Positions 1 through 64,000 of a stretch of 64,000 nucleotides of DNA are shown one piece after another. How positions within the stretch are numbered: position 1 is the first letter of the stretch; each line of letters opens with the position of its first letter. Both the position numbers and the translations under genes were made by a program. Below the pieces are notes generated by a model. The model searched no databases, had not been told where the DNA came from, and was given only the letters and a program-made list of their open reading frames with translations. Source of the stretch: Cryobacterium sp. Y11 (GTDB lineage: Bacteria; Actinomycetota; Actinomycetes; Actinomycetales; Microbacteriaceae); assembly GCF_002929535.1 (NCBI RefSeq), contig NZ_PJJO01000052.1, positions 62,001 through 126,000 of the forward strand. Reading direction: 5' to 3'.

Positions 1-99
1 GGCAGAAAAATTGGGCGGAATGCCGGGCTTTCGATTCGTGCTGGTCACAAATTGCAGGAGTTATGGACCCCGGGTGCCGAGACGGGATGCCCAGAAGCC

Positions 100-876
100 C
101 TAGTTCTTCGGGGTGGCTCTGCGCAGGGCCCAAAAGCCTCCGATGGCGGCGAGTGCTGTCGGCACCAGCAGCCAGGCGAAGATGCCGGCGATGCCTTGAG
201 CACCGAACCAGATGGCGACCGTTGGGGAGTTGCTGGTGAAGGTGATGATCGTGACGGCGCCGGCGATGGCTAGGGCCAACGAGCTCCAGAACACGAGCAT
301 TCCGGGCATGCGCCCGCGCATATAAATGGTCGCGATCGATGCGCCAACGAAGAACACCAGCAGCTGCATCACGAAGAAGGAGAACAGGTCGACCCAGAAT
401 CCGTCGATACCAAGCCAGATCGCGTTGAACATGTAGGTGTCGATCCACCAACCCTCGGTCAGCTGTTCGAGCTGGGTCAGCACGGCAAACGCCAGCGCAT
501 TCGCGGCCGAGATCAGCACGAACAGCAGTGCGGTGCCGAGGTAGAAGTCTCGGCGGGTCACGCCGAATCCGAGGGCGAGCGGAAACCCGAACGAGATGGC
601 CTGCACACCGACCGCAATTAGATACCCCTGCGGAGCCAGCACCGCCCAGCTGTAGCGCTGGCCCGCGATGGCGTCGGGGGTACCGAGTCCGCCGTTGGTG
701 AAGCCGACGATCTGCGCGAAGAAGACGGTGACGACGAAGGCCATCCCGACGATCAGCCAAGGAATGCCGATGTAGGTGCGACGATCGACGAGGTGTAGTC
801 GCACCACGTTCCAGATGCGTGCCGGGGCGCTGCGCGGGTGAACGGATGTCGGCGTGCTGGTCAGTAAATCGGTCAT
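100..876 (-). CDS. ABC-2 type exporter permease subunit
   Basis: Membrane subunit of a two-gene ABC exporter, 258 residues with about six strongly hydrophobic segments and a short cytoplasmic N-terminus ending near residue 35, as in ABC-2 type permeases. Its ATG overlaps the stop of the upstream ATPase gene by 4 bases, so the two are translationally coupled and should form one transporter. The GntR-ATPase-permease order is that of YtrA-type cell-envelope or antibiotic-stress operons, so an envelope-related substrate is likely, but nothing in the sequence names it. It is the last gene of the operon. Confidence 0.85.
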   Translation of the reverse strand: MTDLLTSTPTSVHPRSAPARIWNVVRLHLVDRRTYIGIPWLIVGMAFVVTVFFAQIVGFTNGGLGTPDAIAGQRYSWAVLAPQGYLIAVGVQAISFGFPLALGFGVTRRDFYLGTALLFVLISAANALAFAVLTQLEQLTEGWWIDTYMFNAIWLGIDGFWVDLFSFFVMQLLVFFVGASIATIYMRGRMPGMLVFWSSLALAIAGAVTIITFTSNSPTVAIWFGAQGIAGIFAWLLVPTALAAIGGFWALRRATPKN

Positions 877-1889
877 GAGTGTGCACTCCAGGCGTCGGTC
901 TTGCTCTCGGTCTGATCGGCGGGTGTGTCCCCGCGGCCTTCGGCTGAGTGGCCGTTACCGGCACCCGTTCTGCCCCGTTGCCCCGGCGCCCTGCGATCCG
1001 CGTCGCGCTCGGATGGCTGGCTCGTCGTGCGCTGCACGATCAGCTGCTGCAGCGACACGGGGGAGATTTCGAGCCCGGCAGCGCGCGCGGTGGCCCGTTC
1101 GGCCTCCCCGAGGCCGGTGACGGTGACTGAGGCGAGCGCGCCGATACCATCTCGGAAAATGATGTCGCGGCCGGCGACAAAGGCATCGACATCCGTTTTC
1201 TTGCCGACAACTGTGCTCGCAGTGCCGCGCAACTCGTCCGCGTCTTGATCGATAAGAATGCGGCCCTCGTCGATGACGAGTACGTGCTCGAGCAGGTTGC
1301 TGACCTCGTCGATGAGATGCGTCGATAAAATAATGGTGCGTGGATGCTCGGCATAGTCCTCGAGCAGGCGATCGTAGAAGATCTGCCGCGCGACCGCATC
1401 GAGGCCGAGGTAGGGCTCATCGAAGAAGGTGAGCGGAGCGCGTGAGGCGAGGCCAACGATCACGCCGACCGCCGAGAGTTGCCCGCGGGAAAGCTTCTTG
1501 ATCGGCCGATTCAGCGGCAGACGAAAGTCCTCGGCCAGCCGGCCTGCGAAGTCCGCATCCCAATTGGCGAAAAACCACGGCGCACTCGCAAACACATGAG
1601 CGGGCCGAAAGCTGTCCGGATACTTCTGAGTTTCCTTGATGAAACACAGTGATTGCAGCACCCGCGCGTTTTCCAACGGCGAAGCTCCAAACACCTCGAG
1701 GGTGCCGCTGGTCGCGAATTGCTGCCCGGTGAGCAACTGCATGAGGGTGGTCTTGCCGGCGCCATTGCGGCCGAGCAGCCCGTAGATTTTGTTGGTCTCG
1801 ACCGTGAAACTCACGTCGTTGATCGCGGTGAAGGCGCCAAATTTCTTGGTGAGGCCGGTGACGCGCACGGCCGGGTCGGTGAGGTTCAT
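873..1889 (-). CDS. ABC transporter ATP-binding protein
   Basis: ATPase of the exporter, 338 residues. Walker A is GRNGAGKT at about residues 40-47, the signature is a variant (LSRGQ near residue 135) and Walker B ends in FFDEP. The switch histidine lies in ILSTHLIDE. The last ~50 residues are polar, charged and low-complexity, longer than a usual 250-300-residue subunit of this class. The gene overlaps the GntR gene upstream and the permease downstream by 4 bases each, giving a tight three-gene operon probably controlled by that regulator. Confidence 0.9.
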   Translation of the reverse strand: MNLTDPAVRVTGLTKKFGAFTAINDVSFTVETNKIYGLLGRNGAGKTTLMQLLTGQQFATSGTLEVFGASPLENARVLQSLCFIKETQKYPDSFRPAHVFASAPWFFANWDADFAGRLAEDFRLPLNRPIKKLSRGQLSAVGVIVGLASRAPLTFFDEPYLGLDAVARQIFYDRLLEDYAEHPRTIILSTHLIDEVSNLLEHVLVIDEGRILIDQDADELRGTASTVVGKKTDVDAFVAGRDIIFRDGIGALASVTVTGLGEAERATARAAGLEISPVSLQQLIVQRTTSQPSERDADRRAPGQRGRTGAGNGHSAEGRGDTPADQTESKTDAWSAHS

Positions 1890-2266
1890 GAGTTGCTCGC
1901 CATTCTGTCGGTCACGGATTCTGCGTTGATCATGCTGGCGACCTGCTCGGCGGTGAGGCCAAGTTTGACAGCCTCGGCCAGCAGCGGGCCGACGAAATTA
2001 GCCCGAAATTGCTCGGTGCGAGCGCCGACCAGTCGCTGCCTGGCTCCGGTGGCTACAAACATTCCTATTCCTCGCTTCTTGTAGAGAATGCCGTCTTCGA
2101 CCAGACGATTGACGCCCTTGCCGGCGGTGGCCGGGTTGATGCGGTGAAAAGCCGCAAATTCATTGGTCGATGGCACGGATGTTTCTTCCTCGATGACGCC
2201 ATCGATGATGTCGTTCTCGATCTGCTCCGCAATCTGCACGAAGATCGGTTTGCCCGCTTCGATCAA
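1886..2266 (-). CDS. GntR family (YtrA-like) transcriptional regulator
   Basis: A 126-residue one-domain GntR regulator: an N-terminal winged helix (IFVQIAEQIENDIIDG, then VPSTNEFAAFHRINPATA as recognition helix) and a short C-terminal helix instead of a large effector domain. That is the YtrA subfamily, which usually represses its own operon of ABC exporter genes. It is the first gene of the operon. An inverted repeat of GTTAGTT/AACTAAC lies about 50 bases upstream of its start and is the obvious operator candidate. DNA binding is certain from the family; the inducer is unknown. Confidence 0.88.
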   Translation of the reverse strand: MIEAGKPIFVQIAEQIENDIIDGVIEEETSVPSTNEFAAFHRINPATAGKGVNRLVEDGILYKKRGIGMFVATGARQRLVGARTEQFRANFVGPLLAEAVKLGLTAEQVASMINAESVTDRMASNS

Positions 2267-2312
2267 GGACTGCCTGCTTTCCGTAGATGCTGGGCCTGCT
2301 ATTGGTTAGCTG

Positions 2313-2334
2313 GTTAGTTGGTCGTGTAACTAAC
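2313..2334. promoter_or_regulatory. Probable GntR/YtrA operator
   Basis: Arms GTTAGTT and AACTAAC are separated by 8 bases, embedded in further TAAC/GTTA repeats (2305-2340). The site lies between the divergent GntR operon (start 2266) and the amine oxidase gene (start 2433). Seen directly; its assignment to the adjacent regulator is inference. Confidence 0.5.
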
Positions 2335-2432
2335 TAACTACCTTGAGATGACAATGTCAAGCGTAAAAGTCTGCGGTAGTTTGGTGTCATGACTGGCGCC
2401 GGACTGTACGACCGTTCTGGGCTGGACCGATC

Positions 2433-3842
2433 GTGAAGCGGCGCACGTTTCTGCTCGGCGCGGCGTCTGGTTTTTCCGTGTTGGCCCTCGCCGCGTGCGT
2501 GGCGCCGGCGCCGGTACCGACGACATCCGCTGTGCCCACCACCCTCACGCCATCACTGGTGCCGCGGCCGTTGACCGTCTCCCGAACCAACTGGTCGACC
2601 GACCCGTTCTCCCGCGGATCGTTCAGTTACGCCGCCGTTGGCTCCACGCCTGAGCATCGCACCGCCCTGGGCCAGCCCGTTGACGCGCGCGTCTTCTTTG
2701 CCGGTGAAGCGACAGCGCTCGACGAGCCGGGCACTGTGCAGGGAGCTCGGGCCTCTGGACTGCTAGCGGCCGGCCGGGTGCAGGACGTCGCAGCTCCGGG
2801 CGAGCGTGTGACTATCGTCGGTGCCGGTATCGCCGGCATCACGGCGGCCCGCCAGCTCACCGACGCCGGATTCAGTGTCGTCGTGATCGAGGCTCGCGAC
2901 CGCATCGGTGGGCGCATCGACACCGTCAGCGCCGACTGGCCGTTTCCGATCGAACGTGGCCCCTCCTTTGTGCATCGCAGTACCGACAACTTTCTCGACG
3001 ACGAACTCAGCGGGCTCGGTGTTAGCCTGCTGCCGTTTGTGCGCACCCCCGAGGTGCGTACCAGGGCCGGCGCGGTTGTCGATGTGTCGCCGCGCGGCGC
3101 AGAGGCCGTCGTCGGCGCCCTGGCCTGGGCGGCTGGACAGCAGCAAGACGTTTCGGTCGAGCGCGCCCTGATTGACTCGGGCGAAGCGAACCTGTCGAAG
3201 ACGCCCAATGCCGAGGGTCTGTCGGAGGCCGACTGGCTCGAGTATGAAATCGCAACCCAGCTCAAGGTGGAAACAGGCGCGACGACGAGCCAGCAGTCGG
3301 CCTGGTACACGACCGAAATGGCCACGGTCGATGACGACCAGATCGTCGTGGGCGGCTACTCCACGCTGCTGACGAGCGACGCGACGGGGCTCGACCTGCT
3401 GCTGTCGAGTGTGGTCAATCGCATCGCCCATGATGACAACGGTGTGAGCCTGCGCCTCGGTACCGGCGAATCGCTCTCGGCCGACCGGGTCATCGTGACC
3501 GTTCCGCTTGGCGTATTGCAGAACGCGGCCATCGAATTTTCGCCGGCGCTCCCCTTCGCGCATCGCGGGGCGATCGCGGCGCTCGGCATGGGCGTGCTCG
3601 ACAAAGTCTGGCTGCGTTTTGACGTGCCGTTCTGGGACACCGCGGCGCGGCTCTGGACCATCGTCGGCGACGACGCGGACTTTCCCGTTTGGGTGAACAT
3701 GATGCCGCTCACCGGGGAGCCCATTCTCATGGGTGTTGTCGCGGCCGAGAACGCGACCCGGTTGTCCGAGCTTGACGACGACGCATTTCTCGCTGCCGCG
3801 CTCACCGCGCTGGAACCGTTTCTGGCCAGTCCCGACGAGTAG
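2433..3842 (+). CDS. Flavin amine oxidase-like lipoprotein with permuted FAD-binding ends
   Basis: FAD-dependent amine oxidase family protein, 469 residues, GTG start. The N-terminus carries a twin-arginine-like and lipobox signal (RRTFLL, then LALAAC with Cys22), so it is probably an exported lipoprotein. Residues 54-115 (WSTDPFSRGSFSY, then FFAGEAT and GTVQGARASG) are the motif that normally closes an amine oxidase at its C-terminus. The Rossmann motif that normally opens the family (VTIVGAGIAGITAARQL, then EARDRIGGR) follows at 126-161. The protein stops after LTALEPFLASPDE, where an ordinary family member would continue into the FAGEA segment. The order therefore looks circularly permuted. 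Substrate unknown; it stands alone on its strand. Confidence 0.85.
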   Translation: MKRRTFLLGAASGFSVLALAACVAPAPVPTTSAVPTTLTPSLVPRPLTVSRTNWSTDPFSRGSFSYAAVGSTPEHRTALGQPVDARVFFAGEATALDEPGTVQGARASGLLAAGRVQDVAAPGERVTIVGAGIAGITAARQLTDAGFSVVVIEARDRIGGRIDTVSADWPFPIERGPSFVHRSTDNFLDDELSGLGVSLLPFVRTPEVRTRAGAVVDVSPRGAEAVVGALAWAAGQQQDVSVERALIDSGEANLSKTPNAEGLSEADWLEYEIATQLKVETGATTSQQSAWYTTEMATVDDDQIVVGGYSTLLTSDATGLDLLLSSVVNRIAHDDNGVSLRLGTGESLSADRVIVTVPLGVLQNAAIEFSPALPFAHRGAIAALGMGVLDKVWLRFDVPFWDTAARLWTIVGDDADFPVWVNMMPLTGEPILMGVVAAENATRLSELDDDAFLAAALTALEPFLASPDE

Positions 3843-3887
3843 GTAGCATCTCGCGGCGTGAACACACCCGACGCGGGGTAGCGCGAG

Positions 3888-4547
3888 TCAGAGCGCGGAG
3901 CCCCACGGCGGAAGCAGGTGCCGCGGCATCCGTTGCAGCCGGGTTATCCAGGTGAGCAGCGCAGCGATGCACGTGATGATGGCCACGATGATCAGGCAAT
4001 AGGACACGGTCTCTGCTGGGCCGCTGACCTGCCGAGCGTCGAGAAAGAAGTACGGGTACCAGCCAACGATCGGGCTGCGGATGAGCGTGTACACCAGCCA
4101 GAACAGCGGAAACACGATGGCCCAGCCGAGATATTTCCAGGGGAGGCGGGCCTTGAACGGGTCGACCATCCAGTCGATCAGCGCGCAGACCGGAATGACG
4201 AAGTGCAGCAGCTGACTCGACCAGGGCACCTCGATCGAGTAGTTGGCGCCGGACGACTGCCAGACGATGATTCCGTAGACCACTCCGGAGACCAGAATGT
4301 AGGTTGTCACCATGGCGCGCAGCATGTCGACCCAGGCCGGATCGGTTGGCCGACGCAGTGCCACGACAGCCGCCGTCACGAATACCGCAACGGATGCGAT
4401 GGCGCTTTGCACCGTGAAATAACTGAAGAAATTCGCCATCGCAAAAGATGCAACACCGAGGGTGTAGTCGAAGTATCCGATCAGGGCTATCAACCCGGTC
4501 GCGGCCAGACCGAGGCGCGCCAGAGCGAACGCTGTGCGCGTTGTCAT
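3888..4547 (-). CDS. Pr6Pr family membrane protein
   Basis: Integral membrane protein of about 219 residues with six to seven hydrophobic segments and the family feature of aromatic-rich loops (GYFDYTLGV near the start, WKYLGWAIVFPLFWLVYTLIRSPIVGWYPYFF in the second half, of which only part is quoted here as landmark). I start it at the ATG at 4547 because AAGGGGCGGGA precedes it; an upstream in-frame ATG at 4580 lacks a good ribosome site. The family is common in actinobacteria and has no established function. It converges on the amine oxidase gene. Confidence 0.75.
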   Translation of the reverse strand: MTTRTAFALARLGLAATGLIALIGYFDYTLGVASFAMANFFSYFTVQSAIASVAVFVTAAVVALRRPTDPAWVDMLRAMVTTYILVSGVVYGIIVWQSSGANYSIEVPWSSQLLHFVIPVCALIDWMVDPFKARLPWKYLGWAIVFPLFWLVYTLIRSPIVGWYPYFFLDARQVSGPAETVSYCLIIVAIITCIAALLTWITRLQRMPRHLLPPWGSAL

Positions 4548-4617
4548 TCCCGCCCCTTGGTGGGACTCACGCGCGATCATAATGCAACGCTACGCCAGCT
4601 CCGGGGGCCTTCCGGCC

Positions 4618-4887
4618 TTAGTCGGTGATCTGAAAGTCGCTGCCGCCGGTGGTGGTGATATCGCTCACCTCGAGGGCCGTGACCACGGCATAGCGCGGGC
4701 CGGTTTCAAGCCAGTGCAGCATGCTCGAAACGGATGCCACCCGCCCCTCGATTTCGAGTTCCACCGTTCCGTCCGTCCGGTTGCGCACAGAGCCGACGAG
4801 CCCGAGGTGACGCGCGTGAGCCGCCGCATGATATCGAAATCCGACGCCCTGCACCTCGCCCCGGGCGAGCACTCGTTTTCGAATCAC
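4618..4887 (-). CDS. Acylphosphatase
   Basis: Cytoplasmic acylphosphatase, 89 residues, GTG start, hydrolysing carboxyl-phosphate bonds such as acetyl or carbamoyl phosphate. The two catalytic residues are visible: Arg in the phosphate loop [11 protein letters not shown] and Asn in [12 protein letters not shown]. Length is typical for the family. The gene stands alone between the Pr6Pr gene and the divergent rraA. Confidence 0.92.
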
Positions 4888-5062
4888 GGGACTATTCTGC
4901 TCCGACCGCTGCCGAAGCGCGAGCTTGCGAGCGATCGAGATCTCGGGTGATGCAAAGCGGCAGGTCTCGACCGGCGGGTCTCGACCGACAGCATCCGCTT
5001 CTGGCGTTATTCAACTTCTGGCACTGGGCCTACTCTGTAAGCACCGACACCCTGGAGGAACA

Positions 5063-5530
5063 ATGACCGTGTTGACCGCCGATTTGTACGACGAGCGTGG
5101 CGACGAGCTGCAATCCGTGCCCCTGCAGTTTCAGACGATCGGCGGTCGGGTTCGTTTCAGCGGTGCCATTCGCACGGTCACCTGCTTCGAAGACAACGCC
5201 CTGCTGAAGTCGATCCTGTCCACGCCCGGCGACGGCGCTGTGCTCGTCATCGACGGTGGCGGTTCGCTGGGCTCCGCGCTCATGGGCGACATGATCGCCG
5301 ACCTCGCCGTGGCAAACGGATGGTCTGGCGTGATCATCAACGGCGCGGTGCGCGACCGGGTCGCCATCGGTGCCCTCGACCTCGGCGTCAAGGCACTCGG
5401 CAGTAACCCGCGCAAAAGCTCCAAGACCGGTGCCGGGGTAGCGGATGCCGTCATCGAGATCGCCGGCGTTGTCTTCACTCCTGGGCGCACCGTCTACTGC
5501 GACGAAGACGGCATTCTGGTCGAGCGCTGA
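5063..5530 (+). CDS. rraA: RraA family protein
   Basis: A 155-residue RraA-fold protein. The conserved core [17 protein letters not shown] followed by [10 protein letters not shown] carries the Arg-Asp pair that in many family members is an oxaloacetate/4-hydroxy-4-methyl-2-oxoglutarate aldolase active site; in enteric bacteria homologues inhibit RNase E. In an actinobacterium the aldolase/decarboxylase role is at least as likely as RNase control. The start at 5063 is fixed by GGAGG at 5053-5057. A strong bidirectional hairpin follows the stop. Confidence 0.88.
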
Positions 5531-5561
5531 CCCCTTCAATCACTGACCCGTGAATCAGCAC

Positions 5562-5589
5562 AGGCGCTGAGCGAATTCGCTCAGCGCCT
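5562..5589. terminator. Bidirectional hairpin between rraA and the PepSY-like gene
   Basis: A perfect 28-base palindrome with 12-base arms AGGCGCTGAGCG/CGCTCAGCGCCT around AATT. It lies between the convergent ends of rraA (5530) and the PepSY-like gene (5603), so it probably terminates both. No clear U-tract follows, as is usual in high-GC actinobacteria. Confidence 0.75.
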
Positions 5590-5602
5590 CGGGTGAAAGT
5601 GG

Positions 5603-6199
5603 TTACTGAAGAACGTCGTCGATGCTCACGACGACGAAGTTGGCGTCAAGATCGACGTCGCGGTCGGTGCCGTTGTCGAGGGTGACCTCAACCTCGTAGA
5701 GGTGGTCCCAGTCGTCGTCGCGGTCAAAGTCCGTCACGCGACCGCTGCCTACCGCGGCGAGGGCTGACGCCTCCGCGCTGGAGCGCTCGCTCGCTGCCTG
5801 GTCAGCCGTGGTCGTGTCGACCGCGGCACTCGGGGCCGCGCTCGGCGCGGATGAGCTGCCGTCGTTCGACGAGTTGTTGTTCGAATTGTTCGTGTTGTCG
5901 TTGTCGTAATCGCCGGTCCAGACCACGTCGAAGGCGTCGTTGAGCTCAACGTCCACGGTGGTGCCGTTGTCGAGGCGCACCTCGAGGTCATAGGCGCTTC
6001 CGCCGTCGTCGTTGCGGTTTGCGTTCGTCACGGTGCCGGGGCCGACCTCGGCGATGGCGGCGTTGCTCGCGCGGTCGAGCGTCTCCCCGGTCAGGGGGCC
6101 GTCGTTGTCGTTGTCGGTCACTGCCACGGCAATGCCCGCGCCGCCCAGCAGCAGAACGACGCCAGCGGCGGTCGCGATGAGAATGTTCTTTTTGTTCAT
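5603..6199 (-). CDS. Membrane-anchored PepSY-like protein with internal duplication
   Basis: A 198-residue envelope protein: N-terminal membrane anchor or signal (residues 5-27), then two copies of a ~55-residue PepSY-like unit (about 40-95 and 142-197). Each unit reads A..AVG.G.V, a D-rich stretch, YEV/YDL, LDNGT, then a D/V-rich end. An Asn/Ser/Ala linker separates them. Such domains sit outside the membrane and often act as inhibitory or binding modules near peptidases or sensor kinases. The neighbouring two-component system and DUF5666-type gene suggest envelope sensing. RBS AAGG precedes the ATG. Confidence 0.75.
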   Translation of the reverse strand: MNKKNILIATAAGVVLLLGGAGIAVAVTDNDNDGPLTGETLDRASNAAIAEVGPGTVTNANRNDDGGSAYDLEVRLDNGTTVDVELNDAFDVVWTGDYDNDNTNNSNNNSSNDGSSSAPSAAPSAAVDTTTADQAASERSSAEASALAAVGSGRVTDFDRDDDWDHLYEVEVTLDNGTDRDVDLDANFVVVSIDDVLQ

Positions 6200-6484
6200 G
6201 GAGCAATTGCCTTACGTCGGTGCCCCCAAAAGCCCCAGACCGATTGGCCCTGCCCAAGTTGCTGGCTTCAGCATAAGCGAAGGAATGTACACCCCCGAAC
6301 GCGAAGGGGCAAACAACAGCATTTTCACTGGCTCACTCGTCCGCACGGTGAAACCGTGGCTCACAATGGCCGCAGTTCCTGACGGGTGGTGGCACACTGC
6401 GAAACCAGAAGCCCCCAGGCTGCCCAAAAAATCGGGGCTGCGCGCGGGGCCGCAGATCCGACTCAGTCCGTGTTTGTCGAGCGG

Positions 6485-7414
6485 CTATGCGGTCGGGACG
6501 ACCGGTGCCGTCTTGGCGGCCGGCGGGGTACCGGCATCCGCTCCCCGGGGGCCGCCGTTGCCGGGCCCGGCAGATCCGCCCCCAACACCGCCGCGGCCGA
6601 CTCGACCCGCAGCGGGCGTCGTGATGGACGTTGCATTGAGGGTGGTGTTGTCGTCGTTCACCGTTCCGGTGGCACGAATCTCGGTGCCCTCGGCGAGGTC
6701 GGCGCTGACGTCGTCACCGTACTCGGTCTCGGTGGAAACGGAGATGGATCGGGTGAAGCCATCGTCGTCGGTCACCGTGATGGTGTTGCCGGAAACCGAG
6801 AGCACGGTGCCGGAGATGCTCGGCTGGCGCTCGCCCAGGCCGGCGGATCCAGCGGTCGCATCGGCAGCACCGTCGTCATGGCCGTCGTCGTGGCCGGGGC
6901 CGTTCGCGATGTTGGAATTATTCGAGGCGAGCTCGGCATCCGATCCCGAATTGGCGGCGATGCCGAAACCAATCCCGGCGCCGCCGAGAATGATGACGGC
7001 GGCGGCGAGGCCACCGATGGCGACCGGCTTGCGGTACCAGGCGCGCGGCTGGGGCGTGGCCGGTTCGTAGGCGGGGCCGGGCTAGGCGTAACCGGTGGAT
7101 GCAGCCGGGGTCAACGAGCCAGGCGCTGCATGGAGTGGCACGGTGTTGTCGAGCGGCACGGCATTCTCGTACGGCACGGTGTCGTTCGCACCGTTGGCGA
7201 CGACGGGCGTTGCGTTGAGAGGAACAGTCGCGTTCGAATCGAAGGGCAGGGTGGCCTGCGAGTCGTACGGAGGGGAGTCGAGAACTTCGGTCGCGGACGT
7301 TTTTGGCGCCTCGGTAGCCGCATCGCCGGAATCGGCCGCAGGCGTGTCGGAATCACGCGTGCCCTCGCCGTGCTCGATCGGATCGGTGGGCTTGGAATCA
7401 TTGGTGCGGGTCAT
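6485..7414 (-). pseudogene. DUF5666-type membrane protein interrupted by an in-frame TAG
   Basis: One continuous reading frame of 310 codons is split by an amber codon at 7082-7084. The 5' part (7082-7414, 110 residues, strong AGGAGA ribosome site) is a Thr/Ala/Pro/Asp-rich cytoplasmic region with NAT.P repeats. After the stop the same frame continues with a linker, WYRKP and a transmembrane segment (VAIGGLAAAVIILGGAGIGF), then a DUF5666-like beta domain (ISGTVLSVSGNTITVTDDDG, TEIRATGTVNDD) and a Gly/Pro tail. The order linker-membrane segment-DUF5666 is normal for actinobacterial homologues, so I read this as one gene with a nonsense codon. No ATG or GTG follows the stop until 6805, inside the beta domain. 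Sequencing error or readthrough are alternatives. Confidence 0.7.
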
Positions 7415-7561
7415 GGTGTCTCCTGAAGAAATGACGTCGGTGCGGGTGTGTTTTTTTCAGTTTTGGGCGCGAATCTGAAGACGAACTGAATCGTGCCCGG
7501 GGCCGCCAAACGGTCAGCAGGCGCATAGCAGACACTCAGCTTTGCCCCGCACTGTTAGAGC

Positions 7562-8236
7562 GTGCCTATCGAACCCGCCCGCGTTCTCGTCGTCGAAGAT
7601 GAAGAGACGCTGCGCCACGCGATCGGTCAGGCACTCACGCACGCCGGTTTCGTGGTCGACACCGCGCCAGACGGCACGAATTTCGCTGAACGCATCGCCC
7701 GATTTCGGCCCGATGCCGCCGTGCTCGACATCATGCTGCCCGGCGAAAACGGGTTGCACCTGGCCCAGCGGCTGCGGGCAGCTGGCAACACCCCGGTTTT
7801 GTTCGTGACCGCACGCGACGCGGTCGACGACCGGCTCGCCGCTTTCGAGGCTGGCGCCGACGACTACATCATGAAACCGTTCGTGTTGGCCGAGCTCGTC
7901 GCGCGGGTCACCGCCGTGCTCCGCCGCACCGGTCGCCTGGTCTCGCCAACGATGCAGGTCGCCGATCTCGTCGTTGACGAAGAGGCAGCAACGGCCACCC
8001 GGGCCGGAGTGCTGATCGACCTCACCGCCACCGAGCGGCGCCTGCTCACCTATCTCGTACACAATCGCGGACGCACGCTCTCCAAGACGCAGATCCTCAC
8101 CCAGGTCTGGGGCTACGACGATTACGACCCCAACCTGGTCGAGGCCTACGTCAGTACCCTGCGCCGCAAACTCGACGTCAACGGCCCGCGCCTCATCCAC
8201 ACCGTGCGCGGGATCGGCTACCGCCTCACCGGCTGA
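7562..8236 (+). CDS. OmpR family response regulator
   Basis: DNA-binding response regulator of 224 residues, GTG start. Receiver domain: acidic pair VEDEE, phospho-acceptor Asp in AVLDIMLPGENG, Thr in LFVTARDA and Lys in DDYIMKPF. A C-terminal winged helix follows (LTATERRLLTYLVHNRGRTLSKTQIL, then VEAYVSTLRRKLD and RGIGYRL). The partner histidine kinase lies 131 bases downstream on the same strand. The divergent neighbour is the broken DUF5666-type gene, a plausible target. Confidence 0.93.
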   Translation: MPIEPARVLVVEDEETLRHAIGQALTHAGFVVDTAPDGTNFAERIARFRPDAAVLDIMLPGENGLHLAQRLRAAGNTPVLFVTARDAVDDRLAAFEAGADDYIMKPFVLAELVARVTAVLRRTGRLVSPTMQVADLVVDEEAATATRAGVLIDLTATERRLLTYLVHNRGRTLSKTQILTQVWGYDDYDPNLVEAYVSTLRRKLDVNGPRLIHTVRGIGYRLTG

Positions 8237-8262
8237 CCGGTTTGTTCACCTGGCCTGCGTGA

Positions 8263-8301
8263 AACGGATGCCGCCCGCTCGCCGGGCAGCGTGCATCCGT
8301 T
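8263..8301. terminator. Hairpin between response regulator and kinase
   Basis: Nested stem: AACGGATGC pairs with GCATCCGTT, and inside it GCCCG pairs with CGGGC around CTCGC. It sits between the two genes of the two-component system, so it may attenuate kinase expression rather than fully terminate. It belongs to the GCATCCG stem group seen elsewhere in the window. Confidence 0.55.
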
Positions 8302-8367
8302 CCCCTGGCATTGCGTCGCCCGTGAATTCAGCCCAATCCGCCCGATCATTTAGAAAGTCGTTAACCG

Positions 8368-9816
8368 ATGCGCACCACGTCACTACGCGTGCGAGTCGTA
8401 GCCGCTGTACTGGCTATGCTCACGATGGTGCTGGTCACGGTCGGAATTCTGATCAACGTCGTGCTCGGGTCCCAGCTGCGCGCGGATCTGCAACAGCGCC
8501 TGATCGACCGGGCCGGATATGCGCAGATTTTGGCCGAGCAAGGCCTGGCGCCGCAGAGTCTGGCCAATCAGCTAACCGGCGATGACGTCACGGTCACCTA
8601 TTCGATTGGCGGGGACACCGTTTACGGACGCATCAATCCGGGTCCCGGTCGTGACGGCGGCGATCGCGGACCCGGCGCCCCGCCGCACGCCGAAAACGTG
8701 CCGGGAGCTGTCGTCACGCAAACCGGCGACCGCCTGTCGGTCACTCAAACCGTGGCCGGTGGAACCCTCACTCTTAGCTCGAGCGAGACGGGCATCGACG
8801 GGGCACTGGCCCAGCTGCGCACAATCGAGGTCGTCGCCGGTGCGCTGACCATCATCGTGACCGGGCTTTTGCTGACCGGTGTGGTCGGGGTGGCGCTTCG
8901 CCCGCTCACCCGCATGACCGCGCTCGCTCTCGCCATCACCGAGGGCGGACGCGGCGGTCGACTGCTCCCGAGCAACCCGCGCACCGAGATCGGGCGCACC
9001 GCCGGAGCCATCGACGACATGCTGCAGGCACTTGAAACCGCCGAAAACACCTCCCGCCAGGCCGCCTCTGACGCCCAGGCCGCAGAGACGACCGCCCGCG
9101 ATGCTGCTCAACTCGCAGCGGTGGCCGAGGAGCGGATGCGCCAGCTACTCGCCGACGTCTCGCACGAACTGCGCACTCCGGTGGCCGGCCTGCAGGCCAG
9201 CGCCGAAACCCTGCTGCGCGACAATCCGCCCCGTGCCACACGGGAGAGCCTCACGGTCGGCATGATCCAGCAGACGCAGCGGGCAGCCCGGCTGGTCGAT
9301 GACCTACTGCTGATGACCCGGCTCGATCAGGGCGATTCGGGCGCAGCGTTTACGCCGGTCGATCTGTCGGAGCTGGCCCGCGGCGTGGTCGCCGAGCAGC
9401 GGCTGCTCGGTGCCGGTCGCGAGTTCAGCCTGGCATTGGCGCCGGACGTCTGGGTGAGCGGTGACGCCCAACGACTAGCGCAGATTGTGACCAACCTGCT
9501 CGGGAACGCGCGCAATGCGACCGAGGCGGGCGGCAGCATCCGCACCAGCTTGGTCGTGGTGGACGGGAGAGCGCAACTGGATGTCAGCGACTCGGGGGCA
9601 GGCGTTCTGGCGGGTGACCGCGAGCGCATCTTCGAACGATTCGTGCGCCTTGACCCGTCGCGCGCGAGCAACCGCGGTGGGTCGGGCCTTGGCCTGTCGA
9701 TTGCTCGGGCCCTCGCCCGAGCGCACGGCGGCACCCTGGAATGTCTTGAACCCGTCGCGCCCGCCGTCGCATTGCGCGGTGCTCGTTTCGTCGTGACGCT
9801 GCCCGTCGCGCGATAG
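8368..9816 (+). CDS. Sensor histidine kinase (HAMP, HisKA, HATPase)
   Basis: Membrane sensor kinase of 482 residues. Transmembrane segments lie near 8-30 and 155-180 with an extracellular sensor between them containing a Gly/Asp/Pro-rich loop. A HAMP region and a coiled coil (about 230-255, A/E/Q rich) follow. The H-box is DVSHELRTPVAG, N-box NLLGNARNA, and G-boxes DSGAGVL and GSGLGLSIARALARAHGG. Partner of the preceding OmpR-type regulator. The ligand is not deducible; adjacent envelope proteins hint at cell-wall or antimicrobial stress. Confidence 0.92.
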   Translation: MRTTSLRVRVVAAVLAMLTMVLVTVGILINVVLGSQLRADLQQRLIDRAGYAQILAEQGLAPQSLANQLTGDDVTVTYSIGGDTVYGRINPGPGRDGGDRGPGAPPHAENVPGAVVTQTGDRLSVTQTVAGGTLTLSSSETGIDGALAQLRTIEVVAGALTIIVTGLLLTGVVGVALRPLTRMTALALAITEGGRGGRLLPSNPRTEIGRTAGAIDDMLQALETAENTSRQAASDAQAAETTARDAAQLAAVAEERMRQLLADVSHELRTPVAGLQASAETLLRDNPPRATRESLTVGMIQQTQRAARLVDDLLLMTRLDQGDSGAAFTPVDLSELARGVVAEQRLLGAGREFSLALAPDVWVSGDAQRLAQIVTNLLGNARNATEAGGSIRTSLVVVDGRAQLDVSDSGAGVLAGDRERIFERFVRLDPSRASNRGGSGLGLSIARALARAHGGTLECLEPVAPAVALRGARFVVTLPVAR

Positions 9817-9859
9817 TGCTCGCACTCGCCAAGCCACATCGGAAGGCGGCTACCTCCGG

Positions 9860-10906
9860 CTAATTCTGGCCCCCGGTGGAGTCCCTGATGATCAGGCGGC
9901 TCGGCAGAATCGGGGGCGCGGAATCGGGGGCGCGGCCCTCGATCAAGGCCACGAGCAGGGAGGCTGCCGCCCGGCCCAGTTTCCGGGCCGGGAGTTCGAC
10001 GCTGGTCAGACTCGGGTGACTCATCGAAGAAAATGGCAGGTCGTCAAAACCCGCAACGGCGAGTTGTTCTGGCACCCGGATGCCTAAGGAATGAGCTATT
10101 TGGAGAACGCCGTACGCGTGGGTGTCGGTCGCACAGACGACGGCGGTGACGCCGGCGGCCTGCCATGCTGGCCACACTTTCGCAAATTCCGCAGCGGCCG
10201 ACCCGGTGTCGATTGTGCTTTTGCCGTGTGCGGTCTCGGGTTGGCGCATTCCGCATTCCTCTGCCTTGGCCACGAACGCGGTACGTCGCAGCGCGAAGGT
10301 TGACGTTCCGGTGACGCTATCGAAGTAGGCGAACGTATGATGGCCGCGCTCGGCAAGATGCGTGGCCAAGCTTTCCGCACCGTGGACGACGTCGAGATTG
10401 ACGGCAGGAACGATGCCGTGTGCACCGGGTGCGTCGAGCAGCACGATCGGACCATCGATGGTCATGCTCTGCATCAGCTGCGCGCTGGGAGCGTCGACGA
10501 GCAGACCGGCCGGGCGAAAGGCAAGCAGCTCCCGAACGCTTTCCGCCCGGGGCATCTGGCCAGAGTCAGTGACGGAGAGGAGCAGCTGGTAGGACGAACC
10601 CAAGGCTTCCCGAACGCCGGCGATGAGCCTGGCGAAGAATGAATTGGAGATGTCTGGCGCGACCAGGATGACAAAATTGCTTGATCCCGTGGCCAGCGAG
10701 CTGGCGACCCGGTTGACCACATAGTGGAGATCAGTAATGGCTCGCTGAACTCGGATAACGGTTTCCGCTGAAACCCGACCATCAGTTTTACCGCTGGCCA
10801 CCAGAGACACCGTTGCAACGGACACCCCAGCCCGGCTGGCCACCATGGACGCTGTCGTCCGCGGGAAATAACCGGGCGTCTCGGGGGCTGTGCCGGGGAT
10901 CGCCAT
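9860..10906 (-). CDS. LacI family transcriptional regulator
   Basis: A 348-residue LacI/GalR regulator. The N-terminal HTH with hinge helix (MVASRAGVSVATVSLVASGKTDGRVSAETVIRVQRAI, landmarks residues 21-57, then SSLATG) precedes a periplasmic-binding-protein-like effector domain. It is divergent from the nucleoside hydrolase-MFS operon, and two LacI-type half-palindromes lie between them, so it most likely represses that operon and is released by a nucleoside or ribose-like ligand. Confidence 0.9.
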   Translation of the reverse strand: MAIPGTAPETPGYFPRTTASMVASRAGVSVATVSLVASGKTDGRVSAETVIRVQRAITDLHYVVNRVASSLATGSSNFVILVAPDISNSFFARLIAGVREALGSSYQLLLSVTDSGQMPRAESVRELLAFRPAGLLVDAPSAQLMQSMTIDGPIVLLDAPGAHGIVPAVNLDVVHGAESLATHLAERGHHTFAYFDSVTGTSTFALRRTAFVAKAEECGMRQPETAHGKSTIDTGSAAAEFAKVWPAWQAAGVTAVVCATDTHAYGVLQIAHSLGIRVPEQLAVAGFDDLPFSSMSHPSLTSVELPARKLGRAAASLLVALIEGRAPDSAPPILPSRLIIRDSTGGQN

Positions 10907-10983
10907 GAACCAACTCTAGCGGCGGCAGGTAATTTTCCTGGCGGAGCCGGATGGTCTCCCGTTCAGCGTGTGAGGCCAGGACG

Positions 10984-11019
10984 TCAAGCGTTTAACGTAT
11001 TTTCACGTTAAGCGTTTGA
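10984..11019. promoter_or_regulatory. Paired LacI-type operators
   Basis: Two related 12-base sites, TCAAGCGTTTAA (10984-10995) and TTAAGCGTTTGA (11008-11019), share the AAGCGTTT core with central CG typical of LacI-family operators. Their centres are 24 bases apart, and the whole 36 bases is itself nearly palindromic. Located between the divergent LacI gene and the nucleoside hydrolase gene. Confidence 0.65.
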
Positions 11020-11110
11020 CTTGCGCGCTGACGAAGCGCACACTGTGAGGGAGCACGCTGTAGCCGCCATATTCCAGGGGTGGGCAACGTCCCCAATGAA
11101 GTGGAGCATC

Positions 11111-12058
11111 ATGCCGAAAAAGATCATTCTGGATTGCGACCCAGGCCACGATGACGCGATTGCCATCCTGTTGGCGCATGGCAGTGCAGAAATCGAGCTG
11201 CTGGCGGTCACTACCGTCGTGGGAAACCAGACGCTCGAGAAAGTGACCCACAACGCGCTGGCCGTGGCCCGTATCGCCGGCATCACGGATGTTCCGTTTG
11301 CGGCCGGGTGCTCACGCCCGCTCGTGCGGGAGATACAAACAGCTCCAGCCATTCACGGTGAATCCGGACTGGACGGACCGGTCCTGCCAGAACCGACCCT
11401 GAGTCTGGATCCGCGGCATGCCGTCGACCTGATTATCGACATCATCATGGCCCACGAACCCGGAACGGTGACCCTCGTACCCACCGCCGGCCTGACCAAC
11501 ATTGCTATGGCCGCCCGCAAGGAACCCCGCATTGTTGAGCGGGTCAAAGAGGTCGTCCTGATGGGCGGCGGGTACCACGTCGGAAACTGGAGCGCCGTGG
11601 CCGAATTCAACATCATCATTGACCCCGAGGCCGCGCACATCGTCTTCAACGAGAAATGGCCGGTCGTCATGGTGGGATTGGACCTGACTCACCAGGCGCT
11701 CGCCACACTGGCGGTCGCCGGGCAGATTGCTGCCGTCGGCACGGCGCCGGCCCGATTCGTTGGCGAATTGCTCGAGTACTTCGGCGAAAGCTACCGGGAT
11801 GTGCAGGGATTCGACTTTCCGCCCGTGCACGACCCCTGTGCGGTCGCCTATGTCATCGACCCGAGCATCGTCACGACCCAAAAGGTGCCCGTGGACATTG
11901 AACTCAACGGCACCCTTACCCTGGGCATGACCGTCGCCGACTTCCGGTCGCCGGCGCCCGCCGACTGCACGACCTCTGTCGCTGTTGACCTCGATCATGA
12001 ACGATTCTGGAACCTGATCACCGATGCCTTGGTTCGCATTGGAGACGTCGAATCATGA
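11111..12058 (+). CDS. Nucleoside hydrolase (IunH family)
   Basis: Inosine-uridine-preferring nucleoside hydrolase family, 315 residues, splitting ribonucleosides to base and ribose. The calcium-binding signature DCDPGHDDAIA is at the N-terminus; TNIAMAARKEP and the late active-site segment FPPVHDPCAVAYV follow. I start at the ATG at 11111 (GGAG 4 bases upstream) rather than the in-frame ATG at 11096. The stop overlaps the MFS start by 4 bases, so hydrolase and transporter are one nucleoside-utilisation operon under the divergent LacI protein. Confidence 0.9.
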   Translation: MPKKIILDCDPGHDDAIAILLAHGSAEIELLAVTTVVGNQTLEKVTHNALAVARIAGITDVPFAAGCSRPLVREIQTAPAIHGESGLDGPVLPEPTLSLDPRHAVDLIIDIIMAHEPGTVTLVPTAGLTNIAMAARKEPRIVERVKEVVLMGGGYHVGNWSAVAEFNIIIDPEAAHIVFNEKWPVVMVGLDLTHQALATLAVAGQIAAVGTAPARFVGELLEYFGESYRDVQGFDFPPVHDPCAVAYVIDPSIVTTQKVPVDIELNGTLTLGMTVADFRSPAPADCTTSVAVDLDHERFWNLITDALVRIGDVES

Positions 12059-13485
12059 CCGCAACTCACGTTCGCACCGACCGCCAGGCGACGGTCAACA
12101 CGGCGGCGTTGATAACGGCGCTCCTCGCTGCCTGTATCGCCTTCCAGCTCAACGCGAGCATGCTCAGCCCCGCCCTCGTTACCATCGGCGAAGAACTAGG
12201 CGTCGATCAGGCCGCTGTCGGCCTCTCTCAAACCTGGTTCTTTACCGCGGCAGCGTTGTTCTCCCTGGTGTTGCCGCGCCTGAGCGATATCGTCGGCCGG
12301 AAGAAGATCCTTTTGGGCATGATGGCCCTGATGGGTATCGGCTCGGTGATCTCAGCCATGGCCCCCGACATCACCTGGCTGTTCGTCGGCCGTATTATTC
12401 AGGGCGTCAGCGGACCCACGGTTCCACTCTGTCTCATCATGCTCCGCTCGGCCATCTCCAATCCGCGCAAGTACGGAACGATGATGGGACTTATCGCGGC
12501 CGTCAACGGAGGCATCGCCGGAATCGACTCCTTCGCTGGAGGGTACCTCGCCGAGAACTTTGGGTTTCGGAGTATCTTCTGGGTGATGGTCGGCTTCGCG
12601 ATCGTGGCGCTGCTCTTAGTGCTATTCCTGGCCGTTGAATCTCGACCGGCCGCCGGCACCCGAATGGACTGGCTCGGCGCCTTCTACATCGTCGTGGCCG
12701 TCGGCGCGATCCTCACCGCGCTCAACGAAGCCGCAACACTCGCCGGCGCCTTCTCGGTAGATACCCTGTTCTTAGCCATCGGGCTGGCGGTGGTATCGGC
12801 CGCAGCATTCGCTGCCTTCTGGTCGGTTGAAAAGAATGGCAAGCAACCGATGGTGCAGATCGTTCACCTTCGGTTAAGGTCTACCTGGGCGCCGTTGCTG
12901 ACCACGACGCTCGCGATGACCGGAATCTTTGCCGTCATCAACGGCATTGTGCCCGCGTATGTGCAGGCGGCCGCACCCGGATTTGCGATCAATCCCACGC
13001 AGATGGCCTTGATTATCCTCACCCCCTACGCCCTGTTCGGCTGGCTGGTAGGCCCGTTGAGCGGCCGGCTAGCGCCCACGCTCGGCTACACGAAAATGCT
13101 GCGCATCGGCCTGCTCGGCAGTGCACTAGCGTTGGCCGTCATTGGTTTTGGCGGTTTGAACAGCCTCCCGCTGATGATTCTTGGTGCGGTACTGCTGGGC
13201 ATCCTCTATGCGGGCGTTGCGAACATCATGCTCAACGGTCTCGGTGTGGTTCTCTCGCCACCAGGAAACCCGGGCTTCCTGCCCGGAATGAACGCCGGTG
13301 CCTTCAATCTCGGCGCGGGACTGAGTTTCCTGGTATTGCCGTCAACCCTGGCCGTACTGAGTACATCTGTCGATCTGCACACGTCATACTTTGTCGTCAT
13401 CGGAGTGGGGTTTGTCTTGACCCTTGCTTCCCTCGGGACGTCCTTTCTCATTCCGAAACCGGTCGACGCAGAGGTCAAGTCCTGA
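12055..13485 (+). CDS. MFS transporter, probable nucleoside/purine or related uptake
   Basis: Major facilitator of 476 residues with about 14 hydrophobic segments, like the DHA2 group. The loop-2 motif LSDIVGRKKILLG is present. Translationally coupled to the nucleoside hydrolase, which suggests import of nucleosides or export of the released base or ribose. The superfamily assignment is firm; the substrate is inferred only from the operon. A GC-rich stem-loop follows the stop. Confidence 0.85.
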   Translation: MTATHVRTDRQATVNTAALITALLAACIAFQLNASMLSPALVTIGEELGVDQAAVGLSQTWFFTAAALFSLVLPRLSDIVGRKKILLGMMALMGIGSVISAMAPDITWLFVGRIIQGVSGPTVPLCLIMLRSAISNPRKYGTMMGLIAAVNGGIAGIDSFAGGYLAENFGFRSIFWVMVGFAIVALLLVLFLAVESRPAAGTRMDWLGAFYIVVAVGAILTALNEAATLAGAFSVDTLFLAIGLAVVSAAAFAAFWSVEKNGKQPMVQIVHLRLRSTWAPLLTTTLAMTGIFAVINGIVPAYVQAAAPGFAINPTQMALIILTPYALFGWLVGPLSGRLAPTLGYTKMLRIGLLGSALALAVIGFGGLNSLPLMILGAVLLGILYAGVANIMLNGLGVVLSPPGNPGFLPGMNAGAFNLGAGLSFLVLPSTLAVLSTSVDLHTSYFVVIGVGFVLTLASLGTSFLIPKPVDAEVKS

Positions 13486-13495
13486 TTCGGCGCTC

Positions 13496-13528
13496 GCCCG
13501 GCGGCTGAACATCCGCGGTCGGCCGGGC
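13496..13528 (+). terminator. Stem-loop after the nucleoside operon
   Basis: Arms GCCCGGC and GCCGGGC, separated by 19 bases, begin 10 bases after the MFS stop. No U-tract. Probable terminator of the nucleoside operon. Confidence 0.4.
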
Positions 13529-13645
13529 ATCCGTTGGAGCAGTACAGATTCACGGTGCTACGCTCCCGCACGCCCGTCTCGTGCCACAAATACCCCTCGG
13601 GATATATCAGTGGTGTCGATTAAATAAGCGGATGCCGCCAGCGCC

Positions 13646-14605
13646 CTATTCGCAGCCGGTCCCGTCGCCGTCGCGGTCGAGGTGGCGTCCGTAACCCGGA
13701 TCACCCGTGTGCACCGGGGTTGCACCGGCTTCACGGGCGGCGCTGCAGTTCTGAAAATAGACGTCGCTCGGGGATTCGGTCGCTTTGGGCGCCGGAGCGA
13801 CGTCGGGTGCGTCGCCGGTGCTCGCGAGCTCGTCGGGACAGTCCGAGAGGATGCGCGTCATGGCATCGTGCTCGGCTGCGGTCACCCAGAGCGCGTAGGT
13901 TGCCTTGACCGAGATCTGCCGGGCCACATAGGCGCACCGGTAGCTGGTCAGCGGCGGCAACCAGGTCGCAGTGTCGCCGTCGCCCTTACGCGAGTTGGTC
14001 ACGCCGTCGACGGCGAGCAGGTTGAGCGGATCATTGGCCAGCGCTACCCGCTGCTCCTGAGACAGCTGCTGCGCGCCGGTCTGCCAGGCGTTCGACAGTG
14101 CAATAACGTGGTCGATCTGCACGAGCGAGGAGGTCGCCTGCCCGCGCACGAAGCCGATGGTCACGCCCGTGTACGGCCCGAGTAGGGTGCCGGTCTGCAC
14201 CTCGCAGTTGCTGTCAATGACGAGCGCGGTCAGGTCGCGAGCCAAAATATCGTTGCGGGTGTCGCATCCGTTCTGATCGACGTCCTGCCAGGCCGAGCCG
14301 AAACCGCCCTCACGGTCGTAGCCGGTCTTCGGCGCACGCCCCTTGACCGGAAGCGTCGCCAGCACGGCGCGGGCCGCAGCGTCAGAAGTCGTCGCAGTTG
14401 GTGTGGCTGTGGCGGTCGCTGCGGCTGTGGTCGGCGCGGTTGCTGGGGAGGTTGCCGTCGCTATCGGCATGGCGCCGTGCGGGGTCTGTGCCCGGTCCGA
14501 CGAAACGGATGTCCCCGCGAGCGACGTTCCCACCAGAATCGCCACGAGGGCGCCCACGATTGCCCCAATCACCAGAAACGATCGGGTTGGACGACGCGTG
14601 GCCAT
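13646..14605 (-). CDS. Secreted HNH endonuclease (DUF1524) with excalibur domain
   Basis: Exported nuclease of 319 residues. An N-terminal membrane anchor or signal (residues 9-30) is followed by a Thr/Ala-rich linker (about 45-75), then an HNH/DUF1524 domain with the DHV metal motif in LVQIDHVIALSNAW and the N...N.RKGDGD end (NDPLNLLAVDG, NSRKGDGD). The C-terminus is an excalibur calcium-binding domain with Cys pairs and DRDGDGTGCE. This architecture is common in Gram-positive extracellular nucleases and likely degrades DNA outside the cell. Divergent from the NERD-like gene downstream. Confidence 0.88.
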   Translation of the reverse strand: MATRRPTRSFLVIGAIVGALVAILVGTSLAGTSVSSDRAQTPHGAMPIATATSPATAPTTAAATATATPTATTSDAAARAVLATLPVKGRAPKTGYDREGGFGSAWQDVDQNGCDTRNDILARDLTALVIDSNCEVQTGTLLGPYTGVTIGFVRGQATSSLVQIDHVIALSNAWQTGAQQLSQEQRVALANDPLNLLAVDGVTNSRKGDGDTATWLPPLTSYRCAYVARQISVKATYALWVTAAEHDAMTRILSDCPDELASTGDAPDVAPAPKATESPSDVYFQNCSAAREAGATPVHTGDPGYGRHLDRDGDGTGCE

Positions 14606-14774
14606 GGTGCTCCTTCTGGCTGCAGAAGCGCGCCTCCTCGAATATACGCGTGCGACCCGGCCATCTCGAAGCCGGGCAGGGGCTCGGCATCCGTTTCATG
14701 AAATGTCCCCCATTCTGGGGGGTCTTGTTTCGAGGGTTGCGCTGGCAGGATATAGAACCCGGCGAGGAGCACTC

Positions 14775-15497
14775 ATGACTCACATACTCTCCACGCGGCG
14801 GCGCCCCGCGGCGCCTCCGGAATTGCCCGAAGCGAATCGCACCGGAGCGCCTCGTTCAACAACTGGCCTGGCCTGGCGGCTCGGTCGTGGCCAACGCCGG
14901 CCAGAGGCGCCCACGACTACCGATCTTGCGTTGGCGCGAGCGCGCAGCGAGGTGGCCCTCGACACCTACTTGGCGACGCTTCCCAAGCACTGGGCGGCAT
15001 TCGCTTCGCCCGCCGAGACCGGCGACGGACCGAGTGCCGCGCGGCTTATTGTCGGGCCGGGTGGCATTTTTGCGCTGCACGCGCAGCTCTGCGACGGACG
15101 GATCGCCTGGGTCTATCGCGACACCGTGCACGTCGCGGGGCGTCGGGCACCCGACCTCGCCATTGCAGAAGCCGGTGCGCAACATCTCACGACGCTGCTG
15201 CGCGGGCGCCTCCCGCTGCGTACCGCGGTGCAACCCGTCGTCGTCGTGTTGGGCGCCCGCGCGCTGTGGGCCGCTGGCCGCACGATGCACAGCGGGGCAG
15301 CGCACGCTGCTGGCTCGCCTGTGAGTCGAACTATGGTTGCGGTGCTCGGGGCTGGCGCGCTCGGCGACTGGTTGGCCGCGAGGCCGCAGGTGCTGCGTCC
15401 GATCGAACGCATGGAACTGGCCGCAGCCATCGACAACCCGCTGACCTGGGGTGTGCGTCCGTCGATCGTGCTCCGGCCCGGTACCGTGGGGAGCTAG
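14775..15497 (+). CDS. NERD-like protein lacking the catalytic residues
   Basis: A 240-residue protein related to the two NERD proteins at 16399 and 50985. The shared core is LIVGPGGIFALHAQ followed by a basic region and a C-terminal cap with IDNPLTWGV. The Asp of the DHLV motif is replaced (SAARLIV) and the motif Lys is Gln (HAQ), so nuclease activity is unlikely. No C-terminal transmembrane helix is obvious, unlike the paralogues. GAGGAG lies just upstream of the chosen ATG. Function unknown. Confidence 0.65.
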   Translation: MTHILSTRRRPAAPPELPEANRTGAPRSTTGLAWRLGRGQRRPEAPTTTDLALARARSEVALDTYLATLPKHWAAFASPAETGDGPSAARLIVGPGGIFALHAQLCDGRIAWVYRDTVHVAGRRAPDLAIAEAGAQHLTTLLRGRLPLRTAVQPVVVVLGARALWAAGRTMHSGAAHAAGSPVSRTMVAVLGAGALGDWLAARPQVLRPIERMELAAAIDNPLTWGVRPSIVLRPGTVGS

Positions 15498-15536
15498 TCG
15501 ACTATTACGGCAACGGCGCCTTCGGATTGGATCCCC

Positions 15537-15989
15537 ATGCACACTCTCACCCCGCTGCTCGAGCAGGAAAGCGCCCTACAATTCGACTCGTTCGGCCACG
15601 ACGCAGCGTGGGAGCTGGGCAGCCGGCTGCGGGCGCTCGCCGCCGAGCGGTCGCTACCGGTGGCGATCGTGATCATGCTGGGTGACCAGCGGGTGTTTCA
15701 TGCCGGCCTGGCCGGAGCATCCGCTGATAATGACGCCTGGATCGAGCGCAAGTTCGCCGTCGTGCGCCGGTATGGGCACTCCTCGCTCGCGGTCGGTGAA
15801 GAGTTTCGCAGCCGCGGACTCGACTTCGACCGGGATTCGCGGCTTGACCCTGCGGTGTTCGCGGCGCACGGGGGAGCCTTTCCGCTGCGGGTGCGTGGCT
15901 TGGTCGTGGGAATCGTTGGGGTGTCTGGCCTGCCTGAGCTTGACGACCATGCCCTGGTCGTTGAAGCACTGCTGGCGCAGCGAGGCTGA
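15537..15989 (+). CDS. UPF0303 / heme-degrading-domain (HbpS-like) protein
   Basis: A 150-residue single-domain protein of the UPF0303 group in the GlcG/HbpS superfamily. Recognisable pieces are LRALAAERSLPVAIVIML, FHAGLAGASADNDAWIERKFAVVRR and the closing GIVGVSGLPELDDHALVVEAL. Family members are small cytosolic oligomers sometimes linked to heme or glycolate metabolism; a specific role is not established. It follows the NERD-like gene by 39 bases and converges on a small membrane protein. Confidence 0.8.
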   Translation: MHTLTPLLEQESALQFDSFGHDAAWELGSRLRALAAERSLPVAIVIMLGDQRVFHAGLAGASADNDAWIERKFAVVRRYGHSSLAVGEEFRSRGLDFDRDSRLDPAVFAAHGGAFPLRVRGLVVGIVGVSGLPELDDHALVVEALLAQRG

Positions 15990-15993
15990 AGCG

Positions 15994-16203
15994 TCAGCGC
16001 TTTTTAGGCCTGTCGCCTCGTGATGAGAGCAGACGGGCGCGCACCGAAAATGCGCCGCCGATTACGAGCGAGACGACGGCCGTCGGCACGATCACATCGA
16101 CGAATTGATTGCCCGAGAGCAGGTTGGCCACTAGTAACAGCACCGCCAGCCCACTAAAACCGAGGCCCGCGATGGCGCAAACGTTGAAAGTCAGGTGTTT
16201 CAC
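15994..16203 (-). CDS. Small two-helix membrane protein
   Basis: A 69-residue protein, GTG start, with two hydrophobic helices (about 8-27 and 36-55) and a basic C-terminus. No recognisable domain. Its end lies 5 bases from the convergent UPF0303 gene. The hydrophobic pattern and lack of a better overlapping frame support it; the ribosome site is weak. Confidence 0.5.
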   Translation of the reverse strand: MKHLTFNVCAIAGLGFSGLAVLLLVANLLSGNQFVDVIVPTAVVSLVIGGAFSVRARLLSSRGDRPKKR

Positions 16204-16398
16204 GGGGCGGATCCAATCGGTGGGGTGACTTTTAGGCTAGCCGACCTGGCTGGTACGCATTTCAGCGGACGCCCCGCGGAGTTTGAGAATTACTCCAATT
16301 TGCTAACCAATGTCGCGCGTTGGCCGATTGTTGCCGCTGAACGGGCACCCGTCGGTGGCAGAATGGTACCGGGCTTAAGCCCGAGGTGAGGCGAGAAC

Positions 16399-17385
16399 GT
16401 GATCCACGCAATGCTGGGCAATGGAGTGCACGCCCGCGGCATTGAACCCGGGGCCGGGGTGTCGGCTGCTGTCCCTGTGCTTGCTGTGCTCCCTGTGCTT
16501 GCTGTGCTCCCTGAGCGTGCTGTGCTCCCTGTGTCTGCTGTGCTCCCCGAGCCTGCTGTGCGTGCGATTGGCGCTTCCGCCCTCGTGTCGGCGACGGGGC
16601 GGTTCGCCGGGCAATCCCTGGTTGAAGAACTGTTGCGTCAGCATGAGGATCACGCGCCGCGCTCTCGGCTCGCTCGCATGCTCGGACTCTCCCCGCTCGA
16701 CGCCAACGGCCTGGCCTGGTTGCGCGCTGCGCAGTCCGCGATGGTGGTGGGCGACATCCTCGCCCGGCTACCAGAGGGCTACAGTGTTCATCATTCCCTG
16801 CCCATTCGTAACACCGCCTTCTGGGTCGACCACCTCGTGGTTGGGCCGGGCGGAATCTTCGCACTCAGCTCCAAAACGCGCTGGGATCGGGACCTGACTG
16901 GGTCGGTGCGCACGATTCCGATCGGCAATCATACGATGCCATACCTGCGTGATGCGCGCTTCGAGTCGGCCCAGATCACGGCGTTGCTGGCCGCGGCGTT
17001 GCCGGCAACGGCCGCCGTTCAGCCGATGATTGTGCTGGTCAACCCGCACAAGATTCGGCTCAATCGCAAGCCGGACTCGGTGACCGTGATTGATTCGCCG
17101 CGGCTGTGCCGCTGGCTCGTCGGGCGTCCGCGGCAGTTCAGCGCCGAGCAGCAGGCGGCTGTGACGGCGATCATCGATGCCCCGGCGACCTGGCGCACTC
17201 CGGTTCGAGCGGCCGAGCCGGCCCACCTACACGCCCGCTTCACTGCCCTTGAACAGCAAGTTTCGGCGGCCGGCACGCGGCGTACCACGTTCGCCGTTCT
17301 TGCCGCCGCTGCGGTCGCGGGCCTGGCAGCCTTGGCCGTTCTGCCCGCGATCGTCTCCGCGGTCGAGTTCATCGCGGCTCGATAG
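16399..17385 (+). CDS. NERD domain protein with repeat-rich N-terminus and C-terminal membrane helix
   Basis: A 328-residue NERD family protein, GTG start with GAGGCGAG upstream. Residues 23-52 are five copies of a six-residue repeat (VLPVLA-like) encoded by 18-base tandem repeats. The NERD core (about 125-200) keeps the Asp in WVDHLVVGPGGIFALSSK and the Lys, but the upstream Glu position is not obvious (SAMVVG). A hydrophobic helix near 295-325 probably anchors it to the membrane. Family members are thought to be nuclease-related proteins that process DNA; no direct function is known for this group. Confidence 0.75.
   Translation: MIHAMLGNGVHARGIEPGAGVSAAVPVLAVLPVLAVLPERAVLPVSAVLPEPAVRAIGASALVSATGRFAGQSLVEELLRQHEDHAPRSRLARMLGLSPLDANGLAWLRAAQSAMVVGDILARLPEGYSVHHSLPIRNTAFWVDHLVVGPGGIFALSSKTRWDRDLTGSVRTIPIGNHTMPYLRDARFESAQITALLAAALPATAAVQPMIVLVNPHKIRLNRKPDSVTVIDSPRLCRWLVGRPRQFSAEQQAAVTAIIDAPATWRTPVRAAEPAHLHARFTALEQQVSAAGTRRTTFAVLAAAAVAGLAALAVLPAIVSAVEFIAAR
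16465..16554 (+). repeat. 18-bp tandem repeat inside the NERD gene
   Basis: Five imperfect units of GCTGTGCTCCCTGTGCTT start at 16465, 16483, 16501, 16519 and 16537. The period is a multiple of three, so copy changes would keep the frame. On the opposite strand the same repeat spells a charged EHSKHR pattern, which I treat as a shadow. Confidence 0.85.
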
Positions 17386-17489
17386 CTGCTGCCGCTGGTG
17401 CTCGCTTGCCGCTGGTGCTCGCGCCGGAGCTGTGCCCCGGGCGTCATGCGCTTCGGTCGCGCCCCGCGAGGCTTTGAGATGGCGTCAGT

Positions 17490-17563
17490 GGGTTCATGGG
17501 GGCCGAAGTTGGCGTCTCGCGGAGGCGCGACGGGTTCATGGGGCAGCGTTGGTTTCTCGCGGG
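17490..17563. repeat. Intergenic imperfect direct repeat
   Basis: Two ~32-base units (17490-17522 and 17532-17563) both begin GGGTTCATGGGG and end TCTCGCGG. They lie in the 200-base space between the convergent NERD gene and the DUF7002-like gene. A second pair (TGCCGCTGGTGCTCGC) lies at about 17390-17425. No function seen. Confidence 0.6.
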
Positions 17564-17583
17564 TGAGCGGATGCCACGCGCGG

Positions 17584-18336
17584 CTAGGCGAGGCGCTCGA
17601 GAACCGTGCCCTCGCGCATCCGCTCGACGCGCACGACGTGATCGCGCAGGTCGCGCACGCCGCGCGGGATGGCCAGTTCGGCGACATCCTGCCCCTTGGT
17701 CACCGCGTGCGACCGGGTCGGGTGACGGTAGTCGTCAATTGATACGAAGGTGTCGCGTCCGCGCGGCTCGTTGCTGTGGCGCTGCGCGAAACCGGAGTTG
17801 ATAGCGCTCAGCTCCATCTCGTCTTCGTGGGCGGCGACCATGCTCTTGGTGTTCAACGTGATCACGGTGTGGGCGTCATCCCGATAGGAGCGGGCGTTCA
17901 GCAGTTCCTGCAGAAACCGCGGCTGCAAGTGAAAGAACACGCGATCGTTCAGGGCGGCATACCACTCGGCGAGTGTCATATCTTCGAGGGCATCGTCGAG
18001 CGACGGCTCATGAATGGCTTTTTGATGACGGATGACCGCGGTGCCGAATTCTGCATGCTCCAGCACGCGCGACTCACCGCGCCGCTTACCTAGAATGGCT
18101 GCCTGTGGCGCACCCTGTTTGACTCCCCAGCGCGTAACGAGCGCGGTCGGACTGAGCAGCCCGTGGCGCTCGATGGCTGGCCAACTGCTATCCGCGGCTA
18201 CGTGGTAGAGCTCGGGGTAGAGACGGATCAGATCGCGGGAGCGCACCATTCGAGCGTACTCGTCGCTCGAGCGGCGCCGAGCCGCCAGATCTGTAGGGGT
18301 GTAGACCGATGTGGGTTGCCTCGCGAACGCGCCCAT
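17584..18336 (-). CDS. DUF7002-like protein
   Basis: A soluble protein of up to 250 residues; the ATG at 18249 (MVRSRDL) is an alternative start that removes a basic N-terminal extension. The key segment LIRLYPELYHVAADSSWPAIERHGLLSPTALV resembles the LYH...I..GLLS entry motif of DUF7002 and, more distantly, of DarT-like ADP-ribosyltransferase folds. The later segment DRVFFHLQP also fits such folds. Family function is not established, and my family name comes from memory of the motif. It is followed on the same strand side by intergenic repeats. Confidence 0.65.
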   Translation of the reverse strand: MGAFARQPTSVYTPTDLAARRRSSDEYARMVRSRDLIRLYPELYHVAADSSWPAIERHGLLSPTALVTRWGVKQGAPQAAILGKRRGESRVLEHAEFGTAVIRHQKAIHEPSLDDALEDMTLAEWYAALNDRVFFHLQPRFLQELLNARSYRDDAHTVITLNTKSMVAAHEDEMELSAINSGFAQRHSNEPRGRDTFVSIDDYRHPTRSHAVTKGQDVAELAIPRGVRDLRDHVVRVERMREGTVLERLA

Positions 18337-18422
18337 CCCGTCGGTCGAGCTCGCCGAGACCGCCAGAGTCCCAACGCAGGCGGTCTCAGGAACCCGCCCC
18401 TGATCGCGCTGACTTCGAGGAT

Positions 18423-18902
18423 TCAGTCAGTGAGATGCACCGTCGCGAGTACCGTGCGCCCGCTCGCCGCTGCGCGCGGGGCCATATCGACGAGTGCGAT
18501 TTGGGTCAGCAGGAACTCGTCTCCCGAGTGCACGCGTCCGTGCACTTTCACCGTGACGTGCGCCCGAAACTCAGGGCCAGAGAATGCCGGCTCGTTCGGG
18601 TCGGTGGCGAGCGGAAGCAGCGTCTCGACCAGCCGGTCGTGTATTCGCGTCAACGCGACGTTGTCCTCGATGACCGTCACGGGAATGTCGTGGCGACGGC
18701 CGAACAGCTCGTCCGCCCCGGCAACAACGGTGAGAGCGTCGAACCCGGCCAGCGCGGCGGCGGTGACCCGCGCGATTTCGGTGGGCGCAGCATCCGTTTG
18801 AAAGGGTGCGAGCACGGTGATGTGCAGCGGCCACTGGTCGACGGCGAAGCTCGCGCCGGTTTGCAGCGGCGTGAGCGGCAAAACGACAACGAGGCGGGGC
18901 AT
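18423..18902 (-). CDS. 2'-5' RNA ligase-like 2H phosphoesterase
   Basis: A 159-residue protein with the two HxT motifs of the 2H phosphoesterase superfamily: PLHITVL at about residue 26 and FRAHVTVK at about 113. These motifs form the active site of LigT/ThpR-like enzymes acting on 2'-5' or cyclic phosphodiester bonds. Length fits the family. It stands just upstream of the DUF7002-like gene on the same strand. Physiological substrate unknown. Confidence 0.8.
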   Translation of the reverse strand: MPRLVVVLPLTPLQTGASFAVDQWPLHITVLAPFQTDAAPTEIARVTAAALAGFDALTVVAGADELFGRRHDIPVTVIEDNVALTRIHDRLVETLLPLATDPNEPAFSGPEFRAHVTVKVHGRVHSGDEFLLTQIALVDMAPRAAASGRTVLATVHLTD

Positions 18903-19131
18903 ATGCTGAGCTTAGGCCGGGCCGGACTGCTCGGCCTGCCTGTCACAACTGCGGAGATTTTCGCCACGTCGACCGCAAATCCCTGGGCATGTGGGCACCC
19001 CTTCCGCAGGTCTGCACGCACCCCGCGAAGTTCCCGGTCGCAGGTCTTCTCAACGGCCTGACGAGTCGGCAATCTCCCGCGACCCGCCGCAAGGTGTAGC
19101 CGACCCGAACGCGGAGCGGTACAACTGAATC

Positions 19132-20796
19132 ATGACGAGTTCGCCCGTGATTCTCGGTCCGATGATGCGCTACGTCGACGACGTCTCAGCGAGCATCTGG
19201 TGTGAAACACGCGATGCCGGACGGGTGGTGGTGACCGCGGCTGGTCGCTCCTGGGCTGCGCACACCTTCGCCGTGCACGATCACCACTACGCCCTCGTGC
19301 ACGTCGATGGCCTGCCACCCAACTCGACCCTGCCGTATACGGTGGCGATCGATGGGACGCCGGTGTGGCCAGCGGAGCGCTCGGGCTTTCCGGCTTCGGT
19401 CATCGCGACGCTCGGCGACGGGCATCCGGTTCGCTTGTCGTTTGGATCCTGCCGCACCAGCGTTGGGCACGATGAAGGCGGCAACCGCACGCACGGCGTT
19501 GACGCTCTGCGTGCCTGCGCTCTGCGCCTGAGCTCGCCCGACAACGAGGTGCAGCGCCCTGACCTGATTCTCTTTCTGGGCGATCAGGTTTATGCCGACC
19601 TGACCACCGAGGAGATGCAAAAATTCATCCGGGCCCGGCGTGATATCACTCAGCCGCCAGGCAAGGAACTGGCCGACTACGAAGAATACGCGCACCTGTA
19701 TAGCCTCGCTTGGTCAGACGCGGCGAATCGCTGGCTACTCTCCACCGTGCCGACCGCGATGATTTTCGACGACCACGACATTCGCGACGACTGGAACACG
19801 TCGCAGAGCTGGAAGCGCCAGATGAACGCGACGACGTGGTGGCGGGGCCGAATAGTGGCCGGGTTAGCCTCGTACTGGGTCTATCAACATCTCGGAAACA
19901 TGTCACCCGCCGAACGAGCTAACGATGAAATCTGGCGCCTGATCGCTGCCCATGACGGCCCGGATGAACTCGACCTGAGCGCCGTGCTCGATGAATTCGC
20001 CGAACGTTGTGATCGCGATCCGACCAGCTACCGGTGGAGCTACTGCCGCGACCTGAACGATGTTCGACTGATCGTGGTCGACTCGCGCGCCGCCCGCGAG
20101 CTCGATCCCGCGCGGCGCGCATTGATCGACGAGCAAGAAACCGGCTGGCTCAACGAGCGGATGCGAGGCGGCTTTCGCCACCTTCTGATCGGTACCTCCC
20201 TGCCATTTCTGCTGCCCCCGGGGCTGCACCACCTGGAATCGTGGGATGAAGCCATTTCCGAAGGAGCCTGGGGAAAACCCGCTGCCTGGGTTGGCGAACG
20301 ACTTCGTCAGCTGGTCGACCTGGAACATTGGGGCGCCTTTCAGCGCAGCTTTCGCGCGGTGGCGAAGATGGCTACTGAGGTGGCAGACGGCCAACGCGGG
20401 ACGGCGCCAGCTACGGTGACGTTTTTGTCTGGTGACGTGCACTACTCCACCGTCTCCGAAGTTGAACGAACGTCGGGCAGCCGCATCGTGCAAGCCGTCT
20501 GCTCGCCGATCCGCAATCCACTCCCGGTGGCCATGCGATCGTTCTCTGCCGTGATGGCCTACGGGATTGCCACGCGGCTAAGCGCATTCCTCGCCCGCTC
20601 AGCCCGGGTTCCCTCGCCGCCGTTTCGTTGGGCTGGCATGAGGGGGCCCTGGTTTGACAACTGTCTGGCGAGCCTGGAGGACACCCCAGCCGGGCTCAGG
20701 CTCTGCTGGGAGAAGGGCGTTGTGCAGGGCGGCGATCAGCTGCATCCGCTTGTCGAAAATGTAGCGACAGTCGTCTTGGCGCCCCGGGCACCGTGA
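19132..20796 (+). CDS. PhoD-like phosphatase/phosphodiesterase
   Basis: A 554-residue metallophosphatase of the PhoD group. An N-terminal beta-sandwich domain (about 1-95) precedes the catalytic domain: FGSCRTSVG, LFLGDQVYADL, MIFDDHDIRDDWNTS and FLSGDVHYS are the metal-binding blocks. There is no signal peptide or Tat motif, so unlike secreted PhoD it is probably cytoplasmic. It likely hydrolyses phosphoesters with metal ions. Monocistronic; converges on the maltokinase-cap gene. Confidence 0.88.
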   Translation: MTSSPVILGPMMRYVDDVSASIWCETRDAGRVVVTAAGRSWAAHTFAVHDHHYALVHVDGLPPNSTLPYTVAIDGTPVWPAERSGFPASVIATLGDGHPVRLSFGSCRTSVGHDEGGNRTHGVDALRACALRLSSPDNEVQRPDLILFLGDQVYADLTTEEMQKFIRARRDITQPPGKELADYEEYAHLYSLAWSDAANRWLLSTVPTAMIFDDHDIRDDWNTSQSWKRQMNATTWWRGRIVAGLASYWVYQHLGNMSPAERANDEIWRLIAAHDGPDELDLSAVLDEFAERCDRDPTSYRWSYCRDLNDVRLIVVDSRAARELDPARRALIDEQETGWLNERMRGGFRHLLIGTSLPFLLPPGLHHLESWDEAISEGAWGKPAAWVGERLRQLVDLEHWGAFQRSFRAVAKMATEVADGQRGTAPATVTFLSGDVHYSTVSEVERTSGSRIVQAVCSPIRNPLPVAMRSFSAVMAYGIATRLSAFLARSARVPSPPFRWAGMRGPWFDNCLASLEDTPAGLRLCWEKGVVQGGDQLHPLVENVATVVLAPRAP

Positions 20797-20812
20797 GATG
20801 GGCGCGTAGGAG

Positions 20813-21466
20813 TTAGCCCGGCAGCACCGTGACCGTTGCGAGCAACTGGGGCGCGGATTGCTGCGGCCAGATACTGGTGAGGGTGGCGGCATTCTTCGTG
20901 TGTGCCGCCGTTGAGGTGCCGTCGAGTACCCGCACGACGGTTATGCGCAGCGCACCTGCCGTTGCGGTCGTGGTGCCCGCCGTCGAGGTGGTTTCGATTG
21001 TCGCAGCAAGTTCCGGAACTGGTGTTCCGGGAATGCCGTTGCCGCGCACGGCGGCGGTCGACGCGACCGGAATAAGGTCACCGTCGCGCTGCTCGAATTG
21101 GTCGGCCTCGTGCCCGCCGTTCAGGGCCACGGTCGCAACATTCGCCAGATAGATCGGGTCGCCGGTGGCGTCATAGATCCAGCGGTCCCCGAGCACGGAG
21201 TGCGACATGGTGCCGACGAGCCAGTCCTCGCCGCCATCGTGCGGTGCGCCGCGATAGGTCAGTGGAATCTGCAGCAGCGGCCCGGTGCCAAATCGCACCA
21301 GGAGTGTTTCGATGCCGACCTCACCATCGGGGTCGTCGAAGCGGAACGATGCGACTCGCTCGACGGCGGCCGCCGCGTCGCCGACGAACCACGGCTGCGT
21401 CGGTGCCCACGCGGCGATGAGCTCAGATTTGGAGGGCCGCAGAACGGCGTCGTACAGGAGTGCCAT
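20813..21466 (-). CDS. Maltokinase N-terminal cap-like (CG0192-type) protein
   Basis: A 217-residue protein starting with MALLYDAVLRPSKSELIAAW. It carries features of the cap domain that precedes the kinase in actinobacterial maltokinases (YRGAPHDGGEDWLVGTMSHSVLGDRWIYDATGDP). No kinase domain follows, as in stand-alone CG0192-like proteins. I start at 21466 because an upstream extension to 21514 is not family-like. Role probably in sugar phosphorylation complexes, unproven. Confidence 0.75.
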   Translation of the reverse strand: MALLYDAVLRPSKSELIAAWAPTQPWFVGDAAAAVERVASFRFDDPDGEVGIETLLVRFGTGPLLQIPLTYRGAPHDGGEDWLVGTMSHSVLGDRWIYDATGDPIYLANVATVALNGGHEADQFEQRDGDLIPVASTAAVRGNGIPGTPVPELAATIETTSTAGTTTATAGALRITVVRVLDGTSTAAHTKNAATLTSIWPQQSAPQLLATVTVLPG

Positions 21467-21578
21467 GCTCTCGATCGTAGGGGTCCTGGCGTCGTCTACA
21501 CGCCGATGCTGCACGCGACGGCTTGCCGCAGCGGCGCACGAAGCATCCGAAACGTGACAAGCTCACAAGCGTGGATAG

Positions 21579-22976
<1,398 letters not shown>

Positions 22977-23011
22977 CCGGGCACGCCACGGGGGAGGACC
23001 TGAGCAACGGC

Positions 23012-23989
23012 CTACGGCACGAGCAGAATCTTGCCCACGTGAGCGGATGTTTCCATCCGGCGATGCGCATCCGCTGCGTTCTCAAATGAGAATCGGCTGT
23101 CGACTACCGGTCGAAACTCACCCGACGTGATCCACGGCCAGATCGCCGACTCGAGCGACCGCATGATGGCGACCTTTTCGGCCAGGGACCGCGCGCGCAG
23201 GGTGGTGCCCCAGTAGCGGGCGCGCTTCTGCATAAGGCGGAACGGGTCGAATGTGGCCGGTTCGCCGCTCTGGTTGGCGAGCACCATGATGCGCCCGTTC
23301 ACTGCGACGGCCTCGATATTGCGGGCGGCGTATGAGCCGCCCATGATGTCGAGGATCACGTCGGCGCCGTTCCCATCGGTGGCATCCTGGATTTTGGCGA
23401 CGAAGTCCTGCTCGCGGTAGTTGATGAGAATCTCCGCTCCCAGGCTCGCGCAGGCGGCGAGTTTCTCGGCCGACCCGGCCGTCACGGCCACGTGGGCGTC
23501 CATCAGCCGGGCCAGCTGAATGGCAGTCGTACCGATTCCGCTGGCGCCGCCGTGCACGAGCAGGGTCTCGCCGGGCGCGAGTTCGGCGCTCATGAACACG
23601 TTCGACCACACCGTGGCCAGGGCTTCGGGCAGAGCGGCTGCGTCAATAAGGTCCATCGACAACGGCACCAGCAGGGCCAGGTCTTCGTGCACAACGGCCT
23701 GGGTGGCATACCCGCCGCCGGCGAGCAGCGCACACACCCGATCGCCCAGCCCGAACCGCGTCACGTCCTCACCCACCCCGGTGACCACGCCAGACACCTC
23801 AAGCCCCGGCCACTGCGGTGCATCGACCGGCGACGGGTAGCGGCCCTGCCGCTGCATGATGTCCGCGCGGTTCACTCCCGCCGCGGCCACCGCAATACGG
23901 ATGTCGTGGCTCCCGATCACGAGGCCGGGAACCGCTGTCAGGCTGAGTGCTTCTGGACCGCCGGGAGAATTTACGATAATTGCGCGCAT
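23012..23989 (-). CDS. NAD(P)H quinone oxidoreductase / zinc-less alcohol dehydrogenase family
   Basis: Medium-chain dehydrogenase of the quinone oxidoreductase (QOR/PIG3) group, 325 residues. It has the family landmarks GVNRADIMQRQGRYP, the central VHGGASGIGTTAIQLA nucleotide-binding motif and the C-terminal FSFENAADAHRRMET. The catalytic zinc ligands of true alcohol dehydrogenases are absent. It should reduce quinones or enones with NADPH. Single gene convergent with gdhA. Confidence 0.9.
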   Translation of the reverse strand: MRAIIVNSPGGPEALSLTAVPGLVIGSHDIRIAVAAAGVNRADIMQRQGRYPSPVDAPQWPGLEVSGVVTGVGEDVTRFGLGDRVCALLAGGGYATQAVVHEDLALLVPLSMDLIDAAALPEALATVWSNVFMSAELAPGETLLVHGGASGIGTTAIQLARLMDAHVAVTAGSAEKLAACASLGAEILINYREQDFVAKIQDATDGNGADVILDIMGGSYAARNIEAVAVNGRIMVLANQSGEPATFDPFRLMQKRARYWGTTLRARSLAEKVAIMRSLESAIWPWITSGEFRPVVDSRFSFENAADAHRRMETSAHVGKILLVP

Positions 23990-24047
23990 GCCCGCAGCTT
24001 ACGCTCGGGGTACGACACGGCGGCTCTGGCTGGCACCCGCGCTTCCG

Positions 24048-24542
24048 TTACGTGTTGACGATTCCCCTGGCGATACTGTGGGCGGCGCGGCGCAGCCACG
24101 GGTCGCCGTCGTGCGCCCAACGTTCCAGTGCAGCATCCGCTCGGGCACGATTGGGCCCGTTCAGACCCTGTACCAGGGGGAGCACCACGTCGAGAGTGAG
24201 CGGATCGGCGAGTTCTTGCAGTGCTGCTCCGCGTAAAAACCCCTCGATGCGGGTGAGGTCGGTGTTGTCGAGCCGGGTCACGTTCGTTTGCAGGAGCACG
24301 ATCGCCGCGAGCCGGCGCTCGAACACCGGCACCTTCCACAGTTCGGAGCTCAGCGCGGTCACCTCGTCGTGCGTCATGTTCTTATGCCGGCGGGCCAGGT
24401 CGCGGATGGTTCCCCGCACAGCACCCACCGATGCGCCATAAATTTCCAGGTCGCTGCCGATTCGCGCCTCGGTCTCCGCTGCGCGCTCCCAGGTTGCTTC
24501 GTTTTGGAGCGTGCGGTCCACGAAGTCGCCGGCATCGCTCAT
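24048..24542 (-). CDS. Short AlkD-like DNA alkylation repair protein
   Basis: A HEAT-repeat protein of about 164 residues (ATG at 24542; a GTG at 24563 would add 7). The segment VRGTIRDLARRHKNMTHDEVTALSSELWKVPVFERRLAAIVLL matches the helical repeats of AlkD-type alkylpurine glycosylases at their N-terminal part. Full AlkD proteins are usually ~220-240 residues, and here the sequence ends right after DGDPWLRRAAHSIARG, so the C-terminal repeats are missing. It may be a short variant or a 3'-truncated gene. Confidence 0.65.
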   Translation of the reverse strand: MSDAGDFVDRTLQNEATWERAAETEARIGSDLEIYGASVGAVRGTIRDLARRHKNMTHDEVTALSSELWKVPVFERRLAAIVLLQTNVTRLDNTDLTRIEGFLRGAALQELADPLTLDVVLPLVQGLNGPNRARADAALERWAHDGDPWLRRAAHSIARGIVNT

Positions 24543-24617
24543 CCGTCTAGTCTGCACCAGCACACGCGAGACGTCAGCCCGACGGTGCTGCGCACGGTGA
24601 GCCCGCGGTGGATTGAC

Positions 24618-26582
24618 TCAGACGTAGCTGCGTACTGCCACTGCGGCCAGGGTCTGAAGCGCCGCACGGGCGACGCCGTCCGTCTCGCGCAGGAACGTCG
24701 CATCCGCTCGGGGCATAGGGCTGATGACGGTGTCGCCGCGCGTGTCGCTCACCGGGATTCCCACGAGGTGTACGTTTCTGCTCGCGACCCCCTCGGCATC
24801 AATCAACCGGCTCGTGATTTGTTCAATATCAACCCCGCCGTCTGCGACGTCGATGCCGGCCCGCGAAATGCGATGATGCGCCCGCAGCACACCGGACGCG
24901 CTCAGTCCCGCGATAACCGGATCGTTCGTCACGGTCACATCATGAGAGTGCATCCAGGCGTCGATCAGCACGTGCGCGCGTACTTCTGACCCGTGAACCC
25001 GCGGCGATTGCGCCACAAACGCGCCGGCAGACACCCGAAGCGTCGACCCGGGACCGATGAAGTGCACGATACCGGCCTGCGCCAAAGCGAGCAGTTGGGC
25101 GCTGCGAAATGCCGGCGGTCCGCTACCCACCATGCCGCCGAACGCCAGAAAATCGCGGTGCGCGCGCCCGGCGAAACTGTCAGCGGTCGTGCCGTCAAAC
25201 GCGAGCAGTTTCGAAACCGTCTTGCGCGCAGACCCAAACACCCAGAGTGCCGCCTTGAGCTCGCTCGCCACCCCGAGGCCCGACTCGTGCAGGTCGGCGC
25301 TCAGGTAATCGGCTACCCAGGTGTCAAACGCCGCGGGGGAGTCGAAGCTGGCGCTCGCCGGGTTCATGGCGACGGCAAGATCGAACCGGTCGGTCGACAC
25401 GGGCACGAGTGCGGTCAGCCTCCCATCGAGCGTGTCGAGCGTGCCAGCGTCGAGCGCGCTGATCACCACGTCCAGCGGCACCCTAAACGCTTCGGGCCGT
25501 AGCTGATGCAGCGTGCGATACCAGGCCTCATGCGCGTCGAGCACGATGCGCGGCCACAAATCGCTGTCAAAATCAATCACAGCGGATGCCCGGAACGCCA
25601 GCAACCGGCTCAGCTGCGCTGCAGGCGGCAGCGCGCCATAAAGCGACTTCGCCCGGAACGGTACCCCGCGGCGTGACGTCACGTGCAACACGGGTTCGCG
25701 CCCGGAAGGTTCATAACTCAGGCCGTCACTGCCCGGTACAAAACGTCCGCCGCGGCCCTGGGTGAGCAGCATCATCGTGTCGAAGAACCCCATTCCGAGC
25801 CCGCGCACAATGACGGATTCCCCAGCCGGCACCGCAGAAAGGTCCTGGTCGATCGGGCTGTCGGGCCCTACCCACACGAACCGATCATCGCCCGTGGTGA
25901 GGCGCGCGAGTTCGGCATCGGCCGCCGTGTTCTGCCGCGCCAGCCAGCCGAGCGAGAGAATCACATCGTCCACTGCGAGCGTCTGCCCGGAATCCAGCTG
26001 AACGACCGGGCTGCCATCCACCAGTCGAACGCTCGTGGCCCGAGCGTCATGCCGCAGAACGGTCACCTCGGCCGGCAGCGCGCTAAGCGCGTAGGCGAGA
26101 ACCCAGGTGGAATAGGCGCCGTACAGCACCCGACTGGGGTGACTTTCCGGCCGCACGAGTGCCATCTCGTCGACGAGTTGTGGCCTCTCAAAAAGTACCG
26201 GCGGCAGGTCGACGGTGCCAAAGACCGATCGGCGCACCGGCGCAATCTGCTCGACCTCGTCCGAACGCATGCCGCGCAGCGCGTTCACCGCCAACAGGCA
26301 CCATTCGTACAGGTTCGGTCCGTCCACGACCGGACCGCTCATCGTCACAAACGAGTCAGTGAACAGCGTCACGGCGCCGGCGAGCGTGTTCATGCACAGG
26401 TCAAGGGTCTGGTCGGTGCGCCAGATGCGCCCCGCGCCGAGCTCGGCGTCGTCGACGAGGTGCAGCACCCACGGTTCTCCGGGCGAAAGCAGGGCGGTAT
26501 TGGCGGCCAATCGTTCGACGATTGACACGCCGCGTGGACCAACACCGACGAGGCACAACGAAGCGGGGCGAGAAAAAGGCAT
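24618..26582 (-). CDS. Large FAD/NAD(P)-binding protein
   Basis: A 654-residue protein with an N-terminal dinucleotide-binding motif (LVGVGPRGVSIVERLAAN) of the FAD-NAD(P)-binding family. It has further family segments (VLHLVDDAELGAGRIWRTDQ, VIVRGLGMGFFDTM) and a late GSGPPAFRSAQLLALAQAGIV block. It is divergent from the CMD/alkylhydroperoxidase/ABC importer operon, an arrangement I remember from KPN/Avi-type clusters. It probably oxidises or reduces the compound imported by that transporter, but the substrate is unknown. Confidence 0.78.
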   Translation of the reverse strand: MPFSRPASLCLVGVGPRGVSIVERLAANTALLSPGEPWVLHLVDDAELGAGRIWRTDQTLDLCMNTLAGAVTLFTDSFVTMSGPVVDGPNLYEWCLLAVNALRGMRSDEVEQIAPVRRSVFGTVDLPPVLFERPQLVDEMALVRPESHPSRVLYGAYSTWVLAYALSALPAEVTVLRHDARATSVRLVDGSPVVQLDSGQTLAVDDVILSLGWLARQNTAADAELARLTTGDDRFVWVGPDSPIDQDLSAVPAGESVIVRGLGMGFFDTMMLLTQGRGGRFVPGSDGLSYEPSGREPVLHVTSRRGVPFRAKSLYGALPPAAQLSRLLAFRASAVIDFDSDLWPRIVLDAHEAWYRTLHQLRPEAFRVPLDVVISALDAGTLDTLDGRLTALVPVSTDRFDLAVAMNPASASFDSPAAFDTWVADYLSADLHESGLGVASELKAALWVFGSARKTVSKLLAFDGTTADSFAGRAHRDFLAFGGMVGSGPPAFRSAQLLALAQAGIVHFIGPGSTLRVSAGAFVAQSPRVHGSEVRAHVLIDAWMHSHDVTVTNDPVIAGLSASGVLRAHHRISRAGIDVADGGVDIEQITSRLIDAEGVASRNVHLVGIPVSDTRGDTVISPMPRADATFLRETDGVARAALQTLAAVAVRSYV

Positions 26583-26742
26583 AGTAGATGTCTACCTCTT
26601 TCCTGGACCCGACGCACATTCACGGTGGCTCTCGAGCTGCGTGTGACGCCACAAGTCGTTCCGGCTCGGGTGGCCAGTGGACGCGTCTAGCGTGGGTATC
26701 GGAAGGCTGAAATTTACCGCCGACCGTCTGACTGGAGTACCC

Positions 26743-27345
26743 ATGACCATTCCTGACGTGCTCGACCGGGCACTCGATATCAGTATTGGCGACCGCCTCG
26801 ACCTCGTTCGCCGCGGTCGGCCCGCTACCCGCAGCAATGTTCAGCTCAGCTATCAGAGCATTTTCGAACCCGCGTTCACCGGCGCCCTGTCGGTGCCGGA
26901 ACGTTTCGCGGTAGCCGTCGTCGTCGTGCGGCTGCACGGTGACACCCCTCTCACCGCGCACTACGAGCAGCAATTCGCCGAAGCAGAGTCCCGCGCCGAG
27001 ATTATTCAGACGCTTCACGACGTAAGTGACTACGGCCGCACGAGCGGTCCGTTCGGCCAGTTTCGGGAGCCGGCACTGGCTCCCGAATCGACCGACGGCC
27101 CTCGCCTCGAGATCCGAAGCGGAGACCGGCAGGTGCTCGGCGACGAGCTGAGCGCCCTGCTCGAATACGCCCACCTTCTGGTCTTTCGTCCGCGGGAGAG
27201 TGCCCCCGCCGAACTGCAGAAACTGGTGGATGTCGGGTGGACCACCGGTGAGATCGTTGCCGTCGCTCAACTCGTCGCGTTTCTCAGCTTTCAGATTCGC
27301 GTGGCCGTTGGCCTCACTGTGCTCCGTTCCACCTGGAAGGACTGA
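26743..27345 (+). CDS. CMD domain protein, Avi_7170-like
   Basis: A 200-residue protein of the carboxymuconolactone-decarboxylase/AhpD-like fold (MTIPDVLDRALDISIGDRLDLVRRGR start; closing GWTTGEIVAVAQLVAFLSFQIRV). I place it in the family I remember as TIGR04029 (Avi_7170). No CxxC pair is visible, so it is not a peroxidase by itself. The start at 26743 has GGAG 5 bases upstream. It is followed after 2 bases by the alkylhydroperoxidase-domain gene, so the two probably form a hetero-complex. Confidence 0.75.
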   Translation: MTIPDVLDRALDISIGDRLDLVRRGRPATRSNVQLSYQSIFEPAFTGALSVPERFAVAVVVVRLHGDTPLTAHYEQQFAEAESRAEIIQTLHDVSDYGRTSGPFGQFREPALAPESTDGPRLEIRSGDRQVLGDELSALLEYAHLLVFRPRESAPAELQKLVDVGWTTGEIVAVAQLVAFLSFQIRVAVGLTVLRSTWKD

Positions 27346-27347
27346 TA

Positions 27348-27983
27348 ATGACGCCCCACACGGCCGACCTCGTCACCAGCTACCCCGATCTGCACCGCCC
27401 AGACGGGTTCACCCAGAACGGTCTCGGTTGGGTGCCCTGGCTCGAACCGCTTTCGCCTGCTGAATTCGAGGAGCGCCACTGGAACGGACTCGTCGATCGA
27501 GCCCGCGCCCAGATGCCCTACTTCGCCCTGCTCGCCCACGAACCAGAGATTCTCGCCGCCCGTACCCTCACCGACTTCGACATCTTCGGCAACGCCGACG
27601 GCGGTCTACCGCTGGCGGAACGCGAACTCGCCGCAGCGACCGTTTCACGGGTGAACGGATGCGTGTTCTGCGCCTCCGTTCACTCGCGCAACGCCACGAG
27701 ACTCTCCGGTCGCGGCGACGACGTGCAGGCGCTGCTCGATGAGGGCGTCACGGTCAGGACCGATGCCCGCTGGGACGCCCTGATTGAGGCCGCGCGAGCA
27801 CTCACCGTCACCCCGAACGAGTTCGGTCCCGCCCATATCGCCCGGCTCACCGAGTTGGGCCTGACCGATGTCGAGATTGCCGACGCCATCGCCGGCGCAG
27901 CGTTTTTCAACTGGGCCAACCGCTTGATGCTCTCCCTCGGCGAGCCAGAGGTGCCGGCGCCACGCCAACGCGCCACCCCGTAA
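27348..27983 (+). CDS. Alkylhydroperoxidase domain protein, Avi_7169-like
   Basis: A 211-residue AhpD-fold protein. The redox motif RVNGCVFCASVH gives Cys105, Cys108 and His112, the expected proton-relay arrangement of AhpD-like enzymes, preceded by acidic residues at 91-93. Family remembered as TIGR04030. Directly downstream of the CMD gene and upstream of a peptide-type solute-binding protein, so it likely acts on the imported substrate or on peroxide formed during its breakdown. Confidence 0.8.
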   Translation: MTPHTADLVTSYPDLHRPDGFTQNGLGWVPWLEPLSPAEFEERHWNGLVDRARAQMPYFALLAHEPEILAARTLTDFDIFGNADGGLPLAERELAAATVSRVNGCVFCASVHSRNATRLSGRGDDVQALLDEGVTVRTDARWDALIEAARALTVTPNEFGPAHIARLTELGLTDVEIADAIAGAAFFNWANRLMLSLGEPEVPAPRQRATP

Positions 27984-28021
27984 CTCCACCCCCGCATACC
28001 ACCTCACGGAAGCGATCCCGC

Positions 28022-29689
28022 ATGTCCATTTCAGATTCAGTCACCGGTCGCCCTGGCCGCACCCTCGTTATCGCCGCATCCCTTGCGGCCGTACTCGTGC
28101 TCACCGCCTGCTCATCCGGCGGGCAGTCGGCGGCCACCGGTTCCGGCGAACGCACCGACGGCGGCACGCTCGTCTACCTCGAACCCGATGCCTTCACCAG
28201 CCTCTATCCGCCGGCCGCCGGCTTCTATCCCAACGGCGGTGTCGTGAACAACATCACCGACCGGCTCGTCTACCAAGATACCGAAACGCTCGAGTTCGAG
28301 CCGTGGATCGCCACGGACTGGGTCGTCAACGACGATGCGACACAGTTCACCTTCAACCTGCGTGGAGACGTCACCTTCTCCGACGGTTCCGCACTCAATG
28401 CATCCGTCGTTGCCGCGAACTTCGACCTGTTCGGCCAGGGTGACCCCGACCGCAGCCTCGCGATCTCCGAGGCCGTGAACAACTATGACCATAGCGAGGT
28501 CGTCGACGATGACACCGTCATCTTCCACTTCAGTGCCTCTTCGCCCGGGTTTCTGCAGGCGACATCCACGATCACGTCCGGTCTCATCTCGGCCGACACA
28601 CTCACGAAAGACCTCGACGGTTTCGGCGCCGGCTCGGCGACCGAGATCATCGGCTCTGGCCCGTTCGTCGTCACCGACGAACAGCTCGGGGCGCAGCTGA
28701 CCATCACTGCCCGCGACGACTACGACTGGGCGCCGGCCAGCTTCGCCCATCAGGGCCGCCCTTCGATTGACGCCGTGCAATTCATCGTCACGCCTGAGAA
28801 CAGCGTGCGCGTTGGATCGCTGATCTCCGGCCAGGGTGACGTCGCCCGTAAGGTCGAAGCGCAGGACGAGGCGCAGGTTACCGGCGCCGGATACACCCTC
28901 GCTGCGGCGCAGACCAACGGCGTCAACAACAGCCTCAACCTGCGTTTCCGGGAGCCGGCGCTGCAAGACATCCGCGTGCGCCAGGCCATTATTGCTGCCG
29001 TCGATCGCAACACGATTGTGCAGGCGTTGTTCTCCGATAACTACCCGGTCGCCACGTCGATCCTCTCGCAGAGCGCGCTCGGCTACGTCGATACCACGGA
29101 GTACTTCGAGTACGACCCCGAGAAAGCGGCTGCGCTGCTCGATGACGCCGGGTTTGCCGAGGGAACCGACGGCATCCGCTCGAAAGACGGTCTGCGGCTG
29201 TCAATCACAGCATCTGAGGCTGGCCCGCAGCCGCGGTCCTTCGACGTGCTCACCCTGGTCGCGCAGCAGCTCGCCGAGGTTGGCATCGAGTTGAAGATTC
29301 TACGAGCGGATGCCGGCAACTTTGCCGCAGCGGTGCTCGATGGCTCGCAGGTTCAGGTGTTCCAGTCCATGGTCGGTCGCGCCGATTTTGACGTGATCAA
29401 GAGTCAGTTTTTCTCCACGAACCGCAACGTGACGCTCAACCTGAATAAAACGGATGCCTCCATCGGCGACCAGAAACTCGATGAGATTTTGCAGGCGGTC
29501 GCCTCCGAGCCCAATGCCGAAGCCCGCATTATCAACACGCAGGCCGCGCAAATCTACCTGGCTCAGCAGGCGTACGTGGTGCCGTTGTTCGAGGAACCAC
29601 AGGTCTACGGCATCGCGCCGTACGTGCACGACCTCAGCTACGAGGCCGTCGCCCGCCCGGGCTTCTCGCAGGTGTGGCTCGACAAGTAG
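28022..29689 (+). CDS. ABC transporter substrate-binding lipoprotein (family 5, KPN_01854-like)
   Basis: Extracytoplasmic solute-binding protein of 555 residues. A lipoprotein signal ends at LVLTAC (Cys about 30). SBP family 5 features follow: WIATDWVVNDDATQFTFNLRGDVTFSDG, then IRVRQAIIAAVDRN. This family binds oligopeptides, opines, nickel or similar; this subgroup is the one I remember as TIGR04028. It heads the transporter part of the operon, with two permeases and a double ATPase following. Confidence 0.87.
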   Translation: MSISDSVTGRPGRTLVIAASLAAVLVLTACSSGGQSAATGSGERTDGGTLVYLEPDAFTSLYPPAAGFYPNGGVVNNITDRLVYQDTETLEFEPWIATDWVVNDDATQFTFNLRGDVTFSDGSALNASVVAANFDLFGQGDPDRSLAISEAVNNYDHSEVVDDDTVIFHFSASSPGFLQATSTITSGLISADTLTKDLDGFGAGSATEIIGSGPFVVTDEQLGAQLTITARDDYDWAPASFAHQGRPSIDAVQFIVTPENSVRVGSLISGQGDVARKVEAQDEAQVTGAGYTLAAAQTNGVNNSLNLRFREPALQDIRVRQAIIAAVDRNTIVQALFSDNYPVATSILSQSALGYVDTTEYFEYDPEKAAALLDDAGFAEGTDGIRSKDGLRLSITASEAGPQPRSFDVLTLVAQQLAEVGIELKILRADAGNFAAAVLDGSQVQVFQSMVGRADFDVIKSQFFSTNRNVTLNLNKTDASIGDQKLDEILQAVASEPNAEARIINTQAAQIYLAQQAYVVPLFEEPQVYGIAPYVHDLSYEAVARPGFSQVWLDK

Positions 29690-29733
29690 CACGCACCCAC
29701 CCGGCATAATCCCACCCCGTCAAGGAGCGTTTC

Positions 29734-30675
29734 GTGTCATACATTCTGGGCCGGATTGGTCAGGCCGTCATCGTGCTGGCCATCGCGTTCACGGCGGCAT
29801 TCGTGCTGCTACAGGCGCTGCCGGGGGATGCCCTGCTGATCAAGTTTGAAAGCCCCGAGTCGGGTCTCAGCCCCGATCAGATCGCCCTGCTGCGCGATTC
29901 GCTCGGTGCCAACATACCGATCTGGCAGCAGTTTTTCGACACCCTCGGCGGATTTCTGGTCGGGGACTTCGGGTACTCCGTGCAGTCGGGCACGCCGGTG
30001 AGTGTGATCATCGCGTCGGCGCTGCCCAACACCCTGGTGCTGGCCACGAGCGCGTTCGTCGTGGCGATCGTGCTCGCGGTCGCCCTGGCCGTTCTGGCCC
30101 AGCTGTCGTGGTTGCCGTGGCTGCGCACCATGCTGCGGTCACTGCCATCGTTGTTCATCTCGGTACCGGTTTTCTGGCTCGGTATCGTACTGATTCAGGT
30201 ATTCTCCTTTCGTCTCGGCTGGCTACCGGTCATCAACCCCGGCCCGATCGAGGGACTGATCATGCCCGTCGCCGCTCTTGCTCTGCCCATCGCCGCCCCG
30301 ATGGCGCAGGTGCTGATTCGATCGATCGACGACGTTCTCACGCAGCCCTTCATCGCCGTGGTGCGGTCGAAGGGCGCGAGTGAGTGGTGGATCCTGAGCC
30401 GCAACGTGGCCCGCAACGCGGTGCTACCAGCGCTGACGATCGCCGGACTGTTGCTGGGTGAACTGATCAGCGGCGCTGTCATCACCGAGACGGTGTTCGG
30501 TCGTGCCGGCATCGGTCGGGCGACAGAGCAGGCCGTCACCAACCAGGACGCCCCCGTGCTGCAGGCCATCGTCGTGATCTCCGCCGCGATCTTTGTGCTG
30601 GTCAATCTGCTCGTCGATCTGCTTTATCCCCTTCTTGATCCGCGGCTGAAGACGATCGCGACGGTCAACGCATGA
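29734..30675 (+). CDS. ABC transporter permease (DppB-like)
   Basis: Permease of 313 residues, GTG start after AAGGAG. Six membrane segments; the DppB-type start (YILGRIGQAVIVLAIAFTAAFVLLQALPGD, landmarks only) and the EAA loop RSKGASEWWILSRNVARNA are visible. It pairs with the next gene, whose start overlaps its stop by 4 bases. Confidence 0.9.
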   Translation: MSYILGRIGQAVIVLAIAFTAAFVLLQALPGDALLIKFESPESGLSPDQIALLRDSLGANIPIWQQFFDTLGGFLVGDFGYSVQSGTPVSVIIASALPNTLVLATSAFVVAIVLAVALAVLAQLSWLPWLRTMLRSLPSLFISVPVFWLGIVLIQVFSFRLGWLPVINPGPIEGLIMPVAALALPIAAPMAQVLIRSIDDVLTQPFIAVVRSKGASEWWILSRNVARNAVLPALTIAGLLLGELISGAVITETVFGRAGIGRATEQAVTNQDAPVLQAIVVISAAIFVLVNLLVDLLYPLLDPRLKTIATVNA

Positions 30676-31532
30676 GCGACACGACCCGCACCAGCGAGCC
30701 CAGCACCCGGCGTTCCTCGGTGCGCCGGGCCGGTCGGGCCCGGCCGATCCTGCTCGTCGCCGCCGCCGTCTACCTCGCGCTCATGGTGGCCTGGGCCGTG
30801 CTGCCCGGCCTCTTTGCCCACGGTGACCCCATCGTGGGTGTTGCCACCGACGGACTGCAGGCGCCGAGCGCCGCACACTGGTTTGGAACGGATGCCACCG
30901 GTCGTGACATGTACACCCGGGTCGTTTTCGGGTCGGTACACACCCTGGTGACCGCGCTCATCGCAGTACTTTTCGGGCTTGTCTTCGGTACCGGCATCGG
31001 CCTGGTGGCCGGATCGGTGCGCGGCGTGGTGGATGCCGTGTTGATGCGGCTGGTCGACGTACTGTTGGCCGTGCCGAGTCTGCTGCTCTCGCTCAGCATC
31101 ATCATCGTGCTCGGCTTTGGTACCACGCAGGTCGCGATTGCTGTCGGCATTACGAGCGTTGCCGCCTTTGCCCGTTTGGCTCGCGCCGAGGTGATGCGGG
31201 TACGGGCAATGGACTACGTCGAGGCCGCGTTCGCGAGCGGCGGTTCCTTCGTCAGTGTGCTGCTGCGGCACGTGCTGCCGAACTCGCTCACCCCTGTCAT
31301 CGCGCTGGCGGCGCTGCAGTTCGGCACGGCGATTCTCTCCATCGCCGCTCTCGGATTTCTCGGCTACGGCGCCCCGCCGCCAACGCCCGAGTGGGGCCTG
31401 ATGATTGCCGAGGGTCGCAACTACATCGCGACCAGCTGGTGGCTGACCACCATCCCCGGTGTTGTCGTTGTTCTGACCGTGCTCGCCGCCAACCGCATCT
31501 CCACCGCCATCTCCGAGAGGAACCGCGCATGA
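30672..31532 (+). CDS. ABC transporter permease (DppC-like)
   Basis: Second permease, 286 residues. It has an N-terminal cytoplasmic leader, the DppC-type segment HWFGTDATGRDMYTRVVFG and the EAA loop RVRAMDYVEAAFASGGS. It overlaps both the upstream permease and the downstream ATPase gene by 4 bases, so all three are coupled. Confidence 0.9.
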   Translation: MSDTTRTSEPSTRRSSVRRAGRARPILLVAAAVYLALMVAWAVLPGLFAHGDPIVGVATDGLQAPSAAHWFGTDATGRDMYTRVVFGSVHTLVTALIAVLFGLVFGTGIGLVAGSVRGVVDAVLMRLVDVLLAVPSLLLSLSIIIVLGFGTTQVAIAVGITSVAAFARLARAEVMRVRAMDYVEAAFASGGSFVSVLLRHVLPNSLTPVIALAALQFGTAILSIAALGFLGYGAPPPTPEWGLMIAEGRNYIATSWWLTTIPGVVVVLTVLAANRISTAISERNRA

Positions 31533-33193
31533 TCCAGAAGCAGCTGGCCGGGTGGAACGCCTCCGCCCCCGTCGTCGAGGTCGACGGCCTGTCGATCGCC
31601 TACAGCGGGCGCACCGGTGACACGGCGGTCCTGCACGACGTTTCCTTCAGCCTGGGCCGCGGAGACACCCTCACGCTCGTCGGCGAGTCGGGTTCGGGCA
31701 AGACGACGACGGCGCAGGCGCTGATCGGACTGCTGGCGGCCAATGGGCGAATCACGCACGGCAGCATCCGTTTGGGCGGTCTGGATGTGACCGAATGGTC
31801 GTCGAAGCAGTGGCTGCGGCTGCGGGGCTCGCACATCGGTCTCGTGCCGCAAGACCCGCACAACTCTCTGAACCCGGTGCGGCGCATCGGTGACAGCCTG
31901 GCGGAGGTCATGAACCTGCACCGCTTCGGCAACGCGCCAGCGACCCGGCGGCGAGTCATCGAACTGCTGGAGCGGGTGCAGATCTCGGAGCCGGAGCTTC
32001 GGGTGAAGCAGTATCCACACGAGCTGTCGGGCGGCATGAAACAAAGGGTGCTGATCGCCAGTGCGATTGCCATGCGTCCGGCACTGATCATCGCCGACGA
32101 GCCCACCAGCGCCCTCGATGTGACGGTGCAGAAAACCATCCTGGATCTGCTCGACGAACTGCGTGCAGAGAGTGGGACATCCGTTCTGCTCGTCACCCAC
32201 GATCTGGCCGTCGCGGCGGACCGAGCCACCCACGTCATCGTGTTGAAGGATGGCCGGGTGCAGGAACAGGGGCCAAGCGCGGCGGTGCTGTGGCACCCGC
32301 AAGCGCAATACACGCGCGCACTTCTGGCCGATGCACCCGCGCTGAGCGCCGCGGTGCGCACGAGTGACGACGTGCGGGCGCAGCTCGCCCTATCGCAGCA
32401 CGCCGAGCCGGTGGTCGTGGTGAATGATCTGGTGCAGGTGTTCTCCCGGGGGCGCACGTTACCGGGGTTGCGGGCGGTGGATTCAGTCTCGTTTGAGGTG
32501 CGCCGCGGCATGACCCACGCGCTCGTGGGCGAGTCCGGCTCGGGCAAATCAACGATCGCGCGGGCCGTCATGGGGTTTCAGAAACCAACGTCGGGCGGCA
32601 TCCTAGTCGACGGCGTCGACATGACGAGCGTGTCGGGACAGCAGCTGCGGCAAGCCCGGCGGCGCCTGCAGATGGTGTACCAGAACCCGTTCGGCAGTCT
32701 GGATCCGCGGCAGAGTGTGCAGCAGATTCTGGTCGAGCCGATGAGCAATTACCGTATCGGGTCCGCGCGCGAACGCCAGCAACGCATGCTCGCAGCCCTC
32801 GATCGGGTCAGCCTACCCGCAACGATGGCGGCCAAGCGCCCGCACGAAATGTCGGGCGGGCAGCGACAGCGGGTTGCAATTGCGCGGGCGCTCGTGCTCG
32901 AGCCGACCGTGCTCGTGCTCGACGAGGCGGTATCGGCGCTCGACGTGACCGTGCAGGCGAGCATTCTCGAGCTGTTGTCCGAGGTGCAGCGGGAGCTGGG
33001 TACGGCGTACCTCTTTATCTCCCACGATCTGGCCGTGGTTCGGCAGGTGGCGCAGACCATGACCGTGCTCAGCCACGGCGTCGCCGTCGAGTCCGGCATT
33101 ACCGAAGACGTTTTCGCCTCGCCCCAGCACCCGTACACGGTGACGTTGCTCGACGCGATCCCCGGGCGCCGGGCACAGTCTCGCGCGCTCTAA
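31529..33193 (+). CDS. Fused double ATPase of a dipeptide/opine-type ABC importer
   Basis: A 554-residue protein with two complete ATPase domains, a natural DppD-DppF type fusion. Domain 1: Walker A GESGSGKTT near residue 52, signature LSGGMKQR, Walker B LIIADEPTSALD. Domain 2: GESGSGKST near 335, MSGGQRQR, VLVLDEAVSALD. The second half has an AVSALD rather than PTSALD D-loop. The start at 31529 is set by the 4-base overlap with the permease. It completes the importer; its stop overlaps a convergent membrane protein gene. Confidence 0.92.
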   Translation: MIQKQLAGWNASAPVVEVDGLSIAYSGRTGDTAVLHDVSFSLGRGDTLTLVGESGSGKTTTAQALIGLLAANGRITHGSIRLGGLDVTEWSSKQWLRLRGSHIGLVPQDPHNSLNPVRRIGDSLAEVMNLHRFGNAPATRRRVIELLERVQISEPELRVKQYPHELSGGMKQRVLIASAIAMRPALIIADEPTSALDVTVQKTILDLLDELRAESGTSVLLVTHDLAVAADRATHVIVLKDGRVQEQGPSAAVLWHPQAQYTRALLADAPALSAAVRTSDDVRAQLALSQHAEPVVVVNDLVQVFSRGRTLPGLRAVDSVSFEVRRGMTHALVGESGSGKSTIARAVMGFQKPTSGGILVDGVDMTSVSGQQLRQARRRLQMVYQNPFGSLDPRQSVQQILVEPMSNYRIGSARERQQRMLAALDRVSLPATMAAKRPHEMSGGQRQRVAIARALVLEPTVLVLDEAVSALDVTVQASILELLSEVQRELGTAYLFISHDLAVVRQVAQTMTVLSHGVAVESGITEDVFASPQHPYTVTLLDAIPGRRAQSRAL

Positions 33194-33672
33194 GCTCGAG
33201 TGCTGCGCGCTGCGCGAATAATCAGCACAATCAGCGCAACGAGGGCTGCGGCGCTGACCAGGTAGAGCGCCATGCCCCAGGGGGCGTGGTCCCCACCCGA
33301 AATCATGAATGTATCCGCGAGCGACATGCCGGGCGCGAAGGCAACAAAAATGTGCCCGGGCGCTGCGAACACCAGCAGCACGAGGTAAGCCGCGACCGGG
33401 CTGGTGTGTCGACGGGTCGCGACCAGCAAGACCACGGCGGCCAGGGCTATTCCGATCGCACCCCAAATGAGAACTAAGTCAGCGGTGAGTGACTCATCTA
33501 CGCGGGCCATATCCGCTCGAATTTGCCCGAGCGTCGCGCCAGGCACCGCGGCCAGCGGATTCCACACCAGTATCTGCAGCACCCCGACGATTGCGTACCC
33601 GGCCACGACCGCGAAGCCCACTAATACCGCCGTGACAGCGCGGCGCGATGGTCGTGTTTCGGTTTTCCCCAT
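33190..33672 (-). CDS. Four-helix membrane protein of unknown function
   Basis: A protein of about 160 residues if started at the ATG at 33672 (MGKTETRPSRRAV); longer upstream extension to 33828 is not hydrophobic and looks non-coding. Four membrane segments can be seen (about 14-38, 63-84, 91-110, 132-152). No family recognised. Its stop overlaps the stop of the convergent ATPase gene. Confidence 0.6.
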   Translation of the reverse strand: MGKTETRPSRRAVTAVLVGFAVVAGYAIVGVLQILVWNPLAAVPGATLGQIRADMARVDESLTADLVLIWGAIGIALAAVVLLVATRRHTSPVAAYLVLLVFAAPGHIFVAFAPGMSLADTFMISGGDHAPWGMALYLVSAAALVALIVLIIRAARSTRA

Positions 33673-34065
33673 CTCGCCAGCGTACCGACCATCCGCACGC
33701 AGTTCGAAACGGATGCCGTCGGCCGGGTCAGAGTTGTCACCATCTTGAGACGGGCGTTCCGATGTCAACGCATTCTCACGGCACAGTTGAAGACCATAGC
33801 AAGGGATCCGAAGGGCTCCGTAGGCCACCTCATGGCCCTGCGTGCGGGCACACAGACCCGGCGCGATCTCGAGGATGGCCAGTTTTCACGTGCGGCAAGC
33901 CTTCGCCCGTGGCGTGGCGTGGCGTGACCTGAACCGGGATCGCATCGGCTCTCGGCGATACGCGCCAGGTCACGTATCGCCGGTTCCTCGGTAGCGCCGC
34001 TGGTGATGCCCAGCCCGCGAGACCGCAGTAAAAACGCTGCGCCCGCCATCAGACGCCCGCGCGCG
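33673..34065. other. Gene-free stretch
   Basis: About 390 bases with no convincing gene. It holds a short GTGGC tandem run near 33910-33925 and the inverted repeat at 33953-33982. Small open frames here lack ribosome sites and family features. Confidence 0.5.
33953..33982. terminator. Inverted repeat downstream of the LacI gene
   Basis: Perfect 10-base arms CGGCGATACG/CGTATCGCCG with a 10-base loop, 84 bases past the LacI stop on the minus strand. Candidate terminator of the gfo-lacI transcript. Confidence 0.45.
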
Positions 34066-35064
34066 CTATGGAAGCGCGCAGCCACAGGACTGGCGAACGA
34101 CCAGCTCCAGGGGATAGAGGCGATGGTCATCGGCGGCTTCAGCGTGCCCAAGAAGGTGGGCTACGGCATCCTTCGCCATTTGCCGTACGGGCTGACGCAG
34201 TGTGGTGAGAGCAGGCCAGCTGTACTCGGATTCCGGCGTTCCATCCAGGGAGACGATGGCGATCTCCCGCGGCACTTCGACACCGCGTTCATGAAGCGCG
34301 CGCAGCACACCTACCGCCTGCATGTCCGTGCTTACGAAGAGGGCCGTAGGCCGGTCGCTGCTGGCCACGAGCTTCTGGCCGGCAGCGTAGCCGCCTTCGC
34401 GTGAGTAGCCAGCCGGATAACGAGGGCCGGGCGCAACGCCCCCCTCGCGAAGAGCGTCCTCCCAGCCGCGCAAGCGGGTGTCCGACGGCGTCGTGTTTCC
34501 GACGAACCCGATGTGCGTGTGGCCGTGCTGGAGAAGGTGAAACACGCCCGCCTTGGCACCATTGAAAAGGTCCGAGCCGATGGCATGTGTGCCCTCAGTG
34601 GGATGGAGCTGATTGAAAAGAGAGAGCCGGATTCCGCTGGCGGTGAGATTGGCGATATCTACCAGGCGCAAGTCGCAGGCGACGATAATGCCGTCGACCT
34701 GTCGCCCGGCTAGGCGGTTCACGTGCTGCACGACGTCGCTGTCATTGCCATTGATAACGACGAGGGCATACCCGAGCGCCTCCGCAGCGTCCTCCGTTGC
34801 CTGCGCGAGTTCGGCAAAGAACGGGTTGCTGCTGTCCGGAACGACCAGCCCGATCATGTCGGAAGAGCCTCGTTTGAGCGCGCGGGCGGCGGCGTTGGGC
34901 CGATAGCCGAGCACACGAACGGCGTTCCGTACGCGCTCCGCCGTCGCGAAGGCTACCGGCTTTGGGCCGTTGTTGAGGGTATAGCTCACAACCGCCGTGC
35001 TGACGCCAGCATAGCGCGCGACGTCAGCACGGGTGATTGCTTTCTTCGACAAGTCGCTCGGCAC
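34066..35064 (-). CDS. LacI family transcriptional regulator of the sugar cluster
   Basis: A 332-residue LacI/GalR regulator, GTG start. HTH and hinge: TRADVARYAGVSTAVVSYTLNN, RVRNAVRVLGYRPNAAARALKRG. The effector domain follows (LVVPDSSNPFFAELAQA). It lies 9 bases after the oxidoreductase gene in the same direction, so the two are co-transcribed, divergent from the sugar ABC genes. It probably binds the central-CG palindrome at 36416-36433. Confidence 0.9.
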   Translation of the reverse strand: MPSDLSKKAITRADVARYAGVSTAVVSYTLNNGPKPVAFATAERVRNAVRVLGYRPNAAARALKRGSSDMIGLVVPDSSNPFFAELAQATEDAAEALGYALVVINGNDSDVVQHVNRLAGRQVDGIIVACDLRLVDIANLTASGIRLSLFNQLHPTEGTHAIGSDLFNGAKAGVFHLLQHGHTHIGFVGNTTPSDTRLRGWEDALREGGVAPGPRYPAGYSREGGYAAGQKLVASSDRPTALFVSTDMQAVGVLRALHERGVEVPREIAIVSLDGTPESEYSWPALTTLRQPVRQMAKDAVAHLLGHAEAADDHRLYPLELVVRQSCGCALP

Positions 35065-35073
35065 AGCTAATCC

Positions 35074-36279
35074 TCACACATCGTGTGGGGCGTCTCCGAA
35101 ATCATGGATCGGTAGCCGTTCTCCGCCAGCGAGGGCCGAACGGTGTGCAACAATGCCGGGAAGTGTGAAGCGAGCCGCGACCCATGCGTTGACCGGCGGC
35201 AGGGTCCGGGTGTTCACGGCCGTCACGAAATCGTCCACGAGAAAGTGATGGCTGCCTTCGTGCCCGTTGTGCACCCCGATGAATTCGTCAGGGAGGCGCT
35301 CGGTGTCGTGGATGAGGGCGTGGCCGGAGACGAACGCGTCCCGCAGCGCGGGAGAGACATTGGCAAGCGAGGGGTCGTCTGCAGTCAGAGTAGCCGAAGT
35401 GTCGATCTGAGCTGAGACATCTTCGACGCCGGTCTTGTCCTGCCAGAAAGCGACAGTAGCCATCTGTTCAAAACTTCCTTCCGTTCCGAAAAAGCGAAAC
35501 CTGGACTCGCGGATGTACGAAGGGTAGCCCACGCGGCGCATCTCATTGATGCGCATGGCGCCACCACTGGCTAGTTCGAACAACGCGGAGGCATTAGAGA
35601 AGTCGTTGTCGAACATGCTGATGTCGCGGTCGAAAACGCCATCGTTGCGATCGTCGCGCACGCCGATGCAGCTCACACTCGTGGCGTGATCCGGGATCGC
35701 TCCCAGAACGCCCCCGATGGAGTGGGTCGGGTAGAGCATGGGCGGGTAGCTCGCGGTGCTTTTCCAGTCGTCGCCGCCGCTGTACTTGTACGCATCGTAG
35801 AACCCCAAGTCCATGTCGTGAACGTAGTCCCCTTCAGCATAGAAAACCCGGCCGAACTTACCGGCGGCGAAGTTCTGCCGAGCGAAAACCGTTGCCGGGT
35901 TATAAAAGCTGGTCTCGCCCATCATGTAGCAGAGCTTTGTGTCGCGAACGAGTTCGATGATCGTGGCGATGTCGTCTTCGCTGATCGCCATCGGCACAGC
36001 GGAATAGACGTTCTTTCCCGCCCGAAGCGACTGGATAACGAGAGGCCCGTGGGTCCAACGCTGAGTAAATATAGCGATCGAGTCGATGTCGTCTGAGGCG
36101 AGCATGGTCTCAAAGTTGTCGACCACGCCGTCGAGGTGGATACGGTCGTTGAGTTCCTGGGCGCGTTCCGTGACGACATCCGTCACGACGACTCGGGACA
36201 CGCCGGGATGCAGTTTGAAGAGGGTGGCGAACTGGCCGGCAAATTGACCGGCGCCGACAAGTCCAAGTGAGATCGACAT
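35074..36279 (-). CDS. Gfo/Idh/MocA family oxidoreductase
   Basis: A 401-residue NAD(P)-dependent sugar or inositol dehydrogenase-like protein. Rossmann start SLGLVGAGQFAGQFATLFKLHPG; the family block SAVPMAISEDDIATIIE stands where EKP is usual (here AVP), so the catalytic lysine region is altered. The ATG at 36279 follows AAGGAAG. It is co-transcribed with the LacI gene and divergent from a sugar importer, so it likely oxidises the imported sugar. Confidence 0.85.
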   Translation of the reverse strand: MSISLGLVGAGQFAGQFATLFKLHPGVSRVVVTDVVTERAQELNDRIHLDGVVDNFETMLASDDIDSIAIFTQRWTHGPLVIQSLRAGKNVYSAVPMAISEDDIATIIELVRDTKLCYMMGETSFYNPATVFARQNFAAGKFGRVFYAEGDYVHDMDLGFYDAYKYSGGDDWKSTASYPPMLYPTHSIGGVLGAIPDHATSVSCIGVRDDRNDGVFDRDISMFDNDFSNASALFELASGGAMRINEMRRVGYPSYIRESRFRFFGTEGSFEQMATVAFWQDKTGVEDVSAQIDTSATLTADDPSLANVSPALRDAFVSGHALIHDTERLPDEFIGVHNGHEGSHHFLVDDFVTAVNTRTLPPVNAWVAARFTLPGIVAHRSALAGGERLPIHDFGDAPHDV

Positions 36280-36415
36280 GTGCTTCCTTTCCGAAGCTGG
36301 AGGCAAAGCGTGTCACCGCCATGGTGCACACGATTGCCGAGTCTACTCGAAACAACTCTGATATCTACCCCGTAATTTCAATAAAAAGAGATCAAAAATA
36401 CTTCTAGCTAAAATC

Positions 36416-36433
36416 AATCTACTCGTGTAGATT
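36416..36433. promoter_or_regulatory. LacI-type operator candidate
   Basis: AATCTACTC/GTGTAGATT is an 18-base near-perfect palindrome with central CG, between the divergent oxidoreductase-lacI and sugar ABC operons. The half TCTACTCG recurs at 36342-36349, so two sites may act together. Confidence 0.6.
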
Positions 36434-36498
36434 TGGGCAAATCCGGGTGGTCTGGCGTCAGTCCGCAACCGAAAACCTCCAAGATCAAAGGAATGACA

Positions 36499-37743
36499 AT
36501 GAAGTCACGATCAGTACTCTTTGCCGTCGGTACGGTAATCGCGCTCGCCGCAACGGGCTGTAGTTCGGCGGCGAGCGAGGGCACGACGCTCGAATTTCAG
36601 ACTGGATTGTCCATCGATGCTCAGCTGATGGCGGCCTTCGAGGAGGCCTCCAGCGATTACGAAGCGGCGAACCAGGGTGTCACGATTGATCTGATCCCGG
36701 CCGGCACCAACTACGAAGCCGATATGAAAGTGCGCTTGGCCGCCGGTAACGTTCCCGACATTCTGTGGACCCATGGCTGGTCTCTTCTTCGCTACAGTGA
36801 GTTCCTCGCGCCGCTTCAGGACGAGCCGTGGGCCGAGCACTTTAACCCGGTTCTCAGCGACGCGATGGTGAACGACGCCGGTGAGTTCTTCGCCTTCCCC
36901 GTCGATACGGATGTCGCCGGCCTCATCTACAACGCTGACGTCCTCGACCAGGTCGGCGTCGATCCGGCCGACATTGTGACCTGGGACGATTTCACGGATG
37001 CTGCAACTCTCGTGAAAGCGGCCGGCATAGTTCCCATTGCTGCCGCGGGTAAGGACTCCGGTGCCGGTCAACTCGCCGACTGGCTGGCCCCGGGAGCCTA
37101 TACCGATGACGAACTCACGGAACTCGCCGCCGGCCGATTCGTGGACCAGCCGTATCAGGACCTGCTGGATTTGGTGGAAAGTTGGAAAGATCAGGAACTT
37201 TACAACCCGGACTACAGCTCAGCATCCGAAGACGATGTCGCCCGGGCTCTCAGTTCCGGTGATGCGGCCTTCGCCTTCAACCCAAACAGCATGGTGAGCA
37301 ACGCAACGCAGTACAACCCGGACGTGACGCTCGGCTACCTGCCAGTGCCGTCGATCACCGGTGACGATCCCTACCTGATCGGCGGCGAGTACAACGCGTA
37401 CGGGCTGTCTAAAACTGGTGACAATCTCGAGCTGGCGAAGGACTTTCTGAACTTCCTTGCCCAGCCAGCCCAGGCCGGGGCGCTCGCGTCGGCTGTTGGC
37501 AGCATCCCAGGCATGACGAACGCGACCTCCGAGCTCGGAGCGCTACAGGACAGCTACGACCGCTACGTCGCGGATGGCACAGTCCCGTTGAAGCCGTACT
37601 TTGACAGGGTCTATCTGCCCAACGGGATGTGGAACACCATGGTCACCTCGACCGATTCGGTGATCACCGGACAAAGCGCTCCCTCCGGTGCGCTCACCCA
37701 AGTCAAGAGTGACTTCTCCAGTCTCTTCGGGCAGTCCAACTAG
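36499..37743 (+). CDS. Sugar ABC transporter substrate-binding lipoprotein
   Basis: Family 1 extracellular solute-binding protein, 414 residues. The lipobox is LAATGC (Cys about 20). Typical segments: NVPDILWTHGWSLLRYSEFLAPL, FAFPVDTDVAGLIYNADVLDQVG. I start at the ATG at 36499, 6 bases after AAAGGA. It captures a sugar or oligosaccharide for the two permeases that follow. A strong stem-loop separates it from them. Confidence 0.9.
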   Translation: MKSRSVLFAVGTVIALAATGCSSAASEGTTLEFQTGLSIDAQLMAAFEEASSDYEAANQGVTIDLIPAGTNYEADMKVRLAAGNVPDILWTHGWSLLRYSEFLAPLQDEPWAEHFNPVLSDAMVNDAGEFFAFPVDTDVAGLIYNADVLDQVGVDPADIVTWDDFTDAATLVKAAGIVPIAAAGKDSGAGQLADWLAPGAYTDDELTELAAGRFVDQPYQDLLDLVESWKDQELYNPDYSSASEDDVARALSSGDAAFAFNPNSMVSNATQYNPDVTLGYLPVPSITGDDPYLIGGEYNAYGLSKTGDNLELAKDFLNFLAQPAQAGALASAVGSIPGMTNATSELGALQDSYDRYVADGTVPLKPYFDRVYLPNGMWNTMVTSTDSVITGQSAPSGALTQVKSDFSSLFGQSN

Positions 37744-37756
37744 CCAATCCGGAAAC

Positions 37757-37791
37757 GGGGCGCCCTCATCCCTTGCGGATGAGGGCGCCCC
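37757..37791 (+). terminator. Intra-operon stem-loop after the binding-protein gene
   Basis: Perfect 15-base arms (GGGGCGCCCTCATCC and its complement) with loop CTTGC, between the binding-protein gene and the first permease. Such hairpins usually let most transcripts end or stabilise the upstream mRNA, giving excess binding protein. Confidence 0.75.
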
Positions 37792-37817
37792 GACGCACAG
37801 TTCCCGAGGAGGAATCG

Positions 37818-38738
37818 ATGTCGCAAGTGACAACCCTGCCCCGAGCGGGCATCCGACGGCGGCCGAGGCGCGGTCGAGGTGCCGGTATCAACGTGTTCTA
37901 TCTCCCCGCGCTGCTCATCTTCGCCATCTTCACGATTTACCCGCTTCTGAATGGCATCACCCTTTCGTTCACGAACTGGAATGGGTACAGCGCGGCGCGC
38001 GATGTCGTAGGCGCAGCGAACTACCTGCGTCTGTTCGAAGACGAGACGTTTCGTATGGTGCTGCTGAACACCTTCATTTTCGGGATCGGCAGCACGGTCA
38101 TCCAACAGATCCTTGGCCTGGGTCTGGCCGTGGCACTCGATCGACCGTTGCGCGGACGGACTGCGATTCGCGCGATCATCTACCTGCCGGTGCTGGTGTC
38201 TCCGGTGATCATGGGCACCATGTACTACCTCTTCTTCCAGTACAACAATGGGGCCCTCAACGACATCACGACCTTGTTCGGCGGCGAACGCATAGCCTGG
38301 CTGAGTGATTCCCAGACCGCTGTGCTGATCATTGTGCTGGTCAACTCGTTGCAGTTCGTGGGCATCTCGATGATCATCTATCTCGCCGGACTTCAGTCGA
38401 TACCCACCGTCTACTACGAGGCGGCCAACCTCGACGGCGCGGGCGCCTGGCAGCAGTTTCGGCACATCACCATTCCCCTGCTGCAGCCTGCCTTTGCCAC
38501 CAGCATCGTGCTCAACCTGATCGGCGGGCTGAAACTCTACGACATTATTCAGGTGCTCACTGGCGGCGGGCCCGGCTACTCGACCAACTCGGTGTCCACC
38601 TTGGTCGGGGTGGCCTACTTCGACAACCAGAGTGCGGGCTATGCCTCCGCCATGGGAGTCGTGCTGTTTCTCATCATCGTGGTGTTCACCCTCGGACTGA
38701 ACACCCTCCTCAATCGACGTCGGCTGGAGCAGCAATGA
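37818..38738 (+). CDS. Sugar ABC transporter permease (MalF/UgpA-like)
   Basis: Permease of 306 residues, start fixed by GAGGAGG upstream of 37818. Basic N-terminus, then FYLPALLIFAIFTIYPLLNG and five more membrane segments. The EAA loop is YEAANLDGAGAWQQFRHITIP. Couples with the next permease by a 4-base overlap. Confidence 0.92.
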   Translation: MSQVTTLPRAGIRRRPRRGRGAGINVFYLPALLIFAIFTIYPLLNGITLSFTNWNGYSAARDVVGAANYLRLFEDETFRMVLLNTFIFGIGSTVIQQILGLGLAVALDRPLRGRTAIRAIIYLPVLVSPVIMGTMYYLFFQYNNGALNDITTLFGGERIAWLSDSQTAVLIIVLVNSLQFVGISMIIYLAGLQSIPTVYYEAANLDGAGAWQQFRHITIPLLQPAFATSIVLNLIGGLKLYDIIQVLTGGGPGYSTNSVSTLVGVAYFDNQSAGYASAMGVVLFLIIVVFTLGLNTLLNRRRLEQQ

Positions 38739-39565
38739 TCACCAAACTCGGCCGTCCCGCCAAGATTCTGCTTGCCGCAGGGTTGCTGGCCATTGTCGTC
38801 CTTCAGCTGCTGCCGTTCTATGTGTCGATCACCACCTCTTTAAAGGAGCGCACCGACCTCTCCTCGACATGGCTGCCGCCCCTGGACGGAGTGTTCCTCG
38901 GCAATTTCATGTCGGCAATCACGGATGGCAACATCCTGCAGTCCATTTTGAACAGCGCAATTGTCACGGGTGTATCCACGATCCTGGTTTGTTTCTTGGG
39001 GGCCATGGCCGCATACCCGCTGGCACGTCGGCTCACCACGATGAATAAGGCCGTTGGAGCGCTCATTCTCGCGCTGATCATGATTCCACCGCTCAGTATT
39101 CTCGTTCCGCTGTACACAATGCTGACGCAGATGCAGGCGGTGAACACCTACTGGGGGATCATTGCGGTCATGGTGTCGACGCACCTGCCGCTCAGCATCT
39201 TCTTCTACACGGCATTCATGCGATCGTTGCCGATATCGGTAGAGGAAGCGGCCACGGTCGACGGGGCGAGCGCGTTCCAGACGTTTTTCCTGGTGGTCTT
39301 ACCCGTGCTGAAACCCGTCACCGCCACCGTCGCTATTCTGACCGGGGTGAGCACCTGGAACGAGTATGCCCTGTCCTCGTTTATCCTGACCGACCCGGCG
39401 ATCCGAACGATCGCCCCATCGATCGCGTCCTTCTTCTCGGCGCAATCGAGCAACCTTGGCGCGGCATCGGCGGCTTCACTCCTCGCTGTGCTGCCGGTGC
39501 TCATTGCCTACCTGTTTCTGCAGCGCTACTTCATCAAGGGAATGGTGGCGGGGTCGGAGAAATAA
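38735..39565 (+). CDS. Carbohydrate ABC transporter permease (MalG/UgpE-like)
   Basis: Second permease, 276 residues, six membrane segments. EAA loop VEEAATVDGASAFQTFFLVVLP; ends with the MalG-type QRYFIKGMVAG tail. No ATPase gene follows, so this importer probably shares a general MsiK-like ATPase encoded elsewhere, as is common in actinobacteria (family knowledge). Confidence 0.92.
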   Translation: MITKLGRPAKILLAAGLLAIVVLQLLPFYVSITTSLKERTDLSSTWLPPLDGVFLGNFMSAITDGNILQSILNSAIVTGVSTILVCFLGAMAAYPLARRLTTMNKAVGALILALIMIPPLSILVPLYTMLTQMQAVNTYWGIIAVMVSTHLPLSIFFYTAFMRSLPISVEEAATVDGASAFQTFFLVVLPVLKPVTATVAILTGVSTWNEYALSSFILTDPAIRTIAPSIASFFSAQSSNLGAASAASLLAVLPVLIAYLFLQRYFIKGMVAGSEK

Positions 39566-39617
39566 CTGACCCCGGCTCGCCGCCCAATGAATACGACCAT
39601 CTGAGCCGGGCGTAAAC

Positions 39618-39635
39618 TATCTTGATAGCAAGATA
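39618..39635. promoter_or_regulatory. MarR-type palindrome
   Basis: TATCTTG and CAAGATA flank ATAG, an 18-base palindrome of the kind bound by MarR/OhrR regulators. It lies 65 bases upstream of the SDR start. No MarR gene is in the window. Confidence 0.55.
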
Positions 39636-39700
39636 CTTTCCCGCCGCCGCGCGGTTTGCGCGGACGCACCACGCCTCGGCGTGAGACAAGGAGTCACGGC

Positions 39701-40453
39701 ATGAGTACATTCACCGACAAGGTCGCCATCGTCACGGGCGGCGGAAGTGGCATTGGAGAGGCCATCGCAATGGCCCTCGCGACAGAGGGCGCATCCGTCG
39801 TGGTCACCGACATCAATCTCGAGGCGGCGCAGCGCGTCACCGACGAGATCATCGCAGCGGCGGGAACCGCGTCCGCATTCAAGCAGAACACCTCGATTGC
39901 CGCCGAGTCGGAAGCGGCCGTGGACTTCGCCGTCGCCACCTACGGCGCCCTGCACTTGGCCGTGAATAACGCCGGGATCGCCGGCGCGCCCGCCGACATT
40001 GGCGAGTACGACACGGCTGTGTGGGACCGTGTCATCGGCGTCGACCTCAGCGGCGTGTTCTATGGCATGCGCTACCAGCTGCCCGCAATGGTCGCAGCAG
40101 GCGGTGGCTCCGTGGTCAACATGAGCAGCGTGCTCGGATCCGTTGGCATCGCCCAGAACGCGGCTTACGTGGCCAGCAAGCACGCGCTCGTCGGCCTGAC
40201 CAAGGTTGCAGCCCTCGAGTATTCGGCCCGAAACGTGCGCACCAACGCCGTGGGACCGGGCTTCATCGACACTCCGCTGGTGCGTTCCGCGATGGGTGCC
40301 GAAGCGATCATCGCCCTCGAGGCTCAGCACGCGACGGGACGCCTTGGCACCAGTGCCGAGGTAGCTGCCCTTGTCTTGTTCCTGCTCAGCGACGCCGCGT
40401 CGTTCATCACCGGTAGCTACCACCTCGTCGACGGCGGGTACTCCGCGCACTAA
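39701..40453 (+). CDS. SDR family NAD(P)-dependent oxidoreductase
   Basis: Classical short-chain dehydrogenase of 250 residues, start after AAGGAG. Cofactor motif VTGGGSGIGEAIA, NNAGIAG, catalytic Ser in NMSSVLGSVG and the Tyr-Lys pair in AAYVASKHALVG. An aspartate ends the second strand (VVTDINLEAA), which favours NAD over NADP. Substrate unknown. Probably controlled separately from the sugar operon through the MarR-type palindrome. Confidence 0.92.
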   Translation: MSTFTDKVAIVTGGGSGIGEAIAMALATEGASVVVTDINLEAAQRVTDEIIAAAGTASAFKQNTSIAAESEAAVDFAVATYGALHLAVNNAGIAGAPADIGEYDTAVWDRVIGVDLSGVFYGMRYQLPAMVAAGGGSVVNMSSVLGSVGIAQNAAYVASKHALVGLTKVAALEYSARNVRTNAVGPGFIDTPLVRSAMGAEAIIALEAQHATGRLGTSAEVAALVLFLLSDAASFITGSYHLVDGGYSAH

Positions 40454-40465
40454 CTAACAGTGTGT

Positions 40466-40499
40466 CCGGCGGCATCCGTTGTGAAGCGGATGCCGCCGG
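40466..40499. terminator. Bidirectional hairpin between SDR gene and cycA
   Basis: Perfect 13-base arms CCGGCGGCATCCG/CGGATGCCGCCGG with an 8-base loop, between two convergent genes. It belongs to the GCATCCG stem group. Confidence 0.75.
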
Positions 40500-40544
40500 C
40501 GCGAGACTGCGACGCGGGTCGCGGAAGTGACGCCGGTGCGCGGC

Positions 40545-42011
40545 TCAGCGACGGAAGGCGAGCGCCGCGACCCGATCGGCCTGCACATTCGCGCGGTGAA
40601 GCTCCTGGTGAGCAACTAACTCTGGGCGGCGACGCATGATGAGCCAGACGATGCCGAGCCCGATGAACCACACCGGTGTCACGAGCAGCGCCTGCAGGGT
40701 GTCGGTCTTCTGGGTGAGTGCCCAGATTAAGAAGACGAAGAACGCGAGCAGGACGTAACACATGGACACACCGCCGGGCATTTTGAACTTTGAGGCCGCG
40801 TGCAGCGCGGGGCGGCGCTTGCGGTAAGCGAGGTAGCTCACCACGATGATGCTCCACACGAAGATGAACAGCACCGACGCCATTGTCGTCACCACCGTGA
40901 ACACGGCAATGATCGACGAGCTCGCATACAGAAGCACAGCGGATACGAGCAGAAACAGGCACGAGAACAGTAGGGCGTTGGCCGGTACTTTGTGGCGGCT
41001 TAGTCGTTGAAAGCGCCTCGGTGCCGTGCCGTCGACCGACAGCCCGAAGAGCATTCTCGATGTTGAATACAGCCCGGAGTTCGCTGAGGAGGTCGCGCTC
41101 GTGAGCACGACGAAGTTGATCACGGACGCGGCAGCGCCGAGGCCCGCGAGGGCGAACATTGCCACGAACGGGCTCACATCGGCAGTGACCTCACGCCACG
41201 GAGTGACCGCCATGATCATGATCAGGGCCAGAACGTAGAACAGCATGATGCGAATGGGGATCGAGTTAATCGCTTTGGGAAGGTTCTTCTCCGGGTGCTG
41301 CGCTTCGGCGGCCGTCGTGCCAACGAGTTCGACGCCGAGGAAGGCAAAGACAGAGAGTTGGAAGCCGGCGATGAACCCCATGGGGCCGGTCGGAAACATC
41401 CCGCCGTCGTTCCACAAATTGCTGAAACTCGCCGCGGTGCCGCCGGGGGACTGGAACTTCGTGAACACCATCACCAGACCCACGACGATCAGCGTCACAA
41501 TAGCGATGATCTTGATCAGCGCGAACCAGAACTCGGTCTCGCCAAACGCTTTGACACTCGTGAGGTTGAAACCCAGCAGAATCAACACCGCCCCGAGCGC
41601 CGGAATCCACAGCGGCAACTCTGGCCACCAAAAGCTCGTGTAGAGCGCTATCGCAATCAGCTCGGCGATGGCGGTCACTATCCAGCAGAGCCAGTACGTC
41701 CAGCTGGTGAAGAAGGCAGCCCACGGCCCGAGCAGGTCACCAGCGAAGTCGCTGAACGACTTGTATTCGAGGTTGGAGAGCAACAATTCACCCATGGCCC
41801 GCATCACGAAGAACAGCATGAAGCCGATGATCATATACACGAAGATCACGGACGGCCCCGCGAGGGAGATCGTCTTTCCCGAGCCCATGAACAGGCCCGT
41901 TCCGATCGCACCGCCGATGGCGATGAGCTGGATATGGCGGTTCGACAGCGATCGGGCCAGGTGCGGCTGTGTGCTGGAGGCTAGTCGAATGTTGGGTTTC
42001 AATTGCGACAT
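40545..42011 (-). CDS. cycA: CycA-type D-serine/D-alanine/glycine permease
   Basis: Amino acid permease (APC superfamily) of about 488 residues, 12 membrane segments. Its N-terminal stretch (NRHIQLIAIGGAIGTGLFMG, then SGKTISLAGPSVIFVYMIIG) is almost residue for residue that of E. coli CycA, as is ELVGTTAAEAQHPEKNLPKA. It should import D-alanine, glycine, D-serine and probably L-alanine with protons. ATG at 42011 follows AAGGAAG. It lies downstream of ald on the same strand, which fits alanine catabolism. Confidence 0.9.
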   Translation of the reverse strand: MSQLKPNIRLASSTQPHLARSLSNRHIQLIAIGGAIGTGLFMGSGKTISLAGPSVIFVYMIIGFMLFFVMRAMGELLLSNLEYKSFSDFAGDLLGPWAAFFTSWTYWLCWIVTAIAELIAIALYTSFWWPELPLWIPALGAVLILLGFNLTSVKAFGETEFWFALIKIIAIVTLIVVGLVMVFTKFQSPGGTAASFSNLWNDGGMFPTGPMGFIAGFQLSVFAFLGVELVGTTAAEAQHPEKNLPKAINSIPIRIMLFYVLALIMIMAVTPWREVTADVSPFVAMFALAGLGAAASVINFVVLTSATSSANSGLYSTSRMLFGLSVDGTAPRRFQRLSRHKVPANALLFSCLFLLVSAVLLYASSSIIAVFTVVTTMASVLFIFVWSIIVVSYLAYRKRRPALHAASKFKMPGGVSMCYVLLAFFVFLIWALTQKTDTLQALLVTPVWFIGLGIVWLIMRRRPELVAHQELHRANVQADRVAALAFRR

Positions 42012-42081
42012 CGGAGATACTTCCTTGTAATCCAGACGATTGACAGAGTGTCGGGTTCTCCGATCTCTGAGAAAAAGCGGG

Positions 42082-42128
42082 TAGCGGATGCCGGTGCTGG
42101 CGGATAAGCCAGGGCCCGGCATCCGCTA
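42082..42128 (-). terminator. Large hairpin between ald and cycA
   Basis: Perfect 13-base arms TAGCGGATGCCGG/CCGGCATCCGCTA enclose a second stem CTGGC/GCCAG. Placed between ald and cycA it may act as an attenuator or mRNA-stabilising element, so cycA may have its own promoter or reduced expression. Confidence 0.65.
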
Positions 42129-42165
42129 TACAGCGCTGCGAGCGCAGCACTTGAGAACAGAGCGG

Positions 42166-43302
42166 TCAGACGAGAGCGGCCTCGGCCTGTGTGACGAGGT
42201 CGGTCCAGTCGGCGAGCGGCAGGTCGAGGGCGATGCTGACCGAGCGGTTGGCGACCTTTCCGGCAGCGATGTTCAGCCCGCCGGCGAGGGCGGCGTCGCG
42301 CTCGAATGCTGCGCGCACGCCACGGTCGGCAATCGACAGGGCATAGGGCAGGGTCACATTGGTCAGTGCGAGGGTCGATGTCTGCGGAACGGCGCCGGGC
42401 ATGTTGGCGACGCAGTAGAAGATCGAGCCGTGCACGGGGAAGGTCGGGTTCTCGTGCGTTGTGGCATGAGTGCCTTCGAAACATCCGCCCTGGTCAACGG
42501 CGATATCTACGAGCACGGAGCCCCGCTTCATGCGCGACACGAGCTCGTTCGTGACGAGCTTGGGGGCCTTGGCGCCCGGAATCAGTACGGAGCCGATCAC
42601 CAGGTCGGCTTCGATGACGGAGCGGTTGATTTCGTAGGCGTTCGAGGCAATGGTCTTCAAACGTCCGGCGTACTGCGCGTCGAGTTCGCGCAGGCGGTCG
42701 ATGTTGATGTCGAGGATGGTGACGTCGGCGCCCATGCCGATGGCCATAGCGGCGGCGTTAGAGCCGGCGACGCCGGCACCGATTACGGTCACCTTGGCGG
42801 CGCGCACCCCGGGTACGCCGCCCATCAGGATGCCGGGGCCGCCGCCGGGGCGGGTCATCGACGCAGCGCCGACTTGAACAGCGAGGCGTCCGGCTACCTC
42901 GCTCATCGGTGCGAGCAAGGGCAGTGAGCGGTCGGCCTTTTGCACCGTCTCGTAGGCGATGGCGGTGACGCCGGATTCGAGCAGGGCGGTGGCGAGGGCG
43001 GGCTCGGCCGCGAGGTGCAGGTAGGTGAAAAGAATCAGGCCCTCACGAAAATAGGAGTACTCGGCGGCGATCGGCTCTTTCACCTTGAGAATCAGGTCAG
43101 CGCTTGCCCACACCTCGAAGGCAGTATCGATGATTGTGGCTCCGGCGGCTGCATAATCCGTGTCCGTGAAGCCGGAGGCGATTCCCGCTCCGGCCTGCAC
43201 GAGCACGGTATGGCCGTGGAGCTTGGCCTCGTGTACTCCGGCGGCGGTGATCGCCACGCGGAATTCGTTGTTCTTAACTTCGGACGGAACACCAATGATC
43301 AT
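42166..43302 (-). CDS. ald: Alanine dehydrogenase
   Basis: L-alanine dehydrogenase of 378 residues (usual ~371), interconverting L-alanine + NAD with pyruvate + ammonia + NADH. Signature start IGVPSEVKNNEFRVAITAAGV, substrate-site HTVLVQAGAGIASGFTD, and NAD-binding VTVIGAGVAGSNAAAMAIGMGA followed by DINIDRLRELDAQY. It precedes cycA and is divergent from a PucR regulator, matching the ald-adeR arrangement known in Bacillus. Confidence 0.95.
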   Translation of the reverse strand: MIIGVPSEVKNNEFRVAITAAGVHEAKLHGHTVLVQAGAGIASGFTDTDYAAAGATIIDTAFEVWASADLILKVKEPIAAEYSYFREGLILFTYLHLAAEPALATALLESGVTAIAYETVQKADRSLPLLAPMSEVAGRLAVQVGAASMTRPGGGPGILMGGVPGVRAAKVTVIGAGVAGSNAAAMAIGMGADVTILDINIDRLRELDAQYAGRLKTIASNAYEINRSVIEADLVIGSVLIPGAKAPKLVTNELVSRMKRGSVLVDIAVDQGGCFEGTHATTHENPTFPVHGSIFYCVANMPGAVPQTSTLALTNVTLPYALSIADRGVRAAFERDAALAGGLNIAAGKVANRSVSIALDLPLADWTDLVTQAEAALV

Positions 43303-43508
43303 GGGGAACTCCTACTTCTTGAAGACGCTTGGCCGACCGACTTTGGTCTGCATAAAAACGATAAGCCCGGGTTTGTGGGCCGTCGCGGCGAGACTCTGCC
43401 GACAACGGATGCCGTGAGCTGGGCCGTCGCACGTCGCGCGGGGCCAGAACCACCAGTTTTCCGGCGTTTTCGGGCATTTTTCACTTTCGACACCGAAGCC
43501 GAGGTGGG

Positions 43509-43543
43509 GTGAATTCAACAGTCACCGCAACGTGAATTCGACA
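43509..43543. promoter_or_regulatory. Direct repeat, candidate PucR/AdeR binding site
   Basis: GTGAATTCAACA (43509-43520) and GTGAATTCGACA (43532-43543) are direct repeats 23 bases apart, about two helical turns, in the 304-base space between divergent ald and pucR genes. The rest of this space shows T-runs near 43440-43490 but no gene. Confidence 0.5.
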
Positions 43544-43606
43544 TTTGTAGCGTCGAGGCGCGTCGATTGTCGCCTAACGTTCACGCGGCTCCGTAGGATT
43601 GGGCCT

Positions 43607-44815
43607 ATGACAGCGGCCGATATCGACCAGGCGGTGGTCATCATCGCTGCGAAACTTGGTCGCGCTCTCTCACTGGAAGACCTCGATGGCGGGCTGCTCG
43701 CGTACAGCGCGCATCAATTCACGGCTGACAGAGTGCGCACGAATTTTTTGCTGAGCAAGTTGGTTCCGCCCGATGTGAGCGCCTGGCAGCTGAGCCACGG
43801 CATTGCTCGGGCGGTAAAACCGGTTCCGGTTCCGGCCAACGCCGACCTCGGAATGTTGGGCCGGGTGTGCGTGCCACTGCTGGCGCGTGGATTTCGAGTG
43901 GGCTATCTGTGGGTGCTGCAGCTCGACGACGAGCTCGAGCCCGACGCTATCGTAAAAGAGCTGCGGGTCATCCGCCCCGAGTTGGACGCCCTCGCGGAGA
44001 TGCTGCTCAACCGAACCAGTGCGGATTCCGACGGCCGTCGTACCGGCGAGGCGCAGTTTGTCGCGGCGTGCTTGGGCGACCGCGCGGCCGCTTTCGCGGT
44101 CGACGGGTGGCCTGGCGTGCATGGACGAGGACCGTGGCGTCTGGCCGCGCTGCTCGAGCGTGGCGACAACGCCGAGCGCGACCCCGCCGAAAGCAGTCTG
44201 CTGTACCGCCTCTCTGCACTTCATGCCACGCTTGGCATCAACACCGTATTGTTCTCAGCCGGCACTGAAACGCATGCTGTTTTGTTGCTCCACGACGCGA
44301 TTGACGGCTTCGACCTGTCCGAGGTTCGACGGCGCTTCGAGCTTGAGGTCTCTCGCCGCGGCGGGCAGGTGGTGGCGCCGGTTCTGCTCGGGCTGAGCGA
44401 GCCCTTTTCTGACCTGCGGTGGCTGCCCGGCGCGTACTCCGAGGCGCGGAGCGCCCTGCAGGCAGCCACGGTGGATGCCCAGCTGGGCAGGCTCGTATCG
44501 TTTCGCGCTATTGGGGTCTACCAATTTTTGGCCGTTGCCGGTCGGGACGTCTCCTCGTCTGAGTCAGCGCTCTTCTGTGAGCTCCGCGAACTCGACCGCA
44601 ATGGGGAACTGCTGCCCGTGCTCGAGATGCTGTACGACAAGGACGGGTCAGTGGCCGAGGTTGCCGAGCACCTGCACTTGCACCGAACCAGCATTTACAA
44701 CCGGCTGGGACGTATCCGTTCTCTCTTGGGCGTCGACCCGCTCGGCGGGCAGGCACGCCTCGAACTGCATTTGGCACTCAAAGCCGAACGCTGGGCCGGC
44801 CGGCCTCGGCTGTAG
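43607..44815 (+). CDS. PucR family regulator (AdeR-like)
   Basis: A 402-residue regulator with the C-terminal HTH of the PucR family: LLPVLEMLYDKDGSVAEVAEHLHLHRTSIYNRLGRIRSLLGVDP (landmarks only) and a GGDEF-like middle region. Its divergence from ald-cycA suggests it activates them in response to alanine, as AdeR does for ald in Bacillus subtilis. I start at the ATG at 43607; upstream in-frame starts overlap the candidate operator. Confidence 0.87.
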   Translation: MTAADIDQAVVIIAAKLGRALSLEDLDGGLLAYSAHQFTADRVRTNFLLSKLVPPDVSAWQLSHGIARAVKPVPVPANADLGMLGRVCVPLLARGFRVGYLWVLQLDDELEPDAIVKELRVIRPELDALAEMLLNRTSADSDGRRTGEAQFVAACLGDRAAAFAVDGWPGVHGRGPWRLAALLERGDNAERDPAESSLLYRLSALHATLGINTVLFSAGTETHAVLLLHDAIDGFDLSEVRRRFELEVSRRGGQVVAPVLLGLSEPFSDLRWLPGAYSEARSALQAATVDAQLGRLVSFRAIGVYQFLAVAGRDVSSSESALFCELRELDRNGELLPVLEMLYDKDGSVAEVAEHLHLHRTSIYNRLGRIRSLLGVDPLGGQARLELHLALKAERWAGRPRL

Positions 44816-44831
44816 CGCGGTTCCGCTGTAT

Positions 44832-46001
44832 TTAAGCGTTGCGGTAGACGCGGGGAACGCGCGGGCTGATGCGGGTGACCACCTCATAGTTGATGGTGCC
44901 GGCCGCCGCCGCCCACTCGTCAACGGATGCTTCGCCGTCGTCGCCGGGGCCGAACAGCACCGCTTCGACACCAATCACCGACGCGCCGGAGGCCACGAGT
45001 GCGGCTTCGCCGAGGTCGATAACCATCTGGTCCATGGCGATGCGTCCGACCACGGGATAGGTGACGCCGTTCACCCGCACCGGACCTCCCGTGGCGATGC
45101 GCGGAATACCGTCGGCATAGCCCAACGGAATGAGCCCAAGCGTCGTTGGCGCCGCGGTTCGGTAATTCAGCCCGTATGAGACGCCGTGCTCGGCGGGTAC
45201 GTCTTTGCACATAGACACGAGCGTGCGCAGCGTCATCGCCGGTCGCAGCCCGAGGTTGGCCGAGGTCTTGTCGGCGAACGGCGAGAGTCCGTAGATGGCG
45301 AGACCGGCGCGCACCAGATCGAAGTGCGTGTCGGGGCGGGAGAGCGCGCCGGCGCTGTTGGCGAGGTGCCGCAGCGCCGGGCTGAGTCCCGCTGCGTGTG
45401 CCTGCGCACTGGCCATAGTAAATGCCACAATCTGAGTGTCAGTCTCAATGCGGGAGGGCTCATCGGCCACCGCGAGGTGCGAGAAGATGCCCACGACGGT
45501 CACGTATCCGGCTATCTCGGCCTGCCGGGCGCGGGCTACGAGGTCGCCCCAATCCTGGGCGGTGCTGCCGTTTCGGCCCAGACCGGAGTCGATCTTGAGA
45601 TGAATGCGTGCGGTTTTTCGCAGTTGCTGCGCGGCCGCAACGATGAGCGGCAGCTCCCAGCCGGAGCATCCGAGGTCGATATCGGCGGCGACGGCGGCGT
45701 GAAAGTCACTGTCCGTGGTGTGCAGCCAGGCCAGTATCGGCGCATGGAATGCCGCAGCGCGCAGGGCAAGCGCCTCCGAGATATGCGCCACGCCGAGCCA
45801 CTCCGCTCCAGCCTCGAGCGCTGCGCGGGCGACCGGTGCGACGCCGTGACCGTAGGCATCCGCTTTGACGACTGCCATCAATCGGGCTGGGGCTACGAGG
45901 TTCACGAGGTGCCGAACGTTGTGCCTGATCGCGTCGAGGTCGATCACGGCCGCGCGCTCCGGTAGCGGTTCTGTGGCGGGGGAGAGGGCTGCAGATTTCA
46001 C
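44832..46001 (-). CDS. alr: Alanine racemase
   Basis: PLP-dependent alanine racemase of about 389 residues, GTG start at 46001; longer upstream frame is not family-like. The PLP lysine block is AVVKADAYGHG, catalytic tyrosine in EHGVSYGLNYRT, with GRIAMDQMVIDL near the end. It interconverts L- and D-alanine for cell-wall synthesis, and next to ald/cycA it may also feed D-alanine into catabolism. It converges on the PucR gene. Confidence 0.93.
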   Translation of the reverse strand: MKSAALSPATEPLPERAAVIDLDAIRHNVRHLVNLVAPARLMAVVKADAYGHGVAPVARAALEAGAEWLGVAHISEALALRAAAFHAPILAWLHTTDSDFHAAVAADIDLGCSGWELPLIVAAAQQLRKTARIHLKIDSGLGRNGSTAQDWGDLVARARQAEIAGYVTVVGIFSHLAVADEPSRIETDTQIVAFTMASAQAHAAGLSPALRHLANSAGALSRPDTHFDLVRAGLAIYGLSPFADKTSANLGLRPAMTLRTLVSMCKDVPAEHGVSYGLNYRTAAPTTLGLIPLGYADGIPRIATGGPVRVNGVTYPVVGRIAMDQMVIDLGEAALVASGASVIGVEAVLFGPGDDGEASVDEWAAAAGTINYEVVTRISPRVPRVYRNA

Positions 46002-46059
46002 ACGTTGCAGCCTAGCCCTCGGTTGCGCCAGCGCCGGCCGAGAGAAACGGTGCTTGATC

Positions 46060-46683
46060 TCAGTGCACCAGTGCCAGCAGCAGCGCAACGGATATGAAGA
46101 GCATGCCGAAGGTGCGGTTGAGAATGAGCTGCCCGCGAGCGGTGCTCGTGAAGCGCTGGAACGATCTCGCCGCAACCGCGAAGAACAGCCACATCACCAC
46201 GATGTCGATCAGTACCACGGTGACGGTCAGCACCAGGTATTGGGGGAGCAGCGGCTGCTCCGGCCGAATGAACTGCGGCATGAACGCGAGAAAGAAGACG
46301 AGCGCCTTGGGGTTGAGCAGGTTGACCCACAGGCCGCGGCGAAACATCGACCAGGCCGGCTCCCGGGTTTGCGGTGTGGTCGCGTCCGTGGTCGGGTTGG
46401 GTTTTTGCAGAATCAGACGGATGCCCAGAAACACCAGGTAGGCGGCGCCGGCATACCGAATGACGTTGAAGAGCACGGGGGATCCGGAGACGAGCACCCC
46501 GACACCGAGCGCTACAACGATGATGTGCACGATGAGCGCGGCCTGCTGTCCGAGAATTCCCCAGATCGAGCGCCGAAACCCGCTGGTGAGCGAGTTGTTC
46601 ATGGTGTTGATCGCGCCTGCGCCGGGGGTGAAGCTGATTAGCACGCCGGCGCCCGCTAGGGCCAGCCACAGGGAAAGTTGCAC
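46060..46683 (-). CDS. LysE family translocator
   Basis: Amino acid exporter family (LysE/RhtB), 207 residues, six membrane segments. Family motif FTPGAGAINTMNNSLTSGFRRSIWGILGQQ, where many members have PGP; here PGAGAIN. It would export a small amino acid, possibly alanine given its neighbour alr, though that link is only positional. Confidence 0.88.
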   Translation of the reverse strand: MQLSLWLALAGAGVLISFTPGAGAINTMNNSLTSGFRRSIWGILGQQAALIVHIIVVALGVGVLVSGSPVLFNVIRYAGAAYLVFLGIRLILQKPNPTTDATTPQTREPAWSMFRRGLWVNLLNPKALVFFLAFMPQFIRPEQPLLPQYLVLTVTVVLIDIVVMWLFFAVAARSFQRFTSTARGQLILNRTFGMLFISVALLLALVH

Positions 46684-46803
46684 ACGTTAGCGTAGCGCGG
46701 GTGCGACGGATGCCGCGGCGTGCGTCACCAAGACTGGCCCTCCCGTCCCACTCGATGTAGCCTGTCAGCCCGGAAGGCGGTCGTCACGATGGGCAGCTTC
46801 TGG

Positions 46804-47898
46804 TCAGAGAGGTCCCTTCAACAGGTGCTGCCGCAGACCCGGTATCGCGAAGGACACCTTGCCGTACCCCGCGGGTTCGATGAGCCCAGCGGCCAGAAGC
46901 CGTGCGCGATAATTGGCGACGGTGTTGGGTTGACGTCCCATGCGCACGCCGATATCACCGGCGCTCGACGGGCCATCATCAAGGGCCATCGCGCTCAGAA
47001 AATCCAAGTCCTTGGGAGAAATAGTGGCTAGCGCGGCCTCAATGACCGTTCGCGAGTTTCTGCTGGAAGCCGCTTGAATGGCCCTCTCGACCGCGTCCGT
47101 CCTGAGTTCACCGTTGTTGTTCTCGGCCTCTCGCCAGAGAAAGTATCCCACCAGCTGAATCAGAAATGGGTAGCCGCCCGTAGCCTCAGCCGCCGTGTGA
47201 ATTAGAGCGGGCTCGATGGCAAATCCCGCTTGCGCAAACGTTTCCGTGAACGACTTCTCCACGTCGCGCTCGGCCGCCGCGTGCAGATCAATCTTGTCTG
47301 CCCTGCGCAGAAACGTCGCCACGCCTTCGTTGAGCAGATCGGATACAGCCGCCGGGAGTCCGGCGAATACGAGCCCAATCGGCAGCCCATCCTGAATGAA
47401 ATGCTGAATATTGGCCGCAAGCTGCGCGAGTTCGGTTCGGTCGGCCGCGTGGATCTCATCAACGGTGATAATCAGACCAGTGTTCTGGGCGGCCAGTATC
47501 CGAAGTAGATCCTCGCCGACCGTGCGCCACGCCACCTGGCGTTCCGGTGGAAGTTGTGTGCTGACGCTGAATCCGAGGGCCGCAATCGCCGTGACTCGGC
47601 GCACTTGGGGACCGTCGCCGAGCTCTTCGGTGAGCAGTCGCATGCTCTCCCCGATGCGCCCCATAAACCCGGCAGTCGCCGTCTCCGCGATGACCACCCA
47701 CCCGTGTTCTCGCGCGCGGTCGTGTGCGGCACCGAGCATCACGGTCTTGCCGATGCCTCGTGCGCCCGTGAAGATGGTGAGTAGCCCGGGAGCGCCTGAG
47801 CCGAGGGTCAGTCCGTAGTCGAATTCGTCAAGCAGACCGGCCCGCCCGATGATCTCTGGCGGGGTCGCACCGGCTGACGGTCGAAAAGGGTTTGGCAT
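46804..47898 (-). CDS. AAA ATPase with C-terminal winged helix
   Basis: A 364-residue P-loop ATPase of the Orc1/STAND-like type. Walker A FTGARGIGKT at residues 43-52, Walker B GLIITVDEIHAAD near 142-154, a sensor region LVFAGLPAAVSDLL. The C-terminal winged helix (SAGDIGVRMGRQPNTVANYRARLLAAGLI) could bind DNA. Such stand-alone ATPases occur in mobile and defence regions; target unknown. Three GTGTATCT repeats sit just upstream of its start. Confidence 0.8.
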   Translation of the reverse strand: MPNPFRPSAGATPPEIIGRAGLLDEFDYGLTLGSGAPGLLTIFTGARGIGKTVMLGAAHDRAREHGWVVIAETATAGFMGRIGESMRLLTEELGDGPQVRRVTAIAALGFSVSTQLPPERQVAWRTVGEDLLRILAAQNTGLIITVDEIHAADRTELAQLAANIQHFIQDGLPIGLVFAGLPAAVSDLLNEGVATFLRRADKIDLHAAAERDVEKSFTETFAQAGFAIEPALIHTAAEATGGYPFLIQLVGYFLWREAENNNGELRTDAVERAIQAASSRNSRTVIEAALATISPKDLDFLSAMALDDGPSSAGDIGVRMGRQPNTVANYRARLLAAGLIEPAGYGKVSFAIPGLRQHLLKGPL

Positions 47899-47910
47899 CG
47901 AACGCTCCTT

Positions 47911-47955
47911 GTGTATCTCTGTGTATCTTATGTAACTGATGAGTCTTGTGTATCT
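47911..47955. promoter_or_regulatory. Triple GTGTATCT repeat upstream of the AAA ATPase gene
   Basis: GTGTATCT occurs at 47911, 47921 and 47948, the first two 10 bases apart. It begins 13 bases upstream of the ATPase ATG. It may be an operator for autoregulation by the ATPase's winged helix. Confidence 0.4.
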
Positions 47956-48123
47956 TCCAAGGCTACGCCTGGCTGAGCTTTCGCCCTAAGTACGCGCCGC
48001 CAGAACCCTCACCCATTTCAAAACGGATGCCGGTGACACCTGCGTCTCTGGTGAATCGCCATGGGGCATCCGCTGTTCCGCGGAGAACCAAGGGCTGTCG
48101 GGAGTGTCTGGCAAGATCTCACA

Positions 48124-48633
48124 ATGACCAACTTGGACCTGCACACCATGAACGTCGGGGAACTTCTTGACACCTATTCAAGAATCCTCGACGAGTTGCG
48201 CAACCGCGGTCTCATTCGCACGAAGAACGCCCCGGTCGGTGACCTTGCCGAATACGCAGCCTCGATCGCATACGAGGGGAAGCTGGAGAAGAACTCCGCA
48301 AAGTCGTACGATCTACTCGCGGGTGACGGTCGCCGGGTGCAGGTGAAGGTACGGAACGTCGTCCCGACAACCAGCCAGTCGCAGACCTTTTCGGCGATCC
48401 GATCCGATGGCTATGACGTTTGTCTATTCGTCCTCGTCACAGACAACCGCGTCACCCTGGCCAAGGAATGGTCGCTGGCGGTCGTCAAAATGCATGGCCG
48501 GTTCCAGGCGCACACGAACTCCGTCACCGTCCGGGTTGGGAAGGTCTTGGCGGTCGGCACGGATGTCACGACGATGATGCAGTCGGCGTGGACAGAAATG
48601 CGGGCGATCATCGCGACTACCGGAGTTATCTAA
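48124..48633 (+). CDS. PD-(D/E)XK-like protein (DUF6998-type)
   Basis: A 169-residue protein. An N-terminal helix (VGELLDTYSRILDELRNRGLIRTKNAP) leads into LAEYAASIAYEGKL, SYDLLAGDGRRVQVKVRNV, giving the E...D...QVK pattern of the restriction-endonuclease-like fold. Proteins like this accompany restriction or defence genes. Its stop directly abuts the relic of a phosphatase gene, as if it had been inserted there. My family name is from memory. Confidence 0.65.
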   Translation: MTNLDLHTMNVGELLDTYSRILDELRNRGLIRTKNAPVGDLAEYAASIAYEGKLEKNSAKSYDLLAGDGRRVQVKVRNVVPTTSQSQTFSAIRSDGYDVCLFVLVTDNRVTLAKEWSLAVVKMHGRFQAHTNSVTVRVGKVLAVGTDVTTMMQSAWTEMRAIIATTGVI

Positions 48634-48634
48634 G

Positions 48635-48859
48635 CCGTTGCGTGCCGAGGGGCACACGGTGCTGCTGCACTGCGCGAAGGCGCAGACCCGCACACCATCG
48701 GTCACGGCACGCCACGCAGCCCTCTCTAGGGCGTGCTGATCGACCAGGCACTCGCCAAAATTGATGCGTGCCTTCTGACCGCGAAGCCTGCGCAATTTTT
48801 TGCGCGACGTCGTCACACGGCTGGCCGGGAGCGTGACCAATGAGGAGGCAGGGGCCTGA
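48635..48859 (+). pseudogene. Relic of a tyrosine/dual-specificity phosphatase-like domain
   Basis: Starting just after the previous stop, frame 2 reads PLRAEGHTVLLHCAKAQTR then TPSVTARHAAL, with the HCxxxxxR(T) phosphatase loop (HCAKAQTRT). Near 48725 the frame must shift to continue GVLIDQALAKIDA, and at the T6 run 48796-48801 it shifts again to LRDVVTRLAGSVTNEEAGA before the TGA. The 5' end is lost. In relatives such a domain can follow an ADP-ribosylglycohydrolase. Two frameshifts and a missing start make it a pseudogene. Confidence 0.65.
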
Positions 48860-48990
48860 GCGACGCGGCATCGAACAATTCCGGAAATAACTTCGCGACC
48901 AACGAGGGCGCAGGGGACGGGTACGAGGAATGCAACCCGCCGGCCGACCGTTTTCTCACCGCGCAGATCTGGTGGCTCGCAAGCGAACTC

Positions 48991-49536
48991 GTGCGGCGGC
49001 ACCCGCACCTGCGCATCTCGGGCCGAGAGGTTGCCGGCGAGGGCCGCCTGGTGATGGCGCACGACGAGCAGGACAGCATGAACATCCAGTGGGATCTCGT
49101 GGGCGGCTGCAAGTTTCTGGTCAACGGTGTCGTGAACAGCATCAGCTGGATCGAGATGATGGCGGCCGTCAGCCCGCACGAGACCGTCAAGCGCATCGAG
49201 GTCGACGACCGGTACGAGTGGTACGCGGTGCCGGCGCCGATGAACCCCTACGACGACCCCGACTGCCCCTACTTTCTACCGTTCCCGTCGGCTCTTAAGG
49301 CCCGCGACGACTACGCCGAAAAAGCGGATGCCCAGATCGCCGCGACCGGCCGCACCATCCACTTCTTTCAGCCGTTCTGGGCGCTGCTGCGCAACCTCGA
49401 GCCGATCGCCATCTTCGATGACGCCGGCGTGATCCACACGGTGATGGGCGCGACCGAGCTGATGCCGGCCTACGGAAACACTCACCGCAACCTCACCATC
49501 ACCACGGTCCAGGTCTTGGGCCCTTACATGCCGTGA
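48991..49536 (+). CDS. Conserved-looking hypothetical protein
   Basis: From the GTG at 48991 the protein has 181 residues, but coding clearly begins earlier: the same frame reads PADRFLTAQIWWLASELVRR before it and stays open to 48844. A CTG at 48856 with TGAGGAGG 7 bases upstream would give about 226 residues and would overlap the relic's TGA. It is rich in aromatic and acidic residues (YEWYAVPAPMNPYDDPDCPYF) with no domain I recognise. Soluble. It precedes the HD hydrolase gene by 26 bases, so the two may be co-transcribed. Confidence 0.65.
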   Translation: MRRHPHLRISGREVAGEGRLVMAHDEQDSMNIQWDLVGGCKFLVNGVVNSISWIEMMAAVSPHETVKRIEVDDRYEWYAVPAPMNPYDDPDCPYFLPFPSALKARDDYAEKADAQIAATGRTIHFFQPFWALLRNLEPIAIFDDAGVIHTVMGATELMPAYGNTHRNLTITTVQVLGPYMP

Positions 49537-49562
49537 TGACATTTGAACCAAGGAGCACCACA

Positions 49563-50153
49563 ATGACGAACCCCGAACTGCCCGCTCCAAAGTACGTCGA
49601 CCTCGTCGACGTACGGGCATCCGTTGCCGAGTATCGGCTCTCGAGGCCGGAAGCCTCGATGCTTGACGTCGCAATCAACCTGGCCCGTGCAGCGCACGCC
49701 GGCCAGCGCGACAAGGCGGGCGTCGATTACATTCGCCACCCGCTCGAGGTGATGCGCCGGGTAAGCACCAACGACGAGAAGATCGTGGCAGTCTTCCACG
49801 ACGTCGTGGAAGACACAGCGGTGACGCTCGACTACCTGCGCACGCCCGGCTTCGAGGAACACGTCGTCAGGGCGATGGATGCCGTCACCAAGCGCAAGGG
49901 CGGGCCGCTCGCTGAGTTGATGGCCCGGGTAGCGGCCAACCCGCTCGCGCTGATCGTGAAGCTGGCCGATATCTCGCACAACGCCGACCCCGTGCGGCAA
50001 GCTGGGCTGTCTGGTGAGGCGCAGGCACGGCTGACGGAGAAGTACGCGAAGTTGGCCGTGTTTTTGGGGACGACGCTTGCGCAAATCCTCGCGGGGCACA
50101 GAAAACCACGATTCGATGGGCGTATAGCAGACGTGCGTGGTGCCCGAACGTAA
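49563..50153 (+). CDS. HD-domain hydrolase, small alarmone hydrolase-like
   Basis: A 196-residue stand-alone HD protein. The metal ligands fit the (p)ppGpp hydrolase half of RelA/SpoT: HAGQRDKAGVDYIRHP, FHDVVEDT, and KLADISHNADP as the later Asp motif. No synthetase or regulatory domain follows, as in MESH1/SAH enzymes. It probably removes the 3' pyrophosphate from ppGpp or acts on a related nucleotide. AAGGAG lies upstream of the ATG at 49563. In a defence-like neighbourhood it could act as an alarmone or antitoxin-type hydrolase. Confidence 0.78.
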   Translation: MTNPELPAPKYVDLVDVRASVAEYRLSRPEASMLDVAINLARAAHAGQRDKAGVDYIRHPLEVMRRVSTNDEKIVAVFHDVVEDTAVTLDYLRTPGFEEHVVRAMDAVTKRKGGPLAELMARVAANPLALIVKLADISHNADPVRQAGLSGEAQARLTEKYAKLAVFLGTTLAQILAGHRKPRFDGRIADVRGART

Positions 50154-50270
50154 GTAGCCATTTCCTCCTCGACCGACAGCGTTTCAGCGACCACCTGCTG
50201 GCGCCGTTCGGCAAGAGAGTGACTTAGATTCTCATTGGAGACCTCCTAAGCGACATCGCGCGAATCTTCA

Positions 50271-50924
50271 TCATGGCCGCCGCTGCTCGGCCTCCGGGCT
50301 CCACCAATCCCCATCGTCATCGCGGGCCTGGCCCGCTGCTGCAACCGTTACGACCGTCTTCAGGTCGCCCCAGGCAGTCGCGCCGCCCGACAACTCTTGT
50401 ACGCGCGCGATTCCACGGCTCTTCACTTTGATCGCTGCGAGATCGCTGCGAGACACTACATAGAACTTCCATTGGGAAACGTCCAACTGGTCGTAAGCAT
50501 CGTGCGAGGTCGCGGTCTGCACGCAGAAGACATAGACCATGGCGTTTAGTCGCGGCCCGAGAGGATCGCGGCCTCCCTTCGGTGCTCGGAGATCTGACCG
50601 AGTTCCCCGCAGCCCGCCGAATCTCAGAGTGCTCAGCTCTTCCTGCTCCCACAGCTGCAGGTAGGCAGACGACTTCACCTCAATCGTAATTTCGCCAAAC
50701 AGCAGGTCATACGCATCCCATTCAATGCGTTTCAGATCTCTGATTGCAAGCGCAGTGCCCACGAGATACTCGGCAAGGTATCCGCGGGCATTATTCATGC
50801 GCAGATCCCCAAGAGCAAACTGCCAGAAATCCTTCACCCTTGCCCTACGCAGCCCAAGAAACCTCATCCTGCCCGTGAGTGCTTTCCGCACCGGCGGAAC
50901 CAACCACTGAATTGCATCTCCCAT
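50271..50924 (-). CDS. PD-(D/E)XK nuclease-like hypothetical protein
   Basis: A 217-residue soluble protein. RGYLAEYLVGTALAI, then WDAYDLLFGEITIEVKSS gives the E...D...ExK core of the restriction-like fold (Glu near 52, Asp near 73, EVKSS near 82). A later LNAMVYVFCVQT strand and QWKFYVVSR fit the fold. It is the second such protein in the region. Divergent from the NERD gene. Confidence 0.65.
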   Translation of the reverse strand: MGDAIQWLVPPVRKALTGRMRFLGLRRARVKDFWQFALGDLRMNNARGYLAEYLVGTALAIRDLKRIEWDAYDLLFGEITIEVKSSAYLQLWEQEELSTLRFGGLRGTRSDLRAPKGGRDPLGPRLNAMVYVFCVQTATSHDAYDQLDVSQWKFYVVSRSDLAAIKVKSRGIARVQELSGGATAWGDLKTVVTVAAAGQARDDDGDWWSPEAEQRRP

Positions 50925-50984
50925 CTTCGGAGCCTAGTGGTGACCCCGCTCCCGCTAGATTGAATCGAAATCATCGAGGGACGT

Positions 50985-51800
50985 ATGACACCACACGCAC
51001 CAGGCATGCATGAGCGGATCGCCGCCCAATCGGTCATCGAGGAGTTGCTTCGCCAGCAGCGAGCCGTGCCGCCGCGCTCGAGTTTCGCTCGGTTCTGGGG
51101 ATACTCCCCGCTGGCGGCCGACAGCGTCGCCTGGTATCTCGGCGCCCAGGGCGAGATCGAGGTCGGTAAGAATCTCAGCCGCTTCCCGCCCGAATGGCGC
51201 GTCTTCCACGCTCTCCCTATTGGCACCGCCGGCGCCGACATCGACCACCTCGTGCTCGGCCCGGGTGGAATCTTCACGATCAACACCAAGCACCACCGAG
51301 GCAAGAAGATTTGGGTCGGCCAACGTTCATTGTTGGTCAACGGCCAGAAGCAGCCCTACCTTCACAACTCCACATTCGAGGCCACCCGCGTCACGAAAAT
51401 GCTCCGAGAACGGATGCCACAGCTCCCGCCCGCGCAGGCAGTGCTCACGCTGGTCAGCCCCGCGTCGATCACGATCAAGAAGAGGCCCGACGACGTGCAG
51501 GTCTTGGACGCGAACTATTTGCGGCGTTGGCTGCTGAAACGACCGGTGGCGCTAGCCGAACCCGATCTCGTCACGCTCGCTGCGGTCGTCGATTCGCCAG
51601 CCACCTGGTCGGCGCCCACGTCGCCACCCATCCCAAACCTGATGGCGCAATTCGCCGAGCTCGACGGCGAGGTGAGAACTGCGCGCGTGCGGCGCATCAT
51701 CTGGAAGCTGCTCACAATCGCAATGTTGACTGCACTTGTGGTATTCGTTGGTCTCCCCGGACTAGAGGCCTTAGCAAAGAGCTTTTTTGAAACTCTGTAA
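50985..51800 (+). CDS. NERD domain nuclease-related membrane protein
   Basis: A 271-residue NERD protein, the best preserved of three in the window. The core GEIEVGKNLSRFPPEW, then GADIDHLVLGPGGIFTINTK keeps the Glu, Asp and Lys positions expected for the restriction-like active site. KHHRGKKIWV follows, and a C-terminal membrane helix lies at about 240-260. It is in the defence-like region upstream of the PLD-helicase. Likely DNA-processing; no known substrate. Confidence 0.8.
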   Translation: MTPHAPGMHERIAAQSVIEELLRQQRAVPPRSSFARFWGYSPLAADSVAWYLGAQGEIEVGKNLSRFPPEWRVFHALPIGTAGADIDHLVLGPGGIFTINTKHHRGKKIWVGQRSLLVNGQKQPYLHNSTFEATRVTKMLRERMPQLPPAQAVLTLVSPASITIKKRPDDVQVLDANYLRRWLLKRPVALAEPDLVTLAAVVDSPATWSAPTSPPIPNLMAQFAELDGEVRTARVRRIIWKLLTIAMLTALVVFVGLPGLEALAKSFFETL

Positions 51801-52034
51801 TGCTCAAAAGAGGTGAAATTTGAGTCCAGCAGTGGAGCCGTGACAACGTCGCGTTTCCACAACATGAATGTGTGAACCCAAGGCCAAAGCTTGGTCGTTG
51901 CTATGGTCGTAGGCAGAAGTACCAGGCTGAAGAAGTACGTGGGGGATTGCCAACATGAGACGTGAGCGTACGCGAACGAGCTGCGACCATGGGCCTGCAC
52001 AGGACGACCTCGCGGGTCTTCGGAAGATTACCCA

Positions 52035-55000
52035 ATGACTGGGCCGATGCCCTTCGGGCTCTACGAGTCGCTCATCACCGGTTCCCTGACGGGCAAACTC
52101 GATGTGCGCTCCGAGACTGCAACAAAGACGACCGACAAGATCGTCGACGCGGAAGCACCCGAGTTCCTGGCGCGCTTCATCGCCCATGCCGCGCGCCGCG
52201 CGCTGACCGGCATCAACCCCGACGATCGCGTTGCGCTTGTCAACCGCGTGCTCTCCGAGCTTCAGTCCGATGAGTCCTTCGCGCCAGGAGAACTTCGCCA
52301 GCTCCTGCAGCTGAGCGCCCCCGGCGGCGACGCAAAGGCGATCGTGCGCCCGTCAACGGCACTCAGCGATTCAGCGCTTCTCACGAATGCGCGGGACGAG
52401 CCCAGCCTGGGGGCTGAATTACGGGCAGAGCTGGCGAGCGCGGATGAAGTGGACCTGCTCTGTGCTTTCGTGCGCTGGCATGGCATCCGTGTTCTGGAAG
52501 ACGCTCTCATCGAACTTCACGAACGCAAGATTCCGTTCCGCGTCATCACGACGACCTATGTCGGCGCGACCGAACGCAAGGCGCTCGACAAACTCGTAGC
52601 CAAGTTTGGCGCCGAAGTGCAGGTCAACTATGAGACCCAGTCAACACGCTTGCACGCCAAGGCCTGGCTCTTTCGCAGAAAGTCGGGCTTCAACACGGCC
52701 TACGTCGGTAGTTCCAACCTCTCCCACTCGGCCCTCGTGGATGGCCTGGAGTGGAACGTGCGACTGTCGCAAATCAGCACGCCGGCGCTCATCCACAAAT
52801 TCTCGGCCACGTTTGATAGCTATTGGAACGATCCGTCGTTCGAGAATTACGACCCGGACCGCGATTCCGAACGCCTCGACAAAGCTCTCGGCCGCAGCGC
52901 GAACTATGGCCGTGACGATTCCATCGACCTTTCGAACATCGAGGTGCGACCGTACCCGTACCAGCAGACAATGCTGGAATCGCTCGAGGCCGAGCGCAAC
53001 GTGCACGGCCACCACCGAAACCTGATCGTCGCCGCAACTGGCACCGGCAAGACAATCGTCGCCGGGCTCGACTACCAGAATTTGCTCCGGAGCAATGGTT
53101 CGAATCTAAAGATCTTGTTCGTCGCGCACCGGAAGGAGATCCTTCAGCAATCCCAGCGGGTTTTCCGCCAAATTCTCATGGACGGTACTTTCGGCGAGCT
53201 CTTCGTCGGCGGCGACAAGCCGGAGCGGTGGAGCCATGTTTTCGCAAGTGTGCAGTCCCTGAACTCCTACGGGGTAGAGAACATCGATCCGCAGCATTTC
53301 GATGTCGTCGTCATCGACGAGTTCCACCACGCGGAGGCCAAGACCTACCGGCGACTCCTGGAACACCTCCAGCCCAAAGAATTGCTCGGCCTCACCGCAA
53401 CGCCGGAGCGTGCCGATGGCATCGACGTCAAAAACGACTTCTTCGCTGGCCGTGCTGCGGCCGAACTCCGGCTCTGGGACGCCCTCGAAGCGGACATTCT
53501 GGTGCCGTTCCACTACTTCGGTATCTCCGACGACGTAGATCTCACCTCCGTTGAATGGAAGCGCGGAAGCTACACAGACGCCGGCCTCGACGCGGTTTAC
53601 ACCGGCAATGATGCCCGAACCGCCAAGATTCTGGTGACTTTGGCAGACAAAGTGACGGATGTCCACCAGATGCGGGCAATCGGATTCTGCGTATCGGTAG
53701 CCCACGCCGCGTACATGTCACGCATGTTCAACGAGGCGAACATCACATCGACGTTCGTCACCGGGGCGACTCCGTCAGCGGAACGCGAAGAATCATTGCG
53801 CCGGCTGCGCATTGGCGAGATCAACTGCATTTTCGCGGTCGACGTACTCAACGAGGGCCTCGACATACCGGTCGTGGACACGATCCTGATGCTGCGCCCC
53901 ACCCAGAGCGCGACAATTTTTCTGCAACAGCTCGGACGTGGATTGCGGCGCGCGCACGGCAAGGCCGTGCTGACCGTGCTGGACTACATCGGTCAGCATC
54001 GGCGTGAATACCGGCTCGATACGCGCTATCGGGCGTTGACGGGTTTTGGCCGTAGTCGTCTCAAGCGCGAGGCCGCGGCGGGGTTCCCGTTTCTGCCGTC
54101 GGGGTCGCAGCTGGTTCTAGACCGGGTCGCGCGCAAGGTTGTTCTGGAGGGCATCAGCTCCCAGCTCAAGTTCAAGCGCGACGTCGTCGCGGACATCCGT
54201 TCACACGCGTCGACCCGTCCGACTGCGCATGAATATTTGCTGGCGGAGTACCTGGAAGATGCCGCGCGGGGGATCCGCGAGATCTACACTCGGTGGACCT
54301 GGACGGATCTCTCCCGAGAAGCCGGTCTGAGCGGGCCCACCGGTGACGATGTTGTTAGGTCGGCCGGGGAGGAACAACTCCTTAAACGGATGGCCGCCCT
54401 CGTTCACGTCGATGACCCCGAGCGAGCGGATGCCTACACTCGGCTCTCGACGCCGGGGTGCCCTGCCTACGCTGAGCTATCGGCTCGGGAGCAGCGATAC
54501 GCGCGCATGCTCGTCTTCACCCTGTGGCCCGACGGCAACAAATTCGCGTCCTATGAAGCGGCATTGGTGCAGCTTCGGGCCACGCCAACGGTGTGCTCGG
54601 AGATTCAACAAATCGTCGCCGTCAGCGCCGACGCCTCCCGGCGAGTGCCGCGGGCCCTCGGCGACGGGCTGGAGGACGTGCCGATCTTCAGCCACGCATC
54701 CTATCGACGCGAGGAGATTCTGGCGGCGCTCGGCTACGCGAACCTGGAGACGGGCGGCCGTGTCGACAGCCACCGCGAAGGCGTGGCGTGGTGCGCCGAC
54801 ACATCGACGGATGCACTCCTTGTCACGCTCCATAAGTCCGAGAAGGACTTCTCGCCGAACACGATGTATCGCGACTATGCGCTTAACTCGTCCCGGTTCC
54901 ACTGGGAATCTCAGAACTCGACGACCGTGGAGAGCGCCACCGGAAGTCGCTACATCAACGGCAAACCAGGCGGGTCGAACGTGGTGCTCTTCACCCGCCA

Positions 55001-55160
55001 CGGTGGCATAGACGACGAGGGCCTGATTGGCACCTACACCTGTCTCGGGCCCGTCGACTACAACCGGCACGAGGGCGAGAAGCCGATCGCAATCACCTGG
55101 GACCTCCAGCGCGAAATGCCGGCCGACGTCTACGTGAGCGCCAGCGCCGTCCCGCGATGA
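52035..55160 (+). CDS. PLD-like nuclease, DEAD/DEAH helicase, DUF3427 fusion
   Basis: A 1041-residue three-part protein. A phospholipase-D-like domain with one HKD motif (HAKAWLF, then GSSNLSHSAL) lies at about 105-240. A superfamily 2 helicase follows: Walker A AATGTGKTIVAG near 335, DEFHHAE near 428, GLTATPERADG, and motif VI QQLGRGLRRA near 632. DUF3427 fills the C-terminus. Such fusions combine DNA-strand cleavage with unwinding and appear in repair or phage-defence settings. GGAAG precedes the ATG. No methylase or specificity subunit is beside it, so it is not a classical restriction system. Confidence 0.88.
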   Translation: MTGPMPFGLYESLITGSLTGKLDVRSETATKTTDKIVDAEAPEFLARFIAHAARRALTGINPDDRVALVNRVLSELQSDESFAPGELRQLLQLSAPGGDAKAIVRPSTALSDSALLTNARDEPSLGAELRAELASADEVDLLCAFVRWHGIRVLEDALIELHERKIPFRVITTTYVGATERKALDKLVAKFGAEVQVNYETQSTRLHAKAWLFRRKSGFNTAYVGSSNLSHSALVDGLEWNVRLSQISTPALIHKFSATFDSYWNDPSFENYDPDRDSERLDKALGRSANYGRDDSIDLSNIEVRPYPYQQTMLESLEAERNVHGHHRNLIVAATGTGKTIVAGLDYQNLLRSNGSNLKILFVAHRKEILQQSQRVFRQILMDGTFGELFVGGDKPERWSHVFASVQSLNSYGVENIDPQHFDVVVIDEFHHAEAKTYRRLLEHLQPKELLGLTATPERADGIDVKNDFFAGRAAAELRLWDALEADILVPFHYFGISDDVDLTSVEWKRGSYTDAGLDAVYTGNDARTAKILVTLADKVTDVHQMRAIGFCVSVAHAAYMSRMFNEANITSTFVTGATPSAEREESLRRLRIGEINCIFAVDVLNEGLDIPVVDTILMLRPTQSATIFLQQLGRGLRRAHGKAVLTVLDYIGQHRREYRLDTRYRALTGFGRSRLKREAAAGFPFLPSGSQLVLDRVARKVVLEGISSQLKFKRDVVADIRSHASTRPTAHEYLLAEYLEDAARGIREIYTRWTWTDLSREAGLSGPTGDDVVRSAGEEQLLKRMAALVHVDDPERADAYTRLSTPGCPAYAELSAREQRYARMLVFTLWPDGNKFASYEAALVQLRATPTVCSEIQQIVAVSADASRRVPRALGDGLEDVPIFSHASYRREEILAALGYANLETGGRVDSHREGVAWCADTSTDALLVTLHKSEKDFSPNTMYRDYALNSSRFHWESQNSTTVESATGSRYINGKPGGSNVVLFTRHGGIDDEGLIGTYTCLGPVDYNRHEGEKPIAITWDLQREMPADVYVSASAVPR

Positions 55161-55280
55161 ATGGCCTGCGGGCATCAAGGCCGTGGCACCCTGATTCTCC
55201 AGAGCCTCCCTGAATCAGCCCTGTCCGAGGGCCGCGGTCCGGCTTCGTGTCAACTAGACTGCGGACTGCGGAGTGTGGGG

Positions 55281-55307
55281 TTGAAGCCGGCCTCGCGCAT
55301 TTATAAT
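55281..55307 (+). promoter_or_regulatory. Candidate promoter before the HelD fragment
   Basis: TTGAAG (55281-55286) and TATAAT (55302-55307) with a 15-base spacer lie in an unusually AT-rich patch about 80 bases upstream of the HelD-like start. The spacer is short, so confidence is modest. Confidence 0.4.
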
Positions 55308-55385
55308 TATTGTTGGAATGCACGTCCATTCAGCCGCGTCTTGCAATTGGATCGAACGCGTCGAGCTAGCGAGGGGACAGCCAGC

Positions 55386-55721
55386 ATGCCGCCGACTTGG
55401 CAGCCATCCGCCTGGGGCAAGGCCCTCACCAGCTCTGGCGATTGGAAACTCGCACTCCACGGCGACACGCTCACGGTCACCCTGGGCGGCGTCGCGATCG
55501 TGACCGCGGTCGAGGACGTCGAGATTCTCGCCGTCACCCGCGGCCTGCTCTGGAGCCGGATCGAGGTGCACGTGGGGGAGTGGGTGAGCCGGCTCTACGG
55601 CATCCGCTCGAAGGACGCTGCCGCGTTTGAACGAGCCTTCGCCGCGTCGCTTAAGGCGTTGCAACTTCGGCAGTGCACCGCGGAGTTTGATGCGGCGGCC
55701 CACCGAGCGAGCCTGGGCTAA
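55386..55721 (+). pseudogene. N-terminal fragment of a HelD/helicase IV-type protein
   Basis: A 111-residue frame. It aligns by eye with the N-terminal domain of E. coli helicase IV: TRGLLWSRIEVHVGEWVSRL matches the RGLVWGELEF...V.RLHG block. Full HelD proteins are near 680-700 residues or more; here the frame ends TAA inside an 8-base tandem repeat, with no helicase motifs afterwards. I treat it as a truncated gene; a short stand-alone domain protein is less likely. Confidence 0.7.
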
Positions 55722-55772
55722 ACGGCTAAACGGCTAAACGGCTAAACGGCTAAACGGCTAAACGGCTAAACG
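55717..55772. repeat. Seven copies of an 8-bp tandem repeat
   Basis: GCTAAACG is repeated seven times without error, followed by a degenerate copy GCTTCACG (55773-55780). The stop codon of the HelD fragment lies in the first copy. Eight is not a multiple of three, so copy changes would move downstream frames. Confidence 0.95.
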
Positions 55773-55952
55773 GCTTCACGGTCGCGCTTGCGCAACACCT
55801 GCAGATTTAAGGCGGGATCACCGCCGAATTCAGCACCAAATGGGCGGCCCGCAAGGCTGCCGGCGGGTTTAGTCAACTGTTCGACGACGACGAGGTGGTG
55901 CTGGTGGAAATATGTGTTCATTATCGTAGGTCCCCCGGGCATAGTAGAGACC

Positions 55953-56363
55953 ATGGCCCACCGTCAACGACACCCCGCCGATGCTGACGCTGCAGCTGTC
56001 CGAGCGGATAAGACGTGCGCCTCCTGTGGGCGGCGCATCGAGTGGCGCGCGAAGTGGGCCAAGAACTGGGATTTGGTAAAATACTGCTCCGCGGCGTGCC
56101 GGTCACATGGTGTCAACGCGACAGACTTGCAGCTCGAAGCGACCATCGTCACACTGCTCCAGGCTCGGGCACACGATTGCACGATCTGCCCCTCTGACGC
56201 GGCGCGAGCCATCGGCGGTGAGGAATGGCGCGACCTGATGGAGCCGGCCCGCCGAGCCGCACGCCGCATGGTTGCCCGCGGCGAATTGCAGATCACGCAG
56301 GGCGGAGTCGTAGTCGATCCGTCGACCGCCAAGGGTACGATTCGGTTGCGAACGCTGCGATAA
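55953..56363 (+). CDS. DUF2256 + DUF3253 protein
   Basis: A 136-residue protein of two small domains. Residues 18-50 are a zinc-binding DUF2256 (KTCASCGRRIEWRAKW, YCSAACR). The second half is DUF3253 (LLQARAHDCTICPSDAARAIG, LMEPARRAARRMVARGE), a winged-helix-like fold. These two domains often sit next to cryptochrome/photolyase-related genes, but none is here. The ATG at 55953 follows AGAGA. Confidence 0.8.
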   Translation: MAHRQRHPADADAAAVRADKTCASCGRRIEWRAKWAKNWDLVKYCSAACRSHGVNATDLQLEATIVTLLQARAHDCTICPSDAARAIGGEEWRDLMEPARRAARRMVARGELQITQGGVVVDPSTAKGTIRLRTLR

Positions 56364-56434
56364 GTGGCCACCACTTGCTGTGCGCCGAATCTGGGTGTCA
56401 GATCGCGGTGCCTATACAGACAGGAGAGATCGAC

Positions 56435-56518
56435 ATGACAGTGACCTGCGACATGATGGTCTCGGGGGACGGCTACGTGGCCGGCGTGAATCAGAGCCTG
56501 GAGCATCCGCTCGGTTAA
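56435..56518 (+). pseudogene. N-terminal stub of a dihydrofolate reductase-like (RibD-C) protein
   Basis: AGGAGA precedes an ATG; the 27 residues MTVTCDMMVSGDGYVAGVNQ then SLEHPLG match the start of actinobacterial dihydrofolate reductase-family proteins (SLDGYVAG.NQ..EHPLG) and then hit TAA. Everything after is unrelated, so it is a 3'-truncated gene. Confidence 0.65.
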
Positions 56519-56542
56519 TCCTCAACGAGTCACACCCGTCAC

Positions 56543-56869
56543 CTACCAGGTTGTGCACTGAACGAGTCGTGTGCGGCTGACATGGCCCACGAGCTGGCCG
56601 AGGCGTTCAGGCGCGACAGCGGATGTCTGCTCGACGCGCACGAGCGTGCGTTCGCCGCCGATCGTAATTGTCGGGCGAAAGCTGCTGGCGCGCGCGGAAC
56701 GCGAGGTCGGGGCTACCAAGACAGTCGGCAGTATGAGATCGTCAGACTGCAAGATGTCGACTCGGGGATACCTTATGTCTGCATGTAACTCGACCGATCC
56801 GGTAGCGGGATCGCAGGCGCGCAGGTCGGTGAGATAGCGCGGGTCGGCACGCGTCATCTGTGGGAGCAT
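56543..56869 (-). pseudogene. Decayed PemK/MazF family toxin
   Basis: The middle of this frame reads LQSDDLILPTVLVAPTS, then ASSFRPTITIGGE and VRVEQTSAVAPERLGQLVGH, a clear match to the second half of actinobacterial MazF/PemK toxins (QSDDL..STVLVAPTS..A.PASFRPE..I.G..TRVLVEQ...V...RLG). The normal MazF N-terminus with its GxEQ/GxRP region is degenerate, and the C-terminus is cut short. No antitoxin is recognisable. Probably non-functional. Confidence 0.55.
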
Positions 56870-56874
56870 GACGC

Positions 56875-57330
56875 ATGCACAACTTCGTGAGCGAGATTGT
56901 CAACCAGGCTCCCCAACAGACCAGCTGGTGGCTCAATGGCGGCGGCTGGTTCGTGCTGGCCCTCGTCAATGCGGGCCTGGCCGAACAGAAGAACCGTTCT
57001 CGCTGGACCTGGTTCGTGCTTTCCCTGTTTCTCGGGCCCGTCGCCACGTTCTTCATCGTGGTTTGGGAGCCTGTGGCCGAGCCGCCACTTGAGCTGGGGA
57101 ATCCGTTTGCGAGGGCCGACGATCGCTATCTCACCCTAGCTTTTCTCGCTTTCGTGGTCACGGTTGGCGCAGTGCTCTTCGCCGTGGCCGGGCAGACCTG
57201 GTACATGTGGGTCGCCAGCGGCATTGGTGCCGCGGCGCTCGTGCTCTTTCTCGTTCTGTTTCGACGTGCACGCGCAAAGCGGATGGCGGCACGCGCGCAC
57301 GCGCGCAGCGCCTCAGTGCCGACTGTCTGA
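56875..57330 (+). CDS. Four-helix membrane protein
   Basis: A 151-residue protein with hydrophobic segments near 20-36, 44-65, 86-104 and 108-128 and a basic Arg/Ala C-terminus. The segment AEQKNRSRWTWFVLSLFLGPVATFFIV is a recurring pattern in small actinobacterial membrane proteins. Function unknown. Convergent with yccF. Confidence 0.65.
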   Translation: MHNFVSEIVNQAPQQTSWWLNGGGWFVLALVNAGLAEQKNRSRWTWFVLSLFLGPVATFFIVVWEPVAEPPLELGNPFARADDRYLTLAFLAFVVTVGAVLFAVAGQTWYMWVASGIGAAALVLFLVLFRRARAKRMAARAHARSASVPTV

Positions 57331-57342
57331 CCCCTACAAGCG

Positions 57343-57717
57343 CTACGGCGTGTCGACGATCTGTTTGCCGAGCGGCATGAGCGCGACCGGGATCAGCTTG
57401 AAGTTGGCGATGCCGAACGGGATGCCGATGATGGTGATGCAGAGCGCTATGCCCGAGAGTAGGTGCTCGAGGGCGATCCACCAGCCGGCCAGAATCACCC
57501 AGATGACGTTGCCGAGGAGAGACGCGACGCCGGCGTTCGGCGTCTCAACCACGGTCTTGCCAAATGGCCAGAGCGCGTAGACGCCGATACGTGCCGCCGC
57601 GATTCCCCAGGGGATGGTCACGATGAGAATGCACATGATGAGAGCCGCGAACATGTAGCCGAGGAACAGCCAGAAGCCTGAGAGCACGAGCCAGATGATG
57701 TTGAGGAGGGTCTTCAT
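57343..57717 (-). CDS. YccF domain membrane protein
   Basis: A 124-residue inner-membrane protein with two YccF repeats: IIWLVLSGFWLFLGYMFAAL, TIPWGIAAARIGVYALWPFG and VIWVILAGWWIALEHLLSG, GIPFGIANFKLIPVALMPLG. The IPWG/IPFG pair is diagnostic. The family is widespread but has no firm function. The cupin gene lies 9 bases upstream, on the same strand. Confidence 0.87.
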   Translation of the reverse strand: MKTLLNIIWLVLSGFWLFLGYMFAALIMCILIVTIPWGIAAARIGVYALWPFGKTVVETPNAGVASLLGNVIWVILAGWWIALEHLLSGIALCITIIGIPFGIANFKLIPVALMPLGKQIVDTP

Positions 57718-57726
57718 TGTGGCTGT

Positions 57727-58053
57727 CTAGCCGATCAGGGTGAGCATCAGCCGTGATTCCTCGAGCGCCTCGACCTCGTGCTCGAGGTCGGCTTCGAGTC
57801 GAAGCAGGGCGCCGGGCGCCAGGTCGGTGACCTGCCCGCCGGCCGTGACGCGCAGGCGTCCGTCGAGGGCTTGCATGAGCAGAATCTTGGGCGCAGAGTG
57901 TTTTTTGAGCGTGAAACCGGCCTCGAAGGTGAGCACGACCACGCGCACCCCGGGGGAGGAGAGAACCGTGTTGTGGCCGAGCCGACCGGGTTCAACCGCG
58001 GCGTCAGACCGAATGTCTGCGATGTGCGTGAGGGGCAGCGTTATGTGTTCCAT
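57727..58053 (-). CDS. Small cupin domain protein
   Basis: A 108-residue single-domain cupin. The beta strands VRVVVLTFEAGFTLKKH, then GRLRVTAGGQVTDLAPGALLRLEADLEHEVEAL give the two conserved cupin motifs, with His ligands in KKH and EH. Co-directional with yccF. Probably binds a small ligand or metal; role unknown. Confidence 0.82.
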   Translation of the reverse strand: MEHITLPLTHIADIRSDAAVEPGRLGHNTVLSSPGVRVVVLTFEAGFTLKKHSAPKILLMQALDGRLRVTAGGQVTDLAPGALLRLEADLEHEVEALEESRLMLTLIG

Positions 58054-58173
58054 GATTCAACGCTAGACCCGTGAACGCCTTTCTCTTGGTCGATGGTGAT
58101 TGCTAAAATTAAGAGTGTCTGGGAGCCAGCCCTGAGCATCGGTTTAAGTGTGTCGCTCGAAGGCATCGCTGGG

Positions 58174-58201
58174 TATCGTTGGGCTATCGCTGTATATCGT
58201 T
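58174..58201 (+). promoter_or_regulatory. Direct repeats upstream of the PadR gene
   Basis: TATCGTT, TATCGCT and TATCGTT start at 58174, 58185 and 58195, about one helical turn apart, just before the PadR ribosome site. Candidate autoregulatory operator. Confidence 0.4.
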
Positions 58202-58224
58202 CGCAATACTTACAGGAGGCAATC

Positions 58225-58773
58225 ATGGGCAATTCATATCCAACAAGCGGGTTCAACGCTGGCAACATCGACGGCATCTGGCAGGCGATGGAGCAGTTCC
58301 GCTCGAGGTTCGAGAAGCAAACGGGAACCCGCGCGGGTCGCGGCGAGGTGCGCACGGCGGTGCTCGCGCTGCTCGCTGAGCAGTCGATGCACGGCTACCA
58401 GATTATTCACGAAATCGAAGAGCGCAGTGGCGGCAGCTGGAAACCCAGCGCCGGCTCGGTCTACCCGACCCTGCAGCTGTTGGCCGACGAGGGTCTCATC
58501 AGCGCCGAGGAGTCCAACGGTCGCAAGATCTACTCCCTGACCGATGAGGGTCGCGCCGCTGTCGCTGACGCTGACATGAGCGCGCCGTGGGAAACTACGG
58601 CGTCGACTCCTGGTCACGGTCATGGCCATGCGGCACTGCCGAAAGCAGGGATCGAGCTTGCCCAGGCCGCGGCGCAGGTTGGTCGCACCGGCTCGCCGGA
58701 GCAGGTCAAGCAGGCCGTCATGGTGCTCGACGACGCACGTCGCAAGCTCTACTCGATTCTCGCCCAGGACTGA
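58225..58773 (+). CDS. PadR family transcriptional regulator
   Basis: A 182-residue PadR regulator. ATG at 58225 after AGGAGG. Winged helix: VRTAVLALLAEQSMHGYQIIHEIEERSGGSWKPSAGSVYPTLQLL (landmarks residues 42-86) with the typical GSVYPTLQLLADEGLI wing. A His/Gly-rich linker (GHGHGHAAL) and a C-terminal helical pair follow. It precedes the UbiB-like gene by 55 bases and may regulate it. Confidence 0.9.
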   Translation: MGNSYPTSGFNAGNIDGIWQAMEQFRSRFEKQTGTRAGRGEVRTAVLALLAEQSMHGYQIIHEIEERSGGSWKPSAGSVYPTLQLLADEGLISAEESNGRKIYSLTDEGRAAVADADMSAPWETTASTPGHGHGHAALPKAGIELAQAAAQVGRTGSPEQVKQAVMVLDDARRKLYSILAQD

Positions 58774-58828
58774 CGGGGTGCCACTGGCTCGTCGAGGTAG
58801 CTACGATTCGAACTCGGGCGCAGGAAAC

Positions 58829-60484
58829 ATGCGCGCCCGCTACCGCCGCATTCTGCGTTTCGCCAGCTGGTACCTGGCCATAACGTGGTGGTTCGAGTTG
58901 TTTCTGCCCCGCATCGGGCTGGTGAAAATCGCGGAGCGCACACGTCCTAAACGGATGCAACGCTTCGCCAAGGGCTTTCACATTCTGGCGGCCGACCTCG
59001 GTGGCCTCATGATCAAGGTCGGGCAGTTCATGTCGTCGCGCCTCGACGTGCTGCCGCCCGAGATCACCAAAGAACTCGAGGGGCTGCAAGACGAGGTTGC
59101 CCCCGTGGCTTTTGCTGCTATTCGCGCAGCAGCCGAAGCGGAGTTGGGCATGCCGCTCGAGCGAGCCTTCATGTCGGTCGACGAGACGCCGGTGGCGGCG
59201 GCATCGCTCGGCCAGGCGCACCGAGCCCGACTGACCGCGCTTGATGCTGCCGACACGGGGCTCGACGACGTCATCATCAAGGTGCAGCGCCCGGGCATCG
59301 ACGCGATTATCGAAGTCGATCTGGCTGCCCTGCGCAAGGTGGGTGGGTGGCTCAGCCATGTGAAACTCGTCTCCAACCGGGTCGACATGCCCGCGCTCGT
59401 CGAGGAATTCGCCCAAACCAGCCTCGAAGAGATCGACTACCTGCACGAAGGTGCTAGCTCGGAACGCTTCGCGGCAGCCTTTCCCGACGACGACCGGGTC
59501 AGCGTACCCGTCGTCGTCTGGGAGCGCACCACCCGTAAGGTGCTCACCCTCGAAGACGTGACGGCGATCAAGATCACCGACGTTGGGGCCCTGCACAAGG
59601 CGGGCATCGATCCAGCACAGGTGGCCCCGCTCTTCGCGGAGGTCATGTTCGACCAAATGTTCACCCAGGGCTTCTTTCACGCTGATCCGCACCCCGGAAA
59701 CATCTTTGTCACCCCGGATGCTGATATCGAACGCGGCTGGAAGCTAACGTTCATCGACTTCGGAATGATGGGCGAAGTCCGTACCAGCACGCGCACCGGA
59801 CTGCGCAAAATGCTGATCGCTGCCGCCTCGCGTGATGGGCGCGGCCTCGTCAGCGCAATGAACGACGTCGGTGTGCTCCTGCCATCGGCGGAGACGACAG
59901 AGCTCGAACGGGCGATGACGACCTTGTTCGCCCGCTTTGGCGGCATGGGGTTTGCAGAACTGCGAGAGGTCGACCCGCGGGAGTTTCGCGATTTCGCGGT
60001 GCAATTTGGCGACGTCGTGCGCTCGCTGCCGTTCCAGCTACCCGAGAACTTCCTGCTCATCATTCGGGCGATGTCCCTTACCTCCGGGGTGGCCAGTTCG
60101 CTCAATCCCGCGTTCAACCTCTGGGACTCCGTCGAGCCCTACGCGGCGCAGTTGCTGCGTGACGAGAGCGGCAACGTGGTGCAGGACTTCGCGAAGCAGG
60201 CGCTGGAGACCGCCGGCATAGCCTTTCGGCTGCCGAAACGGATCGATGCGCTCATCACCCGAGTCGAAAACGGCACCATCGCGGGCACCAGCCCCGCGCT
60301 TGAGAAGCGCGTCGCCCGACTTGAGCGCGCCATGCGGCAAGTGGTCTCGGCCCTCCTATTCGGCGTCGTCCTCATAGCCGGCGTACTGCTGCGAGCGGAT
60401 GACGCGGTGCTCGGCACCGTACTAATGGTCGCGTCGGTCGCCCCCCTGCTGCACGCCCTGTTCGCGGGTCGCCGCGGCGTCTGA
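58829..60484 (+). CDS. AarF/ABC1/UbiB kinase family protein
   Basis: Atypical kinase of 551 residues. The KxGQ motif is LMIKVGQFMSSRLDVLPPE; the A-rich loop, IIKVQRPGID, FFHADPHPGNIF and FIDFGMMGE follow. Two C-terminal membrane helices lie near 505-545. In other bacteria the family supports quinone biosynthesis through ATP hydrolysis or lipid extraction. The start at 58829 has AGGA upstream; longer frames overlap the PadR gene. Confidence 0.92.
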   Translation: MRARYRRILRFASWYLAITWWFELFLPRIGLVKIAERTRPKRMQRFAKGFHILAADLGGLMIKVGQFMSSRLDVLPPEITKELEGLQDEVAPVAFAAIRAAAEAELGMPLERAFMSVDETPVAAASLGQAHRARLTALDAADTGLDDVIIKVQRPGIDAIIEVDLAALRKVGGWLSHVKLVSNRVDMPALVEEFAQTSLEEIDYLHEGASSERFAAAFPDDDRVSVPVVVWERTTRKVLTLEDVTAIKITDVGALHKAGIDPAQVAPLFAEVMFDQMFTQGFFHADPHPGNIFVTPDADIERGWKLTFIDFGMMGEVRTSTRTGLRKMLIAAASRDGRGLVSAMNDVGVLLPSAETTELERAMTTLFARFGGMGFAELREVDPREFRDFAVQFGDVVRSLPFQLPENFLLIIRAMSLTSGVASSLNPAFNLWDSVEPYAAQLLRDESGNVVQDFAKQALETAGIAFRLPKRIDALITRVENGTIAGTSPALEKRVARLERAMRQVVSALLFGVVLIAGVLLRADDAVLGTVLMVASVAPLLHALFAGRRGV

Positions 60485-60736
60485 GCGTCGCGCGCTGCGT
60501 CCCTCGACACTGAGGCCGGCCGGCATTCGCTTGGCGACCCGGCAGTTGCATAACACCTGCAATTTGGGCGGCGGGGGCACTCGACCCCGAATTCACGCGG
60601 CAGATAATTGAGTGTTTCCCAGGCAGGATGCTCGCCGAGCTGTCGTTTTTCCTGAATTAGCCACAGGCGCGTCCGCCGACAGCCCACATGCATACTCCTG
60701 CGCCAGCCAACGGACCCGGTAGCAAGCGGTTCTGCG
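60485..60736. other. Gene-free stretch with a relic-associated sequence
   Basis: No convincing gene. Bases 60546-60594 resemble 55788-55831 near the HelD relic: both contain TTGC, AACACCTGCA, ATTT and end in GAATTC. Origin unknown. Confidence 0.4.
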
Positions 60737-60940
60737 TTAGACCACCGACAATTCGGCCATTCGGGAGAGCGCGAGCTGCGTGTACAGGGCGGTGCCGTCT
60801 GCCAGGACATTGTCGTCGAAGCTTGCCGTGGGGGGAGTGGTCGAAGGCGGCGGCCTGGCATCGGCTTCTCGCGGCGGTGCCGAGAGAAAGACGAAGGCTT
60901 CAACACCCGCCACGAGTATTCGGGGCCGCTGAGCGGGTTA
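60737..60940 (-). pseudogene. Frameshifted remnant of an M20 amidohydrolase
   Basis: On the minus strand, pieces in different frames line up with the C-terminal part of M20 amidohydrolases: PLSGPEYSWRVL, then EAFVFLSAPP, then FDHSPHG (the usual NHSP.A region), then FDDNVLADGTALYTQLALSR with MAELSVV and a TAA. At least two frameshifts separate them, and the N-terminal three quarters is absent. A dead gene. Confidence 0.65.
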
Positions 60941-60981
60941 TTCCTGCCGTGAAGCGCACTCGGCCGATATGACGTGCAGGC

Positions 60982-61024
60982 CGTCACCCGCCATCACCAA
61001 GTGTTCATCTGCGGTTCATTACGA
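60982..61024 (+). promoter_or_regulatory. PHO-box-like direct repeats upstream of phnD
   Basis: Contiguous 11-base units CATCACCAAGT (60992), GTTCATCTGCG (61003) and GTTCATTACGA (61014) each carry TCA at positions 3-5, with a weaker unit starting at 60982. GTTCATCTGCG fits the actinobacterial PhoP direct-repeat unit. An inverted repeat ATTACGAG/CTCGTAAT overlaps the end (61018-61042). About 80 bases before the phnD start. Confidence 0.6.
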
Positions 61025-61105
61025 GTCTCACGTTCTCGTAATTCGTATTCAGAGACGGATGGTCTTCTATTCAGGCACCCACTCTTCCTCTGAAAGGACC
61101 AGCCC

Positions 61106-62011
61106 ATGTCACGAGGTACCCGCGCCGTCGTAATGGCGACCTCACTTGCATCCGTCTTGCTGCTCACCGCCTGCGCCGGCGCGCCCGCAGCAGGCGAGAC
61201 TCCGGCAGCCACGGCGGAAACTGGCGAACTCGTCTTCGCCATGCCGCCGGGAACGGACGACCCGGACACCCTGCTGCAGGTCGACGCCGTGACCGCGATG
61301 ATTGCGGACGCCACTGGTCGCTCCGTGAAGACCGAAAACCCGGCGGACTATATGGCCGTCGTGGAAGCTGTACGCAGCGGATTCGTCGATGTCGCCCTGA
61401 TGAGCCAGTTCTCCACCGCGCTGGCCATTGCCAACGGCAGCGTCTCGCCGCTGATCGTGTGGGAAGCCGAGACCCTGCCCGCCTCCGTCTGCCTCGTACC
61501 GGCCGACAGTGAGATCGAGCAGATTTCCGACTTTGCCGGCCACCAGATCGCATTCGTCGATCCGGGATCCACGACCGGGCACTTCATGCCGAAGTCGATG
61601 CTGGCCCAGAACGGCCTAGTCGACGGTGAAGACTACCGAAGCACCTTCGCCGGCGGCCACGATTCCGCTATTCTCGCCATGCTCAACGGGTCCGTCGACA
61701 TGGCCTGCACTGCTCGTCAGCTGTACCCGATGTTCCTCGACGCCGGCATGTACACCGCCGATGAGGTGCGCATCGTGGCCGAAACCGACCCGATTCCGAT
61801 CGGAATCTCGATCGTCGTGCGTAACGATCTCGATGAGAAAACCCGCCAGCAGCTCATCGATCACCTGCCCGAGGCGCTAATGGCCGACGAGGGAACGTTC
61901 GCACTCTTCGGCGGCAGCAACGATTACATCGTAAATCCGGGAGCGGATGTCTACGCCCCGCTCCTGCAGGTCGCCTCCGACGTGGGCGTCGACCTCGAGG
62001 ACATGCGGTGA
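61106..62011 (+). CDS. phnD: Phosphonate/phosphite-type ABC substrate-binding lipoprotein
   Basis: A 301-residue PhnD-like binding protein. Lipobox LLLTAC near residue 22. FAMPPGTDDPDTLLQVDAVT starts the mature domain; FVDPGSTTGHFMPKSML is the typical PhnD-like SxTSG-type loop region, here DPGSTTGH. It binds phosphonate, phosphite or a phosphate ester for PhnCE. The stop overlaps phnC by 4 bases. AAAGGA precedes the ATG. A PhoP-type box upstream suggests induction by phosphate starvation. Confidence 0.87.
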   Translation: MSRGTRAVVMATSLASVLLLTACAGAPAAGETPAATAETGELVFAMPPGTDDPDTLLQVDAVTAMIADATGRSVKTENPADYMAVVEAVRSGFVDVALMSQFSTALAIANGSVSPLIVWEAETLPASVCLVPADSEIEQISDFAGHQIAFVDPGSTTGHFMPKSMLAQNGLVDGEDYRSTFAGGHDSAILAMLNGSVDMACTARQLYPMFLDAGMYTADEVRIVAETDPIPIGISIVVRNDLDEKTRQQLIDHLPEALMADEGTFALFGGSNDYIVNPGADVYAPLLQVASDVGVDLEDMR

Positions 62012-62832
62012 CTGTGGTGAGCACGCCAATTGCCAGCGCGACCGGTGCTGCAGCGCTGAGCCGGGGCGTACCGACGTCGGTCGATACTGTGACCGTGCGC
62101 AATCTGCGTGTGACCTATGGCACCACCGTGGCCCTCGACGGCGTCGACTTTGACGTGGCTCCCGGCGAAATGGTCGCACTACTGGGGCACTCCGGGTCGG
62201 GCAAATCGACGCTCATGAGATCACTTACTCGCATGACGGCGGCCACTGCCGACACCCTGAGTGTCGCCGGACGTGACGTGCTCACGCTCAAGGGCCGCCC
62301 ACTGCGAGCGCTGCGTGCCGACGTGGGTTATGTCTTTCAACACTTCAACCTCGTGCCCAATCTCAGCGCGCTCACCAACGTACTCACCGGCGGGCTGTAC
62401 CGGGCAGGACCGGTGAACTTTCTCGGCGGCTTCAGCCCCATTCAGCGCAGCGAGGGCCTCCAACTGCTCAAGCGGGTGGGCCTGGAACACAAGGCGCGCC
62501 AGCAGACTCGCAGCCTCAGCGGTGGCGAGCAGCAGCGGGTCGCGATTGCCCGTGCGCTCATGCAGCAACCGCGGCTGATTCTGGCCGACGAACCGGTGGC
62601 CTCGCTCGATCCTCGCCTCGCCGGCTCGGTGCTCACCCTGCTGCGCGAAATCGCGGTGGAGCAGCGCATCCCAGTGATCGTCAGCCTGCACGTGGTCGCC
62701 TTGGCGCGGCAGTATGCCGATCGGGTTGTGGGCTTGCATTCCGGGCGCACGGTGTTCATCGGCCCCGCGAACGGACTCACCTCGTCCAGCGTGACGGATA
62801 TTTATGGAACAGATGGAGAATTCGGTGTCTAA
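62008..62832 (+). CDS. phnC: Phosphonate-type ABC transporter ATPase
   Basis: ATPase of 274 residues. Walker [10 protein letters not shown], signature LSGGEQQR, Walker [13 protein letters not shown], and the PhnC-typical insertion [23 protein letters not shown]. The start overlaps phnD by 4 bases (GTGA), the end overlaps phnE by 8. Energises uptake by PhnE. Confidence 0.92.
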
Positions 62833-63673
62833 GCTTACAGCCCCGCGGCCAACAGAGGCCGGGGCGACTCAGCCTCAACTCAGCGACACCGACCGCTCCC
62901 GGCTCGTGCGAACCGTGCAGGTTCCCGGGGCGACCGGCTTGATCGGACTCATCGTCGTGATCGTGCTCGTCGTCTGGAGCATTGCGGGCTCCGGCTTCAA
63001 CCTCGAACGCTTCGTCACTGGGATCCCGCGCATGGGCGATTTTCTCGTGCGAATGTGGCCGGCCACCTTCGACAAATTTCCAATTATCGTGGAACTGCTC
63101 ACCGAAACGCTGCAGATGGCCGTCGTCGGTACGTTGATCGGCGCCGCGCTGTCACTGCTGGTGAGTTTCGGAGCCACGAGCACCATCGCACCGCGCTGGT
63201 TGTACACCTCGACCAGGTTCGTGCTCAACGTGCTGCGATCTATTCCCGAGCTTATTTTCGCGCTCATGTTCGTGTCGGCTGTTGGCCTCGGCCCGTTCGC
63301 CGGGATCCTCGCACTCATCGTCGGCTCGATCGGGTCGATCGGCAAGATCTACGCCGAGGCCATGGAGTCGGTTTCAACCGGGCCGGTTGAGGCGCTCAGC
63401 TCTGCTGGCGCATCGAAGCGACAGGTCATCACCTACGGTGTTGTTCCGCAAGCCGCGCCGCTCCTGGTTAGCTACACCCTGCTCCTGTTTGAAGGCAACG
63501 TGCGCGGGGCCACTATTCTCGGCTTGGTCGGGGCTGGGGGAATCGGGATGGAACTGACCACCGCGATGCGCATGTACGACTACGGCCACCTGTTCGCGAT
63601 CATCATCAGCATTATCGTGCTCGTCACGGTGATTGACCGAACCAGCGCCATCATTCGAAAGAAGATCACCTAA
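62825..63673 (+). CDS. phnE: Phosphonate-type ABC transporter permease
   Basis: Permease of about 282 residues with six membrane segments. The EAA loop is AMESVSTGPVEALSSAGASKRQVI, followed by the PhnE tail GAGGIGMELTTAMRMYDYGH. I prefer the GTG at 62825 (GGAG 6 bases upstream, 8-base overlap with phnC) over the ATG at 62804. The stop shares one base with the next ATG. Confidence 0.9.
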   Translation: MSKLTAPRPTEAGATQPQLSDTDRSRLVRTVQVPGATGLIGLIVVIVLVVWSIAGSGFNLERFVTGIPRMGDFLVRMWPATFDKFPIIVELLTETLQMAVVGTLIGAALSLLVSFGATSTIAPRWLYTSTRFVLNVLRSIPELIFALMFVSAVGLGPFAGILALIVGSIGSIGKIYAEAMESVSTGPVEALSSAGASKRQVITYGVVPQAAPLLVSYTLLLFEGNVRGATILGLVGAGGIGMELTTAMRMYDYGHLFAIIISIIVLVTVIDRTSAIIRKKIT

Positions 63674-64000
63674 TGACTGCTACCTCGGCCCCAGCTCTTA
63701 GCGAATTGGTCAACCTTCGTGATCTCGGTGGCATCGCCGTAACTGGTGGGCACGTGCGACCGGGCCGTCTCTGGCGCAGCGACGACGTCAGCACGGTCAC
63801 GCACGAGCAGGCCGATCGGTTGGTGCACGCCGGGCTGACCACCGTGATCGATTTGCGGTCGCCGGTGGAGGCATCCGTCACCGGGCGCGGCCCCCTGGGA
63901 ACGCTCGACGTGCAGTACCACCACCTACCGCTCACGGACGATCTGGCCGCACCGGGCGCAACGCTGACGGCCAGCAGTACGGCCGTCGATGTGGGTGAAT
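63673..64000 (+). CDS. Tyrosine-protein phosphatase (partial, runs off window)
   Basis: Starts with the ATG overlapping the phnE stop and stays open to the window end (109 codons). MTATSAPALSELVNLRDLGG has the NLRDLGG motif of the Y_phosphatase3/PtpB family, followed by VRPGRLWRSDDVSTVT and TTVIDLRSPVEA. The catalytic HCxxGKDRT loop would lie beyond the window. Its place in the phn operon suggests it dephosphorylates the imported ester or acts on a signalling protein. Confidence 0.85.
   Translation, partial: MTATSAPALSELVNLRDLGGIAVTGGHVRPGRLWRSDDVSTVTHEQADRLVHAGLTTVIDLRSPVEASVTGRGPLGTLDVQYHHLPLTDDLAAPGATLTASSTAVDVGE

Follow-up and report, generated by a model that had tools for sequence, protein, structure and literature searches.

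Circular Permutation of the Flavin Amine Oxidase Fold in a Predicted Tat-Exported Lipoprotein of Cryobacterium sp. Y11 and Other Actinomycetota

Flavin amine oxidases, including LSD1, the monoamine oxidases, and the polyamine oxidases, all share, to our knowledge, a single chain order. We present here a protein of Cryobacterium sp. Y11 in which the order is swapped, a real and conserved circular permutation within this well-known enzyme superfamily. The gene lies in a 64,000-nucleotide window of contig NZ_PJJO01000052.1 (assembly GCF_002929535.1; positions 62,001 to 126,000 of the forward strand), and window coordinates are used throughout. The product is very probably a Tat-exported, lipid-anchored FAD oxidase with the LSD1/polyamine oxidase fold in naturally circularly permuted form, with FAD placement and activity as predicted features. 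Searches of the open-access literature turned up no description of a circularly permuted flavin amine oxidase fold. A natural, widely inherited permutation of this kind reveals a loop of the fold that tolerates cutting, shows that a few residues suffice to connect the original termini, and offers a ready scaffold on which to test the influence of chain order on FAD loading and on folding ahead of Tat export. Chain order is also a marker that is missed by PF01593 annotation, which is blind to order.

Chain order and family membership

The open reading frame (ORF) at positions 2433 to 3842 on the forward strand begins with a GTG start codon, ends with a stop codon at 3840 to 3842, and encodes 469 amino acids. 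The whole protein scores 219.7 bits against PF01593 (Amino_oxidase), for which the gathering cutoff is 19.8, and so belongs to the superfamily. The match is made in two separate pieces: residues 44 to 116 align with profile positions 370 to 442 (E = 3.1e-17; 63.5 bits), and residues 133 to 465 align with positions 1 to 366 of 443 (E = 2.6e-47; 162.5 bits). In the collinear order, the Rossmann FAD motif comes first and the FAD-closing segment last; here, the two are swapped. Because the profile is used once and is cut at about position 367 to 369, the circular permutation is complete. All 46 members of alignment A1 match PF01593 at an E value of 0.001, and none of the best 25 of the 54 NCBIfam models listed for the window protein reaches its curated cutoff.

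Within the transposed block, WSTDPF occupies residues 54 to 59, FAGEA residues 89 to 93, and GTVQGA residues 100 to 105, and all three precede the Rossmann motif. The original prediction, made from the DNA letters and ORF translations, had placed this block correctly; it had also put the motif GAGIAG at residue 126, which is where the strand VTIVGAG begins, the motif itself being at 130 to 135. A GGR motif is present alongside the Rossmann GxGxxG, FAGEAT, and PxTVxGA. The protein was further said to end where the C-terminal block would usually start, and the profile match of the core does stop at position 366.

Searches of the PDB with phmmer aligned residues 43 to 116 with LSD2 700 to 773, the end of that chain, and residues 123 to 461 with LSD2 336 to 692. 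When used alone, the block (residues 43 to 118) matched 42 distinct PDB sequences (best E = 1.5e-10), in each case at the C-terminal end of the chain or close to it (in MAO-B, 72 residues ahead of the end). These matches bear the names LSD1, LSD2, spermine, polyamine, and N1-acetylpolyamine oxidases, 4-methylaminobutanoate oxidase, MAO-B, and "amine oxidase." The window protein has no second C-terminal block. A second FAGEA segment at the C terminus had been named beforehand as the observation that would speak against a permutation, and it was found neither in this protein nor among the 212 related ORFs classified below. The features of the gene and its convergent neighbor are listed in Table 1.

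Table 1. Features of the permuted oxidase gene and its downstream neighbor in the window
Feature	Coordinates	Strand	Basis
Tat-type lipoprotein signal peptide, residues 1-21 (MKRRTFLLG...LALAA)	2433..2495	+	Sequence; RR and lipobox kept in main clade
Cys22, predicted lipidated N terminus of mature protein	2496..2498	+	Inferred from lipobox LAAC; conserved in relatives
Pro/Ser/Thr-rich tether, residues 23-42	2499..2558	+	Sequence; low-confidence model region
Transposed C-terminal amine oxidase block, residues 43-118 (contains RTNWSTDPF, RVFFAGEAT, PGTVQGA, and helix 102-119)	2559..2786	+	PF01593 370-442; PDB C-terminal matches; DSSP
Phe64, aromatic-cage Tyr position	2622..2624	+	Alignment
New junction, residues 119-122 (old C terminus to old N terminus)	2787..2798	+	Profile borders, 22 permuted loci
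Core, Rossmann FAD domain and substrate domain, residues 123-465	2799..3827	+	PF01593 1-366; LSD1 fit
Lys391, aligned with near-invariant Lys of ordinary relatives	3603..3605	+	Alignment
Stop codon, where block would usually begin	3840..3842	+	Sequence
Pr6Pr family membrane protein, convergent neighbor downstream of oxidase	3888..4580	-	NF038065, E = 4.5e-36

Structure models

Structure prediction of the chain, which had been proposed as a check, gave a confident AlphaFold2 model (46 permuted sequences; pLDDT 89.5, pTM 0.86), in which 25 residues, nearly all within residues 1 to 23, fall below a pLDDT of 50. The model core (residues 122 to 467) was fitted to LSD1 277 to 738 with a Z score of 26.6 over 334 aligned residues (rmsd 2.3). 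From this fit and the pTM of the whole model, the core is predicted to take an amine oxidase/LSD1-like fold. An ordinary control, L128, modelled with 29 other ordinary oxidases (pLDDT 90.5, pTM 0.87), was fitted to LSD1 274 to 827 with a Z score of 50.5 over 406 residues (rmsd 1.9). The permuted match stops at LSD1 738, about where the block would follow in the ordinary order, and leaves the block out because the aligner keeps chain order.

DSSP assigned strands 48 to 51, 64 to 66, and 87 to 89 and helices 73 to 80 and 102 to 119 to the block of the permuted model. In the permuted model, the successive strand, helix, strand, and helix of the block begin at residues 48, 73, 87, and 102; their counterparts in the control begin at 380, 405, 419, and 434, and the spacings are 25, 14, and 15 in each. 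At the small strand 64 to 66, L128 has only shorter pieces, at 397 to 400. Strand 87 to 89 would need a pairing partner, which is consistent with packing of the block on the Rossmann sheet. Failure of residues 54 to 115 to pack on the FAD site was the other observation named beforehand as speaking against a permutation; the evidence bearing on it is indirect, namely the element spacing shared with the control and the conservation of RVFFAGEAT described below.

Distribution of the permuted order

The window's own genome contains one full-length match to the protein; seven further hits are weak, cover part of the protein, and fall on other flavoproteins. All 57 Cryobacterium genomes searched (this one included) have the match, six of them being one-contig genomes. 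Two of these matches are shorter (query residues 29 to 467 and 1 to 412), and the others run from residue 1 or 2 to at least 464. A search for homologues sharing the permuted order had also been proposed, and such homologues were found: 209 loci contain 212 matching ORFs, of which 166 are permuted, 34 are ordinary, 1 is short and permuted, and 11 are partial, with one piece only. The 166 permuted ORFs count some genes twice, as these were reached by two routes; 134 are distinct, comprising 119 from the main clade and 15 others. Among the best 80 of 359 relatives, a choice biased toward the query's order, every ORF with both pieces is permuted. No ORF with two blocks, as in a duplication intermediate, occurs among the 212 classified. 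Profile coverage, this conservation in relatives, and the confident model all support the proposal of a circularly permuted flavin amine oxidase.

At an E value of 1e-60, 82 of 249 Microbacteriaceae genomes match the oxidase profile. The matches start within profile positions 1 to 3 in 80 of them (one ends at 297, and two have an internal stop codon), and the remaining 2, starting at 102 and 126, are presumably ordinary. An even draw of 396 Actinomycetota genomes yielded 25 matches at 1e-40; the permuted order was seen in 11, including one short ORF. An overlapping draw covered 296 genomes of the class and gave 33 matches at 1e-60, of which 21 are permuted by span, and 10 of those 21 lie outside Microbacteriaceae. 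Three other draws, which also overlap, contained the permuted member G501 beside G257 (66 genomes, 8 with a match), the permuted members G283, G187, and G417 (148 genomes, 11 with a match), and the permuted members G238, G1211, and G1206 plus the short G442 (149 genomes, 7 with a match). At the thresholds used in these Actinomycetota draws, the permuted form is sparse outside Microbacteriaceae. Sampling beyond the phylum consisted of three plasmid records from archaea and cyanobacteria (Haloarcula, Synechocystis, and Nostoc, of 9 matching plasmid records), and all three relatives have the ordinary order.

Several loci are irregular. The permuted gene of Naasia aerilata (L115) is broken across two reading frames and is either a pseudogene or a sequencing error, L117 is truncated by its contig end, and L136 is a 290-amino-acid permuted ORF that stops soon past the Rossmann part. 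Both L075 and L117 are titled as Bifidobacterium breve metagenome-assembled genomes and carry a permuted oxidase. These bins are probably mislabelled, because the L075 product and that of Actinobacteria bacterium IMCC26207 (L076) have nearly identical ends.

The 22 permuted loci that were compared share a common cut loop, shortly ahead of a W..DP-like motif. By profile borders, the linker from block to core is 4 to 14 amino acids long in these loci and 4 to 5 in the window protein, which is laid out as a tether of about 20 residues, the block, the linker, and the Rossmann strand. In 19 ordinary relatives, the core and block are connected by 1 to 20 residues.

Export signal

Residues 1 to 22 of the window protein contain the twin-arginine motif, hydrophobic stretch, and lipobox Cys of a Tat-exported lipoprotein, with cleavage and lipidation predicted. 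Loose regular expressions, applied to at most 110 residues ahead of the block, found the RR pattern in 118 of the 119 distinct main-clade permuted ORFs, a lipobox in 117, and both in 117. The exceptions are the split L115, which has neither, and L058, which has no lipobox. Among the 15 distinct other permuted ORFs, a lipobox is present in 6 and the RR pattern in all 15, although the pattern is loose and in L166 seemingly matches by chance. Tat-like signals were recognized by eye in 10 of the 19 ordinary relatives compared, and the ordinary relatives L151 and L152 carry Tat lipoprotein-like signals. The main clade answers to the original prediction's description of a distinctive exported subfamily. 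Since ordinary relatives have Tat-like signals too, however, export by itself does not single out the permuted proteins.

Active site and flavin

The sequence RVFFAGEAT is unvaried across the 46 rows of alignment A1. Glu92 is present in all 51 rows of a wider main-clade set, in which the neighboring FAGEAT positions vary. Position 391, which we take to correspond to LSD1 K661 and maize polyamine oxidase K300, near flavin N5, is Lys in 33 of 34 ordinary sequences and in 25 of 26 in another alignment; the PDB listing includes a Lys300Met mutant of the maize enzyme. Position 64, presumably that of the aromatic-cage Tyr (LSD1 Y761 and MAO-B Y398), is Tyr in 30 of 34 ordinary sequences and in 25 of 26 in the other alignment. 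The cage Tyr belongs to the GSYSY motif, and not every member of the superfamily has it.

The window protein has the active-site Lys by alignment (Lys391) and Phe in place of the cage Tyr, a conservative change. Its genus is similar, with Lys at position 391 in 36 of 36 Cryobacterium sequences and Phe at position 64 in 31 of 36, the window protein included. Other permuted lineages have Lys in 14 of 15 and Tyr in 15 of 15, and seven main-clade members from other families have Lys in 6 (with one gap) and Tyr in 7. The remaining distinct main-clade sequences, after removal of Cryobacterium and those seven, number 76 and are nearly all from Microbacteriaceae; here, Lys is found in 5 and Tyr in 2, so that the Lys is lost from most main-clade relatives outside Cryobacterium. 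Because permuted forms with an intact active site exist, these losses most likely came later. Amine oxidation by the window protein is a prediction, given that Tyr is replaced by Phe here and that Lys is absent from most main-clade relatives. The chemistry of the main clade may have shifted, in view of the loss of both residues from most of its members outside Cryobacterium.

Position 63, which we take to be that of the MAO Cys to which FAD is covalently attached, is Ser or Ala in 45 of the 46 A1 rows and Thr in one; covalent 8-alpha-cysteinyl FAD was rejected on this basis. In ordinary rows, Cys is found there in 5 of 26. With no Cys at this position in the A1 rows, FAD is assumed to be bound noncovalently.

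Proposed mechanism and alternatives

We propose that the C-terminal segment that completes the FAD site was moved to between the Tat lipoprotein anchor and the Rossmann strand, with the old termini connected through a short linker and the new termini placed in the loop that ordinarily precedes that segment. Both pieces would fold around one noncovalent FAD in the cytoplasm, Tat would then export the folded holoenzyme, and the Cys would be lipidated. At the outer face of the membrane, the enzyme would oxidize a small C-N substrate, using O2 or some other acceptor. The arrangement may have arisen when the gene of an exported ordinary oxidase was duplicated and the outer parts were then lost; duplication followed by trimming is the textbook route to circular permutation.

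The window comes from a draft genome of 61 contigs, in which two genes or a rearranged contig could be joined by chance, but such an assembly or annotation artefact is ruled out by independent genomes for all practical purposes, with full-length matches across all 57 genomes of the genus, the six one-contig genomes among them, and permuted ORFs in further genome records. It is very unlikely that the block packs on a neighboring subunit, as in a domain swap, and not on its own core: a prediction made for a monomer is compatible with such an exchange, but a linker of 4 to 5 residues in a high-confidence region of the model favors packing within the same chain. Whether the permutation arose once or several times independently at the same loop was addressed with trees in which core and block were set in one common order. 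The number of order changes needed was four in a quick tree (65 rows) and five in a careful tree (59 rows), for which 0% of 200 bootstrap trees placed the permuted rows on one side of a branch, in a bootstrap that was not fully settled. Against this, monophyly of the permuted sequences is not rejected by an AU test (p = 0.247 and p = 0.0999), starred branches force just two changes in the quick tree and one in the careful tree, and a shared cut site fits one event. The common cut site thus favors a single origin and the trees favor several; we consider repeated origins possible but rather doubtful.

A further reading accepts the same permutation and holds that the main clade no longer consists of amine oxidases, its active site having been repurposed for another substrate, for a dehydrogenase that uses a membrane or quinone acceptor, or for a noncatalytic flavoprotein. 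We take this seriously while leaning against it. The scarcity of Lys and Tyr in the 76 main-clade sequences, set against their frequency in ordinary ones, argues for such a change, as do the near-invariant main-clade residues Gly282 (51 of 51 representatives), Trp393 (45 of 51), and Trp420 (50 of 51) and the Pr6Pr membrane neighbor described below. On the other side, Lys is kept in the window protein and throughout Cryobacterium, and the Rossmann FAD motif and Glu92 are retained. It seems unlikely that both departures hold together, with repeated permutation at the same loop in Actinomycetota, almost always in exported enzymes, and a Microbacteriaceae form that lost the catalytic Lys and aromatic cage and took up new chemistry beside Pr6Pr.

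Relation to known systems

The window protein, which we continue to regard as a permuted, exported FAD oxidase, resembles the PF01593 superfamily (LSD1/KDM1A, LSD2/KDM1B, maize polyamine oxidase, murine APAO, and spermine oxidase) in profile coverage, motifs, and core fold and differs from it in its permuted order, export, motif-predicted lipid anchor, and replacement of the cage Tyr by Phe. Ordinary Tat-exported actinobacterial oxidases (for example, L128, L130, L151, and L175) have a Tat-like signal, sometimes a lipobox, and the aligned Lys, and L128, the one modelled, is predicted to have the same fold as the permuted protein; unlike in the permuted form, their block is at the C terminus. 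Natural circular permutations are described for eukaryotic glutathione synthetase (PMC2876114) and for some DNA and RNA methyltransferases (PMC1282579). These represent the same type of rearrangement, with the spatial fold kept, in folds that differ from that of amine oxidases.

Gene neighborhood

Flanking sequence contains a relative of the convergent Pr6Pr gene at 138 of 149 main-clade loci, at 137 of them on the strand opposite the oxidase, and at none of the 34 ordinary and none of the 17 other permuted loci. This control is weaker than it looks, as flanks reach up to 5 kb at some loci and about 1.5 kb at others. Some genes are repeated among the loci. In 54 of 63 measurable pairs from the first locus set, the Pr6Pr gene ends at most 200 bases downstream of the oxidase on the opposite strand. 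A role as strict co-occurrence partner was rejected, with Pr6Pr present in 213 of the 249 Microbacteriaceae genomes and the oxidase profile matched in 82. Since Pr6Pr is widespread in the family, nearness alone is notable. Pr6Pr is a possible partner of the main-clade oxidase, outside the permutation itself, and shared descent accounts for the nearness equally well as function. The name Pr6Pr was not met in the open-access papers searched. Two Frigoribacterium loci, L063 (approximately 4098 to 4943, forward strand) and L066 (approximately 4096 to 4908, forward strand), have a second Pr6Pr gene immediately upstream of the oxidase and in the same orientation, and also keep the convergent downstream copy; G952 has the same extra upstream gene, which in G1061 lies at a distance of about 1.5 kb.

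Upstream of the oxidase, positions 100 to 2266 (reverse strand) of the window contain genes for a GntR-type regulator, an ABC ATPase, and a membrane-like protein without a family match, all in one direction, which we take to be a YtrA-like arrangement. Upstream families resembling the regulator, the ATPase, and the membrane protein in size and place were found at 11 loci each, all in Cryobacterium. Positions 5603 to 6199 (reverse strand) encode a secreted-looking protein with weak PepSY matches and a middle region rich in Asn, Asp, and Ser.
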